From: Branchiostoma floridae | Lineage: Eukaryota > Chordata > Leptocardii > Amphioxiformes > Branchiostomatidae | Assembly (NCBI RefSeq): GCF_000003815.2 | Contig: NC_049996.1 | Location: 7,542,205 to 7,606,204, forward strand | Direction: 5' to 3' | Length of the DNA: 64,000 nucleotides | In this document: positions 1 through 64,000 of the stretch, piece by piece | Numbering within the stretch: the first letter of the stretch is position 1 | How the letters are laid out: each line of letters opens with the position of its first letter | Translations under genes and position numbers: made by a program | Notes under the pieces: generated by a model | Seen by the model: the letters and a program-made list of their open reading frames with translations, nothing else | Told to the model about the DNA's origin: nothing | Databases searched by the model: none

Positions 1-426
1 GTTAGATTGCTATGATTTGTTAACAAATTTCATTACTGGCCGTGTATTATGAATGTTGTATGCCGTGAATTCCATGTGCCGTGCCAGCCTGTAATGAGGC
101 ATTTATCCTCGTAGGCACGTAAACAAGTACTTTGTTTAGCTTAACACCTTTATTCAATACGCAGGGCTCAATCCCCCAGAGCTGAGACTTACAATGTACT
201 ATACAAATAACGATAAATTCCAGGTATGCCTGACTGGTAGTTCTGGTGCATAAAGAATGGCGACAAGTATCAGATTAATCCGACAATGCCTGCTTAAAGC
301 AACAAATGCCAAAAGCAAAGTTTCCTGCATTGATAATGTGGTGTTGTTTTGTGTACTTCACTGTAATCAGACACATTAGGTAGATGACACTATAAACTAC
401 ATGGACGTAGTGGTCTACATGTTTGG
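1..426. other. Intergenic, no feature seen
   Basis: No reading frame, splice-bounded exon or clear repeat was recognised here. The sequence is of ordinary composition and leads directly into the hairpin element that follows. Confidence 0.5.
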
Positions 427-647
427 TAGCCTCCATAGCAGGCTCTCTGGGGCCTTTTCCTGTCTTTTTTTTGGGGGGGGGGGGGGCGGCTCATAATACA
501 CTTTTCCTGGCCATTTCTTTTTGGACTGGGTCACTTGACTATTCGCCAATGGGCAAGTGACCCAGTGCATAGGAAATGGCCAGCAAAAGTGTATTATGAG
601 CAAAAAAGTCGGGGAAAAGGCCCCCAGAGAGCCTGCTATGGAGGCTA
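427..647. repeat. 220-bp hairpin MITE-like inverted repeat
   Basis: The left arm starts TAGCCTCCATAGCAGG and the right arm ends CCTGCTATGGAGGCTA. The arms are imperfect reverse complements almost to the centre near 545, and share the inner blocks ACTTTTCCTGGCCATTTC and TGGGTCACTTG. The left arm carries a run of about 14 G near 473-486 that breaks the pairing. No transposase is present, so this looks like a non-autonomous, fold-back DNA element. The family was not identified, and no clear target-site duplication is visible. Confidence 0.8.
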
Positions 648-695
648 AAGGTTTGTGGTGCTTCTGAAGAGTGAGTTGTTATTCTGTACGGGCGC

Positions 696-1665
696 CACTA
701 CAAAAGCCTTGCCGCAGTAAGGAATTGTAATCCATCATGTTCAGGCAGTAACCCGGGGCTGCCGAGTGACGGATGTATTTTCTGACATCATGAAGGACCA
801 GTTGGATCAGCTCGATTCGTCATCGCTGTTCGTACAGTCTTCCCAAGGTCTTACAGAGCCGATACTATCGGTACCAAGGTTAAGGTATGTTTCTGTCGCT
901 ACCTTCGAGTAGAAGGGACTGGTATACGTAAGACAGAACCAAACCTGTAAAAGGGACATCTTACTTAGTCTAGTGTGGTGTTACATACATTCGATCGAAT
1001 TCTTCCTCTAAGTTTGTCCTTTCTTAGACGCAACATCTTGAAGTTGTAGGTAAGAGTAAGAAAGACGGTAAGCCATGTTTTCCGAAAGTTCTTCTCTTGA
1101 AGTTTCCACGTAAAATAACGTTTGTGTCTATTTGGTGTTGCCAATAATAGTCGTATATAACCTCCGACCACATAAATCAGCGGAACAACGCTTTGACCTG
1201 TTGTAGACTCTATAATTACAGTGTGATTTATTGCCTTACGTCTACTCACGGTGGGGTGCCAAAATCAACACCCAAAACTGCACAATCCAACATATTTGGG
1301 GACAAAAACACACACAAATCAACACTTTCCACTTTTTTATCCAGCGTATGAAAATTAGATAGCGTAACACTGACTTTTATCTGTTCAAGGAAAGATACTA
1401 GTAAAGTTAAAGTTGCCTAATTTTTCTTCATTATTCGTGTTAAATGGTAGGGTAAAAAAACATAAATCTTTCGCTGTTACAGTGTGTTGCCAAATTGATA
1501 GGGCCTGTTATGGTCAGCTTTAATTTTCAACGAAAACTGTTAGTTTCCGTCTTCTTTCGTCTTTGCATCGCTCAAGACAGATCGTTCTAGATGTCATCAG
1601 TTTGTATGTCCTCATGAAAACTCATGTCCTGTGTACATCTCTGTTGTTTCCCACCCCACGTCGAA
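696..1665. repeat. Segmental duplication unit A, upstream of Gal3ST copy 1
   Basis: This stretch matches 3508-4446 in order, with many substitutions and small indels. The best block is ACAAAAGCCTTGCCGCAGTA through AAGGACCAGTTGGATCAGCTC. It lies upstream of Gal3ST exon 1 in both places, so the duplicated unit carried a promoter-side region plus at least exons 1-2. The block can be read as a short protein in unit B, but unit A lacks the matching frame, so coding is not supported. Confidence 0.8.
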
Positions 1666-1941
1666 GCCTGCATAGTACAAAAATGTCAGACGTAGAAAGC
1701 AGCCCACCCCGAGCAAAGGCTATTGTGATGTCTGAAATGTATTGTTGTTCCCGCGAATTTTCCGACATTGTATTTACTGTCACACAAGCGACAAATACTC
1801 TTTGGTAGGGATTAGAGACAAATCTTTACACTTAAAAAGTGGTTAAATCCTCTCTCGCCACCCTGTTTTCGAAGTAGTTTGTTCCACTTCCTCACCTTTG
1901 ACTCAAAACATTTGCCAATTATGTCTCATCTGTCATTCGAT

Positions 1942-2304
1942 NNNNNNNNNNNNNNNNNNNNNNNNNNNNNNNNNNNNNNNNNNNNNNNNNNNNNNNNNNN
2001 NNNNNNNNNNNNNNNNNNNNNNNNNNNNNNNNNNNNNNNNNNNNNNNNNNNNNNNNNNNNNNNNNNNNNNNNNNNNNNNNNNNNNNNNNNNNNNNNNNNN
2101 NNNNNNNNNNNNNNNNNNNNNNNNNNNNNNNNNNNNNNNNNNNNNNNNNNNNNNNNNNNNNNNNNNNNNNNNNNNNNNNNNNNNNNNNNNNNNNNNNNNN
2201 NNNNNNNNNNNNNNNNNNNNNNNNNNNNNNNNNNNNNNNNNNNNNNNNNNNNNNNNNNNNNNNNNNNNNNNNNNNNNNNNNNNNNNNNNNNNNNNNNNNN
2301 NNNN
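1942..2304. other. Assembly gap (363 N)
   Basis: A run of N ends 18 bases upstream of the first exon of Gal3ST copy 1. Its promoter and any 5' UTR are therefore not visible. Confidence 1.
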
Positions 2305-2322
2305 AGATCACAGCAAGCGAAG

Positions 2323-2701
2323 ATGAACACTAGGGTGCGTTTCACTGTAATGTTAACCATCGTTATCTGTGGACCTGGCGTTTATCATTATACCAAGGTT
2401 AGTACGTGCAATTAATGCTCCCCCTTGTTACAAATTGATTCCTATAAACGATGAAACATGCCCTTGGTGTTCAATAACTACTAACGTATTACAAAATATC
2501 GACAACTTTATCAGAACTTATTTTCAATTTGGATACCTATGCATATAGCCTGTAAACTCGCGGTTTGCCTAATGCACTTTGTGGCTATTCACAGTGCAAG
2601 ATGACCCTTCAAACGGAGATGTGTGCTCAACACGTGGACCACAAATATCGCGGGATATTCGACAGACACCTGAAGAACAATTTGCGGAACATGAGGCAAT
2701 G
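2323..2701 (+). pseudogene. Gal3ST-like copy 1: orphan exons 1 and 2
   Basis: Exon 1 (2323-2397, 25 codons, MNTRVRFTVMLTIVICG...) ends at a GT donor. It is the counterpart of the 75-nt first exons of copies 2 and 3 and encodes the short hydrophobic signal anchor. A second segment (about 2595-2701) matches exon 2 of copy 3: PQIS..QT.EE in one frame corresponds to PQIS..QTSEE there. However, the conserved N-terminal part (MTLQ) and this C-terminal part are in different frames, so a frameshift has occurred. None of the catalytic exons 3-7 follows before copy 2 begins. I read it as a non-functional 5' fragment of a partial tandem duplication. It could instead act as an alternative first exon for copy 2, but the frameshift argues against exon 2 being used. 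Confidence 0.7.
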
Positions 2702-3507
2702 GTACGTACGGATTTATTTTTGTGTCCACCTTTAACATCTTTACCAGCCATTTGGTGTACAAGAACTGGTAGAGGGAAGGAGCTAAAACTATCCCTTTGG
2801 TCTTTACTTCATCTATGTGAGACAATCGTACTACAGCTTCACTCGGTTGAACTTGATGGTCTTCTTACCACTAATGCCAGAAACATGAACTTACATGTAC
2901 ACACAGACATAATAGAGCCTTACCTGCTTACTGGCCATGGAAAATTTGAAAAGGAATTATTAGGTACAAATTAGAAATTGACTGATAAACAAATTCATTT
3001 TGGATTGGTCTTTCGCAAAATTACTGTTAGTATTATATTTTTAGTGTGTTAGTCCACCCCACTTGTGTCCTACATATTTTTCACAACTCAGAAATTAAAG
3101 AAGATCCAGATACACTTAGACCTTTCTTTAGCGGCCACTCAATGTACTGGAGAAATGTGGCCACTATAGACAGGTGGCCATTAAATCGCCACGATCGTAC
3201 GAGCAATAAGTTACACATAATTTCAGTACCCACTAATCTTTGTTTACAAAGTAACATTGTCTCACATGTCAACTTACCCTGCCACAGTCAAATCTACCGA
3301 AAATGATTGATATTGCCACGCGGAATATTGATAAATTCTCCGACAAAGACTTGCACTCTAATGTTCAAGACATGCGTACCTTCCGCTAAACTCGGCGCAG
3401 GGTAACATACGGCCGCAATATGCAGTGTTTATGTATCTACAGGACCCGAAATCGTGTGGCCGTGGCCGTGTTGGACAGGTTGCTACTAATGTTGCAGGTG
3501 GGACAAC
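2702..3507. other. Intergenic between copy 1 fragment and unit B
   Basis: No catalytic Gal3ST exon and no recognisable domain was seen on either strand. Short open frames here show no splice context or family similarity. Confidence 0.5.
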
Positions 3508-4446
3508 AAAAGCCTTGCCGCAGTATGGAATTGTAATCCATCATGATCAGGCAGTAACCCGGGGCTGCCGAGTGACGGATGTATTTTCTGACATCATGAA
3601 GGACCAGTTGGATCAGCTCTAGTCGTCATCGCTGTTCGTACAGTCTTCCCAAGGTCTCCGATAGTATCTCTACCAAGGTATGTTTCTGTCGCTAACTTCG
3701 AGTACAAGGGACTGGTATACGTAAGACAGAAGCAAACCTGTACAAGGGCCATCTTTCGGTAACTCCGATCACGCTAGTGTGGTGTTTCATACGGCTGATC
3801 GAATTCTCCCTCTTAAGTCTATTTTTCTTGGACCTGGCATCTTGACGCTGTAGGTAAGAGTTGTGGAGACATCAAGCCATCTGTCTTTGGCAGTTCTTTT
3901 CTTGAAGTTTCGGTGTAAGACTAGATTTGTGTCTTTGGTGTTGTCAAACGTACCGAAGGTCGTATATAACCACCGACAACATAAATCAAGGGAACAACGC
4001 TTTGACTGTAATTACACTGTGATTTACTGTCTTACGTCCGCTCAAGGTGGGGTGCCAAAATCAACTTACACCTAAACATGTACCAAACACCATTTTTTTA
4101 CTGAAATACACACTCAAAGTAACACTTTTCAGCATATAAAAGTTACAAAACGTTGCACAGACTTTTATTCGTTTATAGAATTATTATTTATCAAGTTGTC
4201 CTTCATTATTGTGTGCAACATGTACATGTAAAATAGTCGAGTAAAATGACAACAAATCTTTTCCTGTCGATATTTGTTGTCCTATTTATCGAACCAGTTG
4301 TGATCGGCTTTGAGCGAACCCGTTAATATCTCTTTTGCCATCCCCGAATCACTATGAACAGATCATTTTGGATTCCGTTAACTCGTATTTTACGACAGAT
4401 AACCATGTGTACATGTTTGTTGTTGTTGATGCCCACCCCACCCCGT
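3508..4446. repeat. Segmental duplication unit B, upstream of Gal3ST copy 2
   Basis: This is the second copy of the 696-1665 sequence, offset by about 2.8 kb. It lies upstream of exon 1 of copy 2. A 65-codon frame spans 3425-3622, but the corresponding frame is not kept in unit A, so I do not call it a gene. Confidence 0.8.
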
Positions 4447-4633
4447 AGCCGGTCACTGGGCGTGATTAGAGTAGAGTAGAGTTGTTTGTTTACAACAGTG
4501 CGATTTGATAAATGCATTGAGCTATATGTGGTCATGGATATACATCATCACACTCAAGTCTTTGTACACAAATATTCATCGAAAGCCATTTACAGATATA
4601 CAACTAACTGGGTTCCACTCTACTAACCATGGG

Positions 4634-4812
4634 ATAAGTCCTTTCACAGAGATCAGAACGCATATGTGACGACAGCAATTCTAGGTGATATGTCAAAGGT
4701 AAAGGCCATGAAAAATCAAACAGTCTCAACCAATGTTTCGATTCGCATAACTAAGTCCAGAAGGTTTTGTTGACTTTTCAGGGCCTTTGACATATTACCT
4801 AGAATTAAGGAA
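4634..4812. repeat. Truncated fold-back MITE upstream of Gal3ST copy 2
   Basis: The arm AATTCTAGGTGATATGTCAA is followed after a short spacer by its reverse complement TTGACATATTACCTAGAATT. The outer part of the right arm, present in the related copy at 11011-11240, is missing. The same element sits at the equivalent place upstream of copy 3, so it was present before copies 2 and 3 duplicated. Confidence 0.75.
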
Positions 4813-4904
4813 CGCAAGGGTATATTTGGCTGAGACAATTCCAGTTGTCTAACTGTTAACTTGTCTTTGATTGTATTCCTATCACTAGACCACAACAAGC
4901 AAAG

Positions 4905-7873
4905 ATGAGCCCTAGAGCAATTTTCACTGTGATGTTAGCCATCGTCGTCAATGGGACTGCCATTTATTATTATTCCCAGGTTAGTAACATACCAAGTAGC
5001 ACTTCCTCTAATTACAAATTAGTTGTTTTAGATTAATGAAGAATCATGGTCTTTGAGATCAACAACCTCTGGGACATTTTCAACCATTGAATTTTGTGCA
5101 ACTTGTTTTAGATCTGAATGTTCTTGGGAAATCTTCTTGCATTTAGCCTGTGAGTTAACCCTATTACTTATCTAAANNNNNNNNNNNNNNNNNNNNNNNN
5201 NNNNNNNNNNNNNNNNNNNNNNNNNNNNNNNNNNNNNNNNNNNNNNNNNNNNNNNNNNNNNNNNNNNNNNNNNNNNNNNNNNNNNNNNNNNNNNNNNNNN
5301 NNNNNNNNNNNNNNNNNNNNNNNNNNNNNNNNNNNNNNNNNNNNNNNNNNNNNNNNNNNNNNNNNNNNNNNNNNNNNNNNNNNNNNNNNNNNNNNNNNNN
5401 NNNNNNNNNNNNNNNNNNNNNNNNNNNNNNNNNNNNNNNNNNNNNNNNNNNNNNNNNNNNNNNNNNNNNNNNNNNNNNNNNNNNNNNNNNNNNNNNNNNN
5501 NNNNNNNNNNNNNNNNNNNNNNNNNNNNNNNNTAACATGATGTCATGATGCTATCATGCTTTAAGGATAGACATGGAGTACACACAATAAGTGTCTGCTA
5601 AACGTACAGAGAAAGTCACAATAATATATCTGATTATCTGGCGAATGTACACTTATGTAAAATATGACCAGAGGTGTTTACGGGAGAAATGTGGTAACAA
5701 GAAAAAAACAACTTTTTTCAGCGACCAACCTTACCTTAAAGACCACAACAGGACGGAAACAGTAATGTCATTAAAGAGTTGTCATCCCCGAAGAAAGTTC
5801 GTCTTCATCAAAACGCACAAGACCGGGAGCTGTACTGCCGTGAACATCTTCCAGAGATACGCCATCAGTCACCATCTGTCTGTGCTGATGCCAACCGGAG
5901 GGAATCTGCTCTCATGGCCCTTCCCTCCTGCAGAAGAGGACTATGTCCACACCCCAGATGAACAGTATGACGTCCTGCTGAGCCACATGGTGTACAATAA
6001 AACATGGCTACGGACCAAGTTCCCGGCTAACACAGCCTACATATGTAAGGGACGATTACGTATACTCAAACCGTACACACAAGTAAGATGGATTTAGGTA
6101 GAAATACCAGAGTCAAAAGCTAAAAATGATTTTTTTGCTCAGAGTTTTTCATTTACCATAACCATATTTGATCTCGTCATTAGTTAGCGTTCAAGCAGCG
6201 TCAAACAACCAACGACAAAACAGTCATCTCCTTTTGGGTTGTTGCATTTGCTGTGATATGTGTAATTCACTATACAGACTTTAATCAGTAGCTTAAATGG
6301 CAAATTTAAGTACAAATTAATCTGTGACAACCATGACATTGTACATATGGGACAATATATATGGATTCTTATTACATATGGCAGAAGATGTACATGTCTT
6401 CTATGATTGTTTGTTGCAATAAAATTCGTTCTATCTTTGGTTCACACACAGCCATCCTCAGAGAGCCAAGCAGCCATTTGAGATCGGCCATAAACTACTA
6501 CAGTCTACCCGAGCTGCTGAAGATCGAGTCTAAGAACCCTGTCCAGACGTTTCTGCAGGACCCGTGGAAGTACAAGGACCTGTCTGAGGCTTACTTTGAC
6601 TTCTGTAATGTAACCTGGGACGGCACCAGGAACTTCCTGTCATTTGATTTGGGGTACCCTACAGAGGGAGCAGAGGATAAGGTATTTATGTCTAAATTGG
6701 GCAAATTTCATGACTCCGATTCTTTTTCGTTTCGTTGAATTCGTTGTTGTGATTTTAGTTACGAAGCTCTTTCTACAATGGTTCATGTGATGGTTATTGA
6801 AACCCCTGACCGTTTCCCATCGATTCTCAGAATTCATTCCCGATCTCGAACTAGTGCCAAAGACTAGCCATTGCACGTAAACTTACATCCCATCATTTTC
6901 TCTATCTAAAAGGAACGAGCTCGTAGGTACATCAGTGAACTAGAAGCGGACTTCACGCTGGTCTTGCTGCTGGAACATCTGGACGAGTCTCTGGTTCTCC
7001 TCAGACGTCTGATGTGCTGGGAGGTGCGAGACGTTCTGTACGACATCGAGGCAAAGAACAACCGGACTTACCCGTACAAATCTTACATCCCCACCGCCGA
7101 GGAACTCGCCAACCTCCGCCGGTGGAAGGCCGTGGATTACTTACTGTATGACACGTTCAACGCCTCCTTGTGGAGGAAGATTGCAGCACAGGTAAATCCC
7201 CTGTCACAGGTGTATAGGACTACTTTTCTTAAGAACCATTTTGCTCCTCTTAACGCATCTAAGAAGAATATGACTTTGTAGCAGTAGGCAACGTCGCCGA
7301 CCGACTTCCAACCACAGATGACCTTGCTATGCAGCATGGTCTAGAGAAGGTTGGGCGGCCATAGTTGGCACTGCGAGACAGGTGCGCTTAATGAACAGAA
7401 TAAGGATACTAGAGAAGCGAAATTGAAAATGACAAAAGGAGCCCTTGCTTGTTTGATGCTCTTGATGTTCAATACCTGATCATCTGTTGTCACAGGGTCC
7501 AGATTTTTACGAAGAGCTCCACTACTTTCGAGAAGTGAGGAAGAGTGTCAGCAAGTTCTGCCACACGCGTAAACGTAGAAGGAGTCGCCATCATCAACAG
7601 CCTCTCATCATAAAGGCGTCCAAGTGGAGTCCGCAGTTTGCGGTAGATTCCATGTACTGCAGAGGTATACAATACACGGTATGTAGTGGATTCCTTACGC
7701 TTCAATCTTGAACGATATGGCCACTAATACACAATTGCAAAGATGTATACTTCTTCTACCGAGGCAGCTGCTAATACTACTGCACCAACTGCTACTACTA
7801 CTATTACTACTACTACATGTACTACTACTACATGTACTACTACTACTATTACTACTACTACTACTACTACATG

Positions 7874-7906
<33 letters not shown>

Positions 7907-8324
7907 TACTACATGTACCACCACTACATGTGCTACTACTACATGTGCAACTACTACTACTACTACTACTACTTCTACTACTACATGTACTACTACTACA
8001 TGTGCTACTACTACTACCACTACTAGTAAGTCTAAAGTTTTAAAGTAAAACACCTATTTGTTTCAGATATTCTATTGAAGTTTCACACGAACCGTGATAA
8101 GTTGTGTAAGTTGTTACATTGTACCTTTGTTTCTAACACAGGAAATTGAACTTGGGAAGTATATCAGAAAACGTGCATCAGCGAAAGACAAGGAAGAGAG
8201 GAAAATCATGAGAGTCGCCGAAAACGTGCTTCGTATTGTCCATGGTCTACCTACTGTAAAATTCCAATACGACGGTAGAAGCAAAAATGGAAAGATGATA
8301 GTGCCACGTAAAGCCAACCTTTGA
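4905..8324 (+). CDS. Galactose-3-O-sulfotransferase-like, copy 2 (7 exons)
   Basis: Predicted Golgi type II sulfotransferase of the Gal3ST family, which transfers sulfate from PAPS to the 3-hydroxyl of galactose. Exons: 4905-4979 (signal anchor), exon 2 hidden in the N gap, 5722-6044, 6452-6681, 6913-7191, 7496-7678 and 8142-8324. All have GT donors and AG acceptors, and the phases agree throughout. Exon 3 carries the 5'-phosphosulfate loop FVFIKTHKTGS. Exon 4 opens with ILREPSSHLRSAINYY, the 3'-phosphate-binding region. Exon 5 has EHLDESLVLLRRLMCWE, a hallmark block of the family. With an exon 2 the size of copy 3's, the protein would be about 455 residues. It is a tandem paralogue of copy 3, and its last intron holds a long TAC microsatellite. 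The acceptor substrate cannot be told from sequence. Joining across the gap is inferred. Confidence 0.85.
5177..5532. other. Assembly gap (356 N) covering exon 2 of copy 2
   Basis: In copy 3, exon 2 starts 278 nt after the start of exon 1. The same offset from 4905 falls at 5183, inside these Ns, so the missing exon of copy 2 is expected here. Confidence 0.95.
7783..8027. repeat. TAC/ACATGT composite microsatellite in last intron of copy 2
   Basis: About 245 bases of TAC triplets are interspersed with ACATGTAC units. It lies in the intron between exons 6 and 7. Long open frames on both strands here (poly-Leu, poly-Thr, poly-Tyr, poly-Val) are artefacts of triplet repetition. Confidence 0.95.
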
Positions 8325-9397
8325 GTGTACCCAACTATATAGCCCAACCTAGGGGAGCTACCAAGTGAACATATTGTCGTCTACAATATAAGAGACTATT
8401 TAACGTACACTGTGATGGTTGCAGGAAACCAACAAGCATTGTGTACCTTTATTTGGTACATCACAAACGACGAATATACAAAATGATGATGCAGATGAAC
8501 TTCAAAGGGTGTGGGTATGCCATTTTCGTTACGTCTTTGTTATGAAGATTTATTAAAACTAATACTGGGGCTATAACAAATAAGAAAGATATTAAGAATA
8601 AGACAATCAAACTAAGGCAGAAGTACCTTTAAACTTCAAACTTTATTGCACAATCAACATGGCAGTTCCTAATGAAACTTAATTGAATAGATTTTACATA
8701 ATTTTTGCCTCCTACAGCATTGCAATGATTTAACATACAAACAGCAAAACTTTATAAATTTGTCATCAACGTTTAAAGAGCTTGTCATGGACATGGATAG
8801 AGTATCGAGATAAAGGCATTATTGCGTATGTTAGTTTGACTTATGGGATGTTTAAGAGCAAATGTCTATAAGGATCAAACAATAGTGCTCAGGGTCAAAA
8901 CATCAATTTGCCTCATATTTTGCAGCAAACTTGGCCCACAACCCCTCAAAATAGCTTTATTTCCTGTCAAAACCCATTGTTGCCATGGCAACAGCCAAAA
9001 CAAATTTTGAGTCCATTTTCACAGATTTTTGCATGTCAACGACTTGGCCAAGTTAAGGACTTACTGTCAAACGATTTATCGCAACGAATATAGAAAAGGA
9101 TCGTATTAGACTGATATCTACACAAATACAAAATACGCGTGTGAAGTCGATGTACATATAGATTTCTGTCCATTGGCAGCCTCAAAACAATACCATGCTT
9201 TCAGTCTTCAAAAAACTTGATTTTTTGCTCAACCTTGAGGAGGCAGAAGACTCAATGTGTAAAATATTTTTGCTTGAAATGTATAACGGATACATATATT
9301 TTATAGGATATATTATAGGAGATGAATTGTCAAATATTTTTATGAATAAAGGGGTTGGATGACTTAAGCAAGAAGATTGCTTTTGTTGGTCTGTAAG
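8325..9397. other. AT-rich 3' flank of copy 2
   Basis: This holds the 3' flank of copy 2, which resembles the flank of copy 3 up to about 8630 (both include the block TTGTGATGGTTGCAGGAAACCAACA with small changes). Beyond that it is AT-rich with no gene seen. A perfect palindromic X-box-like site lies at 8979-8992. Confidence 0.5.
8979..8992. promoter_or_regulatory. Perfect X-box-like palindrome GTTGCCATGGCAAC
   Basis: This 14-base palindrome matches the symmetrical form of the RFX-factor X-box (GTNRCC, short spacer, RGYAAC). It lies about 0.65 kb past the stop of copy 2 and over 2 kb before copy 3. Function is not shown; it may be chance or part of a repeat. Confidence 0.3.
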
Positions 9398-10246
9398 GCC
9401 ACGTTAATTTGATTATATGGATGACATCCGCGCTCGCACCAATTTTCGGCCATTTCCAAAAAAAAAAGAAGTTTTCGACCACACAATAAATTGTGCAAAG
9501 CAGCTGTAGAATGAGCACAAATATTCCGTAGATTGAAAAAAAAGTATCAAAAAACAGACAACTAATGCCATAGAATGCACAAAATGAATCTAAAGTCAAA
9601 GAATAAGATGTGAAAGGACAGAAAGAAAAAAAAATCTATTGTTGGTTGGGGGAGGTACCAGTACAGAAATTTCCAGGTCCGGACATGAACCTGGACCTGA
9701 TTGTCTGTGGAAACTTGAGAACTGGCAATACTCAAAATAATGGTAATTGGTCAATTTTGCTACAAAGGAATCTGTTTGGTGGATTATTGGACTCCCACTG
9801 CATTTTAAAATCCCATCTCCATGTAATAAAGGCTAACTGTCTCTGTACCTTTGACTGTAGAAACTTGGTGCAATTGACTACACTCTACTTGACTTCGCTC
9901 TTGTTGTCTTCTTGGCCCCCCGGTTAGACCCCAAATGGCTGCCGACATACTGTATCCATTTTGTAATTGGCGAAACCTGTTCCTATGTGTTTTTTTTCAG
10001 GTCTGTTTTTTTCGTAATGGTCCAAGAAGAAAAAAATGTTTTGCACCCGTATGATGTACTGGTCCCTACGCCTAACTGTTGGTATACCATACTATGTGTG
10101 TTTAGTCCTATGTTCAACCTTCCTGGCCACTTTGATTTCATACTGAAGGCAAATTTTTTGGGGCCAAACTTTTTTTTATTCGCTCGCTCGCATCAGTTTT
10201 GGAGTTCCCGGAGGATGTCATCCATATAATCAAATCAACATGGCCT
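9398..10246. mobile_element. Non-autonomous TIR transposon, PIF/Harbinger-like by flanks
   Basis: The left end GGCCACGTTAATTTGATTAT continues ATGGATGACATCC. The right end is its reverse complement with few changes (GGATGTCATCCATATAATCA...GGCC). Both ends abut TAA, which would be a 3-bp target duplication of the PIF/Harbinger TWA type; that assignment is inference. The interior has no transposase ORF. A relative occurs at about 28955-29150 and a lone end near 63585. Confidence 0.65.
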
Positions 10247-11010
10247 AAGGTGTGAGAAGCTTGGGAAAGTTTCATTGATTTCAATGAAAAATTGTCTTCT
10301 TTCGGAATTGTAACATAAACATTGACTATTAAAATGTAGTTCATATTGCACTGCATTCTTTGAACAGTATTTACATATAAAATAAAATGCAATGAGGATC
10401 TTATTTATGTCTACAGGCATCATTCTACATAACAAACCTGATTTGTGTGGCGAAGGTATGTCTTCGGGGAACTCTAGTTCTTGTTACTATTTATCATATC
10501 GTTTTGTTGGGACAACAGAGCGTCTACTTGTAAAGGATGTGTACATGTGTCCAGTTGTCTTAATCATTGTTGTTTATAGTTATTTGTGTTTGATTAAGTA
10601 ACATAGTTACCGTGACGAATTAGCAGATAATTGAGTTTGTGTAGTACCTCAGGTGTGCACCACAGGTGAATGATCAGGCGAACAGAGCACGATTTACAGG
10701 TGTTGGGTACGTATTTATGATAGTGCTGGAGAAGTCTATGTATTCGACATGGAGCACGCGTACGACATGTAGAAAACACCAAGATCATTGTTTAAGGTAA
10801 TGAAATATCTATTTTTGTTTAAGTTCTTGTATTTCAACAAAAGTAGTTGTTGTTTGGTGCTGTGTTTATACCAGTCCGATTTAATCAATGCATTGAGCTA
10901 TATGTGGCCATGGATATACATCATCACACCCAAGTCTTTGTACACAAAATGTTATCGAAAGCCATATACAAATGTACAACTAACTGGCTTCCACTCTACT
11001 GACCATGGAA
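10247..11010. other. Intergenic with a dispersed-repeat end
   Basis: A short block near 10450 (GGCGAAGGTATGTCTTCG then GGAACTCTAGTTC) matches the 3' end motif of the larger repeat at 44803-45720, so it is probably a solo end. From 10880 the sequence matches 4495-4630, which marks the start of the copy 2/copy 3 duplication. Confidence 0.5.
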
Positions 11011-11240
11011 TAAGCCCTTTCACAGAGATCAGAAAACAAGTGCAGCGACAGCAATTCTAGGTAATATGTCAATGGTAAAGGCCCTGAAAAAGAAAACATT
11101 CCTTGTCTCGACCATTGTTTCGATTTGCATAACAATGCCCTGGCGGGTTTTGTTTACTTTTTCAGGGCCTTTATACCTTTGACATATTACCTAGAATTCC
11201 TATCGCCGCACATGCGCTCTGATCTCTGTGAAAGGCCTTA
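11011..11240. repeat. Complete fold-back MITE upstream of Gal3ST copy 3
   Basis: The arms run from TAAGCCCTTTCACAGAGATCAG to its counterpart CTGATCTCTGTGAAAGGCCTTA, and include AATTCTAGGTAATATGTCAA and its reverse complement. The element is about 230 bp with no coding capacity. It lies about 85 bp upstream of the copy 3 start codon and so could sit in or near its promoter. Confidence 0.85.
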
Positions 11241-11324
11241 TAGAGGGAAAGCGGATCATATACATTTGATAAGTATTAACTTGTCTTTGACTGTGTTCCA
11301 ATCACTAGACCACAACAAGCAAAG

Positions 11325-14300
11325 ATGAACACTAGAGCAATTTTCGCTGTGATGTTAGCCATCGTCGTCAATGGAGCTGCCATTTATTACTATTCCCAGG
11401 TTAGTAAAATACATTTGCAAGTAATTTACAAGTGGTTACAAGTCAATACTTATAGATAAATGCAGAAACATGCTCCTCGAGTTAAACATTCACTGGCCTC
11501 TAAGACAATTAATATGGGGCAACCTTTTTTAGATTTGGATGTTACTGTATTTAGCTTGTGAGAGTAACCCTGTGACATATCAAAACTACTTTGTGTCTAC
11601 AGAGAGAGATGACTCTTCAAATTGAAAGTCCAAAACTTCGGCCACAGATATCACAGAACGGTAACCAGACATCTGAAGAATCATCTTCTGGACAGCAGTA
11701 CGTATGGATTCACTCTTTTGTGTGCCTGTAACATTCTCAAAAGCCATTGGAAGTGTAAGAACCTGTGTGGTGCTAGGAACAGTCATTGGACAGTAGAGGG
11801 GGGGGGGTCCATGGTTTTCCAATAAATCTACATGAGAGCCCCAGAAAGGTATTATTACATCACATAGAACTAGAATAGGTGGACGAGAATGAGAGGGGTG
11901 TTTGGATGCCAACATTGCAATATAACATGATGTTATCATACTTTTAAGTATTCCTGGTCACCACACCACAATTTTACATGAAATAAACACAGTAAGTGTC
12001 TGCTAAATGTATATAGACTGTCACAACAACATATCTGATTGAGGACTTTCTGATAAATGTACATTTATGTGTAATATGACCAGTGGACCACTGGGGGAAA
12101 TGTGGTAACAATACATTTTTTCAGCGACCAACCTCACCTCAAAGATGACAACAGGACGGAAACAGTAATGTCATCAAAGAGTTGCCACCCAAGAAGCAAG
12201 TTCGTCTTCATCAAAACGCACAAGACCGGGAGCTGTACTGCCGTGAACATCTTCCAGAGATACGCCATCAGTCACCATCTGTCTGTGCTGATGCCAACCG
12301 GAGGGAATCTGCTCTCATGGCCCTTCCCTCCTGCAGAAGAGGACTATGTCCACACCCCAGATGAACAGTATGACGTCCTGCTGAGCCACATGGTGTACAA
12401 TAAAACATGGCTACAGACCAAGTTCCCGGCTAACACAGCCTACATATGTAAGGGACGATTACCATCCATACCATACGATATCCAAAGAAACATTACACAC
12501 ACGTTAGATGGTGGATGCATGTAGAAATAGCGATGAAACGATTTGTCACATAAGAGGGGTGTGGCTATATATCTGTAAATGGATCTTTTTTAAGTGGTTG
12601 TTTTGCTGTAAAATACGAGTCCTTCGTTAGTGTCCAAAACCGCGAAATAAATTCAGACAAAGTATTAATCTCTGATTCTCACACAGCTATTATCCGGAAT
12701 CCAAGCAGCCATTTGAGGTCAGCCATGAATTACTACCATCTTCCTAAGCTACTGAAGATCAAGTCTAAGAACCCTGTCGAGACGTTTCTGCAGGACCCGT
12801 GGAAGTACAAGGACCTGTCTGAGGCTTACTTTGACTTCTGTAATGTAACCTGGGACGGTACCAGGAACTTCCTGTCATTTGATTTGGGGTACCCTACAGA
12901 GGGAGCAGAAGATAAGGTATTTATGTCTAAATTGGGCAAATTTCTTGACTCCGAGTCTTTTTCGTTTCGGTGTGATTCGTTGTTGTGATTTTAGTTACGA
13001 AGCTCTTTCTACAATGGTTCATGTGATGGTTATTGAAACTCCTGACCATTTAAGGAATTCCCATCGATTCTCAGAATTCATTCCCGATCTCGAACTAGTG
13101 CCAAAGACTAGCCATTGCACATAAACTTACATCCCATCGTTTCCTCTATCTAAAAGGAACGAGCTCGTAGGTACATCAGTGAACTAGAAGCGGACTTCAC
13201 GCTGGTCTTGCTGCTGGAACACCTGGACGAGTCTCTGGTTCTCCTCAGACGTCTGATGTGCTGGGAGATGTTGGACGTTCTGTACGACGTCGCACCGAAG
13301 AACAGCCGAAACTACTCCTACAAGAAATACGTCCCCACCGCCGAGGAACTCGCCAACCTCCGCCGGTGGAAGGCCGTGGATTACTTACTGTATGACACGT
13401 TCAACGCCTCCTTGTGGAGGAAGATTGCAGCACAGGTAAATCCGCTAGATGACATGTATAGGAGTACTTTTGTTTAGAACCATTTTCCTCTTCTTATTGC
13501 ATCTAAGAAGAGTATGGCTTTCCCTGAGTTAGATTTTCAAAAGTCCAGTAGTTGGCAACGTCGTCGACCAACTTTTAACCACAGATGGCCTATGGTCTGG
13601 AGAAAATTAGGAGGCTATAGTTAATAGTTGGTTCTGTGAGACTGCAAGAATAGAGAAGCGGAAACGTAAATTCAGAATTATAAAAGGAACCCTTGCTAGT
13701 TTGATGCTCTTGATGTTCAATGCCTGACCATCTGTTGTCACAGGGTCCAGATTTTTACGAAGAGCTCCACTACTTTCGAGAAGTGAAGAAGCGTGTCAGC
13801 GAGTTTTGCCACAGGATGATGGAGAAGCGTGAATGTAAAAAGAACTGTCAACATCAACAGCCTCTCGTCATAAAGGCGTCCAAGTGGAGTCGACAGTTTG
13901 AGGCAGACTCCATGCACTGCAGAGGCACAATATACGGGGTATGAAGCGGGCTCTTTATATGCTTTCCTTAAGCTTCAATCTTCAGCGATATGGCCACTTA
14001 ATCATCAAGATGTATACTCCTTTTACTGATGCTGCTACTACTACTACTACTACATGTACCACTACTACATGTACTACTACTACTACTACATGTACCACTA
14101 CTACATGCACTACTGCTACTTCTACTCCATGTACTATTACTACTACTACTACTACTACTTCTACTACTACTACTACTACTGTCAGTCAGTCTAGTCTAGT
14201 GAAGACTGGAGTTTTAAAGTAAAATACCTATTAGTTTCAGTTGTTCTAGATCTACTATTACTGCTACTAATACTAATACTACTGTCAGCCAGTCTAGTCT

Positions 14301-14591
14301 AGTCTAGTGAAGATTGTTGTTTTAAAGTAAAATGCCTAATCGTTTCAGTTGTTCTAGATCTATTGAAGTGTCACACGAACCATGACAAGTTGTTATACTG
14401 TACGTTTGTTTCTTGCACAGGAAAGTCAACATTGGAAGAATATCAGAGAACGTGCATCAGTGAAAGACAAGACGGAGTGGAAAGTCATGAAAGTCGCCTC
14501 AAACCTGCGCCGTATTGTCCATGGTCTGCCTACTTTGAAATACAAATCCCAAGGCAGAGGCATAAAAGGAAAGATGAATAGTTCCTGGTAA
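11325..14591 (+). CDS. Galactose-3-O-sulfotransferase-like, copy 3 (7 exons, complete)
   Basis: This is the complete gene model of the + strand pair. Exons: 11325-11399, 11603-11697, 12125-12447, 12687-12916, 13157-13435, 13744-13938 and 14421-14591. They total 1368 nt (455 residues), all with GT-AG borders and matching phases. Residues 1-25 are a short hydrophobic anchor. The PAPS loop FVFIKTHKTGSCT is near residue 82 and the 3'-phosphate region (IIRNPSSHLRSAMNYY) near 167. Note RNP where copies 2, 4 and 5 have REP. The DESLVLLRRLMCW block lies in exon 5. Predicted Golgi galactose 3-O-sulfotransferase with unknown acceptor. Exons 3-5 are close to those of copy 2, but the middle of exon 5 matches inverted copy 4 better. 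Exon 7 ends in a short basic tail. The REP-to-RNP change might affect activity; this is untested. Confidence 0.9.
14035..14180. repeat. TAC/ACATGT microsatellite in last intron of copy 3
   Basis: This is the counterpart of the array in copy 2, shorter and more degenerate. Just after it, a segment of about 110 bases (TTTTAAAGTAAAA, TTTCAGTTGTTCTAGATCTA, GTCTAGTCTAGTGAAGA) is repeated once, at 14185-14245 and 14290-14360. Confidence 0.9.
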
Positions 14592-15216
14592 AGCCAACTT
14601 TAGAGTACACCCTAGTGGAGCTACTATGTGAACACATTGTTGTCTACAAATGAGAGTCTATTTAACGTAGATTGTGATGGTTGCAGGAAACCAACAGGCC
14701 TTGTGTAGCTTGTTTGGCAGTTCACAAACGACAAATATACAAAATGGTAATACAAATAAGCTTAAGAAGTGGACGTGCCATTCACATAAAGGCTTGTTAT
14801 CAAGATTTTGTTTTCAATTTTGGAGCTATAACAAATAAGGAAGAGATTAAGACAACCGAACTAAGGCAGAAGGACCTTCACGTTTGTTGAGGGGTATCTA
14901 ATTATATCGCATTTATTGTTTGTTTTCTTTTGTCTCAATTACTCTATTGTGTGATAAAGCTTCAGAATACAGTCAAATTCCAACCGTCATTGCTGCAACA
15001 AGACATTCACGCTAACCACCAACGAGATGTCGTGACAAGATTGATTGACGTCAATTCTAAAGGTTTAAGGTCAATGACATATAAATGCCTCACATACTTT
15101 GCCATGGATATGACGTGTGTAAACAGGTACAATGTTACGATGGCTTCTATATCTATTTTCTATTTATTTAGTTGGGACGTCTGTTAGGGACAAAATTAAT
15201 GGCGTCATAACGCCTC
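14592..15216. other. Tail-to-tail intergenic space between copies 3 and 4
   Basis: The first ~130 bases resemble the 3' flank of copy 2. The rest shows no gene or repeat that I recognise. Confidence 0.5.
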
Positions 15217-15381
15217 CTAGCCAGAGGTTCTTGAATTATTATATTTGTCATGTTCAATGTTGTTCTTGAAGGTGGGTTGTCCCTTGATTATTGAGGCCAA
15301 GTTTAACCTTGCCCCCATTATGCCATACTCTTTTCTTCCGTTCGTTGTATCTTTTCGTATATACACCACAAGCGTTGATAC
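15217..15381 (-). CDS. Second terminal exon homologous to exon 7 of copy 4
   Basis: On the minus strand a TTAG acceptor is followed by 55 in-frame codons ending in TAG. It starts VSTLVVYIRKDTTNGRKEYG and includes IIKGQPTFK. The real exon 7 of copy 4 (16621-16812) starts VSPLMKYIRKDTPDGRKGYD and includes IIQGQPTFK, so the two are clearly homologous and both begin in phase 0. This one lacks the Lys/Arg-rich end. It lies 1.24 kb downstream of copy 4 and belongs to a duplicated segment. It is either an alternative last exon giving a different C-terminus or a duplicated exon not yet decayed. The open frame and kept acceptor allow use but do not prove it. Confidence 0.55.
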   Translation of the reverse strand, partial: VSTLVVYIRKDTTNGRKEYGIMGARLNLASIIKGQPTFKNNIEHDKYNNSRTSG

Positions 15382-15670
15382 CTAAGGGAAAAGTAGCAAA
15401 AAAGGCAGTGCTTAAGTTCGTAGAGCACATGATATCATGACCGGTTTACAACGAGAACAGTGTGGATTCGAGTCATTGTATTTCAACGTAAACCGTATGA
15501 AGTACCCATATTGTTACACTATTTCCTACAGTCAGAAAATCTACAGCGGTTATCAACAAATGTAGAGAAAAGGGGAATACAAAATCAGTCACGTGTTAGA
15601 TCGCATGCGTGCCGCAACGCCACCATGCGGCAAGGAGTAGCGCATTCAGGCTCTGAGGAATGTACATGTG
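15222..15670. repeat. Duplicated segment: last exon plus flanking intron of copy 4
   Basis: It matches about 16660-17100 in the same order. Shared blocks include CTTGAAGGTGGGTTGTCCCT, TCTTTTCGTATATAC and CAACGCCACCATGCGGCAAG. The duplication therefore covers the terminal exon and part of the preceding intron, at an offset of about 1.44 kb. Divergence is substantial, so it is not very recent. Confidence 0.85.
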
Positions 15671-16620
15671 TAGGCCCTAGAAACAGAGTAGCAACCAGGA
15701 CGCTTACAAACATTACTTTATAGTATGTATACCCTACACATAATAACCTATGGGGTGTCGGAACAACATAGTGTGGTTTAACCCATTGATGCTATCGCTT
15801 AGAATGGAACAAAACAAATCAAAAGGGCTGGATAAAATGAGTTCCAAAATGTGCATTTTTGAATCATTTTTTTTTTAAATTTTAGATATTCATTTTGAAC
15901 CCTACAGGGTCTTGTTGTAAACCTTGCGAATCGTGTTAGCTTACTATAATATTATGAAATTAAAAAGCGTTACGTACCGATTCATACAGCGCCTTAACCC
16001 CTATGGCATGCCCGAAACGGGAAAAAGGTGCCACTCAACAGGTTGTAACTGTAGGCCAGAACAGCCCTAAGGCGATGTCTGTCCGTGAAGGGTGAACTGA
16101 GAATAATTGAGATGATTTGCTGGTCTGTATCTCTCCTTTATTATTCTATTATGTTTCTCTGTCTCTCTTCTTATATCTGTTTTTCTGTCTATCGAAATAT
16201 ATATTTAGTTATATACTGAACGTTAACTTGCTTAATCCCAATCAAGTCTAGAAATTAAGTCATACCATGAACATAAAACACAGTTCATTGAGTTGTCGTA
16301 TTCATTTATTTCTTTATTTGTGACAATAGAGAATTTTTGCAAAATGATATTGTATACCACACTTTGGATAATAATTTGCCATGGAAAACAACAGGCCATG
16401 GGTTTATTAAGTACAAAATGTATGAATTATTATACGATCACGATACCATATGCCGTCCATTAACTACATATTCGAAGCACCTCTAACTGTTCACCTGTCC
16501 ATTTTCCCGTTCATTGCATGGGAAGTCGAGGTAGTAGAGCTATCTTCAATTTCTCCAGGTGGAAAGTCTATTAGAGACAAAACAATATTGACACATAATC
16601 TGACAGTTAGTGCTAAAGTG

Positions 16621-19600
16621 TTAGATGCCTGTGCGTTTCCGCTTGCGCTTGCGATGGGCTTTGGACTCAAGATACTTTTTCCGTTCAATGGTGTACTTGA
16701 AGGTGGGTTGTCCCTGGATGATCGCTTTCATGTTTGATCTAGGTGGCAGAATGTCATACCCTTTTCTTCCGTCAGGAGTGTCTTTTCGTATATACTTCAT
16801 AAGCGGTGATACCTGTGGAGGAAAAGAAGGGCATCAACTGCATAATCTGTAGGGCACATTGTCTTACGATGGGGGATACGTGGAAGATGGTAGGGTTTCG
16901 ATTTCTTGTATTGCAACGTAAATCGACACCGCAACATGCAATCTGTTAACATTCTATTACAGCTAGAAAAGCTGCACAAGTCATGAACAGATGTAGAGAC
17001 GAGGGGATACTGAATAAGTCACGTTTGAGACCACATGCGTGCCACAACGCCACCATGCGGCAAGGAGTAGTAAATTTCATTCAGGCTCTGAGAAAGGTAT
17101 CTGCCAAATGTCGGCAGCCAAAATGCCTTTGGCTTGTGTTATAAGAGCTTTATAAGTGCATTGACCTACCAACCTGGTTAATAGTATCTATATCTGATAT
17201 TCATTTGGCACAGCAAAGTCTAAACGAAATGCATCTAAATAATTATAATTCTTTTTCTTACCGGTGACTTTATGAGCATGCAGATATAAGAGTCTACTTG
17301 AAACTCTGAGTTCCACTTGGACGCTACCACTGTGAGGTTGGGTTCGCCTTTCTTCCTGTCATGACAGTACGTACTGACGCGTTTATTCACCTCCTTGAAG
17401 TAACGAAGTTCGTTATAGAAATCCGGACCCTGTGTGGACGACAAATGTCGAATCAATTTTTTATCAAATCAAGCTTCCTACATAATCTGAATGGAGTTGA
17501 CTGATATCTAGGGTGCATGGTTGGAATCAATATGATTAAGTCGGTTCCCGGTTCTCACTGCTCATGCGCGAGGTCAAAGGTGAAGGCCCATAGCTTGTAA
17601 TCTGTTCTGGTTCCGGGTTTTATAATGTTTCTCCAATATGATGTAGTTCCAATGTGCATCTAGGCCTGACAGCCTCAAAACACAGTGTTTTTGACTTGAC
17701 TATAAACCGCTCCTGTGGGGAAAGTAACCATCGCAGACCAACCAAATTTGGATATATGGTAGATATGAACTTTTTTAGTAATAGAAATACATAATGAGAA
17801 AAAATGTTCCTCTTAATTCTTGTCTTTGCCATTCTTGAGACATGCCCTGCTTTAACGCGTTTTATTTATGTCTCCTATGGGGCCTTCAACTTTGACATAT
17901 TACCCACATAGCATCACTTTGTACACGCGCAATTCAAACCGTGAACTGGCTTATTGAGACAAGTAATTCTGAGCTATTTAGAAAAAAAGACCTCATTAAA
18001 CACTTACCTGTGCTGCAATCTTTCTCCACAAGGAGGCGTTGAACGTGTCATACAGTAAGTAATCCACGGCCTTCCACCGGCGGAGGTTGGCGAGTTCCTC
18101 TGCGGTGGGGACGTATTTCTTGTAGGAGTAGTTTCGGCTGTTCTTCGGTGCGACGTCGTACAGAACGTCTCGCACCTCCCAGCACATCAGACGTCTGAGG
18201 AGAACTAGAGACTCGTCCAGGTGTTCCAGTATTAACATTGTGGTGAAGTCGGCTTCTAGCTCACCGATGTATTTTCGAGCTCGTTCCTAAATTTAGAAGA
18301 AGTAACGATATCATTTTGATATCAGATGAAGGATTCCAAAGGTGAATTTGTAGCGTGATATGCTTGACAACTACAAAAGTTGGCTCCTGATACTATTGTT
18401 CTTTCGCACGGTGACGTCATTATTGACACATGGCTGTCGCGGCCATGTTGGTTGAGCACATGGATCCAAGATGGCGACCGGCCATTTTGGAACGCTCAAT
18501 CTTGTATAAATGTACGGACGTGCGTAGATTTACATACTCTTACTATTGGATGGCCAAGGTATTGTGAAATGTTGAGAACATTTAAACACCCGATATAAAC
18601 TACCAAGATGGCGGACGCTATATTACGTCATAGTCACGTGATTACAAAGAAACCATATATGGAGTTTGGCTGACAGACTTACCATGTCGTCAGCTGCCTT
18701 AGTAGGGTATCCTAAATCAAACGCCTGGTGGTTCCTGGTGCCGTCCCAGGTCATGTTACAGAAGTCAAAGTAAGCCTCAGACAGGTCCTTGTACTTCCAC
18801 GGGTCCTGCAGAAACGTCTGGACAGGGTTCTTAGACTTGATCTTCATTAACTTGGGGAGACTGTAGTAATTCATGGCGGTCTTCAAATGACCGGTTGGCT
18901 CTCTGATGATGGCTGTTGGGAAGAAGGTAAGAAAGAAGGAAAAATTTAAGAAAGCTAGTTTTTTTTCTTTTTGATGGTTTCAAAGCATGTATGGTGTGCA
19001 ATTTTCATAGAAAAGTAATATAGGACCACAAGATAAATGCTAATACACACAAATAAAAACAACAACATCTCCTTGTGTCATGGTTTCCACTGGCTGGCTC
19101 CATGACCAGGATTGTCAACTCTGATCAATGACTAAGTACCTCCTGCTACTCCGGCAAGTACGAACTTTGCGGTCATCTTCCCACTTACTTCCTGTCACCG
19201 TACTGACAGTGCATTCAACGAAACGCACAGACCGAAAACATAGACTCCACAGCGGAGTCAAAAACATACTTACAGAAGTAGGCAGTATCGGCAGGGAACT
19301 TGGAGCGTAGCCATATTTTATTGTACCGCATGTGGTTCACTATTGCATCATACTGTTCGTCTGGGGTGTGGATGTAATCCTCTTCCGCGGGTTGAAATGG
19401 CCAGGCGAGCATGTTGGGCCCGCTGGCCACGGCTGGGTACAGTACCGTCAGGTTGTGATAGATGGCGTATCTGCGAACAATGACCGCTGCAGTGCAGCTA
19501 CCGGTCTTGTGGGTTTTGATGAAGACAAACTTTTTTCGAGGGCTGCATGCAGTCGGCAACGCTTCTGTCGCTTGTTTGTTTTCCTGTATTGTCTCATTTG

Positions 19601-20723
19601 TGCCCCTGAAAAGCAAAACGATTTTTCCCCTTTACCTTCTCTTGCTATCTTTTTTTAGGTTTGTGGTTTGTGTTTTTTCACAGTTCACAGATCGTCCTTG
19701 GCGTGATCTTCAAGTTCAAGAGTACATTAGTAGACTTTATTCAAACGACGGAGACATTTGCATAATCTATGCAAGGTGATATTTACCTTCAACTGTCGGA
19801 CATATGTCAAGTTTGAAATTCCGATCATTTACCACAAAGGAATATCAACATTTTCACATTAATCATGCAAATTTCCACCCTCATTATGAGAGCAAAGGAT
19901 GAGAAAGATTGATATTTTGAAACACCATTAAATATCTACCATTGAAAATTACTTACCATTCCCGGCTATTGAGCGAATGGAAAATGGGTAAGGATGTACG
20001 CAGTCTATCACTTATCTGAAATATACGATACACATATATAATGAGTGACAAATACATGAAACTATTCCTGCAATATCAACATTTACTGGGAAAGTCCCAC
20101 TCTTATAGTTATAAGTTGGTGTACGAGCTATGATAATGGCAAGGTTGTATACTAGCGAGATTGTGCAGTATCTTGGGGAGACTTCAATAGGTAGAAAACA
20201 CATTCTAAACTTGCTTGCTCCGAGATAAAATATGAACCCAAAAATGTGAACCCAAATTCAAGACAGTATTACGTCTTACGGTAACCAGACTCTAGACAGT
20301 ATTACGTCTTACGGTAACCAGATTCAAGAGAGTATTACCTCTTATGATAACCAGATTCAAGACGGTATTACTTCTTACGATAACCAGATTCAAGACGGTA
20401 TTACATCTTACGATAACCAGGTTCAAGAGAGTATTACCTCTTATGATAACCAGATTCAAGACGGTATTACTTCTTACGATAACCAGATTCAAGACGGTAT
20501 TACATCTTACGATAACCAGGTTCAAGAGAGTATTACCTCTTATGATAACCAGATTCAAGACGGTATTACTTCTTACGATAAAACGTTATTTTCGCAATCA
20601 CCCTGTCCTTACAACATGTGACCTTCTTTCTTGGAACTACAGTTCACTTACCTGTGAAAAATAGAAAATGGGCCCCAGAACTAGAAGAGAGACTACTAAC
20701 GTAGGGAGCAGCTTTTTAAACAT
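16621..20723 (-). CDS. Galactose-3-O-sulfotransferase-like, copy 4 (7 exons, minus strand)
   Basis: Exons in transcript order: 20723-20652, 20015-19957, 19605-19274, 18912-18683, 18286-18008, 17429-17262 and 16812-16621. They total 1332 nt (443 residues) with consistent phases and GT-AG borders. Exon 1 encodes a good type II anchor (MFKKLLPTLVVSLLVLGPIF). Exon 3 has the PAPS loop FVFIKTHKTGSCT, exon 4 opens with IREPTGHLKTAMNYY, and exon 5 has EHLDESLVLLRRLMCWE. Exon 7 ends in a strongly basic stretch (HRKRKRKRTGI). Predicted Golgi galactose 3-O-sulfotransferase, acceptor unknown. Exons 1-3, 6 and 7 differ clearly from copies 2 and 3, yet much of exons 4 and 5 is nearly identical to them. Intron 1 carries a 33-bp minisatellite and intron 5 a MITE. 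The short exon 2 (59 nt) is the least certain part. Confidence 0.87.
17531..17957. repeat. Inverted-repeat MITE in intron 5 of copy 4
   Basis: The left side has ATTAAGTCGGTTCCCGGTTC and GAGGTCAAAGGTGAAGGCCC. The right side has GGGGCCTTCAACTTTGACAT and AACCGTGAACTGGCTTATTG, their imperfect reverse complements. The inner GTCAAAGGTGAAGGCC block resembles the MITEs at 4634 and 11011 and the one at 31034, so they may form one family. Confidence 0.65.
20253..20580. repeat. 33-bp minisatellite with 99-bp higher-order unit, intron 1 of copy 4
   Basis: There are about ten head-to-tail copies of a 33-bp unit (CTTACGATAACCAGATTCAA then GACGGTATTACTT). Three variant monomers (CTTATG.., CTTACG.. ending ACTT or ACAT, and one with AGAGAGTATTACCT) recur in fixed order, giving a 99-bp higher-order repeat. 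A single extra unit lies near 21571-21595. Because 33 is a multiple of three, both strands stay open over the array. That is a by-product, not evidence of coding. Confidence 0.95.
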
Positions 20724-20817
20724 GACTTCCGTATGCCAGAATCTGAGGGTAAAAAGGAGACATTCAATGTCGAAAAAGTTATGGTTTTGTCATATTTCTT
20801 GATCAAAGTACTAATAG

Positions 20818-21055
20818 CCCCTTTCCACTAGGACGGCGCTCTCACCGCGCTCTCTCTGCGACCTCAAATTTGACAGATCGTTCAACGAATTCTATAGAAA
20901 AGAAACGAATCTTTTTACACCTTGTGTGCTTTGTTGTCTTCTCAGTTACACTTTTAAATTTTGTATAATATACCAAGTGTGAACGTAAAGATTACACATA
21001 TCCTATTTAGGTCGCAGTGAGAGCGCAGCACGATCGCCGTCTAGTGGAAAGGGGG
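20818..21055. mobile_element. 238-bp TIR MITE upstream of Gal3ST copy 4
   Basis: It starts CCCCTTTCCACTAGGACGGC and ends with the reverse complement (GCCGTCTAGTGGAAAGGGG). The inverted ends run about 50 bases (CGCGCTCTCTCTGCGACCT against AGGTCGCAGTGAGAGCGC). There is no coding capacity. It lies about 95 bp upstream of the copy 4 start codon on the minus strand, so in its likely promoter. Confidence 0.85.
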
Positions 21056-22544
21056 TCTAACGTAACACAACATTGACATGAGTTAACACTGACACAAAAC
21101 AACACAGGCGCTGGATGCCATTTAAAGTTTCACTATAGTATTGGTTATAGTACATACCGCATCCTATACAATACCACCTACATTCTATAGCACGAACAAT
21201 ATAACAACAAGGCTGAGTATATCCGTATTTAGCCCTCAAAACAGTCGAAATTTCTCAAACCTTGCAGTGGAGCGAGGATTGAGTTGTCAGAGGACGCAAA
21301 CAAGTGGATTAAACCAAACAGAAATAGGGGTGGGTAGGGAGGACTTAACACACCAAAGCGACGACAAAATAGAATTAAGACACATCCTTTTTCGTAAGTC
21401 TACCTATAATGCTATAGTCTAGATGATCCAATGGTTTGGTGTAGCAACTTAAACACATTGTACAAAGAAAATATAAGCGATATGGCGACCAAAATGAATA
21501 CAGTGTTGCAGTCAAGACTAGTTCGACCAGTTTCTGTCACATAAACAATTTCTCCTTGGAATAAATAACCCAGATTCAAGACAGTATTACGTTTACTCTA
21601 TTACATGTCAACAGATAGACAACTGCTTCTAAATTTCTACAAAATGCGTCTTTAATGCTTTGTTTACACACACACAAATCAGACCTGCTCGAAATCACGA
21701 CATTGAACGTAATTGTCGTAGTCATCTTACCCAAAGAATATGTGACCTACATTCTGGCAATTACAGTTCGACGACAAAACAAAAGAAACATACCTTTTTT
21801 TTTCGCAAGCCTACGATACTACTGGGCAGATGATCCAATAGTTTGGTGTAATAACTCGAACACGTTAAAATTAAAGTGTTACAGTCAGAACTAGTTTGAC
21901 CAGTCACCTAGTCCCCAAACAATGTGTCACGTGTCGGTAGATGACTATTTAGCCCCAAGCAAAAAGCGCCTCCCACATTTCCATATATGGGTGGCAGTAG
22001 GTGGTGGATTCTCCAAAGCTTTCTAACAAATGATACCTCATACAAAATCTAAGACACATCAAATAACACGTCTTCGTGAGGTTTTTATACAATGTATATG
22101 TTGTAAACACCATCAAAATACCACAAGATACATCTGTGCAAAACAAAACAAAAACACAACAAAAACAAATTCGCGCGCCAATATATACACAGAGGTAACC
22201 CAAGACTTGAGTGTAGGAAAAGACAGATAAGGTCAGATAGTATTGTGAACACACTGACAAAATCAATTTTCACAAAACCACATGTGAGACAAATCTCTTC
22301 CCACATGGTGGCCGTCCTCAGACGTCTGTGATCTCGTATATTGTTTCAACCGAGCCCTTTCCGGGACAAGAACTCAGCTGTCTTCATTTTCTACAGTTGG
22401 CCCAAAGCGGCTCTGTCACATATCGTTTTACTTTACGTTGGTAAGTGCGTTGAAGACTTTTAAGAAGACTTCTAAAGAGACGCCGCCAGGGGGTGTGAGG
22501 CCGCTCAAGACCGAAGGTCATTGCCAAGTATGTAGCGCTTGGAG
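21056..22544. other. Intergenic, no gene recognised
   Basis: Mixed AT-rich sequence. One degenerate unit of the 33-bp minisatellite is present near 21571. Short open frames on both strands resemble no family known to me. Confidence 0.45.
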
Positions 22545-23325
22545 AGATGTATAACGTTACATCTCATTTAAATAAACTACAGACATTGCAAAATAAGGCT
22601 GCCAGGCTAGTACTTAATGCAAAGTACACTTCTAACACTGATGACTTACATAGAAAACTGAACTGGCCAAAGGTAAACGAACGACTTTATACCCGAACCC
22701 TCACTATGTTCCACAAAATCCTTACAGCTAAGAAACCAGAAGCTACCTACAAAAGACTACATGCAATCAAAAATACCCACCGACACAACACCCGACTAGC
22801 TCAAGGGGGGGGATTAAGATTGCCCAAACCCAAAACTTCTGCTGCTACCAGGACTTTCCTTTACAGGTGTGTTAAATCTTACAATTCATTACCACAACAC
22901 TTCAAATCAGCCACACCGTCCATGTTCAAAAAGCACATCAAAGACAGACTAAATACACAGACACAAACTTACAAACCTCTGCAGCACTGGTGGTAGGACA
23001 TTTATTGACAACTATGTATATAGAATTAATGTTTAGAATATTTGATACTGACCTCTGACCTCTCAGCTACTCGATCTCACAACTACATTTACTTTTATTT
23101 TAAGAATAAGGTTTTGCGGTAATGTCTTCCTTTAAGTATAACGTTAAGTCTATATTTAGGTTGGTTGGATAGGTTGTGAATTAAGGTGTAAATAGTCTCA
23201 ATGTTCTGTTAATGTATTATGTTAAGTGTGTGTCTTAAGACTCCAGGAAGATTAGTGACGCATTGTCAGAATTGTACATGTATTCACTAATGGGGATCTT
23301 TTCAATAAACAATAAACAATAAACA
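22545..23325 (+). mobile_element. 5'-truncated LINE, C-terminal reverse-transcriptase ORF fragment
   Basis: A 149-codon open frame (22547-22996) has the pattern of the last part of jockey/CR1/L2-group LINE ORF2: LQNKAARLV, LNWPKVNERL, MFHKIL, NTRLAQGG and a terminal SYNSLPQHFKSA...FKKHIKDRL. The catalytic RT motifs are missing, so it is 5'-truncated and inactive. The 3' end is followed by three AATAAAC-type units at about 23303-23325, a usual tail for such elements. The exact clade is not certain. Confidence 0.75.
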
Positions 23326-23479
23326 CGACATCGTACCGCATGCCTCGCGTCTGTGTCAGGTTTGAGTTAGCACTGTCGCCTACTGGGGCATTCCATCTGT
23401 ATGGGGAGGGGGTCGTCGTATTCAGGTGTGGATGTGTACGGGTATAAGAGCTAAAAAGGTGTTGTTCCTAGTTCCTAAA

Positions 23480-23527
23480 ACACACACAGACACACTCACA
23501 CAGACACACTCAAAAAGCACACACACA

Positions 23528-23564
<37 letters not shown>

Positions 23565-23701
23565 ACACTCAGACAGACACACTCAAAGCACACACGTACA
23601 CAAGGCACGCGCGCATCGTGCGAAACAAACTCACACACACACACACACACGCACGCACACACACGCGCACATACACACACATACACACACACACGCGCGC
23701 G

Positions 23702-23773
<72 letters not shown>

Positions 23774-23790
23774 CACGCACACACACGCTT
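23480..23790. repeat. (AC)n microsatellite
   Basis: About 310 bases of AC dinucleotides with GC and TC interruptions. Open frames on both strands (His-Thr and Val-Cys repeats) are artefacts. Confidence 0.97.
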
Positions 23791-26689
23791 ACACGCATAC
23801 GCTTACCAGTGCCCGTACATACGTATACTGTACATAGAGCATAAAGGGAAATATACTGTTCGATTAGGCGTAAGAAGGATGACGACTGAGACACAACGAT
23901 TTACCAGCTTCGACCTTTCATTCAAAAGTTTTCATTACATCATCATGAATCATCAGAATGACAATAGAGTGGTCTTTATATTCTCTGCTCCAGTTAGATG
24001 ATGATGACTCCAGTTAGAGCAGAGCGCCCTGAGCAGTTAGTGGAGGGCGCTCTAGGAAATAGCCAATCAAGGGGGATACTGTTCTCACATGAGACAAGAT
24101 TAACAACATATGAAATACATTCAACAAGTAGAAGGCCTTCCATATGTCCATATCTATAATGTAAAGCACATTTACGGTATAGAATTGTTTTTATGTTCTA
24201 GCTATTCATGGATAGGATTACGAAGATATTTCTATTCCTTTTATCTTATTATCTATATTGATTATATTCTCTTTACATCTATTTATCTATCAATCTTGGG
24301 TATGCATGGAAAGCCCATTCAGTCGTATGGGGCTGCTGGGACAGAACTTTTTCATAAATACTCCAAAAAGAGATAAAATTCAATTGTAAAGAAATCACAC
24401 TAATGATAGTGGAAAATCATAACAGTGTTAACAAGAACTACACATGAATGAAGACTAGCAAAACCTAAACTTCAAAACCTACTCATTAACAAACGCCGAA
24501 TCATTATCATTCGGTCGAATGCAGGATAGAAATGGCAGAGCAAAATTACAGATGGTACCATTTCTACAAGACATTTACTAGCTACGATGGCCTGGATACC
24601 AGACCCCAGCCCGATCTCAAAATTATCGAACGATAGATATTTTTGAAATCGGACTTGGCTCTGGTATTTAGGCTAGAGTTACGCGGGTTAGTTGAAGACA
24701 AATGGATTTTCCAATGGATTATTAAACAGCCTCATTACTCATACTTTGGGTACCTACTGGCTGCAAAATACACCAGATTATTATTACTATTACACTCTAT
24801 CCGACCTTTCAGTGAACAGTGAACCCAAGAGTTAGGACGGCATGTTCTGGTGTATATTTCTGTCTCATCGGACGATATGTTTTCTCAGGCGGCATGGCAT
24901 GACGTCATATGTGGCCTCACCAATACGGTTGCTCGTACAGCGTCATTTGTGACCAATCATGATCATTGCATCAGGACGAGCGAAAATAATATCTGTTATA
25001 AATCGCAGTAGCACTGCGAAGTTTAACTCGTGTCCAGGTTCAGGTCCAGAGGTTCAGGTTCAGGTCCGGACTTACAAATTTGGACATGAACCTATACATT
25101 TACACTCACGTTTATATATGTTGCATGTTGGCATTTAGTTCACATGCGCAGTTAGAAGTAAACACAAAAACTCAGCAATAAATAGTGTTTTCGTCTTTTC
25201 CAACACAAATTTCACGATCTATGGAAGGTTTTTAAATGGTTTAGAACAAAAAGAATGTAAGCAAGAGGTTTTGCAAGTCCGGCCGGTTCACTTTACCTAA
25301 ACATTCAAAAGTCCAGTTCCTGTCGATATACAGGTACGCAATACATGTAACTTATATGTTATTTACTTATATGTACTTATGATTAATCATAATAATCGCA
25401 GCCCAGTTTTTTAACAATCAGCCAAAAACAGCTTTCACAGTAGTACGAAAAAAAATCATCAAAGGCCTAGAATTATATTTTAGTAGACTTAAAGATTTTG
25501 TAAAGACGTCTGAAAGACAAATCGGACCTTTCCGTTATGTTTCCACATGATCAAGTATGGAATAAGCGTTTCTTTATTGAAGTTTACAAGTACACGGATA
25601 GACACGGGTGCTGTACTTTTCTGCAAACTGTTGTAGTCACTATCAAAGTTAGTATTGCCCGTCCTCTACCACTGAATCGAATCCACCCTGCCTGCTTGCC
25701 AATGTATATACTTTGGTCATGGTTTCCCCGTAAACGTCCGGAGAGTTGACAGACGTGCTTTGGATGAAAGATATTTCCAGACGACAGGATTTTCGATTCC
25801 AGACGTGTACCCCTTGGCCCCTGGGCTCGGCGTTGCCATGGCGACAAAACGTCTGCGCTCGGTCCCAGGGCAGTGTGAGGTCAGGCGTAGTTCTGGCAGA
25901 GCGGCTACAGTTACTACTCAGACTGCACACGTTATGAGGAGTGTATCAACGCTAGTTTTTAACGAACGCTCGGAGTTTTCCTACGACTATTTGGTGACAA
26001 GAACTTGACCTTGTTACGGGATAGCAGGCCACCTATGTGAACCGTTCTATATTGAGAAGGACCACCACACTGTTGACCAAAATACCATACCGATGGTGAG
26101 TACTACAATGTGGATATGTATAAGTGGATACTGAACCTTTATGATTAATTGATTAACTTGTGAGTTCTGAAGATTTTGTCGCACGTGTAAGTTAAAGAGA
26201 ATTTTACCAAAGGTTTTAGCTCCAAAGCACTCTACCAGCAAGTACCAAATGGTATGATTCAATCTATGCACTTTCAACGCATGGCAACTGTATTTAGGGT
26301 GTATTGAGTCTGAAATATATAGAGCGTATTACATATACACATAGCGGTCCATGTGTTATAAATGATCATGTAAGCATTAGTGTGAGAGGTTGGGTGAAAG
26401 TTAAATGTTTTTCTTTCGTAGTTTTTCTACCATAGGAGAAAATCGTTTATACTAGGTAAGGACTGTTCGTATGTTGTATTGGAATTTTATCTTGAACCCT
26501 CCTCGTATTTCTAGTTGACCCTTAGAAAATTGCCCTCGGCATTTCTGACTTGAATATTCGGTAAGAACTGGTTTCACTCACTGCTGGTAGCCCCCTAACC
26601 TCCTCTAGGGGTTGTCTAAGGTTTTCTTAGGCTTTAATATAGTGCACTTTTTAAATGACAACTGTTATAATCGTATTCGTTTTCTTGTG
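23791..26689. other. Intergenic with small hairpins
   Basis: No gene is convincingly seen. A short inverted repeat lies at about 24011-24052 (AGAGCAGAGCGCCCT against AGGGCGCTCT) and a clearer hairpin at 24590-24674. Repeated CAGGTTCAGGTCC motifs lie at about 25035-25065 and recall 9676-9700. A GC-richer island at 25750-25930 contains GTTGCCATGGCGAC (25832-25845), an X-box-like site with one mismatch to the palindrome, overlapping an ATG. It could be a promoter or first exon, but no following exon was found. Confidence 0.4.
24590..24674. repeat. 85-bp hairpin MITE
   Basis: GCCTGGATACCAGACCCCAG at the left pairs with CTTGGCTCTGGTATTTAGGC at the right, with GCCCGATCTCAAAA and TTTTGAAATCGG inside. 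This is a compact fold-back repeat with no coding content. Confidence 0.7.
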
Positions 26690-27060
26690 GGGTTACGAAG
26701 ACGGCCCGCATGAAACCGATAACAATTAGAATTGATATTCCATTAGAAAAATACAATACTTTGCAATTCAAACACAGTAGAAGATGAAGTGCACTTCGTC
26801 GTATATTGTACTGCGTATGTTAATGATAGAAACATCCCATTTAGCTATATTGAGCGTAGATTCCCTCACTTTAGACATATGAGTAGCATTGAAAACTTGC
26901 ATTTTGGAAAAACCAACAATAGCTAAACGAAGACATGTACTACCAAGAAGAAGAAAAAGCCGAACTCCTACGATGAACTTGATCTATGATACCTGTAGTT
27001 ACATGTTATGTCTTTGCTGTGACCTGTTCTTACCTCAGTTTGGCAAATGTACAATAAAAA
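26690..27060 (+). mobile_element. LINE remnant, extreme C-terminus of ORF2
   Basis: An open frame ending at the TAA at 26934-26936 reads CNSNTVEDEVHFVVYCTAYV followed by NDRNIPF and IERRFPHFRHM. The C...C/VEDEVHF/C..Y arrangement is typical of the end of L2/CR1-type LINE ORF2. Upstream, a fragment in another frame (RIDIPLEKYN) fits the preceding part, so there is a frameshift. This is a decayed 5'-truncated copy. Confidence 0.65.
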
Positions 27061-28555
27061 TCTTCATTCAGGCCCAACTAATAGAGCCTGCCAAGTATTG
27101 AAGTAAGCTATTCAAGGCAACAGACCCCTATTGCTCACGGTTCTGAGTAATAAGTATAATTTTCTGGATGACATGCAGCAGATGTTGACCGTCGAGTCAC
27201 GGAAGGAAAGTACGTTGTTGTTGAACTTTTTAAACACATGGCTCCATGATTTGGACTGGCTTTGTGATATACAGGGGCAGCTGGACAAATGCCAAACGTC
27301 GGGTCCTCTTGAGCCGATGGCACGATCGCAATTGCAGATGTTGTTTCAGGAGAACTGCGACTTCTACAGTTACAGAATCGTACCAACCGTTGGATTTGCA
27401 ACAAAAACTGACTACTATGTCTGAATGATAAGGAAAAAGTCTACTTTTATTATGTGTATCACAGTAGAGTCAATTCTGCATTACCAATGGTGTTTCTTAC
27501 CTTTCTGATATAACATTTTGGAAGTCTTTGTAACAGTCTAACTATGATAAGAAACTGTTAAGAACTATTTTTACATCTATGTGACTTTCTAAATATTTTC
27601 TCTACTTAAACATCTGTATACATTCTGTATACTGTATTTATGGTCGCATTTCTAAGATCAAATATTTTCTGTTAGTTTGTTTTGTTAGTTTGTTAGTGTT
27701 CCAACATATGTAGATTCATCATTTGTTGTAACATGATCGAACATTGATACAATATTTTGTAACTGGGTCAATGGTTTGGGAAGAGGGCAATTCACACATC
27801 GCTGCCTGCCATCCACTATTAGTTTACAATAAAAATGACTACTGTGTCTGGATGATAAGAAAATGGCTCCTTTCATCTTGTTTATCAAACAAAGTACATG
27901 TCGCCTTCCTTTAAAGCTTCCGGAGGAGACATCCGCGATTGAGAATAATTTCGCCCAATGTATTCAGATAGCAAATTCAAGATATACTGCATTGTACGTA
28001 TAGGACAAATGAATGTAATACATAAGATAATGCCCAACAATAACTGAAAAGTACATTTTCACCCCATACTACATAGAATGTTTGTTGTGAATTAGCAATT
28101 CACACCATTATGTATCTGGGAATATGTCAGGGAATATCTGAGTCATTTCTTCTCATCTGTTTGAACTTTCTGTATTTTCAAAATAGGCGGCTTTGTCCGT
28201 AGAAACGGTAACGTGTAAAATGATACAAAATTGAAACGTTGCGAACTCCTAGCAATAGCATAAGTGTGGGATAGCACCAGTTGTGGGATCCGTCGTCTTC
28301 CTCTGTCCCAGGAAAAGAAGTCAAACCAAACAAGTTACAGCTTAGAGTTAGTTTTAGACTAGACATATTCCATACTGATCTACGCTATTTGTTTGTTTAT
28401 CCCCTTTCATGTTAACTGCAATAATCAGCCCTCGGGCAAGAATTTGCAATAAACTATTACCATAATCATAATATCACGTAGTTTTGAGATCTTTGATTAA
28501 CTGTTTTTTCTTGTCTTTTTTCTCATCGTAACTTCTCTGTCTACCCAGATAGGTA
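27061..28555. other. Intergenic 5' of Gal3ST copy 5
   Basis: A 97-codon open frame at 27131-27424 (+) matches no family I know and has no splice or promoter support. The sequence just before the next gene (TCTGTCTACCCAG at about 28536-28548) looks like a splice acceptor, suggesting an untranslated first exon further upstream that I could not place. Confidence 0.4.
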
Positions 28556-30896
28556 ATGGCACAAACACTGAACGGCAAGATCGCGCTGCTCATTCTGTTC
28601 ACGTCTGCCGTCGTGCTGGCCGGGTGGTATTACGACGGCAGCAGGTTACTACGTGCCGACTTGCGCCCTGTCGTAATCCACGATGTGGCAACACATCACA
28701 CCCAGACTGCCCGAACTATCAAAACATCCAACCTCACAAAGTAGGTGATGTTAAAGTACTATTACAATCCTAAAGCTGTGATTTATTAACTCAGCTAAAA
28801 GCAGGCTAATACACATCAGGCTAGGATTTCTTGTCCAGACGTTCTTTTGCCTTCGGGTGCGTCCAAGAAGCTGGTTTGGATTAAGAAAATGCGTAAGAAA
28901 TTCTGAAGTAGTGTTTGATTGATGACATGGTAAAGTCTTGTCAGTGCTACATTAAGCCAAGGTGACTTGGATACATGGATGACATCCGGGCGTAGTAAAT
29001 AACTTTTTCATCCGCTTCCAAAAAAGGGAATGTTTTTGGTCGTACTGTAAATCGTACGGAGAAACGGCAAGATGGGAAAATATATCGGAGAATGGATAGT
29101 AACGACCAAATTCTTTTAAAGTCAAAAGGACAAGATGTGAAAAGACAATTGTGAAGAATTGTTTTTTTTTAAATACGTGTTCTGTGTTGTCATGTTTCCA
29201 ACACTCCTGACCACTTTGATTTACGGCAAAGGCATTAAGGCAACTTATTCCCCAACATTGGTCTCTTCGCATGTTCAGTTTTGCATGAATTTTTATTGAA
29301 AAATACCATATTTTGCTCAATGCGACAACGACTGTTTTACCTTTTTAACCTTTATTCGTCTCCATAACGATTGATAAGTTATTGATATTAATTACAATGA
29401 TATTAGATTAAATTGTTATGGTTAACGTGATCAGTAAATTGACTCTCCTCTACCGGCAACTTATGACAGATCCAACATGAAAAAGAAAGGGGAAACATTT
29501 AGTAGTAGTTGACCCTGCGTTTTTTTCTTTGTACAGGTTGTCTTACTCCAACGGGACCTCTAAGCCAGCTACAATGTCTCCGCCAACAGAAAAAGACAGC
29601 CGACAAACTTGTCAAGAACGAACCAAGATCGTTTTTATCAAAACCCACAAAACAGGCGGGACGTCCTTCGTACAGATCCTCCACAGGTTCGGTTATCTTC
29701 GGAACTTGTCGTTCGTCATCCCGACCAAGCGCGGTCCCGGAACCATGAACGGTTTGTACCCCAAGGGGTTGAAGAAGTCGTCCAACTACCTTCCTCCGCA
29801 AGACGGCGCTTTTGACATTCTGGCATATCACACCATATACGACCGAAAGGCTATCACGAACCTGTTCAATAATCCAGAGAACGTGACATTTGTAACTCTT
29901 TTGAGGGAGCCTCTGAGTCAATTCAGATCGTCCTTTAACTATTATCACTTGGCCAGGCAGTTTAATATAGTTAGTGAGACTCCGATAGCGACTTTTCTAC
30001 AAAGTCCGGCCAAGTACAATCCACGACTCAGACTTCCATCCCTTACAAAAAGTCCCATGGCTCTCGACCTGGGGTTTCCTCCCACTGCAATTATCAGTTC
30101 AACGGCTTTGAGTCTTCGGAACCAGTCGGAAAAGTATTCGCCAACCATTCGGGATTTCGCTCGGAAGATTTCGGATGAGTTCGACCTCGTGATGTTGACC
30201 GAGTTTTTCGACGAATCGCTGGTCCTCTTTAAACGCATGATGTGTTGGCAGCTAAAGGACATATTGTACTACAAAACCAACGGGTATATCTACGCCCAGA
30301 AGGAAGAAGTCGTCAGCGAGAAACTGCGTCAAAGTCACAAACGCTGGGATGTGGTAGACTACCCTCTGTACGAGAAACTCAACAACACTCTCCGCGACAA
30401 AATCAACGAACTGGGCAGCGATTTTCTCTCAGAAGTCGTCCATTTTAAAACGGTGAACGCAAAAATGCACCAGTACTGCATTGGGAACGCTAGTAGTAGT
30501 CTGGGCACAAATGACTACCTCATAATCGAGAAGAGTGCATGGAACGATGTTTTTGTCATAACCCCATCATTCTGTACGCTGGCCAAACTTGGAATACGTT
30601 GTTATATGACACTTTTGAGGGACCGCAACCTACGCGTTACGAACAGCAGTCACACACAATTCCCCACAAATAATGCATACGAGCCGCTAACTAGAATAGA
30701 TAATGACAAGCGCTATGGAGAAGGGTTTTATACAGAACGGTATTGTCAGATATGTGAGGATATCAAAAGAGACTGCACCCTAAACGAATACTTGACACAT
30801 CTATTCCACGAAAAACTGATCTATCCTTTTGATACGAGTTTTTACGTTAGCGTTCATGGTGGAAGGGGACCAGTAGAAAAGACTCTTGAGGAATGA
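28556..30896 (+). CDS. Galactose-3-O-sulfotransferase-like, copy 5 (2 exons)
   Basis: Exon 1 (28556-28740) encodes a type II anchor (IALLILFTSAVVLAGWYY) and stem. Exon 2 (29537-30896) holds the whole catalytic domain. They join in phase 2 to give 514 residues. Motifs: FIKTHKTGG near residue 94, LLREPLSQFRSSFNYY near 181, and FDLVMLTEFFDESLVLFKRM near 280. Predicted Golgi galactose 3-O-sulfotransferase with unknown acceptor. Unlike copies 2-4, the region matching exons 3-7 is uninterrupted, while the one intron sits at the same place and phase as their intron 2. The C-terminus is about 60 residues longer and Cys-containing. An AATAAA at 30949-30954 fits a poly(A) signal. It is the most diverged member. 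The choice of ATG follows the good anchor right after it. Confidence 0.88.
28955..29150. repeat. Fragment related to the 9398-10246 transposon
   Basis: ATACATGGATGACATCCGGG, then CTTCCAAAAAAGGGAATGTT and AAGTCAAAAGGACAAGATGT, follow the order of the left half of the 9398 element. The fragment sits in the single intron of Gal3ST copy 5. Confidence 0.55.
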
Positions 30897-31033
30897 CCTT
30901 TAATTTAGCCATTTATATCATCTTTAAAACTTCGGCCTATTGACTACAAATAAAAGTTGTTGTTTCCGAACATGTTATTGTGTTCATTAAAATAGAGCAG
31001 AACTCAGAAGATCCCGTAGCAGAAAGCAACACG

Positions 31034-31222
31034 CCAGTTCATGGTTAGAACTGCGCATGCACAGCGAGATGTATTGTGGGTAAAATGTCAAAGATGAAGG
31101 CCCCTGACTTATAAACAGTTACCGTGTGGACCATGTTCGAATAAATACCTATACGTAGTTTGTTTGTGTATCAGAGACTGTCTCATATCACCACATATGC
31201 GCAGTGTAAACCATGAACTGAT
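31034..31222. repeat. Fold-back MITE between copy 5 and the peptide gene
   Basis: CCAGTTCATGGTTAGAACTG then CGCATGC at the left is matched by CATATGCGCAGTGTAAACCA then TGAACTG at the right. Inside lies GTCAAAGATGAAGGCCCCTG, resembling the 17531 element. Confidence 0.65.
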
Positions 31223-31608
31223 CTCTCCCAATCAACCTGGTGTCTTGATCGGCCTGTAATGCCCCCGCCCAAGAGACTGTATAATCAGAACTGTATAATT
31301 AATCCTGTATACATGTTATGAACCCACCTATAATTAAGTACTGAAACCCCCCATTTTAGCTTTACCTGCGTCAAGGACCTTTATCTCGAGTCACAACAAT
31401 ACACACACACTAGAAGCACCCCTGATGTTCAATGTAGGGATCCACACATATCAACATACATCTCCTACGCCATATGGCAAACTACATTGTATGTTCACCG
31501 GAACACCTGTCGATATTCCCACAAGTTATACAAATATTACCACTAGTTTAGAGGAACGTTCTCTTACATTTTCTAGTCCCTCCTTGTTGAAGTCGCAGGC
31601 GATACAAC

Positions 31609-33037
31609 ATGCTGAAGATACTTGTCGTTTTGGCGGCGGTTCTAGTGACAACACATGGACTGGTGAGGATGTAGAATCATACCTCCTGATAGATAGATCT
31701 ATTATGAGTGTACCGTTACATATTGTTTCTTCTGTATATACATCATGTTGTTAAGGCCCGATCACTTTCGTCGTACGATCGCCGTACGATCACAAAGTGA
31801 AGGCATTCTCAGGACAGTTGTACATGTGCCGTACAAAAATCTAGTTGTCTCGTTACCTAATTGGATGTCTTAGATCTTTGACAGCGGCTGGTTCTGTTAC
31901 AGCCTGCTGTAAAATTCTACGACATTAAAATATTACTACGTCGCAACATTACGGCAAATGTGACTGCGCCATAAGTTTGAAAAAAAAAATGCCAACAGAT
32001 TGTGTTTTTTATCTGATTATGACAAAGGCATTCACGATATTTTCGTTATTATATATCATGCAATGTTAAGCATAGATGTTTACTGTCATGTTTTCAACAA
32101 CTGCGCCATAAGTTTGAAAAAAAAATGCCAACAGATTGTGTTTTTTATCTGATTATGACAAAGGCATTCACGATATGATGATGTATCTTCTTAGTCCTGC
32201 ACCTCCAATATGGACTGTATGATGGCGAACGCAGGTTGCTGTTATGTGAACGGCGCGGTTGTTTCGGGGCATGGTAAGGACATATTGGTTTGTTGTTTTG
32301 AACAATCTATATTTACCAACTTAAGATGTTGATATGTTAACATAATCATCGGAGAGTTCTCAGCATTTGTATCTACATAGTCGGTTTTACCGCCCTTCGG
32401 TGTGACATTACGGAGTAAAAAAAGAAAGCTATTCCCTCAATTTCAAGAGCAGTACTAGTCCGTCGCGACTCTGCTTACTATCTCCGCGTGCGGAGGTATT
32501 TCATTTTTTTTTGGTGTGTTTGTATATCTGTTTTAGGTGTTTCCACAGCTTTTTCCATATGCTACATGTAGGTACGTGTCACCACAGGGTGACAGGAAGT
32601 GATTGGTAGAAGGTCAGAGTTACGGGAGCGACAGGAAGTAGAGTTCAGAGTTGGTAGAATATGTCTTTGAAATCGTCCTTCAACGATTGGATTCCAGATA
32701 CAAACACATGATGAGAAGGAAAATCAGTATTAGGAAATGCTGTGACATTCAGTGGCGTTTTACTAAAACCCAATGTATCTGAATAAAAAAGAAAACGTAT
32801 TGTTCATTCATAATATATATTCTCCTAGCTGACCCTGTCCGCGGTATGTGCGGCCCGTACATCCAGGAAGGCGAGCCGTGTGCTACTGGTTTCCCCGTGG
32901 CGTACATGTACGACTGTCGGTGTGAGACCGGGCTGGTGTGCTTCCCTGACCAGGGCTCGTACGCGAGAGGCACCTGCCGCACACAGCAGTACGTGGATGA
33001 TCATGGCGGATTTCCCATCATGCCCATCGGCAAGTAG
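31609..33037 (+). CDS. Secreted ten-cysteine peptide, prokineticin/colipase-fold-like (3 exons)
   Basis: Exons 31609-31662, 32195-32273 and 32829-33037 join in frame (phases 0 and 1) to 113 residues. Exon 1 is a signal peptide (MLKILVVLAAVLVTTHGL). The mature part has ten cysteines in the order C-x5-C-x7-CC-x(n)-C...C...C-x-C-x5-C-x(n)-C, with CGPYIQEGEPC and YDCRCETGLVC. This arrangement is that of the prokineticin/astakine/Dickkopf C-terminal (colipase-fold) modules, which form five disulfides. It lacks the AVIT start used by vertebrate prokineticins to bind their receptors, so receptor agonism should not be assumed. Likely an extracellular signalling, immune or digestive cofactor. AATAAA at 33096-33101 is a good poly(A) signal. 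Confidence 0.8.
31963..32176. repeat. 78-bp direct repeat in intron 1 of the ten-cysteine peptide gene
   Basis: 31963-32040 and 32100-32176 are almost identical (CTGCGCCATAAGTTTG, GCCAACAGATTGTG, TTATGACAAAGGCATTCACG). They differ by one base in an A run. The second copy ends 18 bases before exon 2. Confidence 0.9.
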
Positions 33038-33185
33038 ATGATGTTGGAAGAATGATCCGCCATCTTGGATGACATGTTTTGTTGTATCGAAAAGCAATAA
33101 AAATATGTCCAGGAAATTTTCTGATTATGCAAATGTTTCTCAAGATTCTTGACTGTTATGCTCACTACTCATGATCACTATCCGG

Positions 33186-33186
<1 letters not shown>

Positions 33187-33223
<37 letters not shown>

Positions 33224-33302
33224 ACACACACATACACACACACACACAGACACAGAGAGAGAGAGAGAGAGAGATAGCACACATACATACATACACACAC
33301 AA
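33187..33302. repeat. (CA)n/(GA)n microsatellite
   Basis: Simple CA repeat with an internal GA run, in the 3' flank of the peptide gene. Confidence 0.95.
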
Positions 33303-33509
33303 ACATGCACACACAACCAAATACAAAATCAATGCATGGAGGATGTGGTGCTGAAATGCCATCCACTGTCATTACAAAACTATCATTTGACAGTTGGTGT
33401 GCAAAGAATGGACATACCTCTTCCATCTCCCCAGTAAGACAAGGGTCTACTGCTGCACCCTCTTCCAAAACATCCTTCCTTTAAGTAGCCTGGAGGCAAG
33501 GTCATCTGT

Positions 33510-33510
<1 letters not shown>

Positions 33511-33596
<86 letters not shown>
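33511..33596. repeat. (CA)n microsatellite
   Basis: About 43 near-perfect CA units. Confidence 0.97.
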
Positions 33597-33597
<1 letters not shown>

Positions 33598-34607
33598 TCT
33601 AACAGTGCGAGGAAGAATGTTACAAATCCTTTAACACATATGTTAAGTTATATAACGTTTATCTTCTTTTGTTTGTATTTCTGATTAAAACTCGCTATCT
33701 TTATGGGTGGTTTACTTTGCAACTGCATCTAGATCTACAGTGGAAAAACAACGAGAACATCAACATGATTTCTATATCTGTACTTTATTAGCCACACACG
33801 TAACCTTAGAATCACAGCAGTACACAACTCTAAATGGCCTTGAGAATCGAAGCCTTGGAAGCTAAACTGGATCCATATCATTTTCACCTTTTAAGCGTTC
33901 ATTCTTGTTTTATGGAAAGAAAAATGTCGGCACAGACGGACCGGTATATACTGGTAATTTCTGTATATATACAAGTCTAGTAATTGAGTTGACAGTGTTC
34001 AATCTATGTCACCAAAGTTACAACACAGTGTGATGTGGGCAGTAAACACGTGACAGCTACGTAAAAGGGAACAACTTTTTTTGTTTATTTTCATCATAAG
34101 TCAGGAAACAAGCCATGAATTCACCGGCATTAGATCAACAAATGCCGTAATAAACCCTCGCCGGTTGTATGTGATAATAGGTAACGCTTGCTATAGAATA
34201 TATGTTTTACCAGCATAGGCTAAGTAGACAAAGTTTGTGAACAGTGTTGTGTGAAACTGTGGTTTGTTCCCTAAATAAGTGCACTTTCGTCATAATCAAA
34301 CAGAATAAAAGCGTCCATGGTTTATATCTCAATAGCAACTGTCTGTTTTTCTGTTACACCGTTTTGTGGCGCCGTGCATTTATGTAACGATAAAAGTTAG
34401 ATTTGAAATTCATTAATGAAGACGATTTGTACGGAAAGTTACGTTTGCTGCAGCATTACCTCAAGATATTACATTTTTGTTGATTAGATCCCTTTGTAAT
34501 GTTTAATGTATGGACAACAATGAAAGTTTATATCAAAACATCATAAACGAAGGGAAATTGCGAATATTCGTTCGGGAAATTACGATTGCAGTGCCCACAG
34601 TTCATCG
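33597..34607. other. AT-rich convergent spacer
   Basis: This lies between two genes that face each other and probably includes the 3' UTR of the minus-strand gene at 34608. No coding segment was seen. Confidence 0.5.
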
Positions 34608-37006
34608 CTAGTTGGCGCAACAGGACGGCCGCGGGGCCGTTGTCTCCAGAACCTGCGGCGCCTCCTCCAATGCCACCCGACAAATATCGTCTATCAACCA
34701 CCGCTTGATGTATGTTGCACGCTTCTCCTCATCCTCTAATAAAAACACGACAGTCTTGTGGATCTGGTTCAGTTCGTGTAGACTCAAGCCTTGCATCTCT
34801 GGCAACTCGTAGTGAGTGTAGTCGGGCACCTTAGCGACCAGGTTGTTGAGAACTGTGTTGTCGCGCGTATGTGGGGCAACAGCCTCCAGCTTCGACCTGA
34901 GCGAGTTGGCGTAGTCGAGGAGCTCTTTAGAATATGCTCTCTTTGGCAACAACTCTTTCCATAGTTTGTGAATGGATGTTATCACCTCCATGCAGCGTGG
35001 GTCAGTGAACTGTGGGGTAGACTGCTTAGACTCTCCTCCTCCCACGGCAGAACTCGTGGTCTTGCCGTTGTCCTTCTTTCTCATGAAGCCGACCACCTGA
35101 CGGAATCGGGAAGGGCGCTCACTCCTTCTTTCACCATCACCCTCTCCGTTTGTGAGGGACTTGTCTGTGGCTGTTGTTTTTAGGTGTGTGCATTCTTGAG
35201 ATCCGCTGGAAGACGCTGTAGGCTTGTCCTGGCCACTCTTGTCCAGTTTCTCTTCATCAACTGGCTGAGAAGCGGACTTCAGGGCAACTTCAGACTCCTT
35301 TTTGTCAGAAGGGCTCTCCTGTCGGTCATCAGATGCGACTGTTTCTTTATTTGTCTTCTCAGAAGGCTTTGTGGTAACTAATGAATAAAAATGATAAGTT
35401 TAGCACATGTTAGCGTTGGTTTGGGCTTAGTTTCAAAACAGTGTGGTATTCGACGCAGAACCCGTCAACCGATTTCTACTGTTAAGAATGTTAACTGGAG
35501 TTTCCACTCACTGAATATTTCTAATATTGTACCAAAGATATAGTAAAATGAGTAGAAAGCACACATACAATTGGAGAAACATTGAGAAAGCAAGAATGTC
35601 CGCGAACTTTTGGAATGTCGTTTGTTTTTGTTTTCCCCGTCGAACATAGAATTTCGAATATCGAACTTGTCCTTCTACATCACCGAAACCATTGCCGCTA
35701 CCTTATCGTGCAATATGAATGTTTATACGAACTCTTCAGGGCGTCAACAGACACAAAAGAATCGTGAAGAGTACAGAAAGTACAGCAGACATGTCCTACC
35801 TCGTTCATGAGCGGACGCTGTCGTCTCACTGTTCTTCTTTGTGAAGAACCCGAACCACCTGTGGATCCGGCTCGGTTTGACATCCCCCTCTCCGTCGTTT
35901 GTGAGGGTATGTCCTGTTGTTGTTGAACTTGGTGAGCTAGATGCTGCATTTGGCGATGAAGACGCAGGTTTCTTGTCTCCGCTAGCTGTTGGTGGAGGCT
36001 TGTCCTGATCGGTCTTTGCCGGCTTCTCTGCGCCAACCGTCTGACTGGTGGTCTTGACTGTGTCGTCATGCTGGTTCAACTCAGTTAATTCCGGTCGAAC
36101 TTTCGGTTTTTCGTTCCCATCAGAAGGCTTTGTTGTGGTGCCTGAATATAGAAATTGTTAACTCATTTTTACGACATATTTCATAACGTACACCTCAAGC
36201 CACTATCTACAATGACGTCATACCGACCATGGCATTTTCGAAAGTCTGTCAGCTAAATGTTTTGTCATCTATTTAAAGAAAAAGTAATTGACAACACCTA
36301 TCGGAGAAATATTTAACACATTTTCACTTGAAGAACTGCACAGGACATTACCAAGTTGGTTTGTGAAATTCTTTGCCGCTCTTAGTGGACGAATATTTGC
36401 CCAAACATAAAATTAAGCATTGATATAGAACATGGCAACCTACAGGACTGGGCGTCAACAGGCAAACACATAGACACCTAGTACGAAGAAATACAGTAAA
36501 CTCCTCTTACCTTTCTCCTGTGTGGCTTTCTTCTCCACCTTCGGACTGTTCACAGCTACACTCGCCTCCAAAAAAGACAAGTTCCTGTCCATGAACAGCC
36601 TTCCCTTCTTGGGTGGGTCGAAGATATACCAATCCCTCTCCGGCTTGTCTGTCTGCAGTGCCTGAGTAGGGTCCACTGTAGTAACCCCGACTGTTTTCAC
36701 TTTACATTTCTTCTTCTTCTGCAGCTCTACTCTCACCTTATCTTCCGGCACATAATCTGCAAACTCAGCAGTAAAGTCCCAGTCCTGGGTAGCCACTTTC
36801 TTCCAGGCGGTACAGCGTTTCTTTTTGCCGTACCGAATCACCAAGCGATACTTGGCTTTTTCTGCTACACTGACGGTGTGGATTCCCACACTGACTTTTG
36901 TCCCGTTCTCTCTGTTTCTACCACCGGGTCTCAGTAACGTAAGGAACTGAAAACACGCCAGAAAGGCGCCTGCGTCCCTGTCGGCACTAGGCTGACTGTC
37001 TCCCAT
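34608..37006 (-). CDS. Hypothetical protein, possible C2-like N-terminus, duplicated linker exon
   Basis: Exons 37006-36511, 36141-35800 and 35377-34608 join in phase 1 at both junctions, giving 535 residues. Residues ~30-150 (YRLVIRYGKKKRCTAWKKV, WDFTAEFADYV, DKVRVELQKKKK, DWYIFD) have the strand pattern of a C2-like beta sandwich; this is a weak call. Exon 2 and the first half of exon 3 are homologous: both open TTKPS, are rich in Ser/Thr/Lys/Pro, and end in LTN(D)GEGD plus a basic/aromatic GF(F/M)xKK patch. So an exon was duplicated inside the gene. The C-terminal ~130 residues (CMEVITSIHKLWKELLPKRA onward) look helical and globular but I do not recognise them. No signal peptide or membrane span, so cytoplasmic or nuclear is likely. 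Function unknown. Confidence 0.7.
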
Positions 37007-38398
37007 TTTTATCAGGAAAAAATGGTTTTAAACTCGCGAATTTTGCACAGACACGTAACAAGATGTGCTAGAGCACTAGCAATGTTGTGTTTTGTGTCCG
37101 TTTTACGACGTGGTTACAACAATGTCGTTCCAGAACAATTCGTCGCTGACGAGATGACGTCACGGACAAAATTGTGTCGTTTCATTGTTATGAAGTTATT
37201 GTTGACATCTGAATGGCGTTACAAACAACTGTGATGCATTTGTGGTTTTACCAGCACTGTTATAAAATTAGCGTTTATTTTTAGGCGAAACTTTGACTGA
37301 ATGTAACACGTTGTTTGTCTCGTTTACACGTATGGCGGCCCTCTTAGAAATTAACTTTCAAAAGTTGTAAGGGCCACCCACCAGTTTTGAGATAAATAAA
37401 TCGAATCTAGTACTGTTGTTATCTCCTTCAACCATGTTCTATCTATACAGTTGATTAAAGTAAAAACGTGGAAACGATGGGTTTAGATGTGTTCATTAGA
37501 GATTACTTAGAATGAGTATAAAGACCTGTTTTCCCTAAAACTAGGAAAATGAGGCTATACTAAATAAACACTGGCAAATATATCGACTTCAGAAGTTGTC
37601 AGGAAAAAGCTTTTTTGATGTCAGATTTTCTTTTTCCACGTTTAAGTCGTCATGGGAACATTTATTTCCTGGCCGTGTGCAAAACTACCAAAAATAAAGT
37701 AATAACGCTAAACGTATACAAAACGTCTGATCGATCGTACCTTCCCCAAAGTGTTTATTGAAATATCCCCTATAAGACGGTACTCCCCGCCCGCTGTTGC
37801 CTAAATTGGAGTGTCCCGTTTCTGTCACGGGGATAACGAGAGGACCAAGGGAGGAAGCTTTCAAAGGTATTTTCCCTTTAGATCAACAAACTTTTGATTT
37901 TCGTCTTAAATATACAACCTTGGATTGAACTCACAGAAAGATTTGTAATGCATATCAAGTTTATGGAGAGGACTATCAAAAACTAGAAAATATAAAATAT
38001 TTCTCTGCTGCATTCCACCCGGACAACAAAATGGTACGTCCCTCACCGTCAGCACCAATCACGTTCAAGTTTGGATCTCGGAAAATTTCATACAAACTTT
38101 TGGCGCCACTACACTGCACCTTGAGTGGAGACCGAACACGGGGGAATCTCGTGAGGTAAGATTTTCCCATTCTTACGGTAAAATCCACGTTTATGCAATT
38201 TTACCTTGTGAAGTTTCTATAGAACAAGTTACCTTATGTCCTAATTGACTTTAAGACATTTCCTTTTAGTTTCCTTCGCAAATCTTTTGGATTTATGGTG
38301 TGTGTATGACAGGGTATAGGCTGGCATTGAGTACTGTGTATGTCAAGATTTTCTACATTTTCCTGTCAGTGTATCTCTCGTAAACTGCATATCTTCCC
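37007..38398. other. Upstream region of the hypothetical gene
   Basis: It should contain that gene's promoter. No TATA-like box is obvious. A 60-70 codon minus-strand open frame at 37976-38188 has no recognisable family. Nothing else was identified. Confidence 0.45.
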
Positions 38399-39430
38399 TC
38401 AAGTTTACCTCAGAATTTTACGACAAAATGTTCCGAAATGTAATGGTGTCACTTTTAGCGTTTTTCATCCGTGAAAAAATGAGAAAAAATTACCGAGCGC
38501 CCCTTCGTAGTTTGGCCCCGGGATAGCATTGAACACGGCCCCGCGGGTAATGTTATGCAATGCCCGTACCTTCACGACGTCGGTGTCAGTTGAAAAATTC
38601 AGAGAATTCCTCAAGTTTACCTCAGAATTTTCAGACAAAAAGTTAAGACATGAAGTAGTGTGGCTTTTAGTATTTCAAATCCGTGTGAAATTGAGAAAAA
38701 ATGTCCAGCGGCCATCAGGAGCTTGCCTCGGAATAACATTGAACATGACACAGAGTGCCCGTGACGCAGTCGATCGGTGTCAGTCCAAAAAGTCAGAGAA
38801 AGCTGTTTATTTGTCCTCAAGTTTACCTAAGAATTTTCAGACAAAATGTTTAGGCATCTACTAGTGTCACTTTAATCGTTTTTTGTCCGTCAAAAAATAA
38901 GAAAAACTGCATAGAGGTCCTTGGTATAGTTGGGCCGGGGAAGAGCAGGGCAAGGCCCCGTGCGTAATATTGGCAGTACCCGGTACGGATCCCGTGACTA
39001 GCTGAAGTTCCCAATTACGAACGCATTTCTGCATATCTTTTTTTACACTCTTGTAGATATTCACGCCAGTATTCTTTAATTTGGTTCGTTCTTGCTCTTT
39101 TGGGATAGTGTATTTGCACTATGGGACGATANNNNNNNNNNNNNNNNNNNNNNNNNNNNNNNNNNNNNNNNNNNNNNNNNNNNNNNNNNNNNNNNNNNNN
39201 NNNNNNNNNNNNNNNNNNNNNNNNNNNNNNNGCGAAGTCTTGTCACAAGTTTACCTTAGAATTGTTACAAAACATATTCCTGCATCTAGTAGTGCTGCTA
39301 TTGGCTATATTTTTCGTGCAATTTGGGGGAAAATCCGGTTTACCGGGTTCTCTCACTTCCTCGGCCAGCCTAACAGGTGGCATGTACCCGCCCGTATTTC
39401 GGCATTGGTGGGTACAGGCCCCGTGAAGTA
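38399..39430. repeat. ~210-bp tandem satellite with assembly gap
   Basis: Diverged units each begin near TCAAGTTTACCTCAGAATTT: at about 38399, 38611, 38817 and, after the gap, 39245. The distances are 212, 206 and 428 (two units), so one unit is probably lost in the 100-N gap. Other shared blocks are GACAAAATGTT and GGCCCCG. Units differ strongly, so the array is old. Confidence 0.8.
39132..39231. other. Assembly gap (exactly 100 N)
   Basis: A round length suggests a placeholder gap of unknown true size inside the satellite array. Confidence 1.
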
Positions 39431-39571
39431 TTGGTAGATGTTACGTCAGAATTCGCACAGAAAAAAATGTTCTTACCCACATTTTTACCAAAATTGTCAA
39501 GAAAATATCCGGGAACAATGTAGCGTAACTTATAAATATTCTGACACCTGTTGCTCACTTCTCACTTCCAG

Positions 39572-39648
39572 CTCAGCAGCACCACCTGGCTCAGCAGAAA
39601 CAAACTGCAGAACAAGACGGACAGAAGACGAACAGGCATTTATACCAG
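39572..39648 (+). other. Possible 77-nt orphan exon
   Basis: A pyrimidine-rich acceptor (CTTCTCACTTCCAG) and a good donor (CCAG/GTAAGC) bracket an open 77-nt segment rich in A/G and C. No partner exon or family was found. It may belong to a non-coding transcript or be chance. Confidence 0.2.
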
Positions 39649-42600
39649 GTAAGCTTATGCCTTTCCTCCACATCTAAAAGCTCTTCTTAAAACAAGTCAT
39701 GTGCAATTTCCATTGGTTTAAAAATGCTTGCAGTCTTTTCGTCTAGTGACAATTGAAACATGAATGGCTTTCGGTGTTGATTATGTTTCCCACAAACCAA
39801 TAGAACACTGCAGGAGGGATGACATCAAACCCTGCTGCCCGGCTGTTGAAGAAGAGCTTTTTCTGATGACCGATAGCAGGTATTCTGATACTTCTGTCCT
39901 TCATAAAGTACTTTCTTCTGCCTCCATATGATCCTCAATAGATTGCAATTTTCATTTACCTCCATACCCATACTCATGTGCTTAAGCCAATACACCTGTA
40001 GCACTTGTCTTAAGAATGCATTATTATTGTTGCAAACATGTAATGTAAACAATGTTTTCTGTATATGTTGATCGCCATGTAAACTTAACAATGTGCAATG
40101 CATCATGCTACTTCATATGAATAATGTGACACATTGTAGTGGTATTAAGTTGGATTTAATTATGTAAAAGTCTCTACAAGTATCTACAATTAGGTAGCCT
40201 AGTTGTTCTCAGGTGATTACACACCTGATTCACCAGCATTGTTACTGCAGTCTTTCTGAAACAGATTTACAATGTAAATACAGTTTTTCTACCTTGCACC
40301 ATGAAAAACATCTGTGGAAATGGTTTGCATTTGCCGTATGAAGGTGTTTGTTTTATCTTTCTCTCCCTTCTCTCATTCTCTCTCTTCTTCAGAACATCTG
40401 CCCAACAGTTTTACTCAGTTTCTATGCTGCTTGAAGGAAGAAAGAAAGGAAGGAAGGTAGTATCATGATGTCAGAGAGAACACAAATAGGATCTGTATGT
40501 AGATATCCTTTTTTGATGATGATACTGAATTACTAAGGGTGGGGGGTATTTGGGGAACTTGAGCCAAACTCTACTTTGGTTCGGCTCTCTAAATGAGTTA
40601 AATGTAGGGAACATTTTGGAAAGAGTGTGCCTTGTGACAAAGATCTTACAGAAGGTCTTTGCACAAAATAACTGGGTTCCAGGGATAAAATTGCTAAAAC
40701 ATTCATCTTACAGTTCATAAGGAGAATATCAAGAAGAGGATGGACAAGAAGAACAACACTGAAGTTCAAAAGTAAATCATGTTACTATGTATTCTAACCA
40801 TGTACAGTCAGTATGTCTCAGTGATAAAACTGTATGCAATATATCTAGAAATAAGTAAAGAAGCAAAACTTTGTACCAGTGTTCTGAATGTAACCCACCC
40901 ATCTTGTAAGGAGACGATGGAACACTGATTGAAAAGTGCTTCATCTAGTTTGTAATTGAAACAGAAATTCCATGTTGGACTGTACCAAATGTTATTTCTA
41001 AGCGGGGGTGTGACGACCAGAACAATTATCAAATAATAATAACAATACAATGTTTATTGGTTTTGCTGTTCAGCACACACATGCTACAGATATTATCTCT
41101 AAGATGTTTGGTAGTCAATGATATTCATAACACATACATAGACTATTACTATTTCTGTCAGCAGGTAAAACGCCCTCCAAAATATTTGAAAATGTCTGCT
41201 AATCTCCAAGCAGATGTTTGGGAGGCTAAAGTGAGATTGGGACATCACAACATAACGAAGAGCCAAAAGCTAATGGGATTTTGTACAGTTATTGCCTCAG
41301 CATATCCCATTTTAGATTGCAATGACAATTACAAACCATTGAATCATACTGTCTTATTGGATTATACTGTCTTTATGATATTAAGACAGTATAAATCAAT
41401 GTTTTATAATTGTGCTACTGAAATCTAAAATCATCACAAAGTTTAATACAATTCAATTGAATAGAAAAAAAGATTTATTTTTATCATAAATGCCATAAAC
41501 AGTGGCCTACAGGCCAATTTGAGCTTTTCATAAATAAACAAAGCTCCAGACAAACAAACAAGGAAAGTCACTTGATGTTCCATGTTTTTATTTTTATTAC
41601 AACTGAATGTATAATATGAATAGAGCCACCAGTGACTTACAATCCTCTATGAAGGTTCACCAAATACAGATAAATGATCAGTGCAAGGCACTTTTCATTA
41701 ATGTTTCACAATTTTTCGTCAGTGTCTTGAGAAACTCAAATCTATGGTTTAAATGTTGAGAAACTCCAAAACTAACTCTCCTTTTTGCACCAACCACTTG
41801 TTTGCTTTGAATGAGCCTTCACATATCTTTAACTTTTCTATACAGAATTTGAACTTCCTCCTGACATAGAAACAGAGCAATAGAAAATAATTTTAGTTAT
41901 ACATTAACCTTTTTCTTGATAATAAAATGTCTTAAATTGCCATCTGCAATGTAAAAATTATGAAAATTATTAAACATTGTCATACAAATTAGGCTTGGCC
42001 TTGGACAGGACATTAAATGGAGGTCCCATGAAGCTACAATCATAATACAATTGGAGGAAGGGGAAACATTGTTAAAACTATTTACAAATTGCCTCAAATA
42101 AATTCATGGCAAATTCTACAATACAATTAAGTAGTCATAACACTGTTGAAATTATTTATACCACATTGAAATAAACATGGCTTTTTTCTCCACATTATTG
42201 AGAGTACATAATAAATGTTTTTTGTAGTAAGTGAAAAGAAGAATCTGATGTAGACTGCTGTTTCCTACACAAATTATTAAGATCTGACAGCAAGTGAAAA
42301 ATGCTGCAAAAAAACATGTCTGGCTCCATAGAAATGACAAAAATGTGGGTTAGCACACGTAAAATATGAACTTTTCGTGCCTACCAGGCAATGCAGGAAA
42401 ATATTGTTTCTTCCACAGAGTTTTTATCATTTACCAATTTTGAATAGAGGCCATAATTGATCTAATTGATTTAATTGTTTCCACTGCCAATTCAAAATAC
42501 CAGGAAAACATCCATGTCCCTACAACATCAAAACAAAACTCACAGTGAAATTTCATGTAAACAGCAATTTAAAATAATCTCCATCTCACCATTTTCTAAT

Positions 42601-43512
42601 TAAAAGTTTTTAATGTGCCATTGATTTTTCATATAATTTCTTGTACTTACAATCTTAGTTAGATCTGTAATGTACAATTTTGTTATTGAATCCTCTTGGA
42701 TCTGTCTACATTAGAAAATATTATTATTGTAAATAACGTTATATATAAATACAAATATGTTAAATATGTCAACTAATGTTCTGCCAAGAAATTGTCCAAG
42801 ATACTAAAAAAAAAATAATGTACGATGTCATGTATATGGCACCAGTTCAGACGTATAATATAACACCTATTGTATCACGTTTGTTCTACATGCATATTGA
42901 TAAAAATTATAATCAAATGTATTATGAAGTTTTAGACAACAACAATACTTTCATTGTACATTGTACAAACTAGAAGATTTAGTAGTTTTTAATACTTGTT
43001 CTCTCTGTGCATTATACATATTTCCAGAATTTATCATACTTAGTATGCATTGAAAATAGTAATTGACAGCTTATTATTTTGAGTAATATTGGAACAAAAG
43101 ATTCTTGTGCACAAAGTTATTTGAATGAACAAATAAATCAAAATTGAATAATAAGATCTACAACTACAATAGTTGACAACAGTGCATAAACTCCACAATG
43201 CTAAGTAAATAAATTAAATTATTCAAACTATTGTCACATGTCTTTGGATAGGTTGTCTGATCTCAAAAAAGCAGTGCATGTGCTTTAAGTTTTTCTGTCA
43301 AAGTTCCCAATGGTTCGTTTTAAAATTTGTACTTTGAATATTAATTGTTGTCAATTTTGGTTGTTTGATTAAGGCATGTTCTGGGAATAAAAACATGATT
43401 GCTAGTTGGATAATCATAATAGTAGAGGAATTGGTAAAATTGGATGGAGAAATTTTAATTTTGCCAGAAGTGGTAGGCTGTGCTGGTTGTTGGCTGTCCA
43501 GGTATGACTGTT
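39649..43512. other. Long AT-rich intergenic stretch
   Basis: No gene was recognised in almost 4 kb. A 123-codon open frame at 41057-41428 (+) contains CTAATCTCCAAGCAGAT near 41201, the terminal sequence of the MITE at 57957, so it is probably repeat-derived. Base composition drops to strongly AT-rich from 41400. Confidence 0.45.
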
Positions 43513-46500
43513 TCATTGTTTTAGCTTCTGGCAAATGTAGGGACGGTCACACAGGCAGTGTGCATCATTCCACTTTCCTCTTGTTGACGCTTGGCGACCA
43601 AAAAGCCAGTTAGGTTCAGGTTGCTACAAGCAAGAAACCATTAATTTTGAAATCACTACTACTTAAATGTGAAAGTTAAAATAACACGCACAATAACCTG
43701 AAGTAGAAATATTCTGAAGAATGTGTGCATTTTTTTTTACATAAATCATGAATATACTGTGTGTATGACATGCAAAATGGCCACTTTAATCACCATTAGA
43801 ATTCCATTTCTGATAACGTGTGATACACATTGATACATGCACATGTCATGTAACTGCACTCTTGGAAAGACAAATTTATAATCTACAATGTAGTTTTCAG
43901 CTAAACAGGTGGAGAAGATCTTATAACATATTGTTGATTTTTTGTGAGAAATTAGTGAGAAACATATTTCAAAATTTGGCATTTTCAAAGTTTAGAAGCA
44001 TATTGAAATGAACTTTATGCTAATTTCTGACATCAAATTGGCCAAAGCATAATGTTTGAGCCTCTCTATACTGTTACAAACAAGCTTCAGGATATTATCT
44101 GGAAAATAATATTTTACTAAGCGCCTAGGGGTGGGTAACAGTTGGCTTGTACTAGTATTTAAAAAAATGAGTGGTTTTGATACTTTACGCTTGTTATACA
44201 TTTTGCCATTGGAACTGATTCACTGAAAGCAAAGAAACACCCACCTTGGAGTACATAGAAACACATTCCTCTCTCCCATCATTATGATAGAGTTTCGAGG
44301 TTACCCTCTTATTGTTAGGCTCACCAGGCTTCCAATTGCTGTATGTGAAATGTGTACCATCTCTCCACTTCCATACAGATCCACTTTTACGAAGTCCAAT
44401 CCAGACCGCGTCAGGGGCTGAAAAAAATGCAATAAGAAAGGGTCTGTTTATTTGGTTGACATTCAAATAAATTTTGAAATATATCTTGGTGTTTTTAAGC
44501 TTGCCATTTTCACAGTCAATGGAACCTAGAGTCCATTCCAAGACACCATGCGGATGTTTGTTGCCATTGTTTAGAATTGATTTTAAAAGTTTTGTTTATT
44601 ATACATGTATGTCTAGGACATTTGATACTTCAGAAATATTTTTAACGCTGTTTTAACTTTATAAATATTTCCCTGGTCCTGTAAAACTTTGGAAATATTC
44701 ATGGTGTGGAATTGGATACTTCTAATGGTTTCTTAATAATGATAACAGCATTCTACCATTATTTACCATTTTCTACCATTTTCTACACAAATGTACCATT
44801 TTTACCTTCACCAAGAAGGTTATATTTTGGGTAGCGTTTGTTTGTATGTATGTATGTATGTAGAAGACCAGAATAACTCAAGAACGCCTGGATGGATTGC
44901 ATTGATATTCGGTATGTGAGTAAGTCTTGGTGAGACCTGGAAACGATTAGATTTTGGGCCCCCTAGCAACCTGTTATGGTACTGCAGCAGAACTTCCTGG
45001 TTTGATATCTCAAGTTCTGAACATGCTATGGCCATGATTTTTTAGTGGTAGACAGCTCTTGATGCCGAGAGTAAGTGGTGTATGTTTGGGCCCCCTAGCG
45101 GCTTGTTTTGGAACTGCAGGGCAGGTTTAGTGTCAGACTTTAAAAGGGAATAACTCAAAAAGGGGTTAACGAATTGTTATCATTTTTGGTATGTAGATAG
45201 CTTAAGCGATGCTTCATATAATGACATATTAATTATGCAAATTTGTATCTAATTTGCATAATCAATTATGAAATTTTATGAACATGCTCAGTTCCAGTAT
45301 GGGACCATTGCAACATGTGACACCTGTAACTGAGAAGGAGAAGAATACTTATTGATATATATTATGCAAAATAAGTACCTAATTTGCATAATTAATGAGA
45401 AAATGCTACAATTTTATTGTCGTAAATGACAGTAACTTCTTACTTGTAGCATTTGGAAGTTATGTACGGGTGAACATCGTTGAACATTAATTATGCAAAT
45501 GAGGGTCTCATTTGCATAAATTATCAGAAAATGCGATAAAAGCCTTCTTTCTTAACATAGATTGTGTACGTCTGGTGTGTGGTAGAGGAGATAATCAACT
45601 GATACAATTTATGTAAATAAGAACCTTATTTGCATAATCAATGATAAACAATTAAAGCAGCAGTTGTAAAGAAAGGTAGGATTATTTGGCGAAGGTATGG
45701 GGTCGTGGAACTCTAGTTTGTAAATGGTTCAGTGGGCTGGGAAGATAGCAATTCACACATCCTTGCAAAGTATGGTTGGGTGCCATGCAACAATGGCCCA
45801 CCACCAGTGCCCTGCAGTAAAATCTAAAAATATACAGATGCAACAATAGGGCTTACTTTTATGGGGGCAATAAACTAATTTTACCATTTGACAAAGTTTA
45901 CAAATATTTGTAAATATTTGTAAATGTGAAATAATCACACAGAGCTTTCACAATTATTCTAAATAAAGATATTTTCGTACAGTCACTTTCAAAATGTTTC
46001 TAAAATATTCAAATTCAAATAGAGGAGTATTTTCTAAGTGAATTTTTTGAAAAGAATTTAATCATTTTGGCTCAGATATTCTTTTATTCAAAATAATTCA
46101 GACTTATTATATATATCGCCTAAAAACCCTCATGGTGTCTTGGAATGGACTCTAGTTCATGTATTATGGTACCTGTCCATGAATTTCCAAGTATATTCAG
46201 CCCTTTTAACTGTCATGAAGATAACCTGACCTGACGTTTTCGAATAAAGCTACAAAATTTAGGTTATGATGAGAATGTGATATTAATTTAAGTAGCTTTC
46301 CTTGGATAATAATCACCTTTAAGCATCTGTGATCCTTTGCATTTTTGCATGTCTATTAGTAACAATATTTTCCTGTAATTTAATTTGATAGCTTTATATT
46401 TTGTGAGGATCACAAGAGTCCATTATTCCATATGGATTAAATTTCTTGGAGGGTTGTATTTTGTTTGTTAATGGCAAACCACCTTTAAGTAACACCAGTT

Positions 46501-49500
46501 TTGTATAGAAAAAAACAACAACAAGCTGTTTAATGTGCGTAGACAGGACTGCCTTAGATGAATGGAAAGGAGCTCTTTTCAGTAAGTCTGGTGGGATCTT
46601 AAACATGGTTGATCATCAAATGAAAATCATCACCCTTTTTCATGAAGGTAAGAAAAACCCTTACTACTTTTCCTGATGAGACCTGCAATGAAGTTGTTTT
46701 CCCCAGGACCTTTGATGGTAGCAAGACTGGCACCATGTTGGATACATTGTGAGTCTGCTGTATACCAGCTGACTTGGTCACTCACAAACTTGTAGCAGTA
46801 GCTGTTAGATTCAGTCCATCCACTTTCGCATTGGGCTGTAACATTGACAACAAAAGAAGAATTAGGTTTTGACTTTATGTGCTAAATGATAATGACATAA
46901 CTTACAATGTTACTTAGTATCTTTCCTTTCATACTGCATTATCAAAAGCTCAATTTGTTATCCGTTCCAACACTCCAGTGTCCAAGCATTTACATTGGAC
47001 TGTCAACAGTAGGCATAGAGCATTAAGTACTGTAAATGTATTTAAGTTCGTGGGGATTTAATTTCGTGGTAGCGGGAAAAAGGACCATTCACTGTGGGTT
47101 TGTGGCAGCACCATGCACTGTAGTCTCTTACTGATATGGCGCGAACATAAATCCACCAAGAAAATTTCTGCATTTACAGTAATCAACATGCAAACCTGAT
47201 GAATGAAAAACTCAGTTTTGCTTTTTACATAGTTGGTCAATGTTCATTTTTCAAAATTGGTAAGCTTTTCCTCAAAATCTTAGAATGAAAGAAAGATTTC
47301 ATGTATTGGCAACTGTGGTCCGACAACAAGTTTTGCAGCCATTGTTGTTCTAAGGCACAGTGCACCGCATATACTTTGGGAACGAGTAGTACTGAGTAGT
47401 AGTAGTTAATCCATTATTTGATCATACTGCTGCTGGGATCTCTGACACAGCAGTCGAATAGTCTTCACACTGTGCTTCCATGTGGCTCTGTCTAGTGGGC
47501 CAACCCGTTAGATCGCACGCCGTGATCAAGTCGATGTCCCTCCTAACACACTCCATCTAACGAGTCCACCTCGTAATGGGTCAGAGATCACGGATATTTC
47601 AACCTGACAGGATTCACTCTAGTCATATCCTCATAAACAGAGATAAACGTGTATGGCATCATTTTCGTGTCAAAATTTCGTATTGAAAAAGGTACCTTAA
47701 AGAAGCGAAAATAGACGTAAATACGTCTACGCTGCTTTGAACAAAACGTCGTTTCGGTGGGCTTGAAGGGGCCTTTTGAACGATGCCCATACGTCCCCTT
47801 TGCATAGCTTTACAATTTCCGTGTCAAAATAACGTTCTGGAAAAGGGTACCTTAAACAAGCGAAAATACGTGTACGATGCTTCAACACGGACGTTACGTA
47901 ACGATAGCGTGCCACGATTTCCTGCAATATCGCATATCATAGCAACATTGAACCAAATATGTATGCTGTAACGTTACACGTCATACGGAACGTACATCCC
48001 CTTCTCACTCCAACATCGTTATGCCCCACTTGATCAAGTCAACGTTACCATAAGCGACGTCTGGCGTACCATCAGGTACTGCGTACGTGTCACTTGAAAT
48101 TGAAGCATCGTCACATATTCAAGACCCTTCCACCCCCCAATTCCAAACCTAAAGGTTACATAATCAGACCTTACCACAGACTGGTACATGTACGTCACAG
48201 TACTCCCATCTGGTGCTGGGATCCGTGGTATAGCACCAAACCCCGGCGTCGCCGCCCGGATTCCGGCAGTAGTTCTCCTCCAGTCCGGATGATGGGTAAT
48301 CAGCAGTTGTATAGTCGTGGTCATGAGGATACTGACTGTCCCAGCGCTGACACGTCCTGCCTGTTTCGGTCACGGCGACTGTTCCTCGGTAGGAAACCCC
48401 ATTTCCAACCTGGCAATCTCCTGGTTTATGTGATTTAAAAAAAAAGCAGTATATGATACACGCTGGCTTACTTTTGAAGTGGAGTATAAGCTAGTCTAGG
48501 ATGGGAGGATATAGTTGATGACAGGCCTGGGGTAATAACGCATAGCTTTATGTGCTACCGTGTGGTGATTGCGTTGTATCGTTACGCTTTATCGCCTCCT
48601 CACAGAATCTGTGGAGACAGAAAAACAGAACAAAATTGAACTTAATTTGTTCTGAAATAAGTATCGTCCATGAGGCCCCTTTCGTCCTACCAAAACGACA
48701 TGTTTGTTTGTGTTATAATGAAAGCATCTTTTTCAAACGAAATTACAAAATTTTGACGCAGAAATTATGCACATGCCATAATCGAAATTGTTTTACGTAT
48801 ACGATATCATCTCGGGGATAAAGATATCACCATACTCCGTAGTACGCAGCAAAATTCACTTTGCTAAGATATCGTTATAAGACGTACCTTAAAGTATCGT
48901 AATTATGTTTAACGAAATTCTGACGATATTTCTTTTGCTTACAGTATTGTTCTGGCATGTACATTCTATTTCTCAATATCGTATCACGAAACGTGCACTA
49001 TGACTTCTGCATGTTTAAGATTTCACGGTGGTGGGCGGTGCTTATTTCTCTGCCTCATTTTCCCACAGAATTTGATGAAGCTCTCTTTATGGCCCTTTAT
49101 CTATTCATCTGATTTTCCCTTGAGGACATTTACCCATCCACTTGTCATCTTTGAAAGACCTTCCCCTACACCAGAAATAGCAGAATGATACCTGCACACG
49201 TGACGCGTGGCACTTACCCGCGTCCTTGTTTGGGCAACTTAAAAGGCATGTGGTAGAGAGTTGTCAATCACGTCGCCCTGTCATGTGCCAGACCTTGACT
49301 TTGACTTAGTTTTAATCGCAACAGGTACAATGTGCTAAACGTTTTATGTCATTGTTTTATCCGCACTCCAAATCACCTAGCTTCCGCCACCTTTTCCAAG
49401 TGGGGCTATCGCTACAATATCGCAACGTCCCTGTTGAAACATCGTACACGTATTTTCGCTCGTTTAAGGTACCCTTTTCCAAAACGTTATTTTGACACGG

Positions 49501-52109
49501 AAATTGTAAAACAGTGCAAAGGGGTAATTTGGGCATCTTTCAAAAGGCCCCTTCAGGCCTACCGAAACAACGTTTTGTTCAAAGCATCGTAGACGTATTT
49601 ACGTCTCTTTTTCGCTTCTTTAAGATACCTTTTTCAATACAAAATTTGCAACCAAGTAGGCCAGCTCGCACGCTGCAATAGACGTATCGTCTTATCATGC
49701 CTATCGTCTAAGCTTGCGATGTGGCGCTTACGATAGACGCTTATAAGGCGCTATCATATACATATGTGGTAGACGTCTTTTCGTTACTTTAACGCACGTT
49801 TTGTGATATGATATTCAGACATAGAATGTACATGCCAGAACGATACCATTTAAAAACATCGTGTGAATTGCGATATCCTATACCTGATGACGATAGTTTA
49901 AGGTACGTCTTATAACGATAACTTAGCAACGTGCGTCTTGCTGAGTATATCGATATTTTTAGTTCGAGACGATATCGTAAACGTAAAATTACGTATATCG
50001 TAGACGTATTTACGCTAGTTTAAGGTACATTTTTAGATACGATATTTTGACACGGAAATGATGCCATAAAACGTGATCTTTGGCCACACCATTTGGGACT
50101 ACTTCACCAAGTGGTCTCCCAGGTTCAATCCTACATCGGGCATCTTGGTTGGGGCTGCACCTGTCTTTTGGAAGGGACAAAAACTGGGGTACCCTGTTTG
50201 AGGAGGTGCCTCAATCACGTTATCAAAGGACTATCAACCCCTCCCTGTAATATTGTAGTTTGTACCCTGCTACTGAAACAGTGAATTTAGCTTGTATTGC
50301 TAGCAGCTCAATGTGCCACCTGAAGGGTATGAATGACCCCATAAGACAGTTGACAGTTAAATGCACTGAATCACTTATTGTGCAGGAACAAAGTTTTCAA
50401 TGAGCTCTGTACAACAATGCTTACGTGTACTTGTTACAGTTGTTGATGGAGGAGTAGGTTCTTTCATCTTTGGCAGAGACAAGAAGGGGTTTGAGATGCT
50501 TTCTTCCACAGGCACAGTCATCAATGGAGAAATGGAAATCTCAGTGGCCAAGTTGATCAGGGCCGAGCTGTTTTTCTGACAGAAACTCCATGACACTGGA
50601 ACGCGGGAATTTGCTAGGTTAACCCGGTCCTTAGTGCCATCTTGATTCGGTGAATTGTGTGTTCCCTGGAAACAAGTTTGCAGCTTTTAATTAAGATACA
50701 AACAAAAATTAAAAGGATTTGGTGATAAAAATCAAAAAGAATTGGTGGTCATTGCCCGAGATGAATCTTTCTGGAAATCTGCATTCTCAGGTGGGTGGGT
50801 GGGTGGGTACGGAGTACTAGTATAAGTACGTTTTTTCTTATCGGACAGGTCCGGAAGAAACTGACCTGAAAAAATTTGGTGGACCGGATATTAGACCGAT
50901 TGGAAAATTGATTATATGATCAGGCATTCACACGTTTTGGGGCTTACCGGTCGAAGAAAATAAAAGAACGAGTACAGTCTATAGTCATTTCTACCAAGTT
51001 TTACAGTCAATCGTACTGAGGCAGTTACATTTTTTGTAGCCTTGTAGGATTTTATAACGCCAGTGGGAGTCGCATACTCCACAAAACAGATTTCTTTGTA
51101 GCTAAATGGACCATTATTTTACTACAATGTATCATCCATTCACAAGACCTGATCCTCAGAGGACCTGAACCAAACTGGACCTGAATTTTCTGTACTAGTA
51201 CCCTCCCCTAGTCTTGATAAATGAAAACTATGAACAGATCAGAAGACAATGATTTTTATTGACCAGTTGACTTACCTTACTACCAGGTTTGATGTAAGCA
51301 AACAAGACCACTGCAATGACGACTGTCGCTACCACCATGAGCACACAGCAAAGAATTGTAAGCCAGCAAGCCCATCCAGATTTTGCCTTGTTCCACATTT
51401 CTGCAGCACGCTCTGAGATTCAATACAAAACACACATCAATTTTTTGACAAAAATTGACAAGCAACTGGATATGATTTTGGAAACAGTCAGACGTTTCAG
51501 ATGGCATCCATTCATATCAAATGGAAACTCATCTGTGTTGGTAGAAATAGTTACAAAGTTGAGCTTAAAAGTTTGCTCCAATACAAATTAAGCACTCACC
51601 ATGAACAAATGTACAATTTTTGTTAGGGCATATACAAATATATGTACTTTTGAAAATTTGCAACAAACAGATGCAGCTACTTTGCTTTTTGAAAAATAAG
51701 AACATTCATGTATTATTCATTATCCCTTTGATTAGTCCTTATCTTTACCACAGACTGTTTTGCAATTTGAAGATATTTTCAACCTTCTCATCCATATGGT
51801 TCTTTAAAAGATCTGCATGAGAATCAACAAATTAAGTCGGTGTGGCCGAGTAAACTTTCAGCTCTCTCAAAATTATCTACGTTTCTCTTGTTCTTCATCT
51901 CTATCATTCTCCCCTAGTTTGTAATTCTCACCTGAGCATGACTTTTCCATGTGGTTTTGCATGTCAGGTTTGGGTGGTTGTCCACTGGAGCTATCACCTT
52001 GCGGCCCATCTTTAAAGTCCACATCTTCGTGCGTTTGGTCCACATGTTTTGGGTCCATGTCTTCATATTCATTTTCTAGGCACTGCGTCCTAGTATTATT
52101 CGATGTCAT
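43513..52109 (-). CDS. Type II membrane protein with kringle and C-type lectin domains (7 exons)
   Basis: Exons: 52109-51881, 51412-51276, 50665-50425, 48420-48175, 46835-46683, 44417-44245 and 43623-43513. Total 1290 nt, 429 residues, every junction in phase. Order: acidic cytoplasmic tail (1-76); one transmembrane helix (WLTILCCVLMVVATVVIAVV, ~92-115); Ser/Thr/Pro stalk; kringle (~203-284) with all six cysteines and TCQRW, NYCRNP, WCYTTDP; and a C-type lectin domain with WIGL, the EPN motif (KPGEPNN) and WND. EPN plus WND are calcium-dependent sugar-binding residues, usually of mannose type. The likely role is a cell-surface lectin receptor, perhaps in innate recognition. The first donor is uncertain (51881 or 51932, both phase 1). 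The donor at 46683 (GTCTCA) is weak. Kringle and CTLD identities are firm; their joining is inferred from phase, order and strand. Confidence 0.75.
44803..45720. repeat. Dispersed repeat with paired ATGCAAAT palindromes
   Basis: It begins ACCTTCACCAAGAAGGTTAT and ends GGCGAAGGTATGGGGTCGTG then GAACTCTAGTT, the same end as near 10450 and, in variant form, 63535. Inside, four spaced pairs of ATGCAAAT-like and ATTTGCAT sit at about 45233, 45364, 45489 and 45612, roughly 125 bp apart. It lies in an intron between two lectin-domain exons. No ORF; a non-autonomous element of unknown class. Confidence 0.7.
47640..50070. repeat. Large inverted-repeat block around the kringle exon
   Basis: About 47665-47920 (reverse complement) matches 49410-49650 at roughly 90% by eye, including AAAAGGCCCCTTCA, CGTAGACGTATTTACGTCT and TTTAAGGTACC. 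A second pair, 48845-48995 (reverse) and 49792-49945, shares AGAATGTACATGCCAGAACR and AAGGTACGTCTTATAACGAT. The GTAGACGTATTTACG module recurs at 50000. The kringle exon (48175-48420) lies inside. It looks like one or more nested fold-back elements; no transposase was found. Confidence 0.75.
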
Positions 52110-52617
52110 TTCTGCAAAGAAATGCCCAGTTGTTGTAATAAGCATTGAATAGAAATGATACCAAATATCACTATAGTGTATTCAAATACCTTTCAAATAC
52201 TTCTTTATTGTCAGCATTTCCAAAAGTGCTCCTGCAAGAAGACAGCCTTATTGGAAATATTTTGTAAATGCATAACATACTTGTTTTTCCTTTTCCTTTC
52301 ACTTTTTTCTCACTCTCTTTTTTAACAGAAAACCAATTGCAATGAGGCCAGTACTAATATGCCCCCTGTGATATCAAAATTAACACTTTTAAGTATGCAA
52401 TATCATAAACTGTACCAGACTAATTTCAAACCATATTTGTAAACCAAACAACCACACAGATGTTGTAATTATTCTATGAGTCTAACAGTATCACTATGAC
52501 TGATTAATCTGAAAGTTACCACAGTGAAAAATTGGCTATTTCAAAATACTGTCATTGCTCAATTCCATCCTATCTTAAGAGGTTGCAGAAAGAACAAGAG
52601 TTCGGAGACCTCATACC

Positions 52618-54163
52618 TCCATGAAATATTCTGATTATGCAAATGACTTTCACATTAGCATAATTTATGCTTGCTTATGTACACCTTTAACTAATGTACA
52701 CAGGTCACAGTGTTGACAGACCAATCATTTACTACACGTACTAAGAAAAAGATTAGGACACTTTCAAATTAATTATGCAAATTAGGGACTTATTTGCATA
52801 ATGGACCGATCCCGAAGCCCCGCCCCCTGTTCGATCATGTTCTATTTCGAACACCTCCGTCAAAAACAGCGCTTGTCGGACAGAACTGGCCGCCGCCGCT
52901 GTTTAGCTGATAATAACGACTGACTTCGCTTTAGCACTTTTGACCCTGAAATCCTCTCAGACCGGGCCGAAAAAGATGCGCTGACTTCTTTGTTGCAGGC
53001 AACATCCACTGGGCATATTCGTTTGAGGAGGGGGCTGATAAAGTTGAAGTAAGGGCATTATAATTTCAATCAAAGCAAAAGCGGGAGGCACCGCATATCA
53101 TTACCTTGTTGGTGGGCATGAGTGTCCGGTTTCTGACATACGGTCGATGCACGTGAAAACCAGGGTACATCTATTTGTGACTGGGTTTCTACTGCGTTTG
53201 TTGCATGCATAACAGCTGCATTAAATGTTCATGATAAAAGCGAAATCAAGAAGAGAGCAGCTCAGGTACTCGTGGAGAGGGAGCTTGCACTACGCACCAA
53301 CTAATGCAACACTTCTACAAGGTCTGCCAGTGCAGAGTTCCATATCTTATACAACCCCTGCTCTACGAGTGCATCCTGCCCACCATCAATGTAATGATAT
53401 GCAATGGCTCTCGCTGCCACAATACCTATACTCGGTGGGTGTAGCCTTTGACAAACTTTAAGAATAGCATAGCATTTTTCTTTGGCCATTCCTGTTCAGG
53501 TGGGGCTATTTTTGATGGAGGTGCTCGAAATAGAATAGGGGGTTCCATCTTGTTCTATTTGTTCGATATGACGTTCGATCAGGATTGGTCCATTAGTATC
53601 TGCTTAACTTCCGCCTGCCACAAACTACATATGTAACATGTATTTGAGTGATATATTGGAAAACACTGTAAATATACATTTTCCTCATTAAGTATGCAAA
53701 TGAAGTCCAAATTTGCATAATTTTGATTTCATTATGTACATCTCTGCCACATGTACCTGCATACCAAATATCATGGAAATCCATCATTCCTATGTTCCGT
53801 TATGCTTCTTGGAAGATTTTGACAAAAATGCTCCTGCAGTTCCAGAACAAGCTGCTAGGGGGCCCAAACATACACCACTTCTTCCTTACATCAAAAGCTA
53901 CCTGCCACCAAGAAATCAAGACCATAGCATGTCCAGATAAAAAGATACAAAAAATTGAAGTTCTGCTGCAGTACCAAGGTCACACACCAGGGGGCCCAAA
54001 ATTGACCTTGACCTTCGTCTTCCCAACCCCTACCCACATACCAAATATCATTGTAGTCCTTTGAGAGGTTCTCAAGTTATGATCTCCACAAATATGCGGA
54101 CACACAGACACACACACAGACACACCAAAAACTATACCTCCATTTTTTCATGGAGGTAATAAT
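52618..54163. repeat. Dispersed repeat, minus orientation, split by a TIR element
   Basis: It opens CTCATACCTCCATGAAATAT and closes CTCCATTTTTTCATGGAGGT. Parts are the reverse complement of the 44803-45720 family (ACCAAATATCATGGAAATCC, GGGGGCCCAAA, paired ATGCAAAT/ATTTGCAT). The two halves, 52618-52801 and 53593-54163, are separated by the insertion listed next. Confidence 0.65.
52802..53592. mobile_element. 791-bp TIR DNA transposon, non-autonomous
   Basis: The left end TGGACCGATCC and the right end GGATTGGTCCA are inverted. About 70 bases further in, TTCTATTTCGAACACCTCCG then TCAAAAACAGC pairs with the reverse complement at 53505-53560. The interior has no transposase. It is inserted in the repeat at 52618-54163. 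No unambiguous target duplication was seen. Confidence 0.7.
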
Positions 54164-54528
54164 AGGTATAATCTTAAACAACATGGAATTTGGCAAGCTG
54201 AAAAGGTGCAGGTTAAATGGTCTGGTGATCTGTCCATCTTTAAACTATGATTATGCAACATTAATGAATAATCCATTGTAGTCTACTCAACAATAGCATG
54301 AAATTGTTTCAACTTAAAATCTTCAAAGCACGAAAAAAACATGCAAACATATCAATATACATTAAGTACCTTCACCTCCCTCTTTTTTTTTTAATTGAAA
54401 ATGCAACATTATGGACAAAGACGAACTAGTAGACATATTGAGGACGCACTTAGTACCATAATATATCACAGCACCACAACAAAGATGATTTTAGAATGGA
54501 TGGTAGTATATAATAAAGGTGAACCTAC

Positions 54529-54724
54529 TTCCTTCTATGCGACCATCTCCGCTTGTCCTCTCCAGTTTGTAGTCCTCATTCAAGCATGACTCTTCTTTCT
54601 GTAAAGGCCACATCACAAGACGCTTAGGAAGGGGTCGAGGTGTTGCAGCATGTTCCGAATCCTTCCCACCATCAAACTTACGGTCCACGTCTTCATACTG
54701 GTGGTCCGCTTCTCTGCACGCCAT
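54529..54724 (-). CDS. Second N-terminal exon homologous to exon 1 of the kringle-lectin gene
   Basis: The frame starts MACREADHQYEDVDRKFDGG and includes EESCLNEDYKLER. The main first exon has ENEYEDMD and EKSCSGENYKLGE at matching places, so the two are paralogous. Both start as CAG/AAATG, that is, an acceptor three bases before the ATG, and both end in phase 1 (here A/GTAGGT). It could be an alternative first coding exon giving a different cytoplasmic tail, or the remnant of a duplicated gene whose remaining exons are absent here. Similarity is moderate, so the duplication is not recent. Confidence 0.6.
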
Positions 54725-56505
54725 TTCTGTGGACTGCTTTTGGTAATTAAAAATAAGAACATTTAATACAGTTTAATGATTAATTTTTATACATCAAATT
54801 TCCTTTAGGCACTGGTGTACCTAACGCAAAATTTCGTGCCATCATTGTGCAGAATTTAAACATTAACAAACCTGCCAAATTAAAACTGAGTTTTGAGTAG
54901 AAAAATTGAAGTGAACCCAATATCAAGGCAAATTTCAAAACTATGAATAAGTAATTAAAAAACAATACACTTCAATTTCCAAACTTTGCTGTTTACTATA
55001 GTGTACTGTTGCCTTAAATACATTAAACCTCACACTAATGCCGAGTAATGGTATATGGTATGCATTCAGTATTTCAAGCCCTGCACATTCAAAAGAAAAA
55101 ATGCCAAGCTTGTGCACATAACACTAAGGCTCGTTGTGATAATATTATTTGTATCAAAGTTTTATAGAAACTATGACCAAATTAGGATATTAAGTCTTAT
55201 TCTCTACACCTATTTTGTACTTTGTGTAACAGTCGCTGCCATACTTTGTACCATGTACAAATGTCGAGCAATAAAGTTCTATCTGTATGACTGTGTTACT
55301 GTATGTGGCTCAGTGTACAGTTTTAAAAGATACTTTTGGCGTTTTGGAGTACCCTACGGTTCATACTAACTTTTATGATCTTGAGAGTTCTATGTAAATG
55401 AAATTTCTATGTAAAACATTGCTTTCTGTATTGTTTTAATAATGAGGAACATTTGTACTAGTAGTAAGACAAGTTTTTTAGGCTTAAACTATTGGCCAAA
55501 TACTTGAACCAAATAATGTCGGCAAAAATTTAGACAACAGAAGTATATATACAATATCATCACTTGGCCAAAATTGCCCGGGGTGGACCGAATTGAAATC
55601 AAACAGCTTGAGTCCAAAAGAAAAGGCACGTAGCTACGGGCCCCACCCAAAAGTGAAAAAAGAAACAGCCAATTAACGTACTTGGCAGGGCACGTTTGCC
55701 AATGTCACCAAGACAGAAAAAAGCCTAATTACAGTGTTTGTAACCATGGATCAACAACAAGAACAAGTGTAATATATACCTTATGGATTCTGACAACCAA
55801 CACTTCAGCTTGGCCAACACGTTTACAGTCCTGCCTGCAAGAGACAATCAAAGTGATTGAACAAAATTTCTCCACCTTTCCTTCACCTTTCTGCAGATAT
55901 TGATTATATGATTAATGTACATGTACATGAGTTCCCAGAATTACAGTGAAAACAACTTTAAACACTTTCAACTTTACCAGACTAATTGCAGGCTAGGACG
56001 TGACAAAAAATCAGTTTACCCTGATATTCAAGGCTTAGAGTTAGAGTTCTAACATGAGCCAGCTTGGGTATTTGCAGAAATATTTTCCAAATTGAAGGTG
56101 AAATTTTGGATAACATGCAGTATTGCAGATAATCCCATTCATGTATTTTTTACTTATTGACAAGATGCTTCTGTCAATAAGCTTTTTCAAAGGATGTTTC
56201 CATGAACGTTTTTTTTTCAAATATTGAGTGATGATTATGTACTAATATTTGTATTGATATTGTGATTGATGTACGCCCCTACAAGACTAACGTTACCGAA
56301 TACGGCCAACAATTTTAAAAAAAACACAGTAAAACGACAAAACCATTTGGAAGAACAAAAATAACATATTTTCACACTTTCAATCTGATCTGCATTGAAA
56401 GAGGGTCATATTAGATATGAAAACAAGGAAAACATTAAGAGAAAGCAGCAAGTATGAGTTTGAGGGTGGGGGAGATACCGACATTATTTGTAAATTGTTG
56501 GGTTG
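54725..56505. other. AT-rich intergenic stretch
   Basis: No gene was recognised. Open frames such as 55055-55369 (+) have no family or splice support. The promoter of the lectin gene may lie here. Confidence 0.45.
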
Positions 56506-58887
56506 GGTAAGGGAGATCACTGCTGTCTGCGTTTCCACGTTGGTGTAGATGAATCAGTTGAGACTCAACCATCAGTTAGAAGGAACTATAACAAAGGCCA
56601 GTATGCTAAGGCTGGAAAGCTACTTGAGGACATTGATTGGCAAGAGGAAATGGAAGACTTGGCTATACAGGAAGCGTGGGACGTATTCAGTGCCAAAATC
56701 AACGACATAATAGAAGACTGCATCCCCATATCCAAACCCAACCTCAAAGCAAATAAACTTTACATGAATAAGCGAGCTATGAAGGCAAGAGACCGCAAGA
56801 GAAAAGCTTGGGCCAAATTCAAGAAAACTGGGAAGTCACAAGACTATGCAAAGTATGCAAAGGAGAGAAACTCTCTATGAAGTGTAACAAGAGAGCTTTG
56901 CAGCAGTTTTGAACACAGAGTGGTTAAAGATATTAAAGAAAACCCGAAGGCTTTCTGGAGGTACGTCTCTAGTAGACTGCACACAAGACCACTGGAAGAA
57001 TAGCTGGCAACATAATGTGGTAATAGCTAAAAGTGGATCTGAATAAAGTCAAAGTCAAAGGTGCACTGGTCAGGGAAGATGGCACGGTAGCTGAGACTGA
57101 CGAAGAGAAGGCAGAGGTCCTGAATGACTTTTTCGCCAGTGTCTTTACAGCTGAGGACGTGACACATATTCCCAACATTAGCAGCATTCCTGGCACTATG
57201 ACAGTAGAAGTCATACACATCACTGAGGACATGGTGCTGAAGAAGCTGCAAGAGTTAAACCCTACGAAGTCGTCAGGCCCTGACAACATTCACCCTCGAC
57301 TCTTGAAGGAATTGGCATACCACCTGGCAGCACCCTTAACTACTCTGTTTGGGAAGTCGCTGGAAACTGCAAAGTAACACCAGAGGAGTGGAAGCAGGCA
57401 CACGTGACGCCTATCCACAAGAAGGGAAGCAAGAGTACTCCAGGGAACTACAGACCAGTGAGTCTGACGTCTGTAGTGGGGAAGTCAATGGAGTCAATTG
57501 TCTGGGACACACTAGTAGACCACATGATGCGAAACAACTTCTTCACGGATGCCCAACACGGGTTCGTACCTGGTAGGTCATGCATGACACAACTTTTAGT
57601 TGTGATGGAGGAGTGGACCAGGTCACTCCAGGAGGGTGAGCCCTTAGATGTGATTTACTTAGATTTCCGGAAAGCTTTTGACACAGTCCCACACATGAGA
57701 CTTCTCCAGAAACTTGAGTGGTACGGAATAGGGGGTCGACTTAGAGACCGGATAGCGGACTTTCTAGCAGGAAGAAAGCAAAGGGTGGTGGTCAACGGTA
57801 AATTCTCATCTTGGCAAGAGGTTAAGAGCGGCATTCCACAGGGAAGTGTGTTAGGTCCGATCCTCTTCGTGATCAACATAAACGACTTGCCGGAGGTAGT
57901 AACCTGTGCTGTAAAGACTTTCGCAGACGACAGCAAGCTGTACAACAGGGTAAAACTAATCTCCAAGCAGATCTTGCTGTGGCAAATGGGAAAGAGTGTA
58001 GCCGGCAGAGGAGTTATTGGCCACAGCGGAGGCAAATAATCCTCCTCTGCCGGCTAACTCCTTCCCCAGCTTATGTTACTTTCTTATGCCACAGAGGAAT
58101 CTGCTTGGAGATTAGGGTAAAACACCGCAGCGGTCAAGAGTCCCTGCAGCAGGACCTGGAAGCAGCAGGGGTGTGGTCTGAGAAGTGGCAACTTCATTTC
58201 AATGTCGGAAAATGCAAGGCCCTACACCTAGGAAAGTCCAACCCTAGAACCACGTACGTCCTAGGAGCACAGAACATAGAGGAAACAACGGAAGAAAAGG
58301 ACCTGGGGGTTCTGGTGGACAACCAACTGTCTTTCCATGCACATACAGCCAAAGCATCAAACAAGGGGAACCAGATGCTAGGTCTCATCAACAGAACATT
58401 TTACAACTTAGACTCACAGACGGTCCCTACCCTTTTTAAGACCATGGTAAGGCCGCATCTGGAGTAGGGTAACATCATTTGGGGGCCCCACTTCATCCTG
58501 GACCAGATTAGGATTGAGAAAGAACAGAGAAGGGCAACAAAGCTAGTGAAGGACTTGAGAGACCTCCCGTACAGCGAGCGACTTATTAAGCGACTTCGAC
58601 TTCCATCTTTACCGTACAGACGACAGCGGGGGGATATGATCCAGGTCTACAAGTTCTTAACAGGCAAGGAGAGAGTTCAGGGAGACACCTTTTTTGAGAG
58701 GGCGGATAACACAACAACAAGAGGACACAGTCTAAAACTGAAGATTCCCCTCGCTAAGTCGAGGTTGAGAGCCCAGGCTTTTAGCACAAGAGTAGTAAAG
58801 AACTGGAACTCCCTGCCAGAGAAAGTGGTGAGCAGTAACACAGCGAACCAATTCAAAAACCAACTAGTCCAATCCTCCCTCGACTGA
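56506..58887 (+). mobile_element. CR1-like LINE, 5'-truncated and broken, interrupted by a MITE
   Basis: It begins in the last part of the endonuclease (GDHCCLRF) and runs through the reverse transcriptase to the end of ORF2. RT motifs: SSGPDNIHPRLLKEL, YLDFRKAFDTVPH, SGIPQGSVLGPILF and FADDSKLY. The C-terminal block (RGHSLKLKIP, FSTRVVKNWNSLP, NQFKNQL) is standard for CR1-type elements. Breaks: stops and frameshifts at about 56878-57030 and near 57376, the MITE at 57957-58114, and an in-frame TAG at 58465-58467. The RT active site is intact but the element cannot be autonomous. The short repeat GGTATGCAGGTATGCAGGTA at the 3' end is probably the tail. Confidence 0.88.
57957..58114. mobile_element. 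158-bp MITE inserted in the CR1-like LINE
   Basis: Ends TAATCTCCAAGCAGAT and ATCTGCTTGGAGATTA are perfect inverted repeats of 16 bases. A second internal stem pairs AGCCGGCAGAGGAG with CTCCTCTGCCGGCT. GGGTAAAAC occurs on both sides (57948-57956 and 58115-58123), a 9-bp target duplication. Removing the insert restores LINE sequence between FADDSKLYN(R) and QESLQQDL. A 9-bp duplication is typical of Mutator-like elements; the family is inferred. Similar ends occur near 41201 and 62495. Confidence 0.93.
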
Positions 58888-59254
58888 AGATGGTATGCAG
58901 GTATGCAGGTAAACAAACACACGTGTGGTTCAGCTATGGGAGGGGGGCATCCAGTTTCAAAACATCGCTCATTTAATCATCATAGTAGTAAAATCATTCT
59001 TTATTCATAGTAAAGAAAGGTACACGGAGCCCAGGACACGATGGTCATTATTGACCAAACATGCAGGGGGGACAAAGGACATAACATAGATAGTATTGCA
59101 CAATGTGGGTATTGCTTATCATTACTTTAAAAAAACAAACATTATATTTAGTTTAGTTCGGTTTTCATATTTCTGAATTTGATCTAAAATCACAACATTT
59201 CAATCATCAATATTGTCCATACAGATGCTCTACATTTCTCAGCCTTGTGGGTTT
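58888..59254. other. Spacer between the two retrotransposons
   Basis: AT-rich sequence, probably the 3' UTR of the minus-strand element that follows. No gene. Confidence 0.5.
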
Positions 59255-62191
59255 CTACAATAGCGTTTCTGACTCCCAATACGGTTCGTGGCGTGAGTTC
59301 CAGATAGCATATGACGATAACATCGCAATGCGGCTTATATCAGTAAACAGAGTCTTCGGTGGTTTGGCTTTAACTATTTTGAACAGTGTTCTAAGCCTGG
59401 TCTTGTTCTCTGGCGTGACGAGTCCCCTTGATCCGACTTCAAAGCAGGTTAGTGTAGCGGAAATGCCAGCAGTTTCTAAATCTGCTGCTAGGGTGCTGTA
59501 TTTGTTGACCTTTCGGTCATGACTTGTTTTGATGTTCTTTTCAAAGGGTACAGTCAGTTCATGGATGTGGAGGGTCTTCTGTTCTGGTAAATATATGATC
59601 AGGTCTGGTTTCTGGGTAGTGGGTATTGTATGGACCGGGATGGTACCTCCGTTAGTTGTGTAACCTTGTATGTCCGCATAGATGGTGGCGTTGGTCCGAG
59701 AGGTGTCAATGGACTCTATGATGGTGTCCGTTATGTGCTTCAATACCGAGTTGTGTCGGAATGTGTACCGTCCTTGTTGGAGAGCGACACCGCAGTGGTT
59801 CAGAACGTGGTGGAGTGTTTCCCGGTTGCCACACAGTTTACATTTGTCAGTGTTACGTTTTCCCCAGGTGGTCAGGTTACAGAGTGTGGGGAGGGCGTCG
59901 ATGGAGGCACGCACAGCGAAACTGAGGATGCCCCTCGGCAGGTTGTACATAGCGGACCGCCATGTCAGGTCGCATTTTTCTTCCTCAAGCAGTTGTAGCA
60001 TCTGCCCTTGCTGTAGAAGGTTTTCCTGATGTTTACTCCAGACGTCATGACGCATATCTGTGACTTGTTGTTTGACATGTTTACGTATTGATGTCCATTC
60101 TGAGTCCTTTGCTGCATGGATGGCTTGCTGGTGGATGGTGTGACACTTTCCAATACCCCATTTCTGCATTTTCCTAGTCCATTGCGATTCGCGATCCAGT
60201 TTGGCTTGTAAAGCGTGTTTTACCTTCTCATCTGCTTTGAGGACTGACCTACTGTAGGCCAGAGCGTGGGCTTCTAGGTACAGGTCTGAGATGCTTTTGA
60301 AGTTGAGACCCCTTGTGTTGTACAGAATTGCATTTGTTGCACTAGGTTGCATTCTGAGCCATGTTTTGATCACCTTTGTGTGGATAGAATCAAGCTTTTG
60401 TAGCTGGGTGTCTGTCAGGTCGTGCACCATCAGCATGTACCTCCAAGATGGGAAGGCGTACTCCATGTAAACCCTGAGTTTGTATTCGTTCCTTATCGCT
60501 GATTTGTTTATGTTTTCAACAGTCGTTTCTATTGTCTTTGCTAGGATGTCATAGGTCTCTTTTGTTTTACTCAGGAAGGTGATGTAGCCACCTAGGAATT
60601 TCTCCGGTGCATCTTTGGTCGTTTTGACAGGGTCCCCATCTATCATGAAGCTGATGTCCGATGGCTTCCCGCTCACTATAGACATAGACTTACACTTGCG
60701 TGGTTTTAGCTTTAGGTTCATTGACTTTGTGTTGGAGGAAATTTGAGTAATTAGTTTCTGATGCTGTCGTTTGTTTGTGGTTATGAGGCAAAAGTCGTCT
60801 GCGAAAGGCAGTGTAACATAATGCTTGTCATTGAGGTTGTAGCCGTGTTGCTGCTCTACTCCCTTGAGATGCTGTAGGATAGGCTGGAACACCGTTAGGA
60901 AGATGATGGGTGACAAGTTGTCTCCTTGGAACACTCCTCTTCCGAACGGGAACGGATCACTTTCCCAGCCTGGACCCTTCACTTTCCCTTTCAGGCGAGA
61001 ATACAGGTTTTTAATGTACGTGGTGATAATTGGCGGGAAGCCGTTTCTCTCCATCTGGTAGTAGATCAGTTCGTGTTCCACGGAACCAAAGGCATCCGCG
61101 AGGTCAAACCATGTAATGTGGACTGTACGGCGGTTTTTCTTGGCATGTGCTAAGATCTCCCGCATAACTTGGACATGCTCCACACAGCCGTTGATTCCGG
61201 TCAGGAATGCCTTTTGTGTTTCTGGGTCTATCAGGTCATTGCAAGTCATGTACTTTGCCCATCGTTCCGAGAGTATTTGGTGGAAAATCTTGGAGACGCA
61301 GGAAGTAAGGCAGATCATTCGAAAGTTTTCGGCAGCTTCTGGACTACCATCCTTGTGTATAAGTGACACGTTACCAGATGACCATGATGTCGGTGGGTCT
61401 CCGGACTCAAGCAGTTTGGAGAACAGTGTACTAAGGAACAGGTGACAAGCTGGCAGGTGCTTGAGGTGGCCATACATGATCCCGTCCGGGCCAGGTGCAG
61501 ATGTAGCGCATCGTTTGGATAAGACTGCCTTAATGTCTTTCGGCCTGACAGGTGACATGTCAAAAGAGTTCGCAGGTAGTTGTTCCTCCACCGGCAAATG
61601 AGGAAACCAGAGCAGTTTGTTGAAGTCAACACGGGTTGGGTGTGAGTATTTGTTTTTGTAGTACTCATTTGCATAATAAACAGAGAATGCCGGTTTTACT
61701 GGGGGGATATCGAGCTGTCCTTTTGCACATTTACCGGCAAACTTCCAAAAGTTCTTATGATATTCTTTCTCTTGGTGTGCTGCCGATTTTGTAGTTTCCT
61801 TTCGTTTCTGTTGTCGCTTCATAAAGGAGTATGTTTTAATTGCATCTCTGAAAGCCTTTCGATCCTCAGGTGTTGCGTCAGCTCTGAATGCCTTCTTACG
61901 TAGCTTGTTTTTCAGGCGTTTTACTTGTGCGAGAGACTGTGGTTCGTGGCTTATATAGCCTTCTGAGTGACTTTCTCCTACAGACACAGGGGCACCCAAA
62001 ACGATCACAAATGCATCGGAAAAGAATCTGACGGAACTTACCGTCCAAACCGGGTGCAAAACGTCTTCCGAAGCGACGAATCTTGTGGTAAACACCCAGA
62101 TATTTCTGCTGACGGCCGCCATGTTTTTTGGAACTCCCGCCCCGCGGTGCATGCTGGGTGCCACCTGTCCTTGGTGCTGATCACTCTTCAT
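59255..62191 (-). mobile_element. R2/NeSL/Hero-type LINE with intact 978-codon RT-RLE ORF
   Basis: One uninterrupted frame encodes a reverse transcriptase followed by a restriction-like endonuclease. RT: SAPGPDGIMYGHLK (~232), motif A WFDLADAFGSVEHELI (~360), motif B RGVFQGDNLSP (~418), motif C PFADDFCLIT (~462). A CCHC knuckle (CKLCGNRETLHHVLNHC) is near 783-800. The endonuclease has PDLIIYLPEQ...HELTVPFE (~862-880) and a later K..KYSTL, the PD-(D/E)XK pattern. This RT-knuckle-RLE order is that of R2, NeSL and Hero elements, which insert by target-primed reverse transcription. Zinc fingers before the RT, seen in R2, are not evident, so Hero-like is more likely. The first ~80 residues look like 5' UTR or flank, so the true start may be later. 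The open frame suggests recent insertion. Confidence 0.9.
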
Positions 62192-62232
62192 GGTGATAGC
62201 CGGAGGAGCATAACTTGCTCTATTTAAAGATA
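62168..62232. repeat. Direct repeat, left copy (pair at 63766-63823)
   Basis: CCTTGGTGCTGA, ATAGCCGGAGGAGCATAAC and TGCTCTATTTAAAGATAT recur at 63766-63823 with a few changes and a short deletion. The two copies flank the repeat block 62233-63765. Confidence 0.8.
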
Positions 62233-63555
62233 TGTATTTTTACCTCCATGAAATGCCATGGAGGTTATATTTTCTGTTGTGTTTGTCTGTCTGTGTACAA
62301 GATTACTCAAGGACGGCTGGATGGATTGGTTTCATACTTGTTGTGTTGGTGGTGGGGTGTGATGAAAGCTCGAATTGATGAGATTTTGGGTGCCTTATCT
62401 GTCGTTATAATCGATGTAATAATATCAGAAATCACCCCTATATCTGCGATATATTGGAACAGGCATCGTGCTTTAAGTGTTTGTTAATGAGCTTATCTCC
62501 AAGCAGATAGTGAGGTGATTTGTATGACAGCTGTTTGGGGAACCCCGAGCTTTTTGAATATGGTAATTAGTTTTATTTATGTCTGCTTAGGATATCTGTA
62601 ACAGTTGCCTCCTTAGAGCAGTTGTTTGCCCATTCCGGTCAATTTGAATATTTTCAGTTGTATTTGTATGTTTGTGTACAAGATAAGTTAAGAAAGGCTG
62701 GATGGATTGGTTTCATACTTAGTGTGAAAGCTGAAAGTGATTAGATGTTGTGTTCTGCCTTGCATTACATTGAAGTTGTGTTAGTATGTACTTGGTTATA
62801 TTGTATATATATTATCTGTATGTGTTTGGTAATTCCTTATCTGAACAGTTGATGTCCTGATGTTGATGGCAACTGTTTGAAATATTTGCAACAGTTGGCA
62901 CCTTAGAGCAGCTTTTTGCCCATCCCGACATTTTAGAACATCTGTTTTGGGAAAGCCGGACAATTTTGATTGTGATAGTAAATTGCATGTATGTACTTGT
63001 GCGTTTGGGGACACAGTGTGTTATATTTCGTTTATGCTGTTAGATGTTATGTGGTGCGCCTTGCGTCACGCGGAAGTTTCGTTAGTATGTAATCGGATTT
63101 ATTTCATATCTATTATGTGGATGTGTTAGGTAATCCCTTATCCGAACAGTTGATGCGTATAGCAACTGGTTAGGGTAATGTAACAGTTGACTCATTAGAG
63201 CAACTGTTTGCCGATGCTGGACGATTTGAATATGATAAATAACTTTGTATTTAGCCACTTGTGCCTTTGGGGACCTGGTGTGTTATACTTCGTTTGCGCT
63301 GTTAGATTTTGTGCTCCGCGTGGCGTTATGCTGATGTTGTGTTGGTAAGTACTCGCATTATTATATATCTGGCATCAACTTGTCCCCGTATCCTACATGT
63401 AGGTATTGGTTGATGGATATTTCATGTCGTTTTGGTTGTGTTGATGATGTGTTTGTATCCTGTATTACTCTCAAATACAACCGACCATCAACATACAAAA
63501 CATCCACAAAAAGCAATAAATATTTCATGGAGGTATGAGGTCCCCGAACTCTAGT
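62233..63555. repeat. Degenerate tandem repeat block within a CATGGAGGT-ended element
   Basis: It begins TTTTACCTCCATGAAATGCC and ends TTCATGGAGGTATGAGGTCC, the ends of the repeat family at 52618-54163 in opposite sense. Inside, units of about 265-300 bp recur: TATCTGAACAGTTGATG at 62838 and TATCCGAACAGTTGATG at 63139; AACAGTTG...TTAGAGCA at about 62600, 62890 and 63185; GTGTGTTATATTTCGTTT at 63017 and 63280. Non-coding. Confidence 0.7.
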
Positions 63556-64000
63556 TGTACACGTTGTGCATGTTGATTTGATGATATGGATGACATCCTC
63601 TGGAAACTTCAAAACTGTTGTAAGCGTGCGAATAAAATGTTATGATCCCCAAAAGCTTGTCTTTTTTATGAAATGTATGCGGTAAGGACAAATAAACCCT
63701 AACGTTACCTCCTTGTTACGTACAGCGGAATTTCCTGTGTCAACGATAAGACTGTATTCCCCTGCCCTTGGTGCTGAACATTGTAATAGCCGGAAGAGCA
63801 TAACGTGCTCTCTTTAAAGATATTTTTTTTCGTATCTGAGCGATGAAAACATAAAGCAAAGTCGCCATTTTTGTATATCATAACGTGAATCTGCATAGCT
63901 ATATTCACAAGGTATGAATGTGCTGTTGCTGTGTCGTGATAACGTCTTCATTAGAATATACGCACTTCCCACCGCCGCTTGAGTTTTCTGTCATTTTGTC
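63556..64000. other. Repeat-derived tail of the window
   Basis: A transposon end (TTTGATGATATGGATGACAT then CCTCTGGAA) lies near 63577-63606 and the second direct-repeat copy at 63766-63823. No gene. Confidence 0.5.

Follow-up and report, generated by a model that had tools for sequence, protein, structure and literature searches.

A kringle exon as probable transposon cargo in a C-type lectin receptor gene of Branchiostoma floridae

The kringle exon of the lancelet receptor gene described here very probably, judging from the DNA, arrived as cargo when a DNA transposon was recently inserted into an already existing C-type lectin receptor gene. The gene was analyzed within a stretch of 64,000 nucleotides (the window), to which all coordinates without prefix refer. 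The starting point would have been a type II C-type lectin receptor gene of the usual kind, consisting of a cytoplasmic tail, a transmembrane exon, a stalk and a C-type lectin domain (CTLD) spread over three exons. A non-autonomous terminal-inverted-repeat transposon, already loaded with a host-derived kringle exon and its own splice sites, would then have been inserted by cut-and-paste in sense direction into the phase-1 intron between the stalk and lectin exons, leaving a 7-bp duplication; for this step we infer a transposase. The spliceosome could subsequently either include the kringle in frame or leave it out, with the protein remaining unbroken in both cases. This follows from the position of a symmetric (1-1) exon in a phase-1 host intron, for which inclusion as well as skipping keeps the frame.

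The receptor gene and its kringle exon

Seven exons on the minus strand, all with AG/GT borders, join in phase without a stop codon and yield a predicted type II membrane protein of 418 aa. The first coding exon (51932..52111, ATG at 52109, out-phase 1) encodes the cytoplasmic tail and has a homologous exon at C9:2787179 in a paralogous gene. It is followed by the transmembrane exon (51276..51412, phase 1-0), which is 70% identical to the paralogue exon C9:2787829-2787969, and by the stalk exon (50425..50665, phase 0-1), which also has a counterpart there. Next come the kringle exon (48175..48420, 246 nt, phase 1-1) and the CTLD exons 1 (46665..46835, phase 1-1), 2 (44245..44417, phase 1-0, bearing EPN) and 3 (43513..43623, bearing WND and the stop codon). 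At the DNA level this seven-exon structure is confirmed, lying far above chance, with the exon joins themselves being predicted. A chance fusion of two genes was ruled out, as the exon phases fit and the C9 paralogue is collinear. A self-search of the window for additional kringle or CTLD exons gave no convincing one.

A Kyte-Doolittle scan of the 418-aa product exhibited a single strongly hydrophobic stretch, starting at about residue 69; by sequence prediction the protein has the layout of a type II C-type lectin receptor with an N-terminal anchor, a stalk and one C-terminal CTLD. Pfam assigned residues 188-263 to Kringle (94.4 bits, E 5.2e-27, model positions 1-77 of 79) and residues 288-415 to Lectin_C (67.1 bits, E 2.6e-18); three further matches were all under their cut-offs. 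The joined protein contains EPN, EEC and WND, which we take to be putative Ca2+/mannose-type binding residues of this CTLD. The preliminary description, which had proposed seven in-phase exons, a type II anchor with stalk, and a complete six-cysteine kringle beside a complete EPN/WND lectin domain, is borne out on these points. Its interpretation as a whole is supported in part: the kringle exon is indeed a symmetric 1-1 unit that joins in frame, but an origin as transposon cargo, indicated by inverted ends, an exact 7-bp duplication and an empty paralogous site, had not been recognized. A function of the kringle receptor at the cell surface is what we infer from the predicted protein.

Whether the kringle reaches the mRNA is a separate matter, and its inclusion is somewhat favored. 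The transposon and the kringle might be present with the exon remaining unused, which is a less probable but serious reading: the stalk would then join the lectin directly and the kringle would be intronic freight. This would fit with the frame staying open when the exon is omitted (336 aa), with a C9 paralogue that has no kringle at the same place and with the ability of symmetric exons to sit silently in introns. It is opposed by the intact acceptor and donor in the window, the six cysteines and the open frame. Moreover, the frames of all nine element-associated kringles are open, an outcome with a probability of about 9e-6 under independent neutral drift (a star-like approximation for nine loci chosen by DNA similarity).

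The uniqueness which had been proposed for the kringle-lectin order turned out to be too strong a claim. By eye, at least eight places in the genome, window included, were found at which a kringle and a same-strand CTLD exon are no more than 5 kb apart (150 scored of 528 kringle candidates against 150 scored of 1210 CTLD candidates), and the idea of a unique kringle-lectin gene was thus rejected. One of these pairs, at C14:9.12 Mb, contains no type A or B element sequence in the 2.3 kb read.

The element and the site without it

The kringle exon lies within a non-autonomous DNA transposon of 2,417 bp (47652..50068, minus strand), which is flanked by the target-site duplication CACGTTT upstream (50069..50075) and downstream (47645..47651), both copies being identical in 7/7 positions. 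Its ends, TATGGCATCATTT[C/T]CGTGTCAAAAT, are identical in inverted orientation at 24 of 25 nt, and a longer terminal stretch matches over 62 nt at 87%. The element is chimeric. Its type A left end (49645..50068, 424 bp) occurs elsewhere without the rest of the element, and a search in which it spans about positions 33-456 of the query yielded ten listed copies that are 89-97% identical. This end is combined with a truncated type B arm at the right end (47652..47898), of which 47673-47898 matches 49421-49647 in inverted orientation at 91%. Terminal inverted repeats, a target duplication and non-element host sequence inside, three features of Pack-TIRs, are present.

The paralogue at C9:2786516-2793216 is collinear with the window gene, its exons and parts of its introns aligning in order in blocks that are 67-83% identical. 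Window positions 50086 to 47648, including the kringle, find no alignment in it. The same applies to positions 46466 to 44495, and the element is therefore not the sole missing block. The host gene and its paralogue differ by a dS of 0.28 with a dN/dS of 0.84, which indicates that constraint on the receptor is weak. The first exon of the paralogue is frame-shifted by an 11-bp tandem duplication, and this gene may be a pseudogene.

That the gene already possessed its kringle exon long ago, and that two separate elements happened to be inserted one on each side of it, appears very unlikely. The two types of ends, an end-like sequence inside the element near 48780 and the kringle-CTLD adjacency at C14:9.12 Mb, which lacks type A or B element sequence, would be in agreement with two insertions. 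However, one exact 7-bp duplication is common to the outermost ends, the block is absent from the paralogue as a whole, kringle included, and element and kringle recur together, at 94% identity, on C13 (see below).

An insertion that predates the gene duplication and was later excised from the paralogue is just as improbable. The C9 junction contains about 14 nt more than the window, and these might be the trace of an excision, possibly the duplicated target plus filler. Nevertheless, the element differs by only 2.5% from the C13 copy (upstream part) and by 3-5% from the seven type A copies closest to it, whereas the host gene shows the divergence given above, and the two copies of the target duplication are still identical. 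Compared with the host-gene dS, the element divergence places the insertion after the gene duplication.

Related copies, end enrichment and other cargo

A portion that makes up about two thirds of the element and includes the kringle (49647-48088) recurs at C13:13718605-13720133. This site is unrelated, as homology to the gene region ends within a few bases of the element; the 21.2 kb read there, 401 N among them, contain same-strand Sushi exons but no CTLD. Both ends with a kringle within were also found at C2:27950504-27952755, with an exact 9-bp duplication, and at C3:33626070-33626864, with a duplication matching in 6/7 bp. A kringle-free member at C7:17911463-17913535 has an exact 7-bp duplication. 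Among nine further end pairs four had an exact 7-bp duplication (two of these being one duplicated insertion), one had a duplication with one mismatch and four had none; six end pairings on C5 likewise lacked a target duplication. When the flanks of the C3:33.6 Mb element were used to look for a site without it, matches to an unrelated repeat dominated the result.

The kringle exons of the window and of C13 are 87.5% identical (dS 0.27, dN 0.10), compared with 117 of 118 identical positions in the intron flank. The exon is hence far more diverged than its flanks, which suggests that exon and vehicle do not have one simple shared history. Positive selection was rejected as a cause, since dS exceeds dN and gene conversion among kringle exons fits better; such conversion likely explains the divergent exon core. 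Recombination therefore probably acts at this exon, but as the sole means by which the kringle spread, through segmental duplication or ectopic exchange instead of transposition, it is highly improbable, given that the homology between window and C13 is confined to the element and that several members are surrounded by target duplications. In a tree of 25 kringle exons, with low support, the element-borne ones do not form one clade. No parental host kringle without an element was found among the 40 of 188 candidates scored and the 16 of 41 matches fetched. The best tested match without type A or B sequence (C9:4.73 Mb, 85%) has a D-type end alongside, and a kringle at C3:10.12 Mb (87%) is flanked by D-type ends on either side.

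Element ends are rare, with 168 in 513 Mb and none for the reversed pattern. In a test that used the 100 listed ends of the 168 and assumed independence among exons, a listed end lay within 2.5 kb of 7 of 150 kringle exons, 0.146 being expected (Poisson P ~2e-10, or 1e-8 when the window is left out). For CTLD exons this was true for 1 of 150; the respective numbers of kringle and CTLD exons were 4 and 0 at 1.5 kb, and 9 and 3 at 5 kb. None of 27 MULE-domain matches lay inside an element, the nearest being 9.6 kb from a listed end (by-eye comparison with the 100 ends listed out of 168), and a Mutator-type transposase is accordingly unsupported.

Sister elements hold C-type lectin exons as well as weaker WSC-like (20.7-27.6 bits) and hevein-like (17.3 and 21.3 bits) matches, both under the curated Pfam cut-off of 27.8. 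By-eye reading of the splice sites indicates that all of these exons enter in phase 1 and that most are symmetric 1-1. The cargo was picked by eye from lists of open reading frames, covering frames of at least 50 aa with at least four cysteines at 27 loci (L012-L038) and two other lists, one of them without cysteine filter, and selected frames only were submitted to Pfam. At the remaining loci of the list with the cysteine filter, many of which show a single end, no domain exon was recognized by eye inside an element.

A candidate exon shuttle and known systems

As family members carry other extracellular-domain exons, the element would work as an exon shuttle. A tentative extension is that a non-autonomous transposon superfamily of lancelets acts as a general shuttle, which packages splice-ready phase-1 exons of extracellular and immune domains, namely kringle, C-type lectin, WSC-like, hevein-like and perhaps GON exons, moves them between receptor introns and has them updated by gene conversion. 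If true, this shuttle would be a main source of the 1-1 bias in lancelets and of the record rate at which they form new domain combinations. The question addressed is why phase 1-1 exons are used in animal domain shuffling and by what vehicle, the usual inference being recombination between introns. Here, one genome exhibits vehicle, ends, target duplication, empty site and repeated shipments of related exons, all young enough to be compared. This offers a concrete route by which animals could mix protein domains and a hypothesis for the many new receptor architectures of lancelets.

Vertebrate type II C-type lectin receptors consist of a cytoplasmic tail, a single membrane span, a stalk and a C-terminal EPN/WND CTLD. 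The window receptor shares all of these parts but, unlike them, contains an additional kringle between stalk and CTLD. Protein matches of its CTLD include ASGR, CD23, CLEC10A and mincle; this similarity is generic, with mannose-receptor family chains with several CTLDs scoring highest. The kringle resembles those of plasminogen and hepatocyte growth factor in its six cysteines and core residues and matches plasminogen kringle 4 with 97 bits. It differs from the latter by a two-residue insertion ahead of the last cysteine (CDVHVPVC; 11 of 12 other listed kringle exons have CD-x-P-x-C, the twelfth CDIPC) and by its NPGGD, which aligns with NPDAD and keeps one of the two acidic residues. As this acidic pair is presumably the lysine-binding site, plasminogen-type lysine binding by the window kringle is doubtful.

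Animal Pack-TIRs are described by Tan et al. (2021; PMC8277862) as exon-packing elements, mainly of the hAT and Tc/Mariner types, with captures that are mostly single-copy and short (median 224 bp), 13.4% including exonic sequence; amphioxus, Branchiostoma or lancelet do not occur in the main text. As far as these accounts go, Pack-TIRs, the Pack-MULE/Pack-TYPE elements of plants (PMC13317346) and the lancelet elements share terminal inverted repeats, target duplications (7 bp, once 9, in lancelets) and captured host sequence, sometimes with several copies and possible chimeric genes. Unlike Pack-TIRs as described there, several lancelet members hold whole phase-1 exons, from several extracellular families and as multicopy cargo. 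Within the literature searched, a lancelet family that is present in multiple copies and transports complete phase-1 domain exons would be a novel variety of such elements. Passages of Huang et al. (2014; PMC4284660) attribute to lancelets the fastest exon shuffling, with a 1-1 bias, and translocation regions enriched in transposase fragments, and the mechanism discussed for class 1-1 shuffling in the relevant part of Patthy (2021; PMC8001218) is recombination between introns. Symmetric phase 1-1 modules are common to the shuffling treated in these sections and to the present case. In contrast to recombination between introns, however, the lancelet case exhibits a vehicle, with its ends, its target duplication and its empty site.

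The predicted receptor

Joining the seven exons on the minus strand of the window (C18:7542205-7606204 of the 513-Mb genome; gene at 52111-43513) by script yielded an uninterrupted protein of 418 aa with matching phases, in which Pfam identified a kringle (E 5.2e-27), a C-type lectin domain (CTLD; Lectin_C, E 2.6e-18) and three weaker matches, each under its own cut-off. The in-phase kringle-CTLD membrane protein proposed in the preliminary description is thereby upheld for the predicted gene, including its membrane anchor, as there is a single hydrophobic span beginning near residue 69. The kringle exon (48175-48420; 246 nt) also behaves as the phase 1-1 module it had been taken for, its omission leaving an open frame of 336 aa. 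As a prediction the architecture is thus real, and the gene most likely encodes a type II pattern-recognition-type lectin receptor with a recently gained, optional kringle between stalk and lectin.

The closest matches of the kringle are the kringles of plasminogen and HGF. Of the two acidic positions in the alignment to plasminogen kringle 4 it has lost one, so that lysine binding of the plasminogen type is not expected. The lectin domain matches CTLDs of the mannose-receptor family, of type II receptors and others, and its EPN, EEC and WND motifs are presumably indicative of Ca2+-dependent binding of mannose-type sugars. On the minus strand, an ORF at 54491-54772 contains a tail-like stretch (QYEDVD...) resembling EYEDMD of the first coding exon; it may be an alternative first exon or a duplicate. 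Retroelements adjoin the receptor gene, with FADD-type reverse-transcriptase motifs recognized by eye in a 994-aa ORF (59255-62239, minus strand) and in overlapping ORFs (56494-58887, plus strand).

The element around the kringle exon

A repeat search of the gene revealed long inverted repeats on either side of the kringle exon. The outermost pair, running inwards from 50068 and 47652, extends over 62 nt (87% identity), with 24 of 25 nt identical at the termini and CACGTTT immediately outside both ends. The resulting element of 2,417 bp carries the kringle exon in the sense direction of the receptor gene and is very probably a DNA transposon that brought the kringle exon with it.

Genome-wide, 168 ends of such elements were found (reversed control: 0). 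Considering 100 listed ends of these 168, seven of 150 kringle exons had one within 2.5 kb (0.146 expected), as did one of 150 CTLD exons. Of 41 kringle DNA matches (40 of 188 candidates scored), 16 loci were fetched for the closest, and no parental kringle copy was found among these. Sequence of the left (type A) or right (type B) end class within 1.5 kb was strong at eight of the 16 loci, weak at one and absent at seven; it occurred at none of the eight best Pfam kringle loci. In 165.7 kb of other sequence, A/B matches were confined to L044, which overlaps the window element, and L072, which overlaps the kringle element on C4.

Besides the window element with its CACGTTT flanks, two-ended elements with a kringle lie at C2:27950504-27952755 (exact 9-bp duplication), C3:33626070-33626864 (duplication of 6/7 bp), C4:25005988-25007941 (clean duplication absent) and C3:10124101-10125217, the last having related, D-type ends and a common CATCCC one base off register. 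The kringle copy at C14:5.05 Mb has degraded ends and no duplication; CTLD exons follow it and a membrane-exon match lies about 9.5 kb before it. At C9:4726533-4726772 (L059), a kringle exon is situated between matches to CTLD exons 1 and 2 of another lectin gene, and a D-type end starts directly after it. On C4 (L072), a D-type element of 406 bp (ends TATGGCAATATATTTG) is nested in the intronic flank of the kringle and bordered by an exact duplication of 7 bp, TACTGTC.

When the genome was searched with the exons for tail, membrane span and stalk, it yielded a kringle-free paralogue at C9:2786516-2793216 (L054), collinear with the window gene over 10 kb, the longer blocks being 67-83% identical. 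Window positions 52561-52291, 52138-50971, 50752-50439 (twice), 50449-50086, 47648-47216, 47029-46466, 44495-44191 and 43667-42631, the last preceded by two short pieces of 43409-43186, are aligned; the window element and a few surrounding bases are not. At the insertion junction the paralogue is about 14 nt longer and the local match is poor; judged by this junction alignment alone, the extra bases may be an excision scar. Divergence of the element is 2.5% from a C13 copy (upstream part) and 3-5% from the seven best type A copies, whereas dS between the two genes is 0.28; the insertion is thus younger than the gene duplication.

A second unaligned stretch, between 46466 and 44495, has repeats of its own and is perhaps another insertion. 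It lies in the intron between CTLD exons 1 and 2 and includes a 34-nt inverted repeat (44526-44559 / 46122-46155) and, at 45228-45650, four AT-rich repeat units (ATTAATTATGCAAAT...TTTGCATAAT) with similar sequence on C14 and C6. The paralogue may be damaged, as an 11-bp tandem duplication shifts the frame of its first exon (C9:2787179-2787388). Its stalk exon is duplicated around a run of N. The dN/dS of 0.84 between both genes points to weak constraint on the receptor gene.

State of the kringle cargo

All nine element-associated kringles retain an open frame and six cysteines, despite 17-36 differences from their consensus in 237 positions. If change were neutral and independent, ignoring shared ancestry and the choice of loci, all nine frames would stay open with a probability of about 9e-6; conversion by functional kringles may likewise account for the open frames. 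A GTAAGG donor is present in all nine and the acceptor AG in eight, the exception being C3:33.63 Mb; the C9:4.73 Mb kringle, outside the nine, has lost its acceptor AG.

Gene conversion is also suggested by comparison of the window exon with C13. C13:13718605-13720133 corresponds to window 49647-48088 at 94%, about two thirds of the element. Excluding gaps, identity is 97.5% in the upstream part, 98.7% in the intron before the exon and 97.7% in the 87 bp after it, but only 87.5% in the exon, with a synonymous divergence of 0.27; the intron stretch immediately before the exon has one difference in 118 positions. As the exon core is far more diverged than both flanks, synonymous sites included, it would have been replaced by conversion with another kringle. 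In 21.2 kb of the C13 locus (401 N), gene-region matches exceed the element by a few bases at most and no CTLD was found. Two Sushi exons (5.5e-14, 9.3e-13) lie beside the element on the same strand (C13:13718687-13721569; L057/L034), and an unrelated gene may thus have acquired this kringle as well.

Other cargo and relation to known elements

Ten two-ended elements, selected for their ends irrespective of cargo, were read wholly or largely (L019/L020, L022, L027/L038, L032, L035, L096-L100); C14:18023662, a duplicate, and C10:18173283 (413 bp) are outside this set. Eight contain a domain exon: CTLDs at C14:17969114 (two exons, 1.3e-13 joined), C19:14491340 (8.3e-17), C2:32152852 (1.6e-15) and C4:25023801 (the C19-type cargo, frameshifted, judged without Pfam); WSC-like exons at C2:26263761 and C6:16551357 (both about 5e-4) and C7:23321335 (3.4e-6); and a hevein-like exon at C5:3804068 (0.0056). 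The WSC-like and hevein-like matches are under the Pfam curated cut-off. By eye, no domain exon was seen at C7:17911463 and C10:564501, nor in about half of the element at C11:17469281 (L023). Calculated from genome candidate counts, about 0.5% of random 2-kb stretches would contain a CTLD match and about 0.2% a kringle.

As the cargo of the three C19-type elements is about 96% identical, with different flanks, and the WSC-like copies are 86-98% identical to each other, the eight elements represent four kinds of cargo rather than eight captures. According to the splice sites, phases are 1-1 in the WSC-like and hevein-like exons and the C14 lectin pair runs from phase 1 to 1, while the C19-type lectin exon begins in phase 1 and terminates with a stop. 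Two intervals of about 7.9 kb bounded by element ends, C4:1984848-1992698 (L029) and C16:15134983-15142906 (L075), contain GON-domain halves and, in the case of C16, also a hevein-like exon; they may represent a larger cargo of several exons, or else host genes into which elements inserted separately. An SRCR exon at C2:26267858-26268109 (L027) adjoins a WSC-like-bearing element on the same strand, a possible further receptor chimera.

Lancelets are described as having the fastest exon shuffling, with a 1-1 bias, and translocations enriched in transposase fragments (Huang et al., PMC4284660); 1-1 modules and intronic recombination are discussed by Patthy (PMC8001218). The largest number of novel domain combinations is ascribed to B. 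floridae in a paper on the lancelet pangenome, which found dispensable regions to have no robust association with flanking mobile elements (PMC12373286). Lancelet elements around opsins are treated in PMC5802833, and plants in a review (PMC13317346). Among the open-access papers listed by the literature searches, no title or abstract opening describes a lancelet transposon family with kringle or lectin exons. A set of 370 animal Pack-TIRs, terminal-inverted-repeat transposons carrying captured host sequence, is described by Tan et al. (PMC8277862); the terms amphioxus, Branchiostoma and lancelet had a count of zero in the main text of that paper. As it combines such ends, a duplication and a captured host exon, the window element is classed with the Pack-TIR kind, as a variant of it.
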